Virus record (IMG/VR): IMGVR_UViG_3300025652_000165
Span: 1-40,706 of that record
Strand: one strand, 5' to 3'
Source of the DNA: a virus
DNA length: 40,706 bases
This document shows, piece after piece, positions 1 to 40,706 of the stretch. Every line of letters begins with the position of its first letter. Position 1 is the stretch's first letter. A program made the position numbers and the translations under genes. The notes under the pieces were generated by a model. The model worked only from the letters and a program-made list of their open reading frames with translations. It did no database searches and was not told the DNA's origin.

Positions 1-35
1 AAAGTAGCTATAGGTCCTATTAACGCTGTGAGCAC
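1..35 (-). CDS. Partial gene start, possible holin-like membrane protein
   Basis: A GTG codon at 33-35 follows a good Shine-Dalgarno sequence (AAGGAG, 7 bases upstream) and opens a frame beginning MLTALIGPIAT that runs off the left edge. Only 11 residues are visible. Short hydrophobic beginnings of this kind occur in small phage holin-like proteins, and the gene lies downstream of the portal and two membrane-protein genes, so a lysis or membrane role is possible. The identification is weak because almost the whole gene is outside the window. It overlaps the end of the preceding 48-residue gene by 16 bases. Confidence 0.4.
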   Translation of the reverse strand, partial: MLTALIGPIAT

Positions 36-166
36 TTGCACTCCTTCTTAGAAAATCTACTGTCTATCCAAACTTTACCATAGTATAAGATAAAAAGCCA
101 AATTGTAAATAGTGTTCCTTCTATGTACGATAAATCATTCCACGCATCTAATACCATATTTTCCAT
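20..166 (-). CDS. Small single-span membrane protein (48 aa)
   Basis: This 48-residue frame starts with ATG at 164-166, directly after the TAA stop of the upstream gene (167-169). It encodes one hydrophobic segment at about residues 17-34 (TLFTIWLFILYYGKVW) and a basic, cysteine-containing tail (KKECKC). The upstream gene end supplies a Shine-Dalgarno-like GAAAGGTAAG. Size, one membrane span and position after portal-side genes fit a small lysis accessory or virion membrane protein, but no family is recognised. It was identified by translating the minus strand by eye. Confidence 0.55.
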   Translation of the reverse strand: MENMVLDAWNDLSYIEGTLFTIWLFILYYGKVWIDSRFSKKECKCSQR

Positions 167-922
167 TTACTTACCTTTCGTTGCATTGTTTAACGAATTA
201 ATTACATCATCAATGTTGGGTTCTTTACCCCAAGGATTATAAATACATTTGTATTGCTTTGGGCACCAACTCTCAATCATCATCTCATATGTTTGATTAT
301 TTCCTATATAAATACAAGCCATCTGCCCAGTTTTTGAATTAATTCTTTTTTTTAAACGGCAAGTTGTATATTTCTTTTTCTCAACCTTACCTTGATTCTG
401 TAGTTGTTGTTTAGTATATGCTTTTGGTTTGTATTCATATGCATGTGCTTTGTTAAAAAAAACAGAAGCAACTAATAATGCAAAACCACCAACAATCCCT
501 GCAACAAGAAGCCATGTAACTGCTTCACCAATCTGTCTTCTCATCTGTTGTTGTTTGTAAACTGTCTCTTGACGTTGCTTTCTTATCTGACCTTCCATAG
601 CCAATAGCTCATCATAAGCACCAGGTCCATGAGTCATATTTAGAAATGTCTTGAGCTCGTATCTTTGTTCCTCAAGTTTCTTCTTTGCAGCGTATGCAGC
701 CATTGCCGCCTCTTCAATAGAACCTGCTTTAAACAATTTACCAAACAAGGGAGGATTCTTCGCTTGCTTCTCTGCATTGTCAACATCACTTACGGCTCCC
801 ATCCATCTACCAATGTCACCAGACATTTGTTCAATGTCACGACCTACAGCAAATCCTTGTTTAATTGCAGAGAAAGCTTTTGATGCCACGCCAACGGCTA
901 ATGATATAGTTACTGGATCCAT
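167..922 (-). CDS. Conserved phage protein with one membrane span (251 aa), function unknown
   Basis: The N-terminal part (residues 1-130) is helical and charged, with heptad-like stretches around residues 75-130 that suggest a coiled coil. A clear transmembrane segment lies at about residues 134-156 (VTWLLVAGIVGGFALLVASV). The C-terminal part carries several cysteines (TTCRLKKR, MACIYIG, WCPKQYKC) that could pair outside the cytoplasm. From memory, proteins with the same beginning (MDPVT...) and an 'AKNPP(L/I)F.KLF' motif are common in marine podoviruses next to the portal gene, always without an assigned role. A membrane-anchored virion or lysis-related protein is possible. A TTGAAA-N16-TATAAT promoter-like sequence lies immediately upstream, so transcripts from it would be nearly leaderless. 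Confidence 0.8.
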   Translation of the reverse strand: MDPVTISLAVGVASKAFSAIKQGFAVGRDIEQMSGDIGRWMGAVSDVDNAEKQAKNPPLFGKLFKAGSIEEAAMAAYAAKKKLEEQRYELKTFLNMTHGPGAYDELLAMEGQIRKQRQETVYKQQQMRRQIGEAVTWLLVAGIVGGFALLVASVFFNKAHAYEYKPKAYTKQQLQNQGKVEKKKYTTCRLKKRINSKTGQMACIYIGNNQTYEMMIESWCPKQYKCIYNPWGKEPNIDDVINSLNNATKGK

Positions 923-928
923 ATCCAG

Positions 929-956
929 ATTATATCATAGGTTACTTACCTTTCAA
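929..956 (-). promoter_or_regulatory. Candidate sigma70-type promoter before the 251-aa gene
   Basis: On the minus strand TTGAAA (951-956) is followed after 16 bases by a perfect TATAAT (929-934). The expected start point, about 7 bases further, coincides with the ATG at 920-922, so a transcript would be leaderless or nearly so. The -35 box overlaps the last codons of the portal gene. This is a match to consensus only. Confidence 0.35.
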
Positions 957-3335
957 AGATGCCGCAGTATTTATACGATAGATATTTACATCGTTCCTAT
1001 CGTCAGCAATATTCTCTTGTAGTCTCTGTCTTTGTTGAGCTAACTCGTAAGCTTGCTGTAACTTAGCTTGATCAATCTGAAAATTCATTTGATCATTTTG
1101 AGCTTTTCTTTGTAACTCGGCTGTATCGTTCTCAAGCTCTTTCTTTCTAATCTCCACTAACGGATCAGACGGTTGCTGTGGCTGGAGTGATGGTATTACC
1201 TCATTCAATATCTCTCCAACCTGTTGAGCAATTGCTGCTTCAACAGCTTCTGGATTTATCTGTGGAACAGGCTCACCATTCATTTGTGCTTCTTCTGCTG
1301 TCTTTTGGAAGAACGTAGTTACCTGATCACGAGCCATCATACCCACATGTTCTTGTACATGAGCCTGTAACATAATGAATCCCTGTGGATTTGTTTGTGC
1401 TGCAGGTGTAGCCAAGAAGGAAACATGAGCTCTAACATGAGCTTCATGATCTTGCTGTTGAAATACTTGCAACGGCATGTTTTTCATACCATTTCCGTTC
1501 TCGGTTGCTGGATCAATGGGCTGTGGTTGTGGAGGCTGTGGTAAAATATTATCAATATTCTTAATATCCAACGCATCATACATACGTCTGTACGCCTCAT
1601 GCACATTATGTATCTGTGGTGCCGCTTGAGCTAGTTGTAATTGTGTTTGAGCTAGTGATAATCGCTGTGCCATAGAGAAAATGTTCGGATCTGACACTGG
1701 AAGTATGTCCACACGACCATCAAAGTCGGCTTGCATAGTCTCTGGGGGTACATTTCCTACAAAATACGGGTATGGAACTGGATTTTCACTAAAAATCTCG
1801 GCTAACATGCGAAATTCTTGCTTTTGAGCGTAATGTAGACGCTTATGTATGCTCGAAATGATCTTTGAACCTTGTTCAATCAAGGCAACAGTCGTTCCAA
1901 CAGGTGCTTGCGAGTTCATATCAGCAACTTTTGCATCTGCAACCTGTGCAAAACGTCTACCAGAGTCAACAACCACACCCAAAAGCTGTGCTAGTGTTCC
2001 CGATGGCTCTTTATATGGCAGAGGAATAATAGAATTTTTAAGATCGCCACCCGGTACATCGATATCTCTAAATTCACCAGGGTTTAGAGGCTCATCATCG
2101 TTACGGATACGAACACCCCTTGCTTTAAAACCAGCTGGTAAGTTCGATAATGTACCTGCATCAATTAACTGTCTTAGAATAGAAGTTGCAGCACGAGATA
2201 GACCTCCGATTGTGTGCAGTAACCCGAAACCATAAAATCCAAATCCTGGTAAAAATTTAAAATGGGTGAAATAATGACGTTTCCTCTTTAATGGGTCTTG
2301 TTCTCTAAAGTTTCTAGAAATTGATAACACTTTTCCAGAAGTTTGATCAAGGGTAACAATATAAGGCAACATAACACCCGAAGGATTCCCCTCCATATCC
2401 GTGTCTTCAAAACCTTCCAAGTCCAAGTCAATGTGGCATTCCAATAAGGTATAAGAGTCATCAGAATAGTTAGGGCGTAATCCCAACAACTCATCAGCAC
2501 GCTCTTGGATTGCTCCATCATCGTCACCCTCATCTGCTTCAGATAATTCAACATCTCTATAAACTCCCGCTACTTGTAGTTTGCGAATATCATTGTATGT
2601 CATTCTAACTACATGTGTCACCCTCTCCGCTGTTCTTAAATCACTAGCCGAATATGGAACAACCATATCTTCTGCTGGTACAAACTTGGAAACGGCTCTC
2701 TGTTTGGTTTCATCAAAATAAACTTTTTTAAATGTAGATCCAGTAAGTGGCAAATAAAACAACATTTGATCTGTATCTGGATCATACTCTTCCATGATTT
2801 CAGTTATCTGATAATTCATGAAATCTTCTACACGCTGGGCTTGTGCTTCAGTCTCCTTGGTCGGTGCACCAAGGATCTGGGTCTTTACAGGACCGCCACT
2901 TGGTAACATCTCTTTGTAACTTTGTGCTTGAAACTGGGTCACAGCCTCTGACAATAATGGATGAGTTACACCACTGGCTCCTAAGAAGGGCTCACTTCGA
3001 TCTTCGTAATTAATTCCAAGTAACCCTAATCCTTTGGCAATAGCCTCTTCCCAATCTTCCCTAGACTCAACGTCCTCTCGGAATTTGGATCTAAGGTCTG
3101 ATGATAAATCTCCCAGAACTGAATCGTCAAGAACCTCTGCAAGATTGGCTCCATGGTCATATGGTTCGGCTTCAACTTCTAATAATTCCTCACTTGCTAA
3201 TTCAATTCCTTCAGGTAACTCTTCCAATGTTTCAGGTAGCTCTATTTGAAGACTATCCTCTTCGGGCATCATTTGACCCCCTGCTCCCATTGATCCTTCT
3301 ACCATACCTGCGATTTGTCTGGGTTCTATTGCCAT
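942..3335 (-). CDS. Portal protein (797 aa)
   Basis: The portal forms the dodecameric ring at the capsid vertex through which DNA is packaged and ejected. Evidence is the length, the position two genes after terL, and the domain character. An acidic N-terminal region (about 1-100) is followed by the conserved block around GVTHPLLSEAV..FQAQ (about 120-140), LPLTGSTFKKVYFD and VPAEDMVVPYSA, which are typical of long marine podovirus portals. Later comes a stretch predicted to be the tunnel/stem (LGVVVDSGRRFAQVADAK). The C-terminus (about 715-790) is Gln-rich and coiled-coil-like, as in long P22-type portals that form a helical barrel. Its ATG overlaps the stop of the preceding gene by one base, and AAGGA inside that gene acts as ribosome binding site. 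Confidence 0.85.
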   Translation of the reverse strand: MAIEPRQIAGMVEGSMGAGGQMMPEEDSLQIELPETLEELPEGIELASEELLEVEAEPYDHGANLAEVLDDSVLGDLSSDLRSKFREDVESREDWEEAIAKGLGLLGINYEDRSEPFLGASGVTHPLLSEAVTQFQAQSYKEMLPSGGPVKTQILGAPTKETEAQAQRVEDFMNYQITEIMEEYDPDTDQMLFYLPLTGSTFKKVYFDETKQRAVSKFVPAEDMVVPYSASDLRTAERVTHVVRMTYNDIRKLQVAGVYRDVELSEADEGDDDGAIQERADELLGLRPNYSDDSYTLLECHIDLDLEGFEDTDMEGNPSGVMLPYIVTLDQTSGKVLSISRNFREQDPLKRKRHYFTHFKFLPGFGFYGFGLLHTIGGLSRAATSILRQLIDAGTLSNLPAGFKARGVRIRNDDEPLNPGEFRDIDVPGGDLKNSIIPLPYKEPSGTLAQLLGVVVDSGRRFAQVADAKVADMNSQAPVGTTVALIEQGSKIISSIHKRLHYAQKQEFRMLAEIFSENPVPYPYFVGNVPPETMQADFDGRVDILPVSDPNIFSMAQRLSLAQTQLQLAQAAPQIHNVHEAYRRMYDALDIKNIDNILPQPPQPQPIDPATENGNGMKNMPLQVFQQQDHEAHVRAHVSFLATPAAQTNPQGFIMLQAHVQEHVGMMARDQVTTFFQKTAEEAQMNGEPVPQINPEAVEAAIAQQVGEILNEVIPSLQPQQPSDPLVEIRKKELENDTAELQRKAQNDQMNFQIDQAKLQQAYELAQQRQRLQENIADDRNDVNIYRINTAASLKGK

Positions 3336-3646
3336 TATGTTATCCTTGTTTTTTTACTCTTTGTAGGACGTAATCTATTTGAAAACCTATTAGTAACAGT
3401 TTTACCCTTACCCTTTTTCACCATTTTTTTCTTAGTGGATTTTTTCTTAATTGTACCACCCTTTTTTCTTTCAGTGAAATCGTCTCCTTGGTTAAGTCCT
3501 AGCCCTTGAATATCTTGTATTACATCTTCTTTAGTGTTACTTCTTGAATACTGACCTATATTCGTATCATAGCCACTAGCAAGAGCAGATCCAAATTTTT
3601 TTAACAAATCTTTTTTAGTTAAATCGGATAATTGTTTTTTAGACAT
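3335..3646 (-). CDS. Lysine-rich small protein, head-region (103 aa)
   Basis: The N-terminal half contains KKDLLKKFGSALASGYD and an acidic helix (EDVIQDIQGL). The C-terminal half is strongly basic (ERKKGG, KKKSTKKKMVKKGKGK, RLRPTKSKK), which suggests nucleic-acid binding or contact with packaged DNA. The N-terminal half resembles the N-terminus of the neighbouring LysM protein (LLKKYGSSY...IRKIISDID, followed by KK.GG), so the two probably share a small domain. Single-base overlaps with both neighbours show tight operon packing. No functional family is recognised. A head-completion or packaging accessory role is only inferred from position. Confidence 0.7.
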   Translation of the reverse strand: MSKKQLSDLTKKDLLKKFGSALASGYDTNIGQYSRSNTKEDVIQDIQGLGLNQGDDFTERKKGGTIKKKSTKKKMVKKGKGKTVTNRFSNRLRPTKSKKTRIT

Positions 3647-4326
3647 TAGTAAGTTCCTTTAAACGTCCCACCACGAGCTTTCATTACTCCGCCCATGTTC
3701 ATTTTTCTAATGGTACCCCCTGCTTTTTTATTTCTGTCTGGAGTATCTTTGACTTTTTTCTGTTGTCTTTTTAACATTTTGTCATCATATATTTTTTTAT
3801 TCATTTCTTTCATATCAGATTTAGTCTGACCCTCATATGGATCCTTTTTCTTTTTTGTTCTAACTGGTTTTAATCTACCACCTTGAAAAGATTGTGGGTC
3901 TGGTACTTTTAATGTTTCTTTATTAAAGCCCATCATCTTTTGACCCTTGGCTTTTTTAGTGTCTTGAAAACCATATTCTGTGTCTATACTAGGGTTTAAT
4001 TTTTGTAACATGGCAATTGTAGTATTATTCGCTTTGGCAATACTACTTAAAGAATCACCCTTTTTTACTTTATAGCTTTTGGTAATTTTACTAGATCCAC
4101 CAGAAGAAATAGCTTTTTTTAAATCACCAAAGAAACTTCCAGTTGATTGTGATCCACCGTCTTTTTTTCTAACAGGCTCTGGGTCTATATCAGATATAAT
4201 TTTTCTTATTGTCATAGTGTCTTGATTTTTAAGAAAATCGTATTCATCTTTTCCGTAGTCTTTTTTATAAGAAGAGCCATACTTTTTTAAAAGTGCTGCC
4301 TTACTCATTTTACTATAATCTGCCAT
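3646..4326 (-). CDS. LysM-domain protein (226 aa)
   Basis: A LysM module lies at about residues 84-142 (YKVKKGDSLSSIAKANNT, then MLQKLNP). LysM binds N-acetylglucosamine glycans such as peptidoglycan. The N-terminus (residues 7-47) contains LLKKYGSSYKKDYG and a helix IRKIISDID that match the start of the next gene. The long C-terminal region is basic and low in complexity and ends in GGVMKARGGTFKGTY, a Gly/Arg-rich ending I associate with structural proteins of marine phages. There is no catalytic domain, so it is more likely a virion-associated cell-wall binding or structural protein than a lysin. It lies 11 bases downstream of terL. Confidence 0.75.
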   Translation of the reverse strand: MADYSKMSKAALLKKYGSSYKKDYGKDEYDFLKNQDTMTIRKIISDIDPEPVRKKDGGSQSTGSFFGDLKKAISSGGSSKITKSYKVKKGDSLSSIAKANNTTIAMLQKLNPSIDTEYGFQDTKKAKGQKMMGFNKETLKVPDPQSFQGGRLKPVRTKKKKDPYEGQTKSDMKEMNKKIYDDKMLKRQQKKVKDTPDRNKKAGGTIRKMNMGGVMKARGGTFKGTY

Positions 4327-4337
4327 GTTTCTACTCC

Positions 4338-5837
4338 TTAATAATATTCTCTTGCCCTACGAGGAAACCAGTTTTCTGGTATCTCTTCGTTCTCTAAACT
4401 AATAAATCCACCTTGTCTAAATCTCATAATAGCCATTGTCATACTATCACAATAGTCATCATGATCTCCAAACGGAAAAGATGCAACCTCTTCTATCACA
4501 TCTTCAGCAAACTTCTCTCCATCAGGATACCACACTTTGCCCGACTCGAAAATAGGTGACACCATATGCATCCTCGTGGTCTTGTCTATACCACCTCCAC
4601 CCTTCCGTCTACCAGGACTAAATGTAGTAACAGGTAAATTTACTAATCTTAACTCATCCGCTAAAGGTTGACCAGTAGCTTTTGCCTCAATCAACATTAA
4701 GTCAGGTTCCCAATATTCATTCTGCTCTAACGCAATCTCTTTTAATTCGGGAAAACTCCATCGACCCTTCTTTGCATCCAACATAATAATATGTTGATCA
4801 CCATCTTCCTTCGGCTCAAATATACCCCAAGTCGTAATAGCACTATAGTCAGCACTCTCTTTTTTACTATACGCAGTATCATAACTCTGAATAATATAAT
4901 CTAATCTCGGTGTGTCTTCTCTTTCCCAAACTTGCCACCAATCTCTCTTGATCATAGCAACAGCTTCCGATGTCGGGTTTTGTTGCCACTGGGCATTCCA
5001 CTTGACCGGGGACAGTGAAGCCTTGACCTTTAACAATTCATCTACTTCCCAGAACTCGGGCCATAAAGGTTTGTCACTAGGTAAAATAGCAGGAAATTCA
5101 ATTACCTCCCATTGATCTGCCATATTGTCCATTGCCATATTCTGAACTAATCGTCCCGTCAGATCCTTCTTCGACCATCTCGTTTGCACAATGATGATGG
5201 TACCCCCCGGTTGCAATCTCTGTCTCGGTCCAGATGTGTACCACTCATAGGTATTATCATAAGCAACCGAGGACAATGCATCTTGTTCCGAGTGAGGATC
5301 ATCAATGATCAATAAATCCGCACCACGACCCGTCATTGCGGCACCCACCCCCGCAGCGAAATATTCCCCGCCTGCACTAGTCTCCCAACGACCTGCTGCT
5401 TGGCTATCCTGTTTCAAGTCCGTGTTGGGGAAGATCTCAGCATATATGGGATCGGCAATGAGATCTCGGACTTTCCTACCGAATCTTACAGCAAGTTCCG
5501 TGTTCATGGTAGCCTGTATGATTTTTAATTTAGGATTACGACCCAGGAACCACGATGGCATTAAATATGACGCTAATTCTGATTTCGAGTGTCTAGGGGG
5601 CATGTTGATTATCAAACGCTTCAAGTTACCCGATGCAATGTCCTCGAGCTTTTTAGATATGACTCGATGATGGTTCCCCTCTATAAACCCTTCATATACA
5701 TGTTTGGCATATGATAGGAATTTTGTTTGGGCAACTTCCCTGGTTTGAAGTCGCTTGTGCTGTTCTTCCAGTAACAGGACTTCTTGTAACACCTCTTTTG
5801 GCAAAGCATCTAGGTTCATGCCCGAACAATAATACAC
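4338..5837 (-). CDS. terL: Terminase large subunit (499 aa)
   Basis: TerL is the packaging motor: an N-terminal ATPase that pumps DNA through the portal and a C-terminal RNase H-like nuclease that cuts the concatemer. The Walker A-type loop is at residues 80-86 (PPRHSKS), Walker B at 175-180 (LLIIDD), and a coupling-type motif TRW at about 219-221. The nuclease acidic residues are visible as SYDTAYSKKESAD (D320, D330), LIEAKATG (E384) and GDHDDYCDS near 458-464. Length is normal for podovirus TerL. The longest frame begins with GTG at 5835-5837, and an ATG lies six codons later (5817-5819). Neither has a convincing ribosome binding site, so the start is uncertain. Unusually, terS is not adjacent but about 3.5 kb away, beyond an AT-rich block. 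Confidence 0.95.
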   Translation of the reverse strand: MYYCSGMNLDALPKEVLQEVLLLEEQHKRLQTREVAQTKFLSYAKHVYEGFIEGNHHRVISKKLEDIASGNLKRLIINMPPRHSKSELASYLMPSWFLGRNPKLKIIQATMNTELAVRFGRKVRDLIADPIYAEIFPNTDLKQDSQAAGRWETSAGGEYFAAGVGAAMTGRGADLLIIDDPHSEQDALSSVAYDNTYEWYTSGPRQRLQPGGTIIIVQTRWSKKDLTGRLVQNMAMDNMADQWEVIEFPAILPSDKPLWPEFWEVDELLKVKASLSPVKWNAQWQQNPTSEAVAMIKRDWWQVWEREDTPRLDYIIQSYDTAYSKKESADYSAITTWGIFEPKEDGDQHIIMLDAKKGRWSFPELKEIALEQNEYWEPDLMLIEAKATGQPLADELRLVNLPVTTFSPGRRKGGGGIDKTTRMHMVSPIFESGKVWYPDGEKFAEDVIEEVASFPFGDHDDYCDSMTMAIMRFRQGGFISLENEEIPENWFPRRAREYY

Positions 5838-5858
5838 TTGAATGAAAAAATCAATGCT

Positions 5859-5876
5859 GCAACCTGCTTCGGTTGC
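5859..5876. repeat. Perfect hairpin GCAACC-TGCTTC-GGTTGC upstream of terL
   Basis: A 6-bp perfect inverted repeat with a 6-base loop lies 22 bases upstream of the terL GTG. On the minus (transcribed) strand it is followed, after several bases, by a run of T, so it might act as a weak terminator or leader structure for terL. It could also be a protein or packaging site between the terminase genes. The remaining gap to 5965 holds a G-run (5901-5913) and no gene. Confidence 0.5.
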
Positions 5877-5900
5877 TAAAGAAGCCCTCGCCCAATTTTA

Positions 5901-5913
5901 GGGGGTGGGGGGG
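5901..5913. other. G-run GGGGGTGGGGGGG in the terL upstream gap
   Basis: Twelve G in thirteen bases stand out in an otherwise AT-rich gap. On the minus strand it reads as a C-run in the terL leader. Its role is unknown. A packaging-initiation or cleavage signal is possible because it lies between the terminase genes. Confidence 0.4.
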
Positions 5914-5965
5914 CAAGATTAATGAAACTTGATTTTGAAATTTACAAAGTTACCCTAAAAATGTT

Positions 5966-6394
5966 TCATGATACAAGTAGCATTTTTTCAAGTACGATTT
6001 TTCTAGCTACTTCTAAACATTCTTTTAATGGGGCTTGTACTATTGGACTAGGTTTTTCTAATTTTGTAGCTTGATACAATGCCGATTTATAGCCGTCAAA
6101 TAAAAATAGGTTAGTGTTCAAGGGTACTTGATGCAAGATAAAAGAAACCCCTTTAAACTTATTATATTTTAAATGCCAAGCAATCTGCGACTTTTCTAAC
6201 TTAAATAATGTATTATCTTTAGTTTTCCCATTTCTTTTTATAGGGGTTTTTAACTCAATTAATATAGGTATTGATTTATATAATAAATACAAATCGGGAA
6301 AACCTGAACTTGTTAAACCATTTTCTATCTTATGAATAAAACATTCTTTTGGTAATGTAGCTTTTATATAATTAGAAAAGTTTTTTTCACTCAT
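5966..6394 (-). CDS. VRR-NUC-like PD-(D/E)XK nuclease (142 aa)
   Basis: The motif order fits a small virus-type VRR-NUC or Holliday-junction-resolvase-like nuclease: GFPDLYLLY (D34) followed by IPILIELKTP (E47 and K49) and Q70..WH. Such enzymes cut branched or damaged DNA and need Mg2+. At 142 residues it is a stand-alone catalytic domain plus a short C-terminal helix (ECLEVARKIVLEKM). The gene is AT-rich like the plus-strand cassette to its right, with which it shares a 134-base divergent promoter region, so it may belong to that block rather than to the terminase operon. A debranching nuclease beside terL would suit packaging of replication concatemers. That link is inferred. Confidence 0.75.
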   Translation of the reverse strand: MSEKNFSNYIKATLPKECFIHKIENGLTSSGFPDLYLLYKSIPILIELKTPIKRNGKTKDNTLFKLEKSQIAWHLKYNKFKGVSFILHQVPLNTNLFLFDGYKSALYQATKLEKPSPIVQAPLKECLEVARKIVLEKMLLVS

Positions 6395-6440
6395 AATTAA
6401 TTCATATACTAAAAAGACAATTAAAAAAACATTAAAATAA

Positions 6441-6454
6441 TATGGGATATTATG
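6441..6454 (+). promoter_or_regulatory. TATGGGATATTATG element, copy 1
   Basis: This 14-base word is identical to the copy at 9031-9044 and close to those at 7769, 10099 and 14795. It lies in the 134-base divergent gap between the nuclease gene and the ArdC-like gene. An additional TATAAT at 6481-6486, 43 bases before the ATG, could be the actual -10 box. Confidence 0.5.
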
Positions 6455-6528
6455 CTTTTTATCCTTTATTTATTTTAAAATATAATGTATAAATATTAGT
6501 ATAACTTAATAAAAAAGGGGCTTTAGCC

Positions 6529-7467
6529 ATGCAATATAAAAAATTCAATATAACTAAAAAAGATCATTATCAAGAAATTACAAACGCATTTATTGAACTG
6601 TTAGAAAATGAAAAAGGGAACTTTGTTAAAACTTGGCAAGATAACAGTTTAAACGGGCATTATAATATTAAGACTAAAAAAGCTTATCAAGGGACTAATG
6701 TTTTTAGTACGGCTATTAGTAGCTTTAAAAATGGTTTTAAATCTAATGAATGGGGTAGTTTTAAACAATGGCAAGATAAGGGCTTTAAAGTTAATAAAGG
6801 GGTTAAAGCTACTTATATTATATATTTTGAAATGATCGAAAATAAAAAAGCCCAATTAAAAGGTGAAGAAAAAAAACTTATTCCATTATTAAAAGGTTTT
6901 CCAATTTTTAATGCTGATCAAACTAGTTATAAAGATAGTAAAGATTATTTAAAAAACCTTAATTTATTAAAAGAACATGGCAATAAATTAATTTTTAATA
7001 ATAAAAGAATTGATAAAGTAGTTAATAATTCTAAAGCTATTATTAAACATGGGGGCAATAGGGCTTTTTATAGCCCTACAAGTGATTTTATACAAATGCC
7101 CAATAAAGAAAGTTTTAAAGATATTGATAATAATTCAAAAGAAGTAAATTATTATTCTACTTTATTACATGAGTTAACTCATTGGTCGGGGCATTCTTCA
7201 AGATTAAAAAGAGATTTATTTAACAGATTTGGTAGCAATGCATATGCTTTTGAAGAACTAGTAGCCGAAATTTCATCGGGCTTTTTATGTACTATGTTAG
7301 AACTTGTTAAACTTCCCACCCCTAACCATGCTAAATATATTAATAATTGGTTAGAAGTTTTGAAGAGTGATAAAAAAGCTATTGTAAAAGCTTTTGCATT
7401 AGCCCAAAAATCTAGCGATTTTATTTTACAATTTGAAGAAAAGAAAAAGATTAAGAAAGTAGCTTAG
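6529..7467 (+). CDS. ArdC-like antirestriction protein with zincin metalloprotease domain (312 aa)
   Basis: Two domains are visible. The N-terminal part (about 12-115) has the ArdC-type ssDNA-binding layout, with W36, a GxNVF-like motif and W75/W81. The C-terminal part carries the typical AFYSPTSDFIQMPNKESF block (179-196) and a zinc site HELTHWSGH (214-222), with a downstream glutamate in FEELVAEIS (241-249). ArdC proteins are carried by plasmids and phages and protect incoming DNA from restriction. The metalloprotease domain is thought to process other proteins. The start is supported by AAGGGGCTTTA upstream. It is the first gene of an AT-rich plus-strand cassette. About 300 residues is usual for this family. 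Confidence 0.85.
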   Translation: MQYKKFNITKKDHYQEITNAFIELLENEKGNFVKTWQDNSLNGHYNIKTKKAYQGTNVFSTAISSFKNGFKSNEWGSFKQWQDKGFKVNKGVKATYIIYFEMIENKKAQLKGEEKKLIPLLKGFPIFNADQTSYKDSKDYLKNLNLLKEHGNKLIFNNKRIDKVVNNSKAIIKHGGNRAFYSPTSDFIQMPNKESFKDIDNNSKEVNYYSTLLHELTHWSGHSSRLKRDLFNRFGSNAYAFEELVAEISSGFLCTMLELVKLPTPNHAKYINNWLEVLKSDKKAIVKAFALAQKSSDFILQFEEKKKIKKVA

Positions 7468-7468
7468 T

Positions 7469-7516
7469 TTTAACCCCTATTTAAGCCCCTATATTGGGGC
7501 TTAATTGGGGGTTAAA
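7469..7516 (+). repeat. Nested two-tier inverted repeat after the ArdC-like gene
   Basis: Two 9-bp perfect stems are stacked: TTTAACCCC (7469-7477) pairs with GGGGTTAAA (7508-7516), and TTAAGCCCC (7481-7489) pairs with GGGGCTTAA (7496-7504) around a TATATT loop. No T-run follows, so it is not a classical terminator. The inner right arm GGGGCTTAA is the same as the ribosome-binding leader of the next gene (7549-7557), so the left arm could pair with either. Confidence 0.75.
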
Positions 7517-7558
7517 GGTAAAACCCAATATAAACAATAACCATATAAGGGGCTTAAA

Positions 7559-7756
7559 ATGAACTTTTTAATATTCATTACTAAAGTATTAATAATACTA
7601 GCTTATTTAATTATGGGGCTTTTTATAATAGATATAGCCCCTACTACAATAATAAAAGATATGAACTTTATAGATTATTTTATTTGTTCAATTGGTACTA
7701 TGTTTATAATAGTATCTTTTTATTTATTCCATGTTTTTAGCCAATTAAATAAATAA
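7559..7756 (+). CDS. Two-span membrane protein (65 aa)
   Basis: Two hydrophobic helices are obvious: residues about 2-26 (LIFITKVLIILAYLIMGLF) and about 39-60 (DYFICSIGTMFIIVSFYLF), separated by a short polar loop (TTIIKDMN). The start is set by AAGGGGCTTAAA immediately upstream. No family is recognised. In a cassette with an antirestriction gene it might be a superinfection-exclusion type membrane protein, but nothing in the sequence proves this. It shares the very low GC of the cassette. Confidence 0.65.
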   Translation: MNFLIFITKVLIILAYLIMGLFIIDIAPTTIIKDMNFIDYFICSIGTMFIIVSFYLFHVFSQLNK

Positions 7757-7757
7757 T

Positions 7758-7789
7758 TTGTTTTATTATATGGGAAATTATTATATAAT
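7758..7789 (+). promoter_or_regulatory. Candidate promoter with TATGGGA element, copy 2
   Basis: TTGTTTTATT (7758 onward), TATGGGAAATTATT (7769-7782) and TATAAT (7784-7789) lie 27 bases before the ATG of the Gp88-like gene. The first 18 bases are almost the same as those before 9083. The TTGTTT to TATAAT distance is 20, longer than ideal for sigma70. Confidence 0.5.
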
Positions 7790-7816
7790 TTAAAGATAAT
7801 TAGAAAAGGGGAAATT

Positions 7817-8569
7817 ATGAAACTATTAGATACAAAACAAAGTAATACAAAAGTTAGAAAATCTTTAAAATATAGCAATTGGAAAGGTATAAACCCAAAA
7901 AATACCGATTTTGCTAGTTTATCATTAATGCCTGATTACAAAATTTGTGGGGGGTCTAAATCGGCTGGATGTATGGAATTATGTTTAAAGGGGTCGGGAT
8001 TTGCTAAAATTTTTAATTCGGTAAATATTGCCCGACAAAATAAAACAAATTTTTTGTTAAATGATAAAATTGGTTTTGTTCATCAATTAGATAAAGAATT
8101 ATTTAATTATAATAAAAAATGCGTAAAGAATAATAAAAAGGGTTTTGTTAGATTAAACACTATTAGTGATTATCCATTTTATAAAACGGGTTTAATGGAA
8201 AAAAACAATAATTTAGAATTTATAGATTATACTAAAATAGCTAAAAGATTATTTGAACAATTACCAAGTAATTACCATTTAATTTTTTCATTTTCGGGGC
8301 GTAATCAATATTCTAATCAAGTTAGGTTAGCTTTAAAAACGAAGTTTCCTATTTCTGTTGTTTTTTATGATGAATTCCCAAAAACATTTTTGGGGCGTGA
8401 AGTTATTAATGGGGATAAGAGCGACTTAAATAATGCTTTATCTTTTAATAAAATTGTGGGCTTAACATTTAAAGAAATTGATAAGGACACTTTTAATGAG
8501 TTTAAAGATAATGATTTTATTGTTTATAATCATCAATTAGATTTTTATAATAAAAAGTTTTTAAATTAA
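7817..8569 (+). CDS. Gp88-like protein with cysteine motif (250 aa)
   Basis: The N-terminal region resembles the family named after mycobacteriophage L5 gene product 88: a SLKYSNWK-type segment (about 16-23), FASLSLMPDYKIC, and a C44-x7-C52-x3-C56 cluster followed by R73 and N75. Three close cysteines suggest metal or iron-sulfur binding. Members occur on phages and plasmids and have no established function. The C-terminal half contains a repeated alternation of hydrophobic strands (YHLIFSFSGRN, FPISVVFYDEFP, DFIVYNHQ), compatible with an alpha/beta barrel-like fold. The gene is preceded by its own TATGGGA-type promoter and by AAAAGGGG as ribosome binding site. It is among the most AT-rich genes here. 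The assignment is from remembered motif similarity. Confidence 0.55.
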   Translation: MKLLDTKQSNTKVRKSLKYSNWKGINPKNTDFASLSLMPDYKICGGSKSAGCMELCLKGSGFAKIFNSVNIARQNKTNFLLNDKIGFVHQLDKELFNYNKKCVKNNKKGFVRLNTISDYPFYKTGLMEKNNNLEFIDYTKIAKRLFEQLPSNYHLIFSFSGRNQYSNQVRLALKTKFPISVVFYDEFPKTFLGREVINGDKSDLNNALSFNKIVGLTFKEIDKDTFNEFKDNDFIVYNHQLDFYNKKFLN

Positions 8570-8587
8570 CATAATAAGGGGGCTTAA

Positions 8588-8881
8588 ATGCTTAAAACAT
8601 ATTTAATTAATAAAGTTAAAAAAGAATATTCATTTATTAAAATGGACTGTTTAAAACAGTTTATAGATGAAATTGATTTAAATCATTTTTCAATAATAGA
8701 ATTATTAACTATATATAATAAATTACAGGGGGAAAAAAGTTTAAATAAATTAAATAAAACCTTTGGAAAATTAAAAATTCCTAATGAATTATTTGATTTT
8801 AAAAATGAATATAAAGAAAATTTTAAACTAACAAAAAAAGAAGTAAAAGAGATTATTAAAAAGGGGTTAGAAAATGACTAA
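8588..8881 (+). CDS. Unknown small lysine-rich protein (97 aa)
   Basis: The protein is helical, rich in Lys, Asn and Leu (for example FIDEIDLNHFSIIELLTIYN) and has no recognisable motif. The start has the cassette-specific leader AAGGGGGCTTAA. It overlaps the next small gene by 8 bases. A hand count of 8641-8700 gives 12 G+C in 60, far below the early operon, so the whole cassette probably has a different origin from the rest of the genome. Confidence 0.65.
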   Translation: MLKTYLINKVKKEYSFIKMDCLKQFIDEIDLNHFSIIELLTIYNKLQGEKSLNKLNKTFGKLKIPNELFDFKNEYKENFKLTKKEVKEIIKKGLEND

Positions 8882-9011
8882 AAAAGAACTATTAGAATAT
8901 TTAATTGTTTTTATATTAGGTATATTTTTTATTATAGCTTTTATAAATCCGATATCTAAAGATTATACAATATGGAATTTAATTTATATTACAAAAGATT
9001 TATATAATTAA
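8874..9011 (+). CDS. Small single-span membrane protein (45 aa)
   Basis: An ATG at 8874, 8 bases inside the previous gene, with GGGG five bases upstream, opens a 45-residue frame: MTKKELLEY, a hydrophobic helix at about 10-24 (LIVFILGIFFIIAFI), then a polar tail ending KDLYN. It is a typical short phage membrane protein without a recognised family. It is the last gene before the next promoter-like element at 9020. Confidence 0.55.
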   Translation: MTKKELLEYLIVFILGIFFIIAFINPISKDYTIWNLIYITKDLYN

Positions 9012-9019
9012 TATATTTT

Positions 9020-9049
9020 TTGTTTTATTGTATGGGATATTATGATAAT
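9020..9049 (+). promoter_or_regulatory. Candidate promoter with TATGGGATATTATG element, copy 3
   Basis: TTGTTT (9020-9025), TATGGGATATTATG (9031-9044) and GATAAT (9044-9049, spacer 18) lie 34 bases before the ATG at 9083. The 14-base element is identical to the one at 6441. Confidence 0.55.
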
Positions 9050-9082
9050 ATCTATTATATTAACTAAAAAGGAGTACCGAAA

Positions 9083-9271
9083 ATGATAAAATTGTCTGAT
9101 AAGTTTCAAGAAGTTGAATTATTTATAGGGGAAATAATGCCCGAAAAGTCCGATACCGAAATAATAAACGAAGTCCGAAATGAATTTATGTTTAATATTT
9201 ATGTAGATCATGCAAAAGATTTACTTCAAGAATTTAGGGGAGAAACCCGATTAGACCGATTGTATTCATAA
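9083..9271 (+). CDS. Unknown small acidic protein (62 aa)
   Basis: The start is supported by AAAAAGGAGTACCGAAA before the ATG. The protein is helical and acidic (FQEVELFIGEIMPEKSDTEI, then AKDLLQEF and RLDRLYS). It is the last plus-strand gene before minus-strand terS and has its own promoter-like element. Its codon use (CCCGAA, GTCCGA) looks more like the early operon than the AT-rich cassette, so it may mark the cassette boundary. No family is recognised. Confidence 0.65.
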   Translation: MIKLSDKFQEVELFIGEIMPEKSDTEIINEVRNEFMFNIYVDHAKDLLQEFRGETRLDRLYS

Positions 9272-9327
9272 AAGGTTGACTAAATAATATGATGTATGTT
9301 AAACCAAAAATGCATGATACAACTAAA

Positions 9328-9849
9328 TCAGGAACTTGTATTATCGCCCAAGTCGGAAGTAATTTTATCCTCCCCTTTATTACTTCCGACAATTTTATAA
9401 TCGCCCTCAATAAAAGCAGATGGATATTGTTTCCGAATCTCCGAAAGTCTAGCTACAATTTCATCCCGACTAAGTTTGTCAAGTTGATGAACAATAGTGT
9501 TTTGTCTGTTATCAGTAGAAAGACCTCCAAGTGCCGATCTTATTTTTTCTGCATTGATAGATGCAGAAAATTGACCATCTTCCTCTGCACCCCGACTCAA
9601 GTCCGAAAGTCTTTTAAGTTGACCCATGAGGGTAACTCCATATTTCTTTTCTCGAACTTCTCGGAGTTCTTTAAGGTGTTGGGTAACAAGTGGAAAATCT
9701 TTACCATTCAAAAGAAGACTAGCCGTTTTATTAGCTTGTCCATGAGAATAGCCCGATCTTCTAGCACACTCGGAATTGGAGTAAATACCCTCCATAATGA
9801 GTTCACAAAACTTCTTTTGTCTATTTGTAAGAAACTTTTCTTTTGGCAT
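9328..9849 (-). CDS. terS: Terminase small subunit (173 aa)
   Basis: The N-terminus has the pattern of the Terminase_2-type small subunit: LTNRQKKFCELIMEG followed by the helix-turn-helix SECARRSGYS..QANKTASLLL (about 30-48), then a long helical oligomerisation region and a flexible acidic C-terminus. TerS recognises the packaging site in phage DNA and activates TerL. It lies in the same orientation as terL, but 3.5 kb upstream with a plus-strand cassette between them, which is unusual. A strong promoter match (TTGAAA-N17-TATAGT) precedes it. The sequence on the opposite strand is also open but has no sensible protein character. Confidence 0.8.
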   Translation of the reverse strand: MPKEKFLTNRQKKFCELIMEGIYSNSECARRSGYSHGQANKTASLLLNGKDFPLVTQHLKELREVREKKYGVTLMGQLKRLSDLSRGAEEDGQFSASINAEKIRSALGGLSTDNRQNTIVHQLDKLSRDEIVARLSEIRKQYPSAFIEGDYKIVGSNKGEDKITSDLGDNTSS

Positions 9850-9858
9850 AATAAAAAT

Positions 9859-9887
9859 ACTATAGTGTTTCTACCATATTTTTTCAA
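9859..9887 (-). promoter_or_regulatory. terS promoter
   Basis: On the minus strand TTGAAA (9882-9887) and TATAGT (9859-9864) are separated by exactly 17 bases, close to sigma70 consensus, and end 9 bases before the terS ATG. The spacer contains one copy of the TTTCTAC repeat (9868-9875) that is repeated in the adjacent control region, so a repeat-binding protein would cover this promoter. Confidence 0.6.
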
Positions 9888-9935
9888 TTTAAAAACGGAA
9901 AAAAATGTCTTGACTTCACTCGTAACCTTTTTCAA

Positions 9936-10024
9936 GTGTAGAAAGTGTAACCAAAGTGTAACCAATAACCCTATAGCTGATAAGGGTTTGAGTAGTGTTT
10001 CTACACTTTCTACACTTTCTACAC
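9936..10024. repeat. Iterated inverted repeats (AAAGTGT / TTTCTACAC) around a central dyad
   Basis: Left arm: GTGTAGAAA (9936-9944), then two perfect copies of AAAGTGTAACC (9942-9952 and 9953-9963). Centre: an inverted repeat AACCCT...AGGGTT (about 9967-9988). Right arm: three perfect tandem copies of TTTCTACAC (9998-10006, 10007-10015, 10016-10024), the reverse complement of the left-arm word. One more partial copy lies at 9868. This iteron-like array sits in the only long non-coding divergent gap and could be a replication origin, a repressor operator or a terminase binding region. No gene was seen in 9850-10141. Confidence 0.8.
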
Positions 10025-10089
10025 CTATATTTGAAAAAAAAATAATTTTAAAAAAATATGACAGAAACCCTATTACTAAAACTTTTTTG

Positions 10090-10118
10090 TTGACAGGGTA
10101 TGGGATAAAATGTTAATT
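10090..10118 (+). promoter_or_regulatory. Main early promoter with TATGGGATAAAATG element, copy 4
   Basis: A perfect TTGACA (10090-10095) is followed by the TATGGGATAAAATG element (10099-10112) and TTAATT (10113-10118) at a spacing of 17. It precedes the first gene of the 16-kb plus-strand operon by 23 bases, so it is the best candidate for the main early promoter. The repeat array lies just upstream and could regulate it. Confidence 0.6.
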
Positions 10119-10141
10119 GTTAGGAATAAGTGGAGATTTAT

Positions 10142-10324
10142 ATGAAACAAGAAGAATTACCAATGCACCATGAACCATGTTTCGAGGACATTGTAATAAG
10201 AAGAACTAAGCAATGTATTGATGAGGGTTATTTCAAAGATTGGGATAGTTCGTATCAAGCCATGACGGAGTTCTTACAATTTGAACTAAAAAATGAAAGA
10301 GAGAAGAATAATGCAAAATTATAA
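10142..10324 (+). CDS. Unknown small early protein (60 aa)
   Basis: The start at ATG 10142 is chosen because TGGAGA lies 6 bases upstream. An in-frame GTG at 10130 lacks a ribosome binding site. The protein is acidic and helical (HHEPCFEDIVIRRTKQCIDEG, EFLQFELKNEREKNN), without a recognised family. It is the first gene of the early operon. Small first genes in such operons often encode host-takeover proteins, but nothing shows it here. It overlaps the next gene by 14 bases. Confidence 0.6.
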   Translation: MKQEELPMHHEPCFEDIVIRRTKQCIDEGYFKDWDSSYQAMTEFLQFELKNEREKNNAKL

Positions 10325-10571
10325 TAATCCAATTGACGAATTAAGAGAAAATTTAATCAAGGCTTTTAAACCTGTAGAGGAGTTTAGAAGTAAGATGGAT
10401 GATTACTATGATGAATTTGGTAAGCCATCCGAAAGACCACCTTTTGGCGAGGCAGTTTTAGAGATTGAGGGATTAGTAAATGAAGAAGTTTCTAAGCTTG
10501 TTAAGGGTGGGAATATTGAATTAGCCAATAAGTTAAAGATGTGTATGAAAACTTTGAAGAGGGGTTTCTAA
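10311..10571 (+). CDS. Unknown early protein (86 aa)
   Basis: ATG 10311 is preferred over an in-frame ATG at 10293 because GAGAGAAG stands just before it. The sequence is helical and charged (NNPIDELRENLIKAFKPVEE, then EIEGLVNEEVSKLVKGG) and ends with KMCMKTLKRGF. It may form a helical bundle. No family is recognised. It is tightly coupled to its neighbours. Confidence 0.6.
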   Translation: MQNYNNPIDELRENLIKAFKPVEEFRSKMDDYYDEFGKPSERPPFGEAVLEIEGLVNEEVSKLVKGGNIELANKLKMCMKTLKRGF

Positions 10572-10573
10572 TT

Positions 10574-10810
10574 ATGGAAAATAAAAACCTCCGAGTTGAT
10601 GTTGATTATGTAATAGGAAGACTTGAGGAAATTGTAAACTCGGTCTTCTTGCATACGGATGCAGAAGAATTTTTAAATGAATTAAAAGAAAATAATAAAA
10701 ATCATATGCAGAAGAATAAAAACCATAATGATGCAGAAAATAACTTTTACGATGTCCATGATACCATGGACATTAACAAACTAACTAAGGAGATATTAAA
10801 TGCAAATTAA
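10574..10810 (+). CDS. Unknown early protein (78 aa)
   Basis: The start ATG 10574 follows GAGGGG at 9 bases. The beginning (NLRVDVDYVIGRLEEIVNSV) is amphipathic helix-like. The middle is Asn/Lys/His-rich (ENNKNHMQKNKNHNDAENN) and looks disordered. The end (TMDINKLTKEILNAN) forms another helix and overlaps the next gene by 11 bases. Function unknown. Confidence 0.55.
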   Translation: MENKNLRVDVDYVIGRLEEIVNSVFLHTDAEEFLNELKENNKNHMQKNKNHNDAENNFYDVHDTMDINKLTKEILNAN

Positions 10811-11315
10811 AACTTTAGAAGTAAAAAATATTAGTCACTATGCAAGAGGTTCGGAAGAAACACCTTGTTATAATGCAACTGTTTATATTAATGGCAAAAG
10901 AGCCATTGAGGTTTCAAATGAGGGACATGGTGGAATGGACAGGCAAGACACATATCCAAACATTGAAGAAAGATGTTTAGTCCAACAAGCCAATGAATGG
11001 TGTATTAAAACTTATGGCAAGAAAACTCATAAGTATATGAGTAATGGAGAAGAAAAATCTTTTGAAATTGAAATGGATTTAGAACATGTTTGTCAGGATG
11101 CTTTATATGATTGGCTTGACAAAAAAACTCTTAAAAAAGATTTAAATGCTAAGTTTTTATGCCAAGAAGATAAGGAACTTTTTGCTTACAAAAAACCTAG
11201 AGGCTATGACGAAGATGAGTTCAAATCAGTTTTAAGAAATAGACATCCAAAAGCAACCTGTTTAAATTTTATACCTTTTGAGGATGCTCTTAAATTATAT
11301 AAGGAGTTTGGTTAA
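10800..11315 (+). CDS. Conserved phage protein of unknown function (171 aa)
   Basis: AAGGAG lies 6 bases before the ATG. The protein has a beta-rich start (TPCYNATVYINGKRAIEVSNEG, with HGGMD) and then NEWCIKTYGKK and a helical acidic part. It resembles a protein I recall from early regions of other marine phages and plasmids, always unassigned. Six cysteines are scattered and do not form a clear zinc motif. It is cytosolic by composition, with no membrane segment. Confidence 0.7.
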   Translation: MQIKTLEVKNISHYARGSEETPCYNATVYINGKRAIEVSNEGHGGMDRQDTYPNIEERCLVQQANEWCIKTYGKKTHKYMSNGEEKSFEIEMDLEHVCQDALYDWLDKKTLKKDLNAKFLCQEDKELFAYKKPRGYDEDEFKSVLRNRHPKATCLNFIPFEDALKLYKEFG

Positions 11316-11509
11316 TGCCTAAAACAATTTCCAAATCACAAAGAACTAAAATGGTTATGAGTATTGATGATCTTTATGGAAGAGTTAACGAACTTTTTGA
11401 ACTCTATGATGAGGGAGAAATGAATGAGATCAAAGCACATAAACTTTTTGGAGAATGTTGCGTTAATTTTTTATGTAAAGGTAATGAAATATTAGGAGGA
11501 AAAACATGA
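11315..11509 (+). CDS. Unknown small helical protein (64 aa)
   Basis: The ATG overlaps the upstream stop by one base, and AAGGAG lies upstream. The basic start (PKTISKSQRTKMV) is followed by an acidic helix (YGRVNELFELYDEGEMNEIK) and a C-terminal segment with three cysteines (ECCVNFLCKG). No family is recognised. It could be a small regulator, but this is speculative. Confidence 0.6.
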   Translation: MPKTISKSQRTKMVMSIDDLYGRVNELFELYDEGEMNEIKAHKLFGECCVNFLCKGNEILGGKT

Positions 11510-11688
11510 AAACAATGTTTTATTACTATGATCATGCTCATGGATATGGTGGAACTATTGGACAGTTTGGAGAGTTGATGGATTTCATTGATAACTCTTA
11601 TGATAAGGATAGATTCACAATTCAAGATTGTTGGGATAGTCACAAACAATGTTGCAAAGATAATGATAACCCTATTGAGGAGGACTAA
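11506..11688 (+). CDS. Unknown small protein (60 aa)
   Basis: The start overlaps the previous stop by four bases (ATGA), with TTAGGAGG upstream. The protein is rich in aromatic and acidic residues (FYYYDHAHGYGGT; ELMDFIDNSYDKD) and has a CWDSHKQCC segment near the end. The His/Cys/Asp content might bind a metal. No family is recognised. Confidence 0.6.
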   Translation: MKTMFYYYDHAHGYGGTIGQFGELMDFIDNSYDKDRFTIQDCWDSHKQCCKDNDNPIEED

Positions 11689-11904
11689 ATGACAGTTAAA
11701 ATAACAACTCCGACTTTCTTAGAGATTCAATCTCAAATAGCAGAATGGTTAATGATTTCAGAATTAGGAGATGAGAAATATAAAACCATGCTTGTGAAAA
11801 CGGAGGATGAAGAAAGATATACTGATGAGGGTCAAGATATCTTTAACGACAAGTACGATGATGTTGAACAATTTTTATTAGGTTATTTTGAAAAGGAGGA
11901 CTAA
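11689..11904 (+). CDS. Unknown acidic protein (71 aa)
   Basis: It begins directly after the previous stop, with GAGGAG as ribosome binding site. It is strongly acidic (KTEDEERYTDEGQDIF, KYDDVEQFLLGYFEKED). Highly acidic small phage proteins sometimes mimic DNA to block DNA-binding defence proteins. That is only a possibility here. Confidence 0.6.
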   Translation: MTVKITTPTFLEIQSQIAEWLMISELGDEKYKTMLVKTEDEERYTDEGQDIFNDKYDDVEQFLLGYFEKED

Positions 11905-12057
11905 ATGAATTTTGATCATGAAGAATTATTTCTTTTAGAAGAAGTTCTTAATTATCAAGCGGACATTATTTTGAATGACACAGATGATCATGGAATTATT
12001 CAAGTAAAGAATTTATGTAAACTATTAAAATTAATCAGGGAGAAAAAAAATGGGTAG
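11905..12057 (+). CDS. Unknown small acidic protein (50 aa)
   Basis: This frame starts with the ATG immediately after the TAA at 11902-11904, with AAAAGGAGG 7 bases upstream. It encodes MNFDHEELFLLEEVLNYQ, a middle DDHGIIQVKN and a basic helical end (LCKLLKLIREKKNG). It overlaps the next gene by 8 bases. Its position fills what would otherwise be a gap in a tightly packed operon. Function unknown. Confidence 0.6.
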   Translation: MNFDHEELFLLEEVLNYQADIILNDTDDHGIIQVKNLCKLLKLIREKKNG

Positions 12058-12283
12058 AAAATCTAAATGGGAATTGGAGCAAGATAAAATAAAAGCCACA
12101 AGAAAAAAGGCTCTTAAAAATCTTACTGAACAACAATTAAAGGCACTTAATAAAACATACAAAGCATTAGAAAATGCTTTACATAATATCAGAGAGATAG
12201 ATGATCTTTATGTATCAGACGTAAGAGAATTAGATCATTCTTTTTGGAGGCTTAAACATGAATTTAATTTGGGAGAAAAATAA
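12050..12283 (+). CDS. Unknown coiled-coil protein (77 aa)
   Basis: GGGAG lies 7 bases before the ATG. The whole chain is charged and helical (ELEQDKIKATRKKALKNL, TYKALENALHNIREIDDLY) and is probably a coiled coil. No family is recognised. The next gene begins with a very similar initiation stretch (ATGGGTAGA), which may reflect a short duplication of the start region. Confidence 0.6.
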   Translation: MGRKSKWELEQDKIKATRKKALKNLTEQQLKALNKTYKALENALHNIREIDDLYVSDVRELDHSFWRLKHEFNLGEK

Positions 12284-12685
12284 ATGGGTAGATATTATAA
12301 TGGAGATATTGAGGGTAAATTTTGGTTCGGTGTTCAAAGTTCTAATGATGCTGATTACTTCGGATGTGAGGGCGAGTCTCATCACATAAGTTATTATTAT
12401 CATGAGGGACATTTAGATCAAGTAAAAGAGGGGATCAAAGATTGTAAAAATGCTTTAGGAGAATATAAAAAGCATTTAGATAACTTCTTTAAAACCGATG
12501 GCAATGACGGATACAATGATAAGATGTTAACCGATTTTTTAGATAAGAATGTTATTGGTAGTCGCATTCATACCGAGAACGGAGTTAAGTTCTTTTTAGA
12601 ATGGTATGCAAGACTTGATCTTGGAAAACAGATTCTTAAATGCATCAAGGACAATGGAGAATGTAGCTTTGAGGCAGAATTATAA
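12284..12685 (+). CDS. Conserved phage protein of unknown function (133 aa)
   Basis: The N-terminal third is beta/aromatic-rich (RYYNGDIEGKFWFGVQSSND, FGCEGESHHISYYYHEGH), followed by helices. It ends with ILKCIKDNGECSFEAEL. From memory, similar 'YYNGDIEGKFWF.VQSS.DA' proteins occur in other marine phages without a known function. The ribosome binding site GGGAG lies inside the preceding gene. Conserved His, Cys and Asp residues might bind a ligand, but no catalytic motif is clear. Confidence 0.7.
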   Translation: MGRYYNGDIEGKFWFGVQSSNDADYFGCEGESHHISYYYHEGHLDQVKEGIKDCKNALGEYKKHLDNFFKTDGNDGYNDKMLTDFLDKNVIGSRIHTENGVKFFLEWYARLDLGKQILKCIKDNGECSFEAEL

Positions 12686-12695
12686 GGAGGTAAAC

Positions 12696-12917
12696 ATGGC
12701 TAGAAAATACAAGAGGAAAACACCAAACATAACACATAATGGTATAATAAATGTATGGGATTATGTGTCGTTTGAAGATTATCCAAACGAATATGGTAAA
12801 AGAATTTACTTAGATATACCATCATTAGTAGATGCCTCCGAGCATGAACTACAAAGTAATAAAAAATATAAAAACTTTGAAGTTGAGTCTCATGGTGTAA
12901 AAAGGTGGGAGTGTTAA
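12696..12917 (+). CDS. Unknown small protein (73 aa)
   Basis: The start at 12696 is fixed by a perfect TAAGGAGG seven bases upstream. A longer in-frame opening at 12606 lies inside the preceding gene and is not needed. The N-terminus is basic (ARKYKRKTPN), followed by NVWDYVSFEDYPNEYG and a polar C-terminus ending KRWEC. No family is recognised. Confidence 0.65.
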   Translation: MARKYKRKTPNITHNGIINVWDYVSFEDYPNEYGKRIYLDIPSLVDASEHELQSNKKYKNFEVESHGVKRWEC

Positions 12918-13130
12918 ATGAGTAAACGAGGAGATAAGACAGGTCAAAGAATAAGGAATTCTATTCTTGACCTACATCTTCAAATTAAAAAAGAAAATAA
13001 AAATAAGACAAGGCAAGAACTAGGGGGGGATGAAAGATTTGAAGATCATCCTCATGCTGACAGAGACAAGGACATAGGTAGAGTTAAAAGAATATCTACG
13101 TCTACAATTCAAAATAGAAATAGGGAGTGA
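12918..13130 (+). CDS. Unknown basic protein (70 aa)
   Basis: It begins directly after the previous stop, with GGTGGGAG upstream. The protein is Lys/Arg-rich and hydrophilic (SKRGDKTGQRIRNSILDL, KKENKNKTRQELGG, HPHADRDKDIGRVKR), with no hydrophobic core beyond one helix. It may bind nucleic acid or be disordered. No family is recognised. Confidence 0.55.
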   Translation: MSKRGDKTGQRIRNSILDLHLQIKKENKNKTRQELGGDERFEDHPHADRDKDIGRVKRISTSTIQNRNRE

Positions 13131-13134
13131 AGTA

Positions 13135-13338
13135 ATGAGTTTTTATGATGGAATGAAAGTAGAAGATTTTGTAAAAGATATTCCTGACGATACGATCTTA
13201 ATTGAAGTTCGAGGAGGGATGGTAAGTGATGTTCACAATGATTCCAATGGATATATGTTATTTGATTGGGATTCTATTGGAGAACAAGACACTATGGATT
13301 TTCATAAAGAAGTTTTAAAAAAATTATTGGAGAGATAA
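13135..13338 (+). CDS. Unknown small acidic protein (67 aa)
   Basis: The ATG follows AGGGAGTGAAGT. The sequence (YDGMKVEDFVKDIPDDTILIEVRGG, then YMLFDWDSIGEQD) looks like a compact alpha/beta fold with acidic surface. No motif is recognised. It lies just before the methyltransferase gene, with no spacing between its stop and the next ATG, so the two are probably translated together. Confidence 0.6.
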   Translation: MSFYDGMKVEDFVKDIPDDTILIEVRGGMVSDVHNDSNGYMLFDWDSIGEQDTMDFHKEVLKKLLER

Positions 13339-14364
13339 ATGAGAAACCATATAGACCTTTGTTCGGGGATCGGTGGCTTTGCACTAGGATTCTCGTGGAG
13401 TAATTTAAATACTAAACCCAAACTATTCTGTGATACAGAAGAATGGTGTAGGAAAGTCATAGCCAAAAACTTTCCTAATGTACCAATAGCAAATGATGTA
13501 AAGGAGATTGCAAGTGACCCAAAAAGATTTATTCAAGAAAGACCATTCATCCTCACAAGTGGCTACCCATGTCAACCTTGGTCAGTCGCAGGTCATAGGA
13601 GAGGCGAAGAAGACCCTCGCCACATCTATCCGTACATCCAAAGAATTGTTGAACAAGTCAGACCCACTTTTACAGTTTACGAAAATGTTTATGGACACTT
13701 CTCCATGGGACTTGACGAGGTTCTCTTTCAAATGGAAAGCATTGGTTACGCAACGAGGACGTTTGTGTTTCCGTCTAGTTCAATCGGAGCTAGGCACAAA
13801 AGGGACAGGGTTTGGATCATTGGAAGAGACATGGGCGACCCCCAATACAATGGATCATCTTCCACCGAGATCGGAGGAGGCAACGAAGAAATTGCAGAAT
13901 GGACACAGAAAGGGGAGAAAAAGACCGAGCAATCTAAGGGAGCAAGTAGACCCCAACACAGTCAAACTATATCCGACTCCGAGAGCCTCGGATGTGGAGG
14001 GGGGAATGGCATCGAATGTGGAGATCAACAACGGAAGATTCTCGAGGAAGAACAAGGACGGAGTTCGTTGGGGAGTGAAGTTGAGGGATGCCGTGAATCA
14101 CATGGAGAGTTTTCCGACACCAAGAGCCTCGGAGTACAAAGATTGTGGAGCAGTTGGGAGCAAGAGTCAGATTCACATGGAGAAGAGATCATATCTTTGT
14201 GCGAAGATCAAAGATCCCCAGAAACCATCTGGAAAGTTGAACCCTGTGTGGACAGAGTGGTTGATGGGTTACCCAAAAGGGTGGACAGAATTAAAGGATT
14301 AGGCAATGCCATATGTCCTCAAAATGCAATGATAATAGCTAACGCAATTAATAGGAGTTTATAA
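13339..14364 (+). CDS. C5 cytosine-specific DNA methyltransferase (341 aa)
   Basis: The enzyme transfers a methyl group from S-adenosylmethionine to carbon 5 of cytosine in a specific sequence, usually to protect phage DNA from restriction. Motif I is DLCSGIGGFALG (6-17), motif IV GYPCQPWS with catalytic C78, motif VI ENV (115-117), motif VIII RDRVWIIG (155-162), and motif X GLGNAICPQ near 323-331. The region between VIII and X (165-310), where target recognition lies, is short and low in complexity. Local GC rises to 32 of 60 in 14041-14100, against about 38% nearby. A second frame overlaps most of the gene. There is no cognate restriction enzyme gene in the window. Confidence 0.9.
   Translation: MRNHIDLCSGIGGFALGFSWSNLNTKPKLFCDTEEWCRKVIAKNFPNVPIANDVKEIASDPKRFIQERPFILTSGYPCQPWSVAGHRRGEEDPRHIYPYIQRIVEQVRPTFTVYENVYGHFSMGLDEVLFQMESIGYATRTFVFPSSSIGARHKRDRVWIIGRDMGDPQYNGSSSTEIGGGNEEIAEWTQKGEKKTEQSKGASRPQHSQTISDSESLGCGGGNGIECGDQQRKILEEEQGRSSLGSEVEGCRESHGEFSDTKSLGVQRLWSSWEQESDSHGEEIISLCEDQRSPETIWKVEPCVDRVVDGLPKRVDRIKGLGNAICPQNAMIIANAINRSL
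13508..14302 (+). CDS. Second reading frame inside the methyltransferase gene (up to 264 aa), WLMGYP-type
   Basis: The frame shifted by +1 relative to the methyltransferase is open for 795 bases and reads like a known phage protein type often found beside C5 methyltransferases: FSFKWKALVTQRGRLCFRL, three spaced segments WATPNTMD, YPTPRASD and FPTPRASE, and a C-terminal LNPVWTEWLMGYPKGWTEL. The longest opening starts with TTG at 13508 with AAGGAG too close. ATG 13685 or 13691 are later options. Whether it is translated is unknown. Because the family ending (WLMGYP) lines up with motif-X-region codons of the other frame, some similarity could be a by-product of conservation in the main frame. 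Confidence 0.45.
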   Translation: MQVTQKDLFKKDHSSSQVATHVNLGQSQVIGEAKKTLATSIRTSKELLNKSDPLLQFTKMFMDTSPWDLTRFSFKWKALVTQRGRLCFRLVQSELGTKGTGFGSLEETWATPNTMDHLPPRSEEATKKLQNGHRKGRKRPSNLREQVDPNTVKLYPTPRASDVEGGMASNVEINNGRFSRKNKDGVRWGVKLRDAVNHMESFPTPRASEYKDCGAVGSKSQIHMEKRSYLCAKIKDPQKPSGKLNPVWTEWLMGYPKGWTELKD

Positions 14365-14603
14365 TGGAAGCAAGAAATAAAATATATAGGTCTTATATTG
14401 AAGAAAATAAAGTGGATATATTAGGTATTGATGATTTAGGTATTAATGTGATTGAAGTTGCTTTGTCTGACTTAGTGCTTGATTTACAAAATGTATTAAA
14501 TTTTCATGATTGTGATGAAACAAAACCACCAATAGATGTAAAAGATAGATTTGACAAAGCTAATGAATTGTTAAGGGTAATTAAAGACAGGAAAGAGGAA
14601 TAA
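14364..14603 (+). CDS. Unknown acidic helical protein (79 aa)
   Basis: It overlaps the methyltransferase stop by one base, with AATAGGAG upstream. It is acidic and helical (NKVDILGIDDLGINVIEVAL, DLQNVLNFHDCDET, DRFDKANELLRVIKDRKEE). No family is recognised. It is the last gene before a 231-base gap with a terminator-like hairpin, so it probably ends the first early transcription unit. Confidence 0.6.
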   Translation: MEARNKIYRSYIEENKVDILGIDDLGINVIEVALSDLVLDLQNVLNFHDCDETKPPIDVKDRFDKANELLRVIKDRKEE

Positions 14604-14691
14604 GAATTGGTTAAGTGGTTGGCAACTTGATTGGAAAACTAGTGCGAAGATAGAGTATCGTTTAGCTTAAATGCTGTAGATGTCTTATATT

Positions 14692-14723
14692 AAACCCACC
14701 CACATATCTTTTCGTGGTTTTTT
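14692..14723 (+). terminator. Weak terminator-like hairpin in the 14604-14834 gap
   Basis: AAACC(C)AC (14692-14699) can pair with GTGGTTT (14714-14720), or CCAC (14700-14703) with GTGG (14714-14717). In both cases six T follow (14718-14723). The stem is short. The 231-base gap otherwise holds a promoter-like site at 14795 and no convincing gene or tRNA. Confidence 0.4.
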
Positions 14724-14794
14724 ATAAGGAGAATGTTCGTTGCCGTAATTATTATTGGGCAAAATCTACGGAAATCTATCACTTTATATACTTT

Positions 14795-14814
14795 TATGGG
14801 AGTATCTGTATAAT
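14795..14814 (+). promoter_or_regulatory. Candidate promoter with TATGGGA element, copy 5
   Basis: TATGGGA (14795-14801) is followed after 7 bases by a perfect TATAAT (14809-14814), 21 bases before the ATG at 14835. There is no good -35 box. It probably starts a second early transcription unit after the terminator-like hairpin. Confidence 0.55.
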
Positions 14815-14834
14815 AAAAGGAAAACAAGGAGAGT

Positions 14835-15029
14835 ATGATGGAAGATAATCATTTACAAGAAACTCAATTAGAACATGATCCTATATTTAGATCGGATGTT
14901 TCTTGGAAACAAGCCGTACAGAAAATTGAGACAGTCCTCAACGATGTTTGTAAAGATTATGAAAAAGATGGTCATCCTTATTATGCAGATTCTTTAAGAA
15001 CTTATTGGCGAAGAATCTTGAAAGGATAA
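14835..15029 (+). CDS. Unknown small protein (64 aa)
   Basis: Two consecutive ATG codons (14835, 14838) follow AAGGAGAG. The protein is charged and helical, with EHDPIFRSDVSWKQAVQKIE and a C-terminus YYADSLRTYWRRILKG. It is the first gene of the second early unit. No family is recognised. Confidence 0.6.
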   Translation: MMEDNHLQETQLEHDPIFRSDVSWKQAVQKIETVLNDVCKDYEKDGHPYYADSLRTYWRRILKG

Positions 15030-15031
15030 AA

Positions 15032-15220
15032 ATGGTAGAGGCAATAATAGTTGTCTGTTGGGTTGAATTAGGTAAGTCAATCTGTGACACAAAAATAGTA
15101 AACAGGTACAACACTTCGACATCTTGTTGGAAAGAATACAGTACAGAAAAACAAAAACTGAAGAACAGATATAAAATAGAAAAAAGAAGTTCTATTGTTT
15201 CATATGGAGGGTGTTTTTAA
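15032..15220 (+). CDS. Small exported-type cysteine protein (62 aa)
   Basis: The start at ATG 15032 has AAAGGA upstream. An in-frame extension to 15005 overlaps the previous gene and is less likely. The N-terminus is a short hydrophobic segment (VEAIIVVCWVELG), then CDTKIVNRYNTSTSCW and a basic lysine-rich tail. It belongs to a group of small proteins in this window with a hydrophobic start and spaced cysteines (see 15223, 21909 and 26670). Such proteins might act at the membrane or periplasm. Function unknown. Confidence 0.6.
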   Translation: MVEAIIVVCWVELGKSICDTKIVNRYNTSTSCWKEYSTEKQKLKNRYKIEKRSSIVSYGGCF

Positions 15221-15222
15221 AA

Positions 15223-15438
15223 ATGTTTAAAGCAATGATATTAATCTGCACCTTGTACCCTGTATCGGGAACTGATGAAAATTGTTGGGAGATTCATGAC
15301 ATGATCGCCCCAAAAGGATACATTACTGAAGAGCAATGTATGGGTAGGATTCATGAGATGGTAGACGCAGTAAGAAGTATTGTGCCACCACCTTATAAAA
15401 TTCAATATAAATGTGATAAAACAATGGAGAGGACATAA
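15223..15438 (+). CDS. Small exported-type cysteine protein (71 aa)
   Basis: ATG 15223 is chosen because GGAGG lies upstream. An upstream opening at 15211 would overlap the previous stop. The first residues (FKAMILICTLYPVSG) resemble a signal or anchor segment, followed by DENCWEIHDM, TEEQCMGRIHEMV and a final QYKCDK. The pattern 'hydrophobic start, C, (F/Y).T.E.C' is shared with other small genes here and, from memory, with many marine phages. The role is unknown. Confidence 0.65.
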   Translation: MFKAMILICTLYPVSGTDENCWEIHDMIAPKGYITEEQCMGRIHEMVDAVRSIVPPPYKIQYKCDKTMERT

Positions 15439-15445
15439 GGAAAAA

Positions 15446-15721
15446 ATGAATTGTGAAAAATGTAATAGTTCTACATCTGTTGTGGATAGTAGACCTCAAG
15501 AAACATCTGCCATTAAACGAAGACGTAAGTGTAGTGCTTGTGGATATAGATTTAATACGATAGAACAACTTTTAACAGAGACAACAGTTGTAAAAACAGT
15601 TGTTGTAAAAGAAAAAGTAAAGATAAGCAAACCTAAAGTAAAACCTCTTGATCCATTTGATGATCCAAGTTATTTGGAAACATTAAGTGATTACGAACTT
15701 GAAGAATTAATAGGAGGATAA
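15446..15721 (+). CDS. NrdR-type zinc-ribbon protein without ATP-cone (91 aa)
   Basis: Residues 1-41 match the N-terminal zinc ribbon of the ribonucleotide reductase repressor NrdR: C3-x2-C6, VVDSR, RRRKCSACGYRF with C29-x2-C32. NrdR binds nrd promoters through this domain and senses nucleotides through a C-terminal ATP-cone. Here the ATP-cone is absent. Instead there is a Val/Lys-rich linker (TTVVKTVVVKEKVKI) and an acidic tail (SDYELEELIGG). It could be a DNA-binding regulator of phage or host genes, freed from nucleotide control. AAGGAAAAA precedes the ATG. No nrd gene is visible in the window. Confidence 0.7.
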   Translation: MNCEKCNSSTSVVDSRPQETSAIKRRRKCSACGYRFNTIEQLLTETTVVKTVVVKEKVKISKPKVKPLDPFDDPSYLETLSDYELEELIGG

Positions 15722-15738
15722 ATTTGGAGAAGAACAAA

Positions 15739-15927
15739 ATGACTAAAGAAGTAGATTACGAATGGCAAAAAGAACCCGAAGTGACCCCCGAAGTTAAGTC
15801 TCATTGTCTCCCCCGATGTCCCCGATGTCAGGGAACATTGCAGACAATGAATGTACATGGACACGAACAATGTGTCTTGTGCCACAGTATTGTGGATGAC
15901 TGTTGCCAAGGGGCACAATTAAAATGA
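15739..15927 (+). CDS. Zinc-ribbon protein (62 aa)
   Basis: Two CxxC pairs form a clear zinc ribbon: C27PRC30 and C45VLC48, with extra cysteines at 23, 55 and 56. Start ATG 15739 has GGAGAAG upstream. A TTG at 15724 with AGGAGG before it is an equally possible start and would add five residues. It is probably a small DNA- or RNA-binding regulator. It follows another zinc-ribbon gene directly. Confidence 0.65.
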   Translation: MTKEVDYEWQKEPEVTPEVKSHCLPRCPRCQGTLQTMNVHGHEQCVLCHSIVDDCCQGAQLK

Positions 15928-16166
15928 GTGACAACATAATAAAGTTTCCTTATAAAATAAAGAGGACAGAGAAACCTGTTGAAGCTGTTTGCGATCTTGC
16001 TGCACATTCTTTTGAAGAGATTGTTGTGATGGGATCAACTAAAGACGGACAGATACAGATGATAACAACAATGAAGAGTAGTGCCGATGTCTTGTGGGCA
16101 TTAGAAAATGCAAGATTCGCTATCATGCAGGGCTTAGAAGAGGAGGAAGAATATGAAGAGCACTAA
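15924..16166 (+). CDS. Unknown small protein with MSDNIIKFP start (80 aa)
   Basis: ATG 15924 overlaps the previous stop and has AAGGGG upstream. The N-terminus SDNIIKFPYKIK resembles the start of many small phage proteins (short strand with '(I/V)xFP'). The middle (EEIVVMGSTKDGQIQMITTM) looks like a beta-hairpin, followed by a helix SADVLWALENARFAIMQGL. The C-terminus is a run of Glu. It may be a small adapter protein. Function unknown. Confidence 0.6.
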   Translation: MSDNIIKFPYKIKRTEKPVEAVCDLAAHSFEEIVVMGSTKDGQIQMITTMKSSADVLWALENARFAIMQGLEEEEEYEEH

Positions 16167-16344
16167 GAATGGCAAACAAAAAATACATACTATCGGTGGA
16201 GATAACGTCATCAACTTTCCCAAACCATCCGCACCTAGCAGTAGCAGTAGCGAAAAAGATGTGGAGTCTGGGGCACGATACACAATCCATTTCGAGCCAG
16301 ATTGGGACACCGATGAAAACGATACTCCAGATAGCACGGCTTGA
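16153..16344 (+). CDS. Small protein with DNVINFPKP motif (63 aa)
   Basis: An excellent ribosome binding site (GAGGAGGAAGA) precedes ATG 16153, within the end of the previous gene. The protein contains GGDNVINFPKP (16-26), the same type of short motif as the start of the previous gene, then a Ser-rich linker and an acidic end. It overlaps the following frame over 176 bases, so one of the two may be untranslated. The strong initiation site favours this one. Confidence 0.55.
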   Translation: MKSTKNGKQKIHTIGGDNVINFPKPSAPSSSSSEKDVESGARYTIHFEPDWDTDENDTPDSTA

Positions 16345-16561
16345 GGAGTGGAAGAGAGAGAAACGTAATTCTTTAGACGGATGTAATGGGTATTGGGGAC
16401 CTTTCTTGACAACAGAAGAAGAAAGTGAACTACCCGAATCAGATTGGAGAGGTACAGATCATCCCGATGCCGTGAAGCCCGAACCTAGATATAAAGAAAA
16501 ATATGTAGAAAGGTCTTCGGCTGCATCAACTCTAGCATGGACAGAGGACATATATAAGTAA
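16169..16561 (+). CDS. Putative helix-turn-helix protein (130 aa, start uncertain)
   Basis: The frame from ATG 16169 encodes a plausible helix-turn-helix (VAVAKKMWSLGHDTQSISSQIGTP, then TILQIARLEEWKREKR) and continues alone beyond 16344 with GYWGPFLTTEEESELPESD and a charged C-terminus. ATG 16313 would give an 82-residue protein that avoids most of the overlap. The helix-turn-helix character argues for the longer form. If so, 16169-16344 encodes two proteins. It could be a transcriptional regulator. The family is not recognised. Confidence 0.55.
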   Translation: MANKKYILSVEITSSTFPNHPHLAVAVAKKMWSLGHDTQSISSQIGTPMKTILQIARLEEWKREKRNSLDGCNGYWGPFLTTEEESELPESDWRGTDHPDAVKPEPRYKEKYVERSSAASTLAWTEDIYK

Positions 16562-16571
16562 AGGGGACAAG

Positions 16572-18011
16572 ATGAATTTTAAATACAAGACAAAGCCGTA
16601 TGCTCATCAAGAGGAGGCTTTGAAGAGAAGCTTTGACAAAAAAAATTATGCATACTTCATGGAAATGGGTTGTGGCAAGTCAAAAGTCTTATTAGATAAT
16701 ATATCCTGGTTAAACGAAAACAAAAAAATAGACACGGCTATTATTGTTGCACCGAAAGGTGTTTATATGAATTGGAAAAATTCAGAAATACCAACTCACT
16801 TACATGATGATGTTGATCCCAACATATATATATGGAGGGCTATGGCAAATAAGAAACAAAAGACTGAATTAATGGAAGGTGTAAAGAACAGAGATAAGTT
16901 TAGAATATTATTAGTAAACATAGAATCTTTTGCCACAACAAAAGCAGTAAAGTATTTAGAATCTTTTGTGCATAGAAGTAACTTCTTATTAGCTATAGAT
17001 GAATCGACAACTATAAAGAATCCGAAAGCAAAAAGAACAAAAGCATTAATGATGTTTGGACAAAGTGCTTTGTATAAGAGAATACTTACAGGCTCTCCTG
17101 TAACTAAGTCTCCATTAGATTTATTTTCTCAATGTTCTTTTCTAAGTTATTCATTGTTAGGCTTTGATAACTATTGGGCTTTCCAAGGTAGATATGCAAT
17201 CATTAAGCAACAAAGAATGGGTGCTCATACTTTTCAACAAGTGGTTGGTTTTAAAAACTTAGATGAACTATCCGATAAATTAAAAAACTTTTCTTTCAGA
17301 GTAACAAAGAAAGAAGCATTAGATTTACCACCGAAGATATATACTACTAGAGATGTAGAACTAACATCAACTCAACAACAACACTATAAGACAATGAAAG
17401 AAAGTGCCGTTGCTTTCTTAGAGGATGGTGGCTTAGTTAGTGCTCCCGAAGTAATGACAAGATTACTTAGACTTCAACAATTATTATGTGGCTATTTAGT
17501 TAACGATGATGGAGAGATAGTTGAGATAGCTAACAATAGAATAAATACGATGATGGAAGTCATTGAAGAAATGGAAGGTAAGATTATTATATGGTCTAGG
17601 TTTCGTCATGACATAAAAAAGATTAAGAAAGAATTAATCAAAACCTATGGATCGGGAAGCACAGTCACTTATTATGGAGACACCTCACAAAAAGACAGAG
17701 AGGATGCAATCTTCAGATTTCAAAACGATACAACAACTAGATTCTTCGTAGGTAATCCTCAAGTCGGTGGCATGGGTATTACCTTACACGCAGCAACTAA
17801 TATGATTTATTATTCTAACGACTTTAATTTAGAGACAAGAATACAATCGGAAGATAGGGCTCATAGAATGGGTCAACATAAATCTGTTTTATATGTTGAT
17901 TTAATAGCACCAAAAACAGTTGATGTTCACATCGTAAAAACTCTGCTGCAGAAAGAAAAATTAGCAGGGAAAACATTAGGAGAAGAAGTAGCCGAGTGGC
18001 TAAAAATTTAA
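16572..18011 (+). CDS. SNF2-type superfamily 2 helicase/translocase (479 aa)
   Basis: This is a DNA-dependent ATPase of the SNF2/DEAD-like class. Motif I is MGCGKSK (32-38), motif II DEST (143-146) in place of the usual DEAH or DEAD, motif III TGSP (173-176), and motif VI QSEDRAHRMGQ (425-435), which is the SNF2 signature. A helicase C domain (IIIWSRFRHDIKKIKKEL, TYYGDTSQKDRE) lies in between. About 480 residues is the usual size of phage SNF2 proteins. They may act in replication restart, recombination or removal of proteins from DNA. The gene begins the replication module. AAGGGGACAAG precedes the ATG. Confidence 0.9.
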   Translation: MNFKYKTKPYAHQEEALKRSFDKKNYAYFMEMGCGKSKVLLDNISWLNENKKIDTAIIVAPKGVYMNWKNSEIPTHLHDDVDPNIYIWRAMANKKQKTELMEGVKNRDKFRILLVNIESFATTKAVKYLESFVHRSNFLLAIDESTTIKNPKAKRTKALMMFGQSALYKRILTGSPVTKSPLDLFSQCSFLSYSLLGFDNYWAFQGRYAIIKQQRMGAHTFQQVVGFKNLDELSDKLKNFSFRVTKKEALDLPPKIYTTRDVELTSTQQQHYKTMKESAVAFLEDGGLVSAPEVMTRLLRLQQLLCGYLVNDDGEIVEIANNRINTMMEVIEEMEGKIIIWSRFRHDIKKIKKELIKTYGSGSTVTYYGDTSQKDREDAIFRFQNDTTTRFFVGNPQVGGMGITLHAATNMIYYSNDFNLETRIQSEDRAHRMGQHKSVLYVDLIAPKTVDVHIVKTLLQKEKLAGKTLGEEVAEWLKI

Positions 18012-18031
18012 CTTTACTAAAGGAAAGACTA

Positions 18032-18526
18032 ATGGCAGATGGAATGAAAATGATAGGACACACAGGTGAATCTCTTACTGTGCATGTCTTAGCAAAAATG
18101 GGGATATACGCATATAGTATCAAACACGATGGCACAGATGTTATAGCAATTGGAGGTAATGGACTACCACTTTCACAAAGGATAGAGGTAAAATCTTCTG
18201 AAGATATGGCAGAACCAAAGAAAAATTTATTTAGCTTTAGTTGTTCTAGGGGTGCAAATCCGAAGAGATGGTACAAAAAAGAAGACTGCGACATACTTGC
18301 TTTTGTGTCACTTTTAGATGAATCAATTATCTTTAAGGCAGTAGAAGACATACCGATGGTAACTAAGAAGATACACCGAAGAGATTTTCAAACTGAAGGT
18401 ATAACAAACAAAACCTGGTCTGAAGCTTTGAATAAAAGTTTTAAATCAACAAATTCTTTAACAGAAAATCTTATCAAAAAAGATGAGAATTTATTTGACA
18501 ATATAGAAAATACTAGGCATAACTAA
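18032..18526 (+). CDS. PD-(D/E)XK family nuclease (164 aa)
   Basis: The catalytic pattern E13...GTD36...IEVKS (E52, K54) is that of PD-(D/E)XK nucleases, preceded by a GHTGESLTVHVLAKMG helix as in restriction-like and resolvase-like enzymes. A later block FSFSCSRG....RWYKKEDCDILAFVSL fits the strand after the active site. ATG 18032 with AAAGGA is the likely start. An upstream opening overlaps the helicase gene. It could resolve replication intermediates or degrade host DNA. Position directly after the SNF2 helicase suggests a joint role. This is the second nuclease of this superfamily in the window. Confidence 0.75.
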   Translation: MADGMKMIGHTGESLTVHVLAKMGIYAYSIKHDGTDVIAIGGNGLPLSQRIEVKSSEDMAEPKKNLFSFSCSRGANPKRWYKKEDCDILAFVSLLDESIIFKAVEDIPMVTKKIHRRDFQTEGITNKTWSEALNKSFKSTNSLTENLIKKDENLFDNIENTRHN

Positions 18527-18542
18527 GAAAAGGGAGTAAACA

Positions 18543-18716
18543 ATGAAAAAAGATTATAGAGTTTATGTAGTTAAAACAACTCTTCAAGAGTATTTTGTTG
18601 AAGCAGAAAACGAATATGAGGCAAAAAATGATCTCACACTTCATAGAACAATTTTAATGGAGTCTGATTTACATGAATCAACTATATCAGCCGAACTTAG
18701 AAATGGAGGCGATTAA
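18543..18716 (+). CDS. Unknown small protein (57 aa)
   Basis: An ATG at 18543 follows AAGGGAG at 6 bases and opens a 57-residue frame: KKDYRVYVVKTTLQEYFVEAE, EYEAKNDLTL, ending ISAELRNGGD. It looks like a small beta-strand/helix protein. The 'EAENEYEA' segment is typical of small phage proteins with a DpnD/PcfM-like or similar fold, but that is weak. It sits just before a ribbon-helix-helix-like gene. Confidence 0.6.
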   Translation: MKKDYRVYVVKTTLQEYFVEAENEYEAKNDLTLHRTILMESDLHESTISAELRNGGD

Positions 18717-18717
18717 C

Positions 18718-18897
18718 ATGGATCCAGATAGATGGAAATCAGTAGCAGTTCCGATTAAGACATGGGACATGCTAAAAGAATTGTCGGAAGACAATGAAAG
18801 ATCAATAGGTGGTCAAATTTCTTTTCTCACAAAACAAGAATATTTGTGGAAAAAGAGTCAGACAAATCCTGTTGACAAACAAGAAGCCAGAGGGTAA
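18718..18897 (+). CDS. Possible ribbon-helix-helix protein (59 aa)
   Basis: ATG 18718 has AATGGAGGC upstream. A short strand (WKSVAVPIKTWDMLKEL) followed by two helices (SEDNERSIGGQISFLTKQEY) fits the Arc/MetJ ribbon-helix-helix layout used by small DNA-binding repressors. The C-terminus is basic and hydrophilic. If correct it would be one of the few candidate transcription regulators in the early operon. Confidence 0.5.
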   Translation: MDPDRWKSVAVPIKTWDMLKELSEDNERSIGGQISFLTKQEYLWKKSQTNPVDKQEARG

Positions 18898-18910
18898 AAC
18901 CTTTAAACCA

Positions 18911-18924
18911 ATACCGAAGGGTAT
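18911..18924 (+). repeat. Small hairpin ATACC-GAAG-GGTAT in the 18898-18950 gap
   Basis: A 5-bp stem with GNRA-like loop GAAG lies between two copies of CTTTAAAC (18901 and 18928) and 27 bases before ATG 18951. There is no T-run, so it is more likely an mRNA processing or stability element than a terminator. Confidence 0.35.
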
Positions 18925-18950
18925 AAACTTTAAACTAGAAGGAGAGAAAG

Positions 18951-19520
18951 ATGAGTGATGTGTTTTCACTTTTTGAAGAAGATGTAGCCAACCCGGATGC
19001 ATTTAATAAAGTTAGCAAGGAAGGTTCTTCTAAGCTATCTAACTTGATTCGGCAATCTGTTGATCTTGATAAGCAAGTCAAAGATGCCGAACAATATCTT
19101 AAAGACTTACAATACAAAAAACGAACCATTGATGAAGAAGATATTCCATCATTAATGGAAGAGATTGGTGTTGAAAGTCTTACTGTTGACGGCAACAAAG
19201 TTTCTATAGAAAAATATGTATCGGCTCGTATTCCTGAGGATAGGAAGAGTGAAGCTTTTGGTTTCATTCGTTCTATTGGCGAAGGCGATATAATTAAGAA
19301 CGAAGTTGTTGTCGGCTTTGGAATGGGTCAGGACAATGTAGCGGGAGCCGTGGTTGATGATTTACGCAATCAAGGATTATCCCCTGCTCAAAAGACTCAT
19401 ATACATCCAATGACGTTAAGGACTTGGGCGAAGAACCGAATAGAGAAGAATCAAGAAATTGATTTTGATATGTTCGGAATTTATGTTGGTAATCGTGCAA
19501 AAATAAAAGGAGCTAAATAA
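18951..19520 (+). CDS. Coiled-coil replication-region protein (189 aa)
   Basis: Residues about 38-75 (LDKQVKDAEQYLKDLQYKKR) form a heptad-like coiled coil, followed by a compact domain (EIGVESLTVDGNKVSIEKYVSARIP) and a helix-rich end with HIHPMTLRTWAKNRIEKNQEI. From memory, similar proteins lie just before the SSB-like protein and primase in other phages, often named only 'coil-containing protein'. Its stop overlaps the next ATG region by one base, so both are co-translated. A role as partner or loader in replication is inferred from position. AAGGAGAGA precedes the ATG. Confidence 0.65.
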   Translation: MSDVFSLFEEDVANPDAFNKVSKEGSSKLSNLIRQSVDLDKQVKDAEQYLKDLQYKKRTIDEEDIPSLMEEIGVESLTVDGNKVSIEKYVSARIPEDRKSEAFGFIRSIGEGDIIKNEVVVGFGMGQDNVAGAVVDDLRNQGLSPAQKTHIHPMTLRTWAKNRIEKNQEIDFDMFGIYVGNRAKIKGAK

Positions 19521-20311
19521 TGAGCAATGCACTAGCAGAAAAAGTAACTACAGATGTAGTTATCCCGAATCTTTCATCTTTACTAGAGGAAGAGGCAGGG
19601 GCAGGACTTGAGAACTTTGGTACGGAAGATATGCAAATACCTTTTATAAGGATTTTGCAGGCATTGTCTCCTCAATTAAATAAGCAGGACTCTTTATATA
19701 TAAAGGGTGCCGAGCAGGGGGATATCTTCAATACTGTTTCTCAACAAGTATACAAGGCAGATCAAGGAGTGATCGTTGTACCTTGTTTCTTTGAGAAGAA
19801 GTTCTTGGAGTTTGCACTAAGATCAAGTGGTGGTGGTTTTATAAGAGAACTATCTCACGATGATAAAGACATTGGTCTTACAACTCGTGAAGGGGCTGCA
19901 GAGATTTTGCCGTCTGGGAATGAGTTGGTTAGAACTCATCAACATGTTGTGATGGCTATGGATCCCGAGACTAAGATGGGAGCCCCTGCTATTCTTGATA
20001 TGAAGAAGACACAACTTAAAGTGTCTCGTAGATGGAATACTCTAAAGAATGGTATAAGATTACCTTCGGGTAAGCCTATGCCACTATACGGAACTGCATG
20101 GAATATTCAAACCATTGCAGAGAGTAACGATCAAGGTAGTTGGTATAACTATAAGATCGAAAGAATGACCGAGGTATCTAAAGAACTAGAAGCTATGATG
20201 TTAGAGGCTAGAACTATGTACCTAAGTTTTAGGAAAGGAGAAATTAAAACGGCTTCTGCCCCTGCGGATGAGATGCAATCTGCACAGAAAGATGACGAAA
20301 TACCGTTTTAA
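19520..20311 (+). CDS. SSB-like protein with acidic IPF tail (263 aa)
   Basis: The C-terminus DDEIPF matches the acidic tip by which bacterial SSB recruits partner proteins. The rest is a beta-rich central region (GVIVVPCFFEKKFLEFALR, APAILDMKKTQLKVSRRWNTL) that could form an OB-like fold. The protein is conserved, from memory, in phages with a primase-polymerase module, and its position between the coiled-coil gene and the primase supports a role in covering single-stranded DNA. No exact family name is claimed. AAAGGAGC precedes the ATG. A strong terminator follows the stop. Confidence 0.6.
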   Translation: MSNALAEKVTTDVVIPNLSSLLEEEAGAGLENFGTEDMQIPFIRILQALSPQLNKQDSLYIKGAEQGDIFNTVSQQVYKADQGVIVVPCFFEKKFLEFALRSSGGGFIRELSHDDKDIGLTTREGAAEILPSGNELVRTHQHVVMAMDPETKMGAPAILDMKKTQLKVSRRWNTLKNGIRLPSGKPMPLYGTAWNIQTIAESNDQGSWYNYKIERMTEVSKELEAMMLEARTMYLSFRKGEIKTASAPADEMQSAQKDDEIPF

Positions 20312-20317
20312 TTAATC

Positions 20318-20358
20318 AGAGCCGTGGCTATGTCCTCCAAGTCACGGCTCTTTTCTTT
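20318..20358 (+). terminator. Strong rho-independent terminator after the SSB-like gene
   Basis: A perfect 9-bp stem AGAGCCGTG (20318-20326) / CACGGCTCT (20343-20351) is followed by TTTCTTT. It lies between the SSB-like gene and the primase gene. Read-through or partial termination would give more SSB-like protein than primase and polymerase, a sensible ratio for the two functions. Confidence 0.85.
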
Positions 20359-20370
20359 ATGGAGTGAAGA

Positions 20371-21909
20371 GTGAATTTAGCAGAAGAATTATTACAAGCC
20401 TTTATTGGTTTTAGTACGGCTCATGGTCAGACCGAAGTATCACAAGAACGTACCGCAGGAAAACAAAAGGCAAAATCATTTATAGTAAGAAATCCTCTTA
20501 CATTACAATTAATAGAAGGTCATATAAAAGGCACAAAAGGTGTTGGTGCTATACCTATTAATGAAGAAAACAAATGTAAGTTTGGTGCTTTAGATATAGA
20601 TCAGTATCCATTAGATCATAATAAATTAGTAGATAAATTAGAGGAACTTAAAGTTCCGTGTATCGTGTGCCGTAGTAAATCTGGAGGTGCACATATATTC
20701 TTTTTCTTTAAGGAGTGGATGAGTGCAGGAGATTTTAGAGACAAAGCTGCGGAGATTTCTTCAGCACTTGGGCATGGTCGGTGCGAGATATTCCCAAAGC
20801 AAGAACAGATTCTTGTCGAAAGGGGGGATGTTGGTAACTTTATTAATCTTCCGTATTTTGATTCAGAGCAAACACTCCGATATGCAATACTCAAAAGAGA
20901 TGAGGAGTATATTGAAGCATCGCTACAACAATTCATTGAAGAGATACAAAAAGTCCAGACGTTACCGAAGGACTTTCTAACATTACCGATAGGTGGTCCT
21001 GTTGATTTATTACCTAATTATATACCTTGCCTTAGAACTAAATTAGCTATTGGTGTATTTGAAGGAGAAAGAAACAGAACAGCATTTCAACTAGGAGTTT
21101 TTCTACAAAGGCTTGAACCAGGGAATTGGAAAGCAAAGTTTGAAGAACATAATGTAAGAGACTTTCATCCACCCCTATCAGCATCTGAAGTTGTAGCTAT
21201 ACAAAACACATTAGAGAAAAAAGAATATCAGTATCTTTGTAAAGAAGAACCTATGGCATCACATTGTAATCAAGGTGTTTGTAGAACTATGAAATTAGGT
21301 ATTGGTGCTACATCAATGCCAAGTATAAGCGGTTTATCTGTTATTTTATCAGAGCCAAGATTATGGTTTGTAGATATTGGTGGACAAAGATTAGAGATAA
21401 CAACAGAAGAATTACAAGCACCTCGTTTGTTTCAAAGAGCATGTATGGAACAGTTAAAGGTTATGCCCCCGAAACTAAAAGATTCTGATTGGGAGATAAC
21501 AGTTAATGATCTCATGGAGAAATGTAATGAAATACAAGTCCCCGAAGAGTTAACATATAAAGGTCAGTTCATATCAATACTAGAGGCATATTGCACAGGT
21601 CGTGTTCAAGCACAAACATTTGAAGAAGTCATGTTGGGTAAGCCCTATACCGAAGTAGAAGAAGGAAAAACTTTTTTTAGGCTAGATTCTTTAATGGAAT
21701 ATATGAGACAGAAAAAGTTTGATAGCTATACAAGAGCACAAGTTCAAGAACGATTAAAAGAAATAAATAATGAAGAAAGTTCTATTGTTAAAAAATTTAA
21801 AACATCAGCAGGAAAATGGAAGTCTGTCAGAGTTTGGTGGATACCCGAGTTTGTTTCCGAAGTTGAAGTAAGTAGCATAGAAGTTGAGACAGGGGAGGTG
21901 CCTTTCTAA
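20371..21909 (+). CDS. Archaeo-eukaryotic-type primase (512 aa)
   Basis: The enzyme would make primers for DNA synthesis. The AEP catalytic pattern is visible: FGALDIDQY (metal-binding D75 and D77), SKSGGAHIFFFF (104-113, the SxH-type motif), and a following GHGRCEIFPKQ and NFINLPYF, as in AEP domains of the TOTE-associated type. A Cys/His group (about 287-305: YLCKEEPMASHCNQGVC) could be a zinc site. The C-terminal part is helical, ends with a helix-turn-helix-like segment, and the last residues GEVPF resemble the acidic IPF tail of the SSB-like protein. The GTG start has GGAGTGAAGA upstream. A primase of this type replaces a DnaG or T7-type primase. Confidence 0.8.
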   Translation: MNLAEELLQAFIGFSTAHGQTEVSQERTAGKQKAKSFIVRNPLTLQLIEGHIKGTKGVGAIPINEENKCKFGALDIDQYPLDHNKLVDKLEELKVPCIVCRSKSGGAHIFFFFKEWMSAGDFRDKAAEISSALGHGRCEIFPKQEQILVERGDVGNFINLPYFDSEQTLRYAILKRDEEYIEASLQQFIEEIQKVQTLPKDFLTLPIGGPVDLLPNYIPCLRTKLAIGVFEGERNRTAFQLGVFLQRLEPGNWKAKFEEHNVRDFHPPLSASEVVAIQNTLEKKEYQYLCKEEPMASHCNQGVCRTMKLGIGATSMPSISGLSVILSEPRLWFVDIGGQRLEITTEELQAPRLFQRACMEQLKVMPPKLKDSDWEITVNDLMEKCNEIQVPEELTYKGQFISILEAYCTGRVQAQTFEEVMLGKPYTEVEEGKTFFRLDSLMEYMRQKKFDSYTRAQVQERLKEINNEESSIVKKFKTSAGKWKSVRVWWIPEFVSEVEVSSIEVETGEVPF

Positions 21910-22136
21910 TGGAAGTATTAGTAGCTTTTTGTATTATTTTAGTTGAGGAATCAAGATATAAGGGTGGAAAATCAATTTGTAATTTTTGGAACCCTGGTGT
22001 TGAGTTTAAAACATATGAAGAATGTATGAAAGATAAAAAATTAATCGAAGATTATATAGTGGAAGAGGCTTGGAAAATTCATCCAAAGGCAGTCAAAATA
22101 TATGCAAAAGGAGTTTGTGGAGAGAATGCGAAGTGA
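21909..22136 (+). CDS. Small exported-type cysteine protein (75 aa)
   Basis: A short hydrophobic N-terminus (EVLVAFCIILVEES) is followed by SICNFWNPGVEFKTYEECMKD and a final KGVCGEN. The arrangement matches the other small cysteine proteins here (15032, 15223 and 26670). The FKTYEEC stretch is typical. It overlaps the primase stop by one base, with GGGGAGG upstream. Function unknown. Confidence 0.6.
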   Translation: MEVLVAFCIILVEESRYKGGKSICNFWNPGVEFKTYEECMKDKKLIEDYIVEEAWKIHPKAVKIYAKGVCGENAK

Positions 22137-22347
22137 TAAAAAGCACGACATTTGTATTGAAGTTTTAAATCAGTATTTAGATGTTTTTAAAACAGTTGAA
22201 AGATCAATGAGAAAGCTACCTGCATCTCTTACTCAAAAAGAAAGAGTGGAACTAACTTACTATCAAGAGATGGTTAGAAATATAAAAATGGTTAAAGATT
22301 ATATAGATAAAAGAACTGAATCTGTGGATTGGGAGAGTTATAATTAA
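22126..22347 (+). CDS. Unknown helical protein (73 aa)
   Basis: ATG 22126 is preceded by GGAGAGA. A longer opening from 22102 lies further inside the previous gene. The protein is all-helical (DICIEVLNQYLDVFKTVERSM, SLTQKERVELTYYQEMV, MVKDYIDKRTES). It lies immediately before the helicase gene, with a one-base stop/start overlap, and may be a helicase or polymerase accessory factor, but no family is recognised. Confidence 0.55.
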   Translation: MRSDKKHDICIEVLNQYLDVFKTVERSMRKLPASLTQKERVELTYYQEMVRNIKMVKDYIDKRTESVDWESYN

Positions 22348-23861
22348 TGGAAACTGTAATCTTCGGTCCCCCTGGTACAGGTAAAACTACAACATTAATT
22401 GATATAATAAAGAAGTCTATCCAAGATGGTATGGATCCAACTAAGATTGCATTCATGTCTTTTAGCCGTAAAGCAGCAACTGAAGCTAGAGATAGATCTG
22501 CTATTGAACTCGGGCTAGATACAAAGCAAATGATTTATTTTAGAACATTACATTCTCTTGCTTTTACTTGGTTAGGTTTAGAAAGTAAAAGAGTGTTTAA
22601 GGGATCGGACTATAATGAACTTGGTAAACTTGTTGGACTAGAGTTTAGATCATCTCCTACTCTTAATATAGAAGAGGGACCTTTGTTTCAGATAGGTGCA
22701 GGTGGAGATAAATATATGTCCATAATTCAAATGGCTCGTGTTAGAGAAGTATCTTTGGAACAACAATTCAATGATACTTGGGATCACACATTACATTGGC
22801 AACAATTAAAAGTATTAGATAAAGCATATAGTGATTTTAAAGAAGCTAAGAACAAATTAGACTTTGTTGATATGATACAAAAGTTTATAGAACAAGGAAC
22901 ATCTCCTAGTTTTGATCTACTTATAATAGATGAAGCACAGGATTTAGCACCATTGCAATGGAAGATGGTAAAGGAAGTTTTAGTTCCTAATTCTAAAAGA
23001 ATATATTATGCAGGGGACGATGATCAAGCTATCTATACTTGGATGGGCGTAAATGTAAGAGACTTTTTAAATTCATGTAGAGACAAATTGTTCTTAACAA
23101 AATCGTTTCGTGTACCAAGTGCCGTGCATGATTTTTCACAAAGTCTTATTAGAAAAGTCTCTACCAGACAAACAAAGAATTGGCAACCCACTAAAAAAGA
23201 TGGCACTATAACATGGCATCGAGATATACTTGATGTAGACTTAACTAGTGGCGAATGGTTGGTACTTGCGAGAACTAATTATATTACGAACAAAATATGT
23301 AATCGTCTTAAAGAAGATGGCTATCTCTATTGGAGAGAAGGCACTGGTTGGTCTGTTTCCCCAAATGTTATTAATGGAATAGAGGTATGGCTTAAACTAT
23401 GCAAAAACAAAAGCTTGTCTACATCAGAACTACAAAGTTTTGCGAAGATTTTAGATCCAAGTATTATAACAAGATCAGGAAGAAAAGCATTATTGTCCTT
23501 AGATGCCGAACAAACTTATACTCTAGACGACATTATAAACAAGTGCAATTTGAACGCTACACACGAGACACCTTGGCAGAAAGTCTTAAAAGTCTCGGAT
23601 CAAGAAGTTGCATATATAACATCAGTGAGGAGAAGGGGAGAGAAAATACTGACAGGGACTCCGAGGATTCGGATATCGACAATACACAAAGCAAAAGGTG
23701 GCGAGGCGGATAATGTAGTCTTGCTACTTGACTCAACTAGAGCTTGCATGGAAAGTCTTGATCAAGATTCTGAGATAAGAACTTTTTATGTAGGTGCAAC
23801 TCGTGCTAAAAAATCATTACACTTAATAGAATCAACAAGTAAATATGGATTTAACATATGA
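22347..23861 (+). CDS. UvrD/Rep-like superfamily 1 helicase (504 aa)
   Basis: A 3'-5' type DNA helicase. Motif I is GPPGTGKTT (7-15), Ia AFMSFSRKAA (35-44), II DEAQD (195-199), III GDDDQAIYTW (223-232), IV-V region ISTIHKAKGGEAD, and VI VGATRAKK (482-489). The length is short for UvrD (about 720), so parts of the 1B/2B domains are reduced, as in other phage versions. It probably unwinds DNA ahead of the polymerase or in repair. The stop overlaps the next gene (ATGA). No DnaB or T7-gp4 type ring helicase is visible, so this or the SNF2 protein may serve the fork. Confidence 0.9.
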   Translation: METVIFGPPGTGKTTTLIDIIKKSIQDGMDPTKIAFMSFSRKAATEARDRSAIELGLDTKQMIYFRTLHSLAFTWLGLESKRVFKGSDYNELGKLVGLEFRSSPTLNIEEGPLFQIGAGGDKYMSIIQMARVREVSLEQQFNDTWDHTLHWQQLKVLDKAYSDFKEAKNKLDFVDMIQKFIEQGTSPSFDLLIIDEAQDLAPLQWKMVKEVLVPNSKRIYYAGDDDQAIYTWMGVNVRDFLNSCRDKLFLTKSFRVPSAVHDFSQSLIRKVSTRQTKNWQPTKKDGTITWHRDILDVDLTSGEWLVLARTNYITNKICNRLKEDGYLYWREGTGWSVSPNVINGIEVWLKLCKNKSLSTSELQSFAKILDPSIITRSGRKALLSLDAEQTYTLDDIINKCNLNATHETPWQKVLKVSDQEVAYITSVRRRGEKILTGTPRIRISTIHKAKGGEADNVVLLLDSTRACMESLDQDSEIRTFYVGATRAKKSLHLIESTSKYGFNI

Positions 23862-24016
23862 CAAAGATATGGTTCTTACAAAAAAATGAAGAAGGCACAA
23901 TATTTTGGGACAGTTATGTTCACAATGAATGCACATTATTAGATACAACAACGGAGAATCCTTTTGACAAACAAAAACAGAGAATATTTTTTAAAGGAAG
24001 CAGAGAGACTAATTAA
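23858..24016 (+). CDS. Unknown small protein (52 aa)
   Basis: An ATG overlapping the helicase stop (ATGA) opens a 52-residue frame: TKIWFLQKNEEGTIFWDSYVHNECT, then DTTTENPFDKQKQRIFF. It has mixed beta/charged character. It overlaps the next gene by 53 bases. It is likely translated by coupling, since no good ribosome binding site is present. Weakly supported. Confidence 0.45.
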   Translation: MTKIWFLQKNEEGTIFWDSYVHNECTLLDTTTENPFDKQKQRIFFKGSRETN

Positions 24017-24254
24017 TGGTCAAAGAGCCAAAGAGTACGGACCTGCAAAAAAGAATCATCAACGTATAGCTGATATATGGACTATCTTGCTAGACAAAAA
24101 ACTTAATGATCGTATTACACCAGAAGAAGTTGTTGCTTGTATGATAGGTGTCAAGGTAGCTAGACTTGCCGAAGACATATCTAAGGACGATTCTTGGACG
24201 GATGTTATTGGATACGCAGCCCTCGGTGGAGAAATAATAAATGACAAAACATGA
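23964..24254 (+). CDS. DUF6378-like phage protein (96 aa)
   Basis: The sequence follows a common phage pattern: AERLINGQRAKEYGPAKKNHQRIADIWTILL, then ITPEEVVACMIGVKVARLAEDISKDDSWTDVIGYAALGGEI. From memory this pattern, with conserved Glu, Asp and His, is the DUF6378 family. An all-helical fold resembling MazG-like nucleotide pyrophosphohydrolases is possible but unproven. It starts with TTG 23964, supported by GGAG 8 bases upstream. It overlaps both neighbours. Its place beside the polymerase suits nucleotide metabolism. Confidence 0.7.
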   Translation: MTNKNREYFLKEAERLINGQRAKEYGPAKKNHQRIADIWTILLDKKLNDRITPEEVVACMIGVKVARLAEDISKDDSWTDVIGYAALGGEIINDKT

Positions 24255-26154
24255 TCAATATCATTTACTAGATCAAGATATTAAAGATGTTTCCTGGGGG
24301 AATGTAGATTCTGATTGGGAGCCACCTCAAACTTTTCCAGATTTATCTCAATACGAAACAGTTGCTATTGACTTAGAAACAAAGGACTCAAATCTTTTAA
24401 CTCTTGGACCTGGTTGGACAAGAAAAGATGGATATGTGATAGGAGTTGCTATTGCAGCAGGAGATAGTTCTTGGTATTTTCCTGTCGCACATAAGTCTGG
24501 GAATATGTCAAAGAACATAGTTTACAAATGGCTACAAAAATTATGTAATGACGAAAGTATAACTAAAGTTTTTCATAATGCTTTATATGACTTAGGGTGG
24601 TTAAGAGCAGAGGGTATAGAAGTCAAAGGTAAAATTGTAGACACGATGATTGCTGCTCCTTTACTAGATGAAAATAGGAAGTGGTATAACTTAAATTCTC
24701 TTGCTCGTGACTATTTGGGAAAATTTAAAGATGAAAAACTATTAAAATCCGCAGCGGATGAGTTTGGAGTTGATCCTAAATCTGGTATGTGGCAATTACC
24801 TCCTAGATATGTTGGTAAGTATGCCGAACAAGATGCCTTGATTACCTTAAAACTTTGGGAAGATTTAAGTAAAAAAATAAATCAACAGGAATGCTCAAGC
24901 ATTTTTCAATTAGAAACTAGTTTACTACCTGTACTGTTTGAGATGAAAACAAAAGGTGTTCGTGTCGATGTAGAAAAAGCACACCAGACTAAAAAAGATT
25001 TAACTAAAATAGAAGAATCACTTATACAAGAGATAGTCAAAGAAACTGGAGTCACGGTTGAACCTTGGGTCGCCACATCTGTAGCAAAGGTCTTTGATGC
25101 TGTGGGACTTTCTTATTCTCGCACAGAGAAGTCCGGGGCTCCCATGTTTACAAAACAATTTCTTGCTAATAACTCTCATCCAATTGCTAAAAAAATTATA
25201 AAAATTAGAGAGATAAACAAAGCCAATACGACATTTGTTGATACTATACTTGAACATTCTCATAATGGTAGAATACATTGCGATTTTCATCCCCTTCGTT
25301 CCGATGGTGGTGGTACGGTTACAGGTCGTTTTAGCTCAAGTAACCCCAATTTGCAACAGATTCCTGCACGAGATCCTGAGATCAAAAAATTAATTCGTGG
25401 TTTGTTTATCCCGGAGGAGGGCCACAAATGGGGTTCCTTTGATTATGCATCACAAGAACCAAGATGGTTAGTTCATTATTGTGCCACCTTGACAGGTGTA
25501 GATAAACATCCACAGATTGATGACGTTGTTAAAATGTATCATGATGGAAATGCTGACTTTCATCAAATGGTTGCAGATATGGCTAATATTCCTAGAAAAC
25601 AAGCTAAGACAGTAAATCTTGGTATTATGTATGGTATGGGTAAAGGTAAATTAGCTAATGTTATGGACATAGATATAGACGAAGCTTCATCACTTTTAGA
25701 GACATATAATAAAAAAGTTCCTTTTCTAAGATCTTTATCTGAAAAAGCCATGGATCGTGCTGCAAGCACAGGTGTCATAAGAACTTGGTTAGGGCGTAAA
25801 TGTAGGTTTGATATGTATGAGCCTGTATCCTTTGGATTTAACAGAGCTTTGCCTATGGAAGAAGCCATCAAAGAATATGGAAGTAAAGGTAGACTTAGAA
25901 GAGCCTTTACATACAAAGCACTTAATAGATTAATCCAGGGTTCAAGTGCTGACCAAACTAAGAAAGCCATGGTTGAGTGTTACAAAGAAGGCTTATGTCC
26001 AACACTAACTGTGCATGATGAATTATGTTTTAATATAGAGAGTCAAGAACAAGCAGACAAGATTGTAGAAATCATGACCACTTGTGTACCTGACTTAAAA
26101 GTGCCTTTTGAAGTTGACACTGCTTTATGTAACAATTGGGGCGAAGTAGATTAG
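24241..26154 (+). CDS. polA: Family A DNA polymerase with 3'-5' exonuclease (637 aa)
   Basis: Replicative polymerase of the phage. Exonuclease motifs: VAIDLETKD (D44, E46), FHNALYDLGW (N113, D117), YAEQD (Y194, D198). Polymerase motif A is SFDYASQEPR (D401), with RFSSSNPNLQQIP before it. Motif B is RKQAKTVNLGIMYGMG (452-467). Motif C is VHDE (H592-E594). There is no 5'-3' exonuclease domain, as usual in phage PolA. The residue equivalent to E. coli Phe762 is Leu460. In virome surveys Leu at this site has been linked to temperate or slow lifestyles, although no integrase or repressor is visible here. The stop overlaps the end of the convergent DUF1127 gene. Confidence 0.95.
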   Translation: MTKHDQYHLLDQDIKDVSWGNVDSDWEPPQTFPDLSQYETVAIDLETKDSNLLTLGPGWTRKDGYVIGVAIAAGDSSWYFPVAHKSGNMSKNIVYKWLQKLCNDESITKVFHNALYDLGWLRAEGIEVKGKIVDTMIAAPLLDENRKWYNLNSLARDYLGKFKDEKLLKSAADEFGVDPKSGMWQLPPRYVGKYAEQDALITLKLWEDLSKKINQQECSSIFQLETSLLPVLFEMKTKGVRVDVEKAHQTKKDLTKIEESLIQEIVKETGVTVEPWVATSVAKVFDAVGLSYSRTEKSGAPMFTKQFLANNSHPIAKKIIKIREINKANTTFVDTILEHSHNGRIHCDFHPLRSDGGGTVTGRFSSSNPNLQQIPARDPEIKKLIRGLFIPEEGHKWGSFDYASQEPRWLVHYCATLTGVDKHPQIDDVVKMYHDGNADFHQMVADMANIPRKQAKTVNLGIMYGMGKGKLANVMDIDIDEASSLLETYNKKVPFLRSLSEKAMDRAASTGVIRTWLGRKCRFDMYEPVSFGFNRALPMEEAIKEYGSKGRLRRAFTYKALNRLIQGSSADQTKKAMVECYKEGLCPTLTVHDELCFNIESQEQADKIVEIMTTCVPDLKVPFEVDTALCNNWGEVD

Positions 26155-26351
26155 TAAGTAGATTTTGCGTACAAATCATGTAGTTCTGACATAGGATCAT
26201 CTACAGGTTTTTCTTTTTCAAACATTTCATATGCATGAGATCTAATATTTGATCTGTGTATACCTATATCTTTTAGTGTGGCATCATCCAAACTATGTAA
26301 AGCTGTAATTGTTCTTCCTATCTTAAATTTATAAAACCAATTTGATAACAT
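26151..26351 (-). CDS. DUF1127-like small protein (66 aa)
   Basis: The motif ALHSLDDATLKDIGIHRSNI (about 17-36) is the DUF1127 signature (L..LDD..L.DIG..RS.I), typical of short Arg-rich proteins of Alphaproteobacteria. Some DUF1127 proteins bind RNA and affect small-RNA turnover and phosphate or oxidative stress responses. In a phage it might manipulate host RNA metabolism. The C-terminal half (HAYEMFEKEKPVDDPMSELHD) is longer and more acidic than in short host versions. AAAGGA lies before the ATG. Its end overlaps the polA stop by 4 bases in convergent orientation, so the transcripts would be antisense. Confidence 0.75.
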   Translation of the reverse strand: MLSNWFYKFKIGRTITALHSLDDATLKDIGIHRSNIRSHAYEMFEKEKPVDDPMSELHDLYAKSTY

Positions 26352-26542
26352 TCGTATTTCCTTTTTTATGTTTGTGCTTAACTCTGCATTTTTTATTTAT
26401 ACATTTATTCTGAACAATAGAGAACAGAGCAAAAATGAAAGATATTATTGCTAAAAAGGCATGAATTAATTCTACGGTGGGTATTATAATTGTACAAAAG
26501 AGATGACTATTTTAGGTAGGTATTACACCAAAGCCTTACGTT
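26352..26542. other. 191-base gap with no gene seen
   Basis: This AT-rich stretch between two minus-strand genes contains no convincing open frame. It should hold the promoter of the DUF1127 gene. A GGGTATTATAAT word at 26478-26489 lies in plus orientation and resembles the early promoter element, but no plus-strand gene follows, so its meaning is unclear. Confidence 0.5.
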
Positions 26543-26737
26543 TCAACGATTCTGAGGCATCTGAGAGCCTCGTTTTTTAGCAGATTCCATAATTTCGCTA
26601 CGTTTTAGGCTAGATAGCTTTGACCACACAGATATTTCATCAAGAGTCCTAAAGCATCCGATACAAATATTATTTTCTATTTTGCAGACGTTTCGGCACG
26701 GGCTTACAATAGGCTGTGATCTTTCTGGTCTTGTCAT
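26543..26737 (-). CDS. DUF1289-like cysteine protein (64 aa)
   Basis: The pattern SPCRNVCKIENNICIGCFRTLDEISVW with C14, C18, C25 and C28 is the DUF1289 signature, seen in many Proteobacteria (for example E. coli YdhL). The four cysteines probably bind zinc or an iron-sulfur cluster. The function of the family is not established. It is rarely expected in a phage, so it is likely an acquired host gene. Its start lies inside the preceding gene (68-base overlap), and a terminator-like hairpin of the opposite strand overlaps its last codons. Confidence 0.8.
   Translation of the reverse strand: MTRPERSQPIVSPCRNVCKIENNICIGCFRTLDEISVWSKLSSLKRSEIMESAKKRGSQMPQNR
26554..26578 (+). terminator. Terminator-like hairpin for rightward early transcripts
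   Basis: GAGGC (26554-26558) and GCCTC (26567-26571) form a 5-bp GC-rich stem with an 8-base loop, followed by G and six T on the plus strand. It would stop early transcription about 400 bases after polA, before it runs against the late minus-strand genes. It overlaps the last codons of the DUF1289 gene. Confidence 0.55.
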
Positions 26738-26867
26738 TGGGGTATGGAATCTCTGGTTGTTCGTTTAGTCGTCTAGCAAAATACAGGCAATCATTAACAT
26801 TTGGAAATGTTTGATCCTGGTTAATTATTATTGTGCCTATCATATAGACTAAAGCAAACTCTATCAT
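26670..26867 (-). CDS. Small exported-type cysteine protein (65 aa)
   Basis: A hydrophobic beginning (IEFALVYMIGTIII) is followed by TFPNVNDCLYFARRLNEQ, then KITAYCKPVPKR. This matches the small-protein type at 15223 and 21909 (hydrophobic start, aromatic-x-x-x-x-x-C, then a second C). It overlaps the preceding stop (ATGA) and the following gene. Function unknown. Related proteins are, from memory, widespread in marine phages near the lysis genes. Confidence 0.6.
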   Translation of the reverse strand: MIEFALVYMIGTIIINQDQTFPNVNDCLYFARRLNEQPEIPYPNDKTRKITAYCKPVPKRLQNRK

Positions 26868-27505
26868 TCATCTTTGGTTTTCCAAAAGTATTCATCTGTA
26901 TCGCCAAGTCTGAATCTTTGACCATTCTCGACTTGATACTCTATTGTACTCACTTTGAAGTCTGGTTGCAATGGCTTCTCGGGTGTTAAAGAATTGTCAT
27001 AAACCCTCATTCTATTGTTAGGGTATAAACAAAATTGTCCGTTTTTTAATTCAATTAAATTAAATGATTTGTGTTCCGCTGGTGATTCACTGGTAGCATA
27101 ATCAACTACGTCTGGATCTTGATGATAGTTATCTATCGTACAAATGTATCGACCCATCATTGCACCATGATCCCTAGTAAGAATTTCAAAATCCATCGAG
27201 CCTATAAATTGCTTATGAACAGATACCACGCCATAATCCATACAATTCCAAAACTGAAGATTGAAAAGATCCATATCTGGAGTCGGGGTATCTGATCTAG
27301 AAACGAATGCAGAAATAGGTAGTTTGTCATACAAAGCACCATAATCAGGAAGGTAAGTTTCAAAGTAAAAACTTCTACCAGGAATAGATTTTGCAGTAAC
27401 CCATACACCTTTTACAAATTCCCCATGTCCATCTTCAAGATCTCTTAGATATTCTTTTCTAACCCATACATCTACGGAAGGTAAATTACAGATAAGAGTA
27501 GACAT
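26864..27505 (-). CDS. Conserved phage protein of unknown function (213 aa)
   Basis: The start (STLICNLPSVDVWVRKEYL), then GHGEFVKGVWVTAKSIPGRSFYFETYLPDYGALYDKLPISAF, is a pattern I recall from many marine phages and cyanophages, where the gene is conserved but unassigned. The protein is beta-rich with many aromatic residues and no membrane segment. It lies in a compact minus-strand cluster with the endolysin, so a late role is likely. Start ATG 27505 overlaps the stop of the preceding gene. Confidence 0.75.
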   Translation of the reverse strand: MSTLICNLPSVDVWVRKEYLRDLEDGHGEFVKGVWVTAKSIPGRSFYFETYLPDYGALYDKLPISAFVSRSDTPTPDMDLFNLQFWNCMDYGVVSVHKQFIGSMDFEILTRDHGAMMGRYICTIDNYHQDPDVVDYATSESPAEHKSFNLIELKNGQFCLYPNNRMRVYDNSLTPEKPLQPDFKVSTIEYQVENGQRFRLGDTDEYFWKTKDE

Positions 27506-27714
27506 TAATGCATTGTTTCTTTCGGTATGTCACCAATATTTACTAAGGGTTCTGACATGTAGCTATCGTGATAGTCACCAAAAAAAGTATGACTTCTCAT
27601 GTGTGTTTCTTTAACAAGTTGTCCTTTTTTTATTTTTAAAACAATAAATTGTTGCATGATTACTGTGTCATCATCTTCTTTTTCTATTGCTCTTTTAAAG
27701 GGACCTTCTTCCAT
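27505..27714 (-). CDS. Unknown small protein (69 aa)
   Basis: It starts at ATG 27714, overlapping the endolysin stop region, and ends at the next gene start. An acidic N-terminus (EEGPFKRAIEKEDDDTV) is followed by MQQFIVLKIKKGQLVKETHM and an aromatic stretch (HTFFGDYHDSYM). No family is recognised. The later in-frame ATG before QQFIVL is another possible start. Confidence 0.55.
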   Translation of the reverse strand: MEEGPFKRAIEKEDDDTVIMQQFIVLKIKKGQLVKETHMRSHTFFGDYHDSYMSEPLVNIGDIPKETMH

Positions 27715-28172
27715 TATGTAATACCTTTCGTGTAACCATTTGCTCTTGTGTATGTTAGTACATCTTTTCTATTAGCAACATCATTAACGTAGGATACATG
27801 AACCCATCCAGAGTTAGGATCTACACCATCCCAACATTCCAATATTAATTGATCAAAATTTAAATTATTTTCTATATATTTTGCCAAGTCATAATTACTT
27901 ACACCATAGATTTCTATGTCTGCTGCTTCTCCATCACAATGTTGTGAGGTTGGTTTTGAACCTATGGCTTCACACAAGGCAACACTTCGATAGCCCGAGT
28001 TAATATTAATTGGTTTACCGAATGCAGATCTAACTCTTTCTAATACATTATGACACAACTCTACCATTGCTATGGTATGTATTTCGTTTGGATTGTTTTG
28101 TATCCCTTTTCTTTCTGCTGTTTGTGATTTAGTAAATTCTGTTAAAGAAAAATTATCTGATAGCTTAATCAT
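27714..28172 (-). CDS. M15-type peptidase endolysin (152 aa)
   Basis: This is the Peptidase_M15_3 fold: NFSLTEFTKSQTA at the start, then ININSGYRSVALCEAIGSKPTSQHCDGEAADI with zinc ligands H78 and D85, and the third ligand H125 in GWVHVSY. It cleaves peptide bonds in peptidoglycan (L-Ala-D-Glu or D-Ala-type) to lyse the host at the end of infection. Length is normal for a single-domain phage lysin. It has no signal peptide, so it needs a holin for export. Stop and start overlap the neighbouring genes by a few bases. Confidence 0.9.
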   Translation of the reverse strand: MIKLSDNFSLTEFTKSQTAERKGIQNNPNEIHTIAMVELCHNVLERVRSAFGKPININSGYRSVALCEAIGSKPTSQHCDGEAADIEIYGVSNYDLAKYIENNLNFDQLILECWDGVDPNSGWVHVSYVNDVANRKDVLTYTRANGYTKGIT

Positions 28173-31100
28173 TGACTTCCTACTGCTGCTCTAGTTGCTT
28201 GGTTTGGAACTAAGATAGGGTTCACATTACCACGAGCCTGATTATATATGTTTCTAAGTTGAGTATCAACATTTACTTCGGGCACCATGGATCGTGTTTC
28301 TTGAACAGGAGCAGAAGAAACAGCTTGTTCAACGACTTCTTGAGTTTCTTCTTGTCCTCTTTGAAGTCCTTCAGCACCGAACTGTGCAACCGCTTCATGA
28401 GCTTCTTGAAAAGCTAAACCTAATGTGTCGGCTCCTGGTGCTCTTGGACTTGTAGCTACTTTCAAGAAAGATTTACTTCTTAATAATTTAGACATAACAA
28501 AAAAACTAGCTGCTGTTGAAAGACCAGCAACAGGATTTGCTATAATCCCAGCTAACGAAAGACCAACAGCGATTGTTGCAGGAGCAAGACCGCCTTTACC
28601 TGCGATGGCTTCGTCAGATATTGTAGACATGTTTTTGGCTAATTTGAATAGAAGATCTGTTCTTTCTTTACCGAACATAGCATTTAAAGAATCAGTACCA
28701 ATCTTGTCTAGTTTAGTTTGTAAAGCCTTCGCTCCACTTCCTGACTTAACTATTTTGATAAAATTTGTTCCTGATGGATCACCTGCACTAGACAATATTT
28801 TTTGCATAGCTATTTGTTCAATAGCTTCAGTGCCCTCTGGAGTATTAATAGTGCTCTTTAATCTTGTTATATCCTGTGATCTTCCATTTCTAAATACATA
28901 ATCAACAACTGAATCTGGATCTTCTAATGTTTTTGTTTTTATTGTATTTAGAAACTTATCTTTTTTAATTAAATCAGCTTCGTCAGTAAGTTGTTTTAGC
29001 TTTTGAACAGATTGAGAGATGGGTAAGCCTTCATCTGCTAATTGTTGTAGAATAGCTTCATCAACATTGTCTCCAGAATTATGTACTTGTTTTACAAAAT
29101 CATCAATTAATTTTGCTTCTTGAGCTTTAAACAAAACATCTTTAGTGTCTCCTAAAGCTCTAACTGATGTTTGAAGTAAAGAACCATTTAATTTACCATT
29201 AGGATCTATAGATTTTCTTATTGTCTCTTCAAACCAAGTTTGACCTAAATTTTTTCTAATAGCCTCGCTAATTTGTCCTCCTGTCCTTGCAGCATTATTT
29301 ACATCATCCGCTAATTTTAATGCTGCTTGCATTTCTTTTTCTACAGTTAATCTTGTAGGATGATCAGCAGGAAGGGTTTGAACGCCATCAAAATTCTTTT
29401 GAAGAGTGTCGGTTACATATTTTTTAGCTCCTACTGGTTTGTCATAGCCCTTTACAGCTTTTAAAAAATCAGCTAAATCAGATCCTCTGTTGTTTTGAAC
29501 TATTACTTCCATATCTTTAATGGGATTAAAACCTAGTCCTTCTTTTGTGTTTTGTATTAATTTAGCTGCTGACGTAGACTTAAAAAATTCAACATTCTCA
29601 TTATAAAATTTATTTGCTTGTCTTATTCTAACAAAACCTTCAGCTATAGCTGGATCTTTAAAATTTTTTGCAGCAGTTAATTCAGCTTCTTTAAAAGCAT
29701 TATCCAAAGATGATTTCACTTGAGCTAAAGCAGCACTGTTGTTTCCACCAACAAGATGTGGATCAAAACCAGCAGTATTCAAAGCTGATCTTAAAGAGTT
29801 TGCTTCTTCTACTGTAAGCATACCATTTTGATTTTCTGTTAATTCTTTTATTTTTGAAGCCCATTTTGTTTGATCAAAACCTATACCTAAATATTTTTGA
29901 TCAACAGCTTTTAATGTTTCTAGTATTTGTTTAGCTGGTATTATAGCTTGATTTTTCAATATTTTATTTGCATTTCCATACATTAAATCAACTTGATTTT
30001 GAAAAGTTTTGTAAGAAAGATTAATAGAATCTCTCATTTCAACATCATCAGCCCCACCTCTTATAGCTCTTATAACTCTTTGAGTTTGCTCTTGAATTAT
30101 TGACTGTACTTCGGCTTGTTGTCTTCCAACTTTTAAAGATGCATCATCAAATTGTTTTGATATCTGATCATTTAATTCTTTTTTTAAACCCTCTACTGTT
30201 TCGTCAGAAAGATTTAAATCACCTTTTACCCTATTTATTTGATTTACAACATAATTAGCATTAGCTTTTGCAGCACCTCTGTTTGGAAAAACTCCTTCAT
30301 ATATTGCTTGAAGTCTTCCAAGGATCGGGGCACCTGTAGCTTGATCTATGGTTGGACGACCACCGTCCTTAACTATTTGATTTATTCTTGCCCTTGCTTG
30401 ATCAACAGTTTCATCTCCAACTTTTTGTGGGCCTCTACTTTTTATTAATAAGCCAAAAGCTCTACTTAGCCCACGACCTATAATCTCACCACCACCTGCG
30501 AATAAAGATTCATAAAGAGCATCTCTTTTTATCTGATCATCGGTTTGTCGTTGATAGCCTTGTTGAGTCTCCCAATATTCATCTAAAATTTTTGCTCCAT
30601 AAGCTGATCCAGCAACGATGGGTGCTGAGAATAATATACTAGAGCCACCTGTTAGAATTGATGCACCGATTGCGACAGGTAAAGCGAGTCCTCCCTGTCC
30701 AGCAAAATCAACAAAATCATATTTACTAAAACCTTCTTCATCAACAGCAACTTCTTTTCCATCTTGAGTAACTATTAACTCACCTTTAGAATCTTGTCTT
30801 ACATTACCCTCGCCATAAACATCGTTAAGATAAGCTAATTTTTCTTCTACTGTTTCTTTCTTTGCTAAATTGTATCTAATACCCGAATCTTTTATTCCAG
30901 TTTTATAATCTATTTTAGCATCTGCGGGATTAACAACTGTTTTACCTTTTCTTGAAAAGGCTTGTAGTTCTTCAAAAGTAGCTGTTCCTATGTCTATAGA
31001 TGATTGACCTTGACCTTTAGCCACATTTTTACCACCTTCTACAGCATCGTAGTCTGGATCATTAAATTCTGGATTATTTTTTAAATAGTCGTTAGCAGTA

Positions 31101-31174
31101 GCTCTAGCTATTTCTTCATCATCGGTATCAATTTCAACCATTGATCCATTAGGTAATTCAACTCTTATAGACAT
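28169..31174 (-). CDS. Large internal virion protein (1001 aa)
   Basis: A very long helical protein with two hydrophobic regions: about 155-190 (LALPVAIGASILTGG, APIVAGSAYGAK) and about 875-915 (TIAVGLSLAGIIANPVAGLS). The rest is charged helix with coiled-coil parts. The N-terminus (SIRVELPNGSMVEIDTDDEE) is a small beta-domain. Size, membrane-active segments and position in the late operon fit internal virion proteins that leave the capsid and form a channel for DNA entry in podoviruses. No transglycosylase or protease motif was found. The name is a structural inference, not a sequence-family match. Confidence 0.7.
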   Translation of the reverse strand: MSIRVELPNGSMVEIDTDDEEIARATANDYLKNNPEFNDPDYDAVEGGKNVAKGQGQSSIDIGTATFEELQAFSRKGKTVVNPADAKIDYKTGIKDSGIRYNLAKKETVEEKLAYLNDVYGEGNVRQDSKGELIVTQDGKEVAVDEEGFSKYDFVDFAGQGGLALPVAIGASILTGGSSILFSAPIVAGSAYGAKILDEYWETQQGYQRQTDDQIKRDALYESLFAGGGEIIGRGLSRAFGLLIKSRGPQKVGDETVDQARARINQIVKDGGRPTIDQATGAPILGRLQAIYEGVFPNRGAAKANANYVVNQINRVKGDLNLSDETVEGLKKELNDQISKQFDDASLKVGRQQAEVQSIIQEQTQRVIRAIRGGADDVEMRDSINLSYKTFQNQVDLMYGNANKILKNQAIIPAKQILETLKAVDQKYLGIGFDQTKWASKIKELTENQNGMLTVEEANSLRSALNTAGFDPHLVGGNNSAALAQVKSSLDNAFKEAELTAAKNFKDPAIAEGFVRIRQANKFYNENVEFFKSTSAAKLIQNTKEGLGFNPIKDMEVIVQNNRGSDLADFLKAVKGYDKPVGAKKYVTDTLQKNFDGVQTLPADHPTRLTVEKEMQAALKLADDVNNAARTGGQISEAIRKNLGQTWFEETIRKSIDPNGKLNGSLLQTSVRALGDTKDVLFKAQEAKLIDDFVKQVHNSGDNVDEAILQQLADEGLPISQSVQKLKQLTDEADLIKKDKFLNTIKTKTLEDPDSVVDYVFRNGRSQDITRLKSTINTPEGTEAIEQIAMQKILSSAGDPSGTNFIKIVKSGSGAKALQTKLDKIGTDSLNAMFGKERTDLLFKLAKNMSTISDEAIAGKGGLAPATIAVGLSLAGIIANPVAGLSTAASFFVMSKLLRSKSFLKVATSPRAPGADTLGLAFQEAHEAVAQFGAEGLQRGQEETQEVVEQAVSSAPVQETRSMVPEVNVDTQLRNIYNQARGNVNPILVPNQATRAAVGSQ

Positions 31175-33282
31175 TATTCATCCTCATCTACTGGATCAGT
31201 AATAATATTTTTATTTTTGTTTAAATCAATAGGCTTTAACTTTATTATTTTTTGTTGAGTGCTAGGCTTTTCTGCTTTTGGTTTTACTTTATCTATACCA
31301 ATACTAGCAGCAATAACATCCATTGTAGGTTGGTTAGTTCCTTCTAACAAAGAACCTTTATACTTGAGCATTTTAGCTCCAAATTCTCTTTCTCTAGTTT
31401 CACCCATTCTTGCAATTTTATTTCTTAATGTTTGTAGCTTCATTGCAACTATTTCTGGTTTTGCAAAAACTGAATTTTTAACGTCATATGCTCCTTTTAA
31501 ATTCATGTACAACATTTTTCGTTCTTCGTTAGATATAGTTTTACCACCTTCCCCTAATAAAGATACAGCAAAAGAGATTAGAGCCCCATCAACAACTGTG
31601 TCAAATTCACCTTTTTGCATTTGTTCAGGAGAAACTTTTTGATCAAAAGCTGCAAGAGCATCACCTGTTAATTTCGTAAAAGCACCACTTAACCCTGTTA
31701 TTTTATTATTAGGACCAGAAACAACTAAAATTTGTTTATCTATTTTACTAACTGTTTCGTTTATGTTTTTTAACATGGTTGGAGTTTCTGCAAAAAACCC
31801 AAGATCAGTATTAAAAACTTTACTATCTACTTTTATACCGCCTGTCAATTTTTTCTTGGCTAAAGCTGTTTGTAGCTTTTGATAGTTGTTGTAGGAATCT
31901 TTATCTTTTAAACGAATTCCAGCTTGTTGAAGAGCAATTAGCTGTTCATCTGTAGCTTTTACTGCATCACCTGCTTTATAAACTTTACCATCTTGATCTG
32001 TAAAGTCTTCACTAAATACAAAATCAGATTTCTTTCTTGACTCTTTTTCTTGCTCTAAGAACTCACCGACAGCTAACTTACCAGCTAACAGATCCATTTC
32101 TGATTCTTTCGCTCTTTCTTTTTCAAGAGCTTTACCATATCCTTGTAATCCTTGAGCAGCCCCACGAGCAATATTAGTTAATGCATTAGGACTATCTCCT
32201 GCTGCAATCAACAATCCTGTCATCATTAAGTTGTAGCCAGCTGTTGTTGTTATACCTGGTTTAGTACCAGACATATCTTCTAACATAGATTTAATATCTT
32301 TTTTAATTGTTTTTGGATTAGCTTTCTTGCCTTTTAATATTTCAAATACAGTACCCGCTTTTTCATCATCTGATATATCCTTATCATTTAGAATTTCAAG
32401 AGCTTTCTTCTGCATTCCCTTACCAATGGTGCTTAGTTTCAATGGTAACGCTCTTCCTTCTTGTTCTTCTAACACCCTATGTTCAGCAGAGATGTCTTTA
32501 GTAACTAAGGAAAGCTCATTATCTCTTTCGTCAGTTAATTTACCTGTACCAATAAAAGTGTCTCCTCCAACTTTTTCACTCTTTTTAGTTTTTTTACTTG
32601 GTTTCACATCCGTGTTAGTGACTTCTCCAGATTTCACCTTTGCTAATTTTTCTCCAACACCTGTTTTATAATCAGCTAATCGTTGTTCTTTAATTTTTTC
32701 CATACCAGATTTAAAGATACCAGAATCAATACCAACAGTTTCTAGTCTGTCATCCATTGTGGATCCTTTATAGTCTTGAGGTATATCCTTAGTTATTCCA
32801 AGTTTTCCATCAGTAATTTTTACTGGAGTACCTGCGTTTTCACTGGCTATTTTTTTAGCTAATTGTTCTTCACTTAATTCATAGTCTCTAGATTTTCCAA
32901 GATATTTTCCAGCAGCAAGTAGGTTGTCTGTAATGTATGGAAGAGATCTATTCAGTAAATTGCCAACAGATTTTATACCTACTCCAAGAGGACTATCACT
33001 TGGTTTGCTAGGAAAAGCATTAGAATATTTAAAACTACTTTTTCCTGACAAAGCATTTAGAAGATTTTGTTGCAATCCTTTTTCTGTGTTTGGATTTTGA
33101 TACTCTTGTAATCTGTTCCTATCAACTCGAACAACTGTTCCGTCTTGAGCTCTTACAGGTTGTCCACGCATCATGGCTTTTTCTGCGGTAGTCATTAACT
33201 CTGGAGATGATGCAAGAATACCCATAGGCTGTTTAGACATACCAACTTGACGAAACATTCTTCTGTTAAAAGGATTATTCAT
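31174..33282 (-). CDS. Structural, probable internal virion protein (702 aa)
   Basis: It starts NNPFNRRMFRQVGMSKQPMG and ILASSPELM, a beginning I associate with marine phage structural proteins. The chain is helical and Lys/Glu-rich, with a hydrophobic segment near 345-365 (YNLMMTGLLIAAG) and a GDSPNALTNIARGAAQGLQGYG motif at about 361-382. It forms one transcription unit with the 1001-aa and 404-aa genes (one-base overlaps), matching the trio of ejection proteins of P22/T7-like phages. The individual function is unknown. Confidence 0.65.
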   Translation of the reverse strand: MNNPFNRRMFRQVGMSKQPMGILASSPELMTTAEKAMMRGQPVRAQDGTVVRVDRNRLQEYQNPNTEKGLQQNLLNALSGKSSFKYSNAFPSKPSDSPLGVGIKSVGNLLNRSLPYITDNLLAAGKYLGKSRDYELSEEQLAKKIASENAGTPVKITDGKLGITKDIPQDYKGSTMDDRLETVGIDSGIFKSGMEKIKEQRLADYKTGVGEKLAKVKSGEVTNTDVKPSKKTKKSEKVGGDTFIGTGKLTDERDNELSLVTKDISAEHRVLEEQEGRALPLKLSTIGKGMQKKALEILNDKDISDDEKAGTVFEILKGKKANPKTIKKDIKSMLEDMSGTKPGITTTAGYNLMMTGLLIAAGDSPNALTNIARGAAQGLQGYGKALEKERAKESEMDLLAGKLAVGEFLEQEKESRKKSDFVFSEDFTDQDGKVYKAGDAVKATDEQLIALQQAGIRLKDKDSYNNYQKLQTALAKKKLTGGIKVDSKVFNTDLGFFAETPTMLKNINETVSKIDKQILVVSGPNNKITGLSGAFTKLTGDALAAFDQKVSPEQMQKGEFDTVVDGALISFAVSLLGEGGKTISNEERKMLYMNLKGAYDVKNSVFAKPEIVAMKLQTLRNKIARMGETREREFGAKMLKYKGSLLEGTNQPTMDVIAASIGIDKVKPKAEKPSTQQKIIKLKPIDLNKNKNIITDPVDEDE

Positions 33283-34496
33283 TATGCTGTTTTCCTTTGT
33301 CCACCAAATAAGTTACCGAAACTTCCAGCTGAACCTGCTGCACCTAAACCTGCAATACCTAAACCTAATAATTGAGAACCCGTGCTTGGTCCGGGTCTAG
33401 TGGTCGTTGAATATGTTTGCTGTAATGCAGGTACACCTCTAAAGATATCAGACATAAAACCAACTTGTTGATATGGCAATGCCTGTTCAGCAAGTGCATT
33501 AGCTCTATCGATATCAAACTGTCTTTGTGATTGTTGTTGTTGCATACCACCAATACCTAATAATGTATTAACATCTTGTACACCCATCTGTTGTCCAAGT
33601 TGTCCTAGTCCTGCTGTAGCTGTTCCTAACTGTCCAACAGTTTGACCCAAGGCTCCTGTTGTTTGTCCAAGTTGTCCTGTTAACTGTGCAAGATTACCAA
33701 GACCTGCAGCAGTTTGACCAAAACCTTGTGCACCTTGAAAACCAAGTGCACCTGCTTGACCTGCTTGCTGACCGAACTGTCCTGCTTGTGCAAGCTGTTG
33801 TTGTGCTTGTCTTGATGCAGCTTGTTGTGCTAAATTAGATGCCTGTTGAAATCCCGCTGATCTTAATTGTGATCCTGTTCTAGCTTGTTGATCTAATACA
33901 TTTTGATTTATTGCAGCTTGTTCTAAAGCTCCTCTTGAGCCACCAAAAGCTCCTGCTCCAACAGCTTGTGCTGTTGCTTTGTTTTTTGCTATATCTCCCT
34001 GTTCAGCAATATCTTCATACTGCTGTTGAATTACAGACTCCATATAAGGATCCATAAACTGTTGATAAGATGTAGGATCAAAATCATAATCAGCACCAGC
34101 TGTCATGGCTTGTGCTTGTCCAATACCTTGTTGACCTAATTGTTGAGCATCTAACATAGCTTGTTGCTGATCTCTGTATCCTTGTTGTGCTTCTGGTAAT
34201 TGACCCAAAGCAGAACCAAGAGTTCCAAGTCCTGTGCCTACAGCACCAATACCTTGACCAATAGCTTTACTACCTTGTTGTAAATATGGAGAAAAACCAC
34301 CTATTCCTCCAATTGCTGTTGCTGCTGCTTGCTTTTGAGCATCAGTTAAACTAGCTAACTGTTGTTTAGAAAAAGGCATTTGTGAGCCTTCACCTGTAAG
34401 TGCTTTTGCACTTGCAAATATATCAGCTAAATAATCTTCTTGAAAAGGAGCTAACCTAACAATTTGTTCTTGTTTGACTTCTTGTGGAGTTGCCAT
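33282..34496 (-). CDS. Gln/Ala/Gly-rich structural protein (404 aa)
   Basis: The chain is dominated by Gln, Ala and Gly, with short repeats such as GLGxLGQ and QAGQxG between residues 75 and 310. The N-terminus (EQIVRLAPFQEDYLADIF) is conserved in similar marine phage proteins. A DFDPTSYQQFMDPYMESVIQQQYEDI block at about 136-165 precedes a region (KATAQAVGAGAFGGSRGALEQAA) resembling DNA-ejection or tail-associated proteins. Low-complexity Gln-rich composition suggests a long helical rod or a flexible internal virion protein. Function inferred from position only. Confidence 0.65.
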   Translation of the reverse strand: MATPQEVKQEQIVRLAPFQEDYLADIFASAKALTGEGSQMPFSKQQLASLTDAQKQAAATAIGGIGGFSPYLQQGSKAIGQGIGAVGTGLGTLGSALGQLPEAQQGYRDQQQAMLDAQQLGQQGIGQAQAMTAGADYDFDPTSYQQFMDPYMESVIQQQYEDIAEQGDIAKNKATAQAVGAGAFGGSRGALEQAAINQNVLDQQARTGSQLRSAGFQQASNLAQQAASRQAQQQLAQAGQFGQQAGQAGALGFQGAQGFGQTAAGLGNLAQLTGQLGQTTGALGQTVGQLGTATAGLGQLGQQMGVQDVNTLLGIGGMQQQQSQRQFDIDRANALAEQALPYQQVGFMSDIFRGVPALQQTYSTTTRPGPSTGSQLLGLGIAGLGAAGSAGSFGNLFGGQRKTA

Positions 34497-35287
34497 TATG
34501 CGGCTCCTTCTAATTGTGACATCATATCATACATTCTTGCAGCACCAACATTCCTATCGCCTCCACCAGCACCACGAACTGCTTTTGCAGTTAATACAAA
34601 CTCTCCGTCTGATAATCTTGCAGGAACTGAATCACTGGTTCCTGTACCGGGACCCTCTACTTCTCCACCAACAGCAAGTGCTTCAATATCCTCGGCACCT
34701 TGTCTCTTTCTATTGTCTTCAAAGTATTGCTTACGCTCTTCTTCATCATCTAAATTATACAGTTTATTACCAATTCGTCCAGTACCTAACCTAGTTTTGC
34801 CCACAGGATAAGGTTGCATTTTAATTCCTGATCCTTTTTGTTCTCCTTCACCCATGGCACCAGCCAGTAAAGTACCAACACCACCAGCTGTTAATAATGG
34901 ATTCTCACCAATAAATTTGAAAATAGAGTTGCCTGATGTCTTTAACATGTCTGTCATAGGAATAGCATTTTCAGCCCCAATACCAAGATTAGGAGCAATA
35001 GTTGTTCCGAAATCAGCACCTGCTACTTGTCTACCAGGCAAGAACTTACTTATACCTGTTGCACTATCTGGAGCTTTCGTGAATCCTGCACCTTTTGCAA
35101 AGGATCCAACACCATAAGCTAATCCAGCGTTTAATAATGCATCTTGCACACTTCTACCACTAGCCAGTGATCCAATACCAGATCCTATTGCGGCTCCACC
35201 TGGTCCACCTAAAGCAAAACCAATTGTACTACCAATTAATGGTGCTGCTTTTTTTAAAACTTTAGTAATGCTCTTAAATATACCCAT
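34496..35287 (-). CDS. Virion protein with Gly-rich N-terminus and conserved C-terminal module (263 aa)
   Basis: The N-terminal half is Gly/Ala-rich and membrane-active in character (APLIGSTIGFALGGPGGAAIG, GSGIGSLASG). The C-terminal part carries GPGTGTSDSVPARLSDGEFV followed by LTAKAVRGAGGGDRNVGAARMYDMM, a module I remember at the end of structural proteins in many marine phages. It may mediate assembly or be a processing signal. The gene joins the next by a one-base overlap. A role in the internal core or DNA ejection is plausible. Confidence 0.7.
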   Translation of the reverse strand: MGIFKSITKVLKKAAPLIGSTIGFALGGPGGAAIGSGIGSLASGRSVQDALLNAGLAYGVGSFAKGAGFTKAPDSATGISKFLPGRQVAGADFGTTIAPNLGIGAENAIPMTDMLKTSGNSIFKFIGENPLLTAGGVGTLLAGAMGEGEQKGSGIKMQPYPVGKTRLGTGRIGNKLYNLDDEEERKQYFEDNRKRQGAEDIEALAVGGEVEGPGTGTSDSVPARLSDGEFVLTAKAVRGAGGGDRNVGAARMYDMMSQLEGAA

Positions 35288-35323
35288 AGCTTATAATACC
35301 AATTATTTGTTATTTCTTCAATA

Positions 35324-35716
35324 CTATATCTGTGCTAACGCACTTGTTGTCACTCTTGTCTTCGATACGTCTTGTATACTTGCTACAACATGCAATCTAT
35401 TTGCCGTAGCTGCTTGTACTTTTAATATCTCACCACTCTGTAAGACTAAATCTCTTGTCAATAATTCTATTGTTGTATTGGCTGCAACAGCTTTTACTTT
35501 AAATAAACTAAAGACTGCATTGCTTGTATCAGTTAGTGTCACTGTTATTGTGTCTGCGTTACCACTATCCTCGGATACAAGAATAGAGTTTACGATTGCC
35601 GCATTAAAGTCAGCACCACTTGGTACAGTAAACAAGGTTGTAAGGTTTGTTGTTGTCAAATCAACTTTAGCGTTTGATACACCTTGAATATATTGTGGGA
35701 TACTAGTTATTAACAT
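35324..35716 (-). CDS. Small virion beta-protein (130 aa)
   Basis: It is Thr/Val/Ala-rich with alternating hydrophobic residues (SNAKVDLTTTNLTTLFTVPSG, DTITVTLTDTSNAVFSLFKV), typical of a beta-sandwich such as a head decoration, neck or tail accessory protein. The pattern 'LYTVPSGADF.A.V.S....E' is common in small marine phage structural proteins. It overlaps the stop of the 711-aa gene by one base. The exact role is unknown. Confidence 0.65.
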   Translation of the reverse strand: MLITSIPQYIQGVSNAKVDLTTTNLTTLFTVPSGADFNAAIVNSILVSEDSGNADTITVTLTDTSNAVFSLFKVKAVAANTTIELLTRDLVLQSGEILKVQAATANRLHVVASIQDVSKTRVTTSALAQI

Positions 35717-37851
35717 TATCGTCTACCATCCTCTCGTATGTCAATTCTAGGTGATCCTAATTTGTATTTAGTTCCTAATGATGTCGAATCAACTCTAAGT
35801 GCAAAAGATCGTCCTCGCAATCTATAATCTAGTTTTTCTGTAAATTGTTCTACTGGACTCGTTGCCGTTCTTTGTGTCGTACTAGATGTTGTCTGGTCAA
35901 ACGTATCTCCAGGGAAGTCTCTTGTCTTCATTGTAAACGATACATCTGGTGTTGCACTGGTTGATCCATTGAATGTTATATCGGGTATAACTCTTTTTAA
36001 GAACAAGAACTTTTCTCCGTCACCAATATCCATAGGTGCTGATTCTATAAATGATGTCATTGCAGATCCATCATCATCATAACCTACCTCATGGTTATAT
36101 AAATATTGTCCACCTGTAGCTAACGGCAGACTTCTTATACCTCTATCAAGCCATGCTTGTCTTGCTAAAGTTCCGTAATACCATACTTTTTCTAAATAAT
36201 TATACGCAACATACGCATCAACTTCTGTACTACTGGCTGTCGGATAAAACCATAATATCTCACTAAACTCTGAATTTACACCTGCATGTACCTTGCTACT
36301 CTCTTCAAAGTTAAAATCTAAAAAAACTTTTTCTTTTACAGTGCATGGTAATTGTTGTGTTTGACCACCAGCATAAGCATAAAATGTATCTGATCCCATC
36401 CAGAATACAGTATCTTCAATAGCAATAGCAGCAGAAGGACTTGCAATAGTTATATTCTTAGATAGTTCCTGCAAACCAAAAGTAAATGGAGGACCTATAA
36501 ACTTCATGGCGTGTAGCGTTTTATTTGTAAAACATAATATCTGTTGTTTTGTTTCAACGGCTTGAACAAAGGTTGATCCACCACCAAGTCTTAAATCACC
36601 TGCTGTGTTTGTAGCAGTCGGAAACCAATCAATAGGATTTTCTTGTGATGAGAATCTAATAAGCAATGGATCTTGTACCCCACTGCCTTGTGTCGCTGTG
36701 CTACTACCACCGAATCCATCACAACCAAAAGCAATCACATGTCTGTCTTGGTCTGATACAAGAACTTGCTTGGCTATTTGTGGCACACTGGTCTTTGTAC
36801 CAGATGTTGTACTTAGTTCCACGGCTCGTGTTCCAAGACCATTGGTTCTATCCCAATAAAACAAACCACCATCTCTTGGATTAAGTATTAGATCTTCTCC
36901 AAAGTTATCGTGTGACCATAATCTAATCTGTGCACCGGGCACCGTGATCGATGCTGCACTACCCCAACCAACAAAGTCATCTGTGGCTAGAACATTACCC
37001 ACGGCTAATCTGACTAATGTATTGTCTGCATGAGTCGCTGCTGCTGTGCCACTATGTCCACGAGCTACGGTCATTGTATTATCATCCGTGGTTGCCGATA
37101 CAAGCATAAGTTCGTTGTCTACAAGTATGACATCGTTTGCTGTATTCATACCCGTTTCATCATCTACATCAACGGCAGTCTCACTATTATCTAACGCTTC
37201 ATTAAGTTGTGTTGATAAGGCACCAGATGTTGTACCACTCCATTGTCCAGCACCCCAACCAGTTCCACCAACAGTTGTGTTAAGACCCGTGTTTAACTGA
37301 TAAGTTCCAACAACACTGGATCCGCCATTACCAGTATCTGATCCGTTAGCTGTAGCTGTAGCTGTTATTGTGTATGAGTTAGAACTTATTAAGGCTACAA
37401 TTTTATATTCTGCATTTAATACTGTAGCAGTTATATTACCACCTAATGATGCAGCACCAGAGAATGTAACAAAGTCATTTTCATTTGCACCATGAGCGGG
37501 ATCGGTAACTGTTATTGTAGCTGATCCATTTGTTGCTGCAAACGTAACATCTCCAGCACTTGTAGTATTTCTGATTGGAGTTATGTCATTAAATGTCTGA
37601 CCTTCTTCTATATAGTATTTAAGTTCTGTCCCTAGACCTAAGAAATCAGAGCCATCAAGAGACACCCAATTATGTAATCGTCTAGCCGTTCCTTCATATG
37701 TACTAGTTGTATATTTAGACCAACCACCAAACTTTTCTGGAAAACCAAATCTAAATCTTACTTTATCACCATCAACAAAACCACCTTCATTACTGTAAGA
37801 TGTAATGTCTGATATAATTCCAGGTTTAAATTTTAACTTTGTTAAAGGCAT
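35716..37851 (-). CDS. Large tail protein, probable tail hub/tube (711 aa)
   Basis: The start PLTKLKFKPGIISDITSYSNEGG, with RFRFGFPEKFGGWSKY, is a beginning I recall from a widespread, unassigned structural protein of marine podoviruses. An inserted domain at about 100-185 (AHGANENDFVTFSGAASLGG) and a second one near 215-280 (ILVDNELMLVSATTDDNTMTV, RGHSGTAAATH) interrupt a beta-rich chain with repeated strand pairs (FVQAVETKQQILCFTNKTLH; EDTVFWMGSDTFYAYAGG), which suggests a beta-propeller like that of P22 gp10 tail factor. Position beside tail fibres supports a tail or head-tail closure role. Confidence 0.7.
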   Translation of the reverse strand: MPLTKLKFKPGIISDITSYSNEGGFVDGDKVRFRFGFPEKFGGWSKYTTSTYEGTARRLHNWVSLDGSDFLGLGTELKYYIEEGQTFNDITPIRNTTSAGDVTFAATNGSATITVTDPAHGANENDFVTFSGAASLGGNITATVLNAEYKIVALISSNSYTITATATANGSDTGNGGSSVVGTYQLNTGLNTTVGGTGWGAGQWSGTTSGALSTQLNEALDNSETAVDVDDETGMNTANDVILVDNELMLVSATTDDNTMTVARGHSGTAAATHADNTLVRLAVGNVLATDDFVGWGSAASITVPGAQIRLWSHDNFGEDLILNPRDGGLFYWDRTNGLGTRAVELSTTSGTKTSVPQIAKQVLVSDQDRHVIAFGCDGFGGSSTATQGSGVQDPLLIRFSSQENPIDWFPTATNTAGDLRLGGGSTFVQAVETKQQILCFTNKTLHAMKFIGPPFTFGLQELSKNITIASPSAAIAIEDTVFWMGSDTFYAYAGGQTQQLPCTVKEKVFLDFNFEESSKVHAGVNSEFSEILWFYPTASSTEVDAYVAYNYLEKVWYYGTLARQAWLDRGIRSLPLATGGQYLYNHEVGYDDDGSAMTSFIESAPMDIGDGEKFLFLKRVIPDITFNGSTSATPDVSFTMKTRDFPGDTFDQTTSSTTQRTATSPVEQFTEKLDYRLRGRSFALRVDSTSLGTKYKLGSPRIDIREDGRR

Positions 37852-39254
37852 TATGCTATGTTTCCTGCTACTGTTCCGTTGTTTGTTAGTGTAACATTAC
37901 TTTGACCATTAATATACTTCCCTGCTGCACCACCAGATGATCCAGAAGAGCCGTTAACTGGAGCCGTTGATGGAAAAGAAACACCTGTACCACTGCCATT
38001 ACCACCAGCAGTACCGTTTGATCCAGCTACACCTAGTGCACCACCATTACCGCCTGCACCACCAGATCCCGCATTTGTGCCACCAGATCCACCAGAACTT
38101 CCATTCCCTGCCGAAGCATTGTAACTAGCACCTGCACCACCAGATCCAGCCGATCCGCCAGATGTAACACTATTAGTAGTAAGATTAAAATTAACTGAAA
38201 AAGTATTGTAGTATAAATTTCTATTACCCGAAGTGGTTAAGTTAGCAAGAAAATAATATGTTGTATCTGCATCTAAGTTTGCTGTTTGACCAGAAGTGTA
38301 GTCACCACCACCTTGTCCTTGGCTTTTGGAAGTGTTACTAGTGCTTAAATTTATTAAAACACTTCCATATCCACTACCATAAGTACCATTATTTATACTA
38401 CCTGTCATAGTATAAGTACCAGTTGTTCCTAGTTGAAAAGAACAATAGAAAGGACCTCTATTTGCGAGAACTCCATTAAAATTACTAGATGATGTATGCC
38501 ATCCCCATGTTGTGTTTACAGATCCAGATTGAGGATTAGAATTATTTACTCCTCCCCATTTTCTATCTCCTACCACACCTGCACCATTTAAAGCAGGACT
38601 ATATGCACTAAACCAAGAAGGTGCGTCATTTGCGGGTGCGTTACCACTACCATAAGGAGCACCACCTTCATCTACAAAATTATTTAATGCTGAATTAACA
38701 GAAGTCGTACCTGCTCCACCAGCACCACCATTACCTCCACCTCCACCACCAGATTTGATGTTGCCGTTATTGACAATATTACAAGCAGTTGCAGCAACAA
38801 TCGCATCACCACCTACGGCACCTGCCGCTCCACCTTTACCATATATATTACCACCATTGGTTATAGTAATTGTGCCTGCTCCACCAGAGGGAACATTGAT
38901 AGCTGGAGTGCTTGTACTTGTACCACCGACTGTGACACCAGAGTTAATAACAACAAGTTTAGGATAGTCAAGATCGTAATCATCACCAAAGATAGTTGAT
39001 AGGTTTTGATTTGTAGCATCAGAACTTATTGTAAATTGAAAACCAATCCCCGTTCCGTAATAATCACTAAGAGCTAAAGCACCACTTGTTGGCACATCAG
39101 AGGCTAAATGAGTTGCGTTATTGTCTCCCGCCTTGGCTCTAATCTTACTGCCTTGACGATAATAATCACTAAGAGAAACCGAGGTGTTGCTCCCAGGACT
39201 AAATTCATCCCTTATGTTGGCAAAACTTATTGCTCCTGATCCCGCTAACGCCAT
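37851..39254 (-). CDS. Glycine-rich tail fibre protein (467 aa)
   Basis: The N-terminus (GSGAISFANIRDEFSPGSNTSVSLSDYY) is a typical anchor of marine phage fibres, followed by a beta-domain (residues about 75-170) and long Gly/Ser/Asn-rich stretches (SGGGGGGNGGAGGAG near 167; GSSGGSGGTNAGSGGAGGNG near 385), which resemble the poly-glycine-II sandwich of phage adhesins. The central part (about 245-340) looks like an inserted beta-sandwich that may bind the receptor. It is probably the host-range determinant. It ends with one base overlap to the 711-aa gene. Confidence 0.7.
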   Translation of the reverse strand: MALAGSGAISFANIRDEFSPGSNTSVSLSDYYRQGSKIRAKAGDNNATHLASDVPTSGALALSDYYGTGIGFQFTISSDATNQNLSTIFGDDYDLDYPKLVVINSGVTVGGTSTSTPAINVPSGGAGTITITNGGNIYGKGGAAGAVGGDAIVAATACNIVNNGNIKSGGGGGGNGGAGGAGTTSVNSALNNFVDEGGAPYGSGNAPANDAPSWFSAYSPALNGAGVVGDRKWGGVNNSNPQSGSVNTTWGWHTSSSNFNGVLANRGPFYCSFQLGTTGTYTMTGSINNGTYGSGYGSVLINLSTSNTSKSQGQGGGDYTSGQTANLDADTTYYFLANLTTSGNRNLYYNTFSVNFNLTTNSVTSGGSAGSGGAGASYNASAGNGSSGGSGGTNAGSGGAGGNGGALGVAGSNGTAGGNGSGTGVSFPSTAPVNGSSGSSGGAAGKYINGQSNVTLTNNGTVAGNIA

Positions 39255-39256
39255 GA

Positions 39257-40549
39257 TTATTTCTTCTTTAATTCATCGATTTCTGCTTTTAATTCTTTTA
39301 TACTTTCTATAAGCACAGCACATAATTTGCCGTAATCAACAGACTTGGTTTGCATTTCATCATCAGCTGTCAATACAACCTCTGGTACAATGGTTTCCAT
39401 ATCTTGTGCTATAACGCCAATTTGTTCTTTGGCATTTTCAATATCATTTCTTTTGTAGTGAACACCTTGCATCCTCATAACTTTTGACAAAGCATTTGTT
39501 ATTGGTTCTATATCTGTCTTTAATCGTCTATCAGAAAAAGCAGTTACATCATTATTAAATGTTGCTGCTCCTGCAGCAGACATATCTATTGTTAATGCTG
39601 TAATTGTAGATCCGCCATCATTACCTTTAACAATAACGTCTTTGTCTTGTGTAGGTGCAAAAATTACAAAATCATTACTAGAACTTGATAGTCTACCAAA
39701 CTCCACACCACCATCTTGTAATTTAATATCACCACCATCTGCGTCTAATGTAAGATCACCTGCAACATCTATTGTCATGTCTCCAGAAGCATTGGCTATG
39801 CTTCCCGTAACCGTTACACCAGTAGCTGATGTTGCAATTTTAGCACTATTGTTGTGATAAAGTGTTACTGCACCATCACCCTCACAAATTATGTATTCTT
39901 CACCATTAGTATTTTGCAACCTTATCTGTGCACCACCTTGTATAAATAAATACCCTGTTCCACTATCAACTATAAAAGAACCATTAGTTGCATGATGATA
40001 TATTTTTAAATCTTGAGAAGCACCAAACTGAAGCGTATCGTCACTACCTGCTGATGCTGAATCACCAAAGTTTATGTTCTTACCATTAGTATCCAAATTA
40101 CCACCTAATTGTGGAGAGGTATCTCCAATAACATCCGTGGATATTGTACCGACATTCGCATTTGATCCAGACCCGTCTGCATAAACAATAGCTGATGTAC
40201 CATTATTTATAGTAACCGTGGTTCCCGAACCACCGCCTTGTTTTACAGTAGCCACTTGACCAGTAGAATTATTTATAAAATACCACTTTTGTTGATCGTT
40301 AGGATCTATTGTTAAGTTAAATGCACCAGAAGGTGTGCCACCTAATAGTAATACTTTGTGATGACCATTTGATAATGTACCATCACTTGATGTTAATGTT
40401 GTATTGCCAGATATAGTTAAGGTAATAACACCATTCAACGCATCATCTATAATGTCGAAGTTTGTGTTGGTTGTCGTTCCCCAGGCTCCCGCTTGTTCGC
40501 CAGATCCTATTTTTTCTATTCCTGTGTTTGCTGTATATGTACTTGCCAT
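39257..40549 (-). CDS. Tail fibre/appendage protein with C-terminal S74 chaperone (430 aa)
   Basis: The C-terminal 92 residues are an intramolecular chaperone of peptidase family S74: FSDRRLKTDIEPI (catalytic Ser at about 339, Lys at 344), then EQIGVIAQDMETIVPEVV, VDYGKLCAVLIESIKELKAE. This domain trimerises the fibre and cuts itself off. The preceding part is a repetitive beta-structure (GDMTIDVAGDLTLDADGGDI) with short beta-helical repeats, as in host-receptor fibres. The N-terminus starts ASTYTANTGIEKIGSGEQ, with an AGAWGTTTNTNFDIID stretch typical of marine phage fibres. It follows the partial gene at the right edge by one base. Confidence 0.9.
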   Translation of the reverse strand: MASTYTANTGIEKIGSGEQAGAWGTTTNTNFDIIDDALNGVITLTISGNTTLTSSDGTLSNGHHKVLLLGGTPSGAFNLTIDPNDQQKWYFINNSTGQVATVKQGGGSGTTVTINNGTSAIVYADGSGSNANVGTISTDVIGDTSPQLGGNLDTNGKNINFGDSASAGSDDTLQFGASQDLKIYHHATNGSFIVDSGTGYLFIQGGAQIRLQNTNGEEYIICEGDGAVTLYHNNSAKIATSATGVTVTGSIANASGDMTIDVAGDLTLDADGGDIKLQDGGVEFGRLSSSSNDFVIFAPTQDKDVIVKGNDGGSTITALTIDMSAAGAATFNNDVTAFSDRRLKTDIEPITNALSKVMRMQGVHYKRNDIENAKEQIGVIAQDMETIVPEVVLTADDEMQTKSVDYGKLCAVLIESIKELKAEIDELKKK

Positions 40550-40550
40550 A

Positions 40551-40706
40551 TTAAACCTCTATTTCTGTCCACGTTTCAATACCAGACGGAGTTATTTGCG
40601 TATAAGTCTCTGTACCACTAGGTGTAATAGTTGTATAACTTTCTTCCGTGGCACCTGCATTTACTTCTACATACAATAAATTACCTACAGATGTTTGAGT
40701 TACATT
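40551..40706 (-). CDS. Partial tail protein with ITPSG repeats, start outside window
   Basis: Only the last 51 residues are visible. They contain degenerate 12-residue repeats: SYTTITPSGTE, TYTQITPSGIE, TWTEIEV. Such Thr/Ser/Pro repeats occur at the C-terminus of phage tail or decoration proteins. The stop TAA (40551-40553) lies one base from the next ATG, so it belongs to the fibre operon. The gene enters from beyond the right edge. Confidence 0.75.
   Translation of the reverse strand, partial: NVTQTSVGNLLYVEVNAGATEESYTTITPSGTETYTQITPSGIETWTEIEV

Follow-up and report, generated by a model that had tools for sequence, protein, structure and literature searches.

A 40.7-kb IMG/VR virus sequence (40,706 nucleotides, analyzed over its whole length and here called the window) carries a C5 methyltransferase gene, alpha, in which a second gene, beta, is nested in the +1 frame. 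The arrangement raises the question whether the +1 frame encodes a protein at all and, if so, whether this protein is unrelated to the methyltransferase or belongs to it. A first-pass annotation made from the sequence alone had assigned all C5 motifs to the main frame and another type of phage protein to the +1 frame. The +1 open reading frame (ORF) inside alpha covers positions 13508 to 14302 (264 codons). GTG at 13514, which aligns with ATG in relatives, is the likely start of beta, and TTG at 13508 is a less likely one. The locus comprises the following features:

13339..14364, + strand: alpha, C5 methyltransferase large-domain chain of 341 amino acids with motifs I to VIII and X, without motif IX (PF00145, phrog_363, fold match)
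13514..14302, + strand: beta, +1-frame gene with GTG start, 262 amino acids, predicted target recognition and motif IX (open in 276/283, phrog_1008, substitution pattern)
13501..13506, + strand: Shine-Dalgarno sequence AAGGAG of beta, within alpha, 7 bases 5' of the GTG (kept in relatives)
13339..13833, + strand: alpha residues 1-165, catalytic domain, motifs I to VIII (substitution pattern; mostly high-confidence AlphaFold2 model)
13514..13798, + strand: beta residues 1-95, opposite alpha motifs IV to VIII, constraint on both frames (alpha third-position divergence)
13807..14238, + strand: predicted target-recognition region of beta with three TP modules; in the alpha frame, a variable linker (substitution pattern; alpha disorder)
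13832-13855, 13970-13993 and 14111-14134, + strand: TP modules 1, 2 and 3 of beta
14237..14293, + strand: putative motif IX of beta, LNPVWTEWLMGYPKGWTEL (profile windows in monomeric enzymes and E. coli Dcm; hhalign)
14278..14358, + strand: alpha motif X region, GLGNAICPQ and C-terminal helices (confident helices; alpha-type substitutions from 14275)

Alpha carries the large-domain motifs and lacks motif IX

Alpha matched phrog_363 (6.9e-55) and PF00145 (3.4e-31), the latter at residues 4 to 168 only. C5 motifs I, IV (PCQ), VI (ENV), VIII and X were found, with invariant residues across 39 relatives. The fold predicted by AlphaFold2 resembles M.HaeIII and M.HhaI over about 167 residues. In this model, residues 1 to 165 are ordered with a dip around residues 81 to 90, residues 177 to 293 have a pLDDT of <50 and no secondary structure and are predicted to be disordered, and residues 314 to 340 form two confident helices containing motif X. 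Motif IX was absent from alpha, as a profile of the beta motif scored no better on alpha chains than background (median, -9.4). With motif IX missing and the PF00145 match so restricted, the main frame does not show the full set of C5 motifs that had been ascribed to it.

The nested pair is conserved in phages and bacteria

Searching IMG/VR with the +1 protein alone yielded at least 586 confirmed relatives. At all of the first 80 loci taken (43 to 100% identity, best segment), the alpha frame was open and stood in the same +1 relation. Scans of bacterial genomes and viruses with distant members and a profile enlarged the set to 283 sequences including the window, of which about 104 were left once redundancy was removed. 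Beta was nested in the +1 frame in 276 of these 283 sequences; five had the parts in a single ORF, and two had a beta free of open alpha overlap. Since nearly all loci were picked on beta, finding the alpha frame open is independent of how they were chosen. Free substitutions and stop codons in the +1 frame, which would speak against two coding frames, are not what is seen at the homologous loci. A Shine-Dalgarno match of at least 5 bases preceded the beta start in 58% of 104 non-redundant nested loci, compared with 6% at control places.

In bacterial genomes, one strict pattern gave 286 confirmed places. Bacteria carrying the pair belong to Bacillota, Bacteroidota, Pseudomonadota, Spirochaetota, Planctomycetota and Acidobacteriota (phyla as labelled, many of the genomes being metagenome bins), and the arrangement is common to phages of Escherichia, Vibrio and Xanthomonas and to plasmids of Enterobacter, Salmonella and Rhodoplanes. 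Some assemblies hold several copies, such as five in a Roseovarius chromosome (L137-L141) and three in Lihuaxuella thermophila (L122-L124), perhaps as repeated prophages. The alpha or beta frame is broken or shifted in L091, L202, L265 and L082, which could be due to sequencing errors or decay.

Selection alternates between the two frames

An open +1 frame might be a mere shadow of the alpha protein sequence and its codon use, and weak +1 matches to the N-terminal part of beta do occur in ordinary monomeric enzymes, where the similarity is partly a shadow of alpha motifs. However, synonymous codon shuffling of the window's alpha produced a +1 ORF of this length in 0 of 1,000 trials, and the same shuffling in 14 other loci gave 0 of 1,000 for 13 of them and 1 of 1,000 for the remaining one. 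The long open frame noticed in the first-pass annotation is thus beyond chance. Also, no target-recognition or motif IX part was found when the +1 frame of monomeric C5 enzymes was scanned.

Among close relatives of the window, the pattern of substitutions changes along the gene. From 13339 to about 13698, third codon positions of alpha are the most variable, except in one 12-codon block, and the pattern is mixed at 13699-13806. At 13807-14274, variation falls on alpha first positions, which are the third positions of beta, and alpha third positions (second positions of beta) vary little, being nearly frozen over most of the stretch. The alpha-type pattern is found again from 14275, over motif X. 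In the overlap with the N-terminal part of beta, alpha third-position divergence is lower than in the 5' non-overlapping part. In the linker region, protein entropy amounts to 1.3 to 2.1 bits for alpha versus 0.3 to 1.8 bits for beta. In 13 of 14 clades with informative pairs, alpha third positions varied less than first positions; the difference lay in the target region, at motif IX or at both. In the L184 clade this held at motif IX only; the L096 clade (three sequences) showed near-equality in the target region and no signal at motif IX. Selection thus switches from alpha to beta and back to alpha along the gene, and the same is seen in most clades tested.

A shadow ORF would leave neither nearly frozen alpha third positions beside varying first positions at 13807-14238 nor a beta more conserved than alpha over the same stretch. 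We therefore rejected a chance or shadow ORF on the basis of codon shuffling, substitution pattern and monomeric controls, and regard its probability as practically negligible. Both frames are under selection, and the +1 frame very probably encodes a genuine protein that is conserved.

The first-pass annotation had further proposed that the enzyme's target-recognition part and a second protein co-evolve in one stretch of DNA. Both frames are indeed selected, but over 13807-14238 the main frame encodes a variable linker, predicted to be disordered, rather than target recognition. The substitution pattern and the disorder of alpha together place target recognition in beta. Along most of the target region, the domain would be encoded in one frame and a linker in the other. 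Any given stretch would thus be selected chiefly for a single product, which would explain the persistence of an overlap of about 800 bases. A jump in GC content noted earlier at 14041-14100 (32 of 60) is correct as counted, but it is not local: GC is 0.45 to 0.50 throughout the overlap (13508-14274) versus 0.355 in the window.

Beta probably provides target recognition and motif IX

Beta matched phrog_1008 (1.4e-23, beta ORF residues 16 to 262). No credible hit came from Pfam, NCBIfam, PADLOC or PDB sequences when these were searched with beta or a beta alignment. AlphaFold2 produced a weak model of beta alone, and a fold comparison with the PDB was without a match. These negative results suit a reading of beta as an independent phage protein (e.g., DNA-binding, nuclease or anti-restriction) that overprints the methyltransferase gene, although a poor model of the lone chain might also be what a partner-requiring domain would give.

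The three TP segments, the LNPVWTEWLMGYPKGWTEL stretch and the repeat pair in the overlap (CCGACTCCGAGAGCCTCGGA at 13973-13992 and CCGACACCAAGAGCCTCGGA at 14114-14133) are present as first described. We built a profile from the last 19 residues of beta and scanned it over 17 monomeric C5 enzymes. Its best window was motif IX in 9 of the 17, some of which are near-duplicates, with few hits significant against shuffled sequences. In E. coli Dcm the same profile selected LTPRECARLMGF, which is motif IX. Furthermore, hhalign returned a single short alignment, located on motif IX (E = 0.08). We tentatively take the WLMGYP stretch of beta to be motif IX.

C5 enzymes divide into a large domain (motifs I to VIII and X) and a small domain (target recognition and motif IX) (PMC3404938). 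An alpha without motif IX and a beta with a C terminus matching it would thus correspond to the large and small domains, respectively. A motif IX-like end found on beta and missing from alpha is not expected of an independent protein, and there is nowhere else in alpha for target recognition. Beta proteins differ in how many (W/F)PTPxAxD modules they contain (L036, L076, L085 and L089 compared with the window), as if TP modules were gained and lost between relatives, which fits a target-recognition region without proving one.

Natural rearrangements tie beta to the methyltransferase

Mycobacteriophage DLane and Gordonia phage Leonard have motifs I to VIII in the same ORF as several LPTPxAxD repeats, motif X and a stretch resembling motif IX, while the first part of beta remains in a shorter +1 ORF. 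The actinophage loci with this layout are L315 (1046-2594) and L319 (785-2558). At three loci (L113, L114 and L246), alpha stops after motif VIII and beta extends into motif X. Finally, the nested beta of L175 (1571-3228) lacks motif IX, but a second beta gene located immediately 3' of alpha contains it. That WLMGYP proteins also exist as separate genes next to methyltransferases, as the first-pass annotation had stated, was borne out by the downstream copy in L175 and the three loci with a shortened alpha, such cases being rare in our sample.

These rearranged joinings tie the beta modules to the methyltransferase, and they suggest that the alpha linker is dispensable. Beta modules in frame with motifs I to VIII and X in actinophages, and a motif X that has moved onto beta in L113, L114 and L246, argue against an independent overprinting protein, which we consider improbable. 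Judged from these comparisons, what the +1 frame encodes is very probably the half of this enzyme that recognizes the target, together with motif IX, and not an unrelated second protein; it is in the assignment of this product, not in its existence, that the first-pass reading of the +1 frame has to be revised.

In the DNA, the motifs follow one another as in a monomeric enzyme, and single-frame versions exist at some loci, so that a normal monomer might also arise by programmed frameshifting, with a +1 shift past motif VIII and a return shift ahead of motif X. Yet this would require two shifts, beta has its own conserved Shine-Dalgarno sequence and start, and L175 carries a separate, complete beta gene. 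We regard frameshifting as very unlikely.

Streptococcus phages suggest a second type of frame-split gene

Totally overlapping methyltransferase ORFs have been reported in the 5093 group of Streptococcus thermophilus phages, with pneumococcal phage MM1 and Tn5252 cited in the same paper (PMC5601072). As in the window, a +1 ORF lies inside a C5 methyltransferase gene and resembles the N-terminal part of beta. In contrast to the window's alpha, however, alpha of 5093 and MM1 is complete, with LTPREC (motif IX) and GNSV (motif X) in alpha itself, and the +1 ORF is short (about 140 codons) and ends with an element of the DILEE-V-KYFLS type. We therefore rejected the possibility that the overlap in MM1 and 5093 is the window's arrangement. 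Loci of this type are L324 (7631-8056), L323 (6212-6640) and L325-L404.

The DILEE-V-KYFLS type element lies in the main frame of the monomeric enzyme of L283, shortly past motif VIII (E = 6.5e-5), and by eye the same element can be recognized in the main frame of E. coli Dcm as LLDPMVEAKYILT. The nested ORF is kept in 77 of 80 MM1/5093-type relatives. Substitutions there follow the beta pattern over the 29 codons that come after motif VIII, and the alpha pattern on either side. The alpha signature is thus back where target recognition and motif IX sit in alpha, which supports the method of the selection map. The comparison suggests that MM1 and 5093 represent a second frame-split type, with a short small-domain element alone in the +1 frame.

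A split methyltransferase as the most probable explanation

The observed anatomy, conservation of both frames, alternation of selection and natural rearrangements are with high probability explained by an alpha and a beta that are translated from a single message, with an internal start for beta, and form one site-specific C5 methyltransferase protecting the phage DNA. Alpha would supply the large domain for cofactor binding and catalysis (motifs I to VIII) plus motif X, and beta, translated from its own internal ribosome site, would be active as the small domain with target recognition and motif IX. The DNA order would remain motifs I to VIII, target recognition, IX and X, with the middle block read in +1 and traversed by alpha as a disordered linker. 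The heterodimer formed by the two chains would methylate a specific site in the phage DNA and would most likely serve to evade host restriction. Positions 6529-7467 of the same phage match the anti-restriction protein family phrog_7245 (E = 1.7e-72), which we count in favour of a protective split methyltransferase.

We also lean towards a broader view in which the window belongs to a widespread and old frame-split C5 class. In this class, parts of the small domain would be encoded in +1 within the gene for the large domain, with selection alternating along the gene and the blocks changing frames. Its variants would be target recognition and motif IX wholly in +1, as in the window; the DILE-V-KY element only, as in MM1/5093; a partial return of target recognition to the main frame, as in actinophages; and a transfer of motif X to beta, as in L113.

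Same-strand overlaps that are long, deeply conserved and seem to code for two indispensable parts of one enzyme are rare. Relatives of the window's arrangement are present in hundreds of phages and bacteria. If the explanation is correct, hundreds of "DNA cytosine methyltransferase" annotations cover half an enzyme, and attempts to express the annotated chain by itself, or to derive the specificity from it, would not succeed. The alpha/beta pair could also serve directly for testing ideas on overprinting, internal translation starts and naturally split enzymes.

Comparison with known two-chain enzymes and nested genes

Of the known systems, the closest in kind is M.EcoHK31I (YGGCCR), whose small subunit is encoded within the large-subunit gene in another frame, like beta in the window. 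This two-polypeptide C5 enzyme has motifs I to VIII and X in its large subunit and motif IX in its small subunit (PMC3404938), a distribution that equals the window's when compared by description, the window's motif IX match being short. The target-recognition domain of M.EcoHK31I, in contrast, is predicted in the large subunit (PMC3404938), whereas the evidence from the window puts it in beta. M.AquI (CYCGRG) is a functional two-chain C5 enzyme that is split in the variable region, as in the window (PMC3404938). Its small subunit carries both IX and X, whereas motif X of the window is on alpha; the motif distribution of M.AquI is resembled by L113, L114 and L246.

Phages Redbud ("g50 internal gene") and K1ind3 ("Mte8-like") have the nested arrangement of the window, and phrog_1008 or inner phage genes are annotated as hypothetical, Mte8-like or DNA methyltransferase. 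A search of the open-access literature for previous descriptions of the nested pair in phages returned only PMC5601072, and the division of labour between the chains was stated in no paper found. Two-chain C5 enzymes, the motif distribution of M.EcoHK31I and the marking of the inner gene by some phage annotators were thus already known. New, within the open-access literature searched, are the breadth of the arrangement, the frame-by-frame selection map that gives target recognition to beta, and the natural rearrangements.
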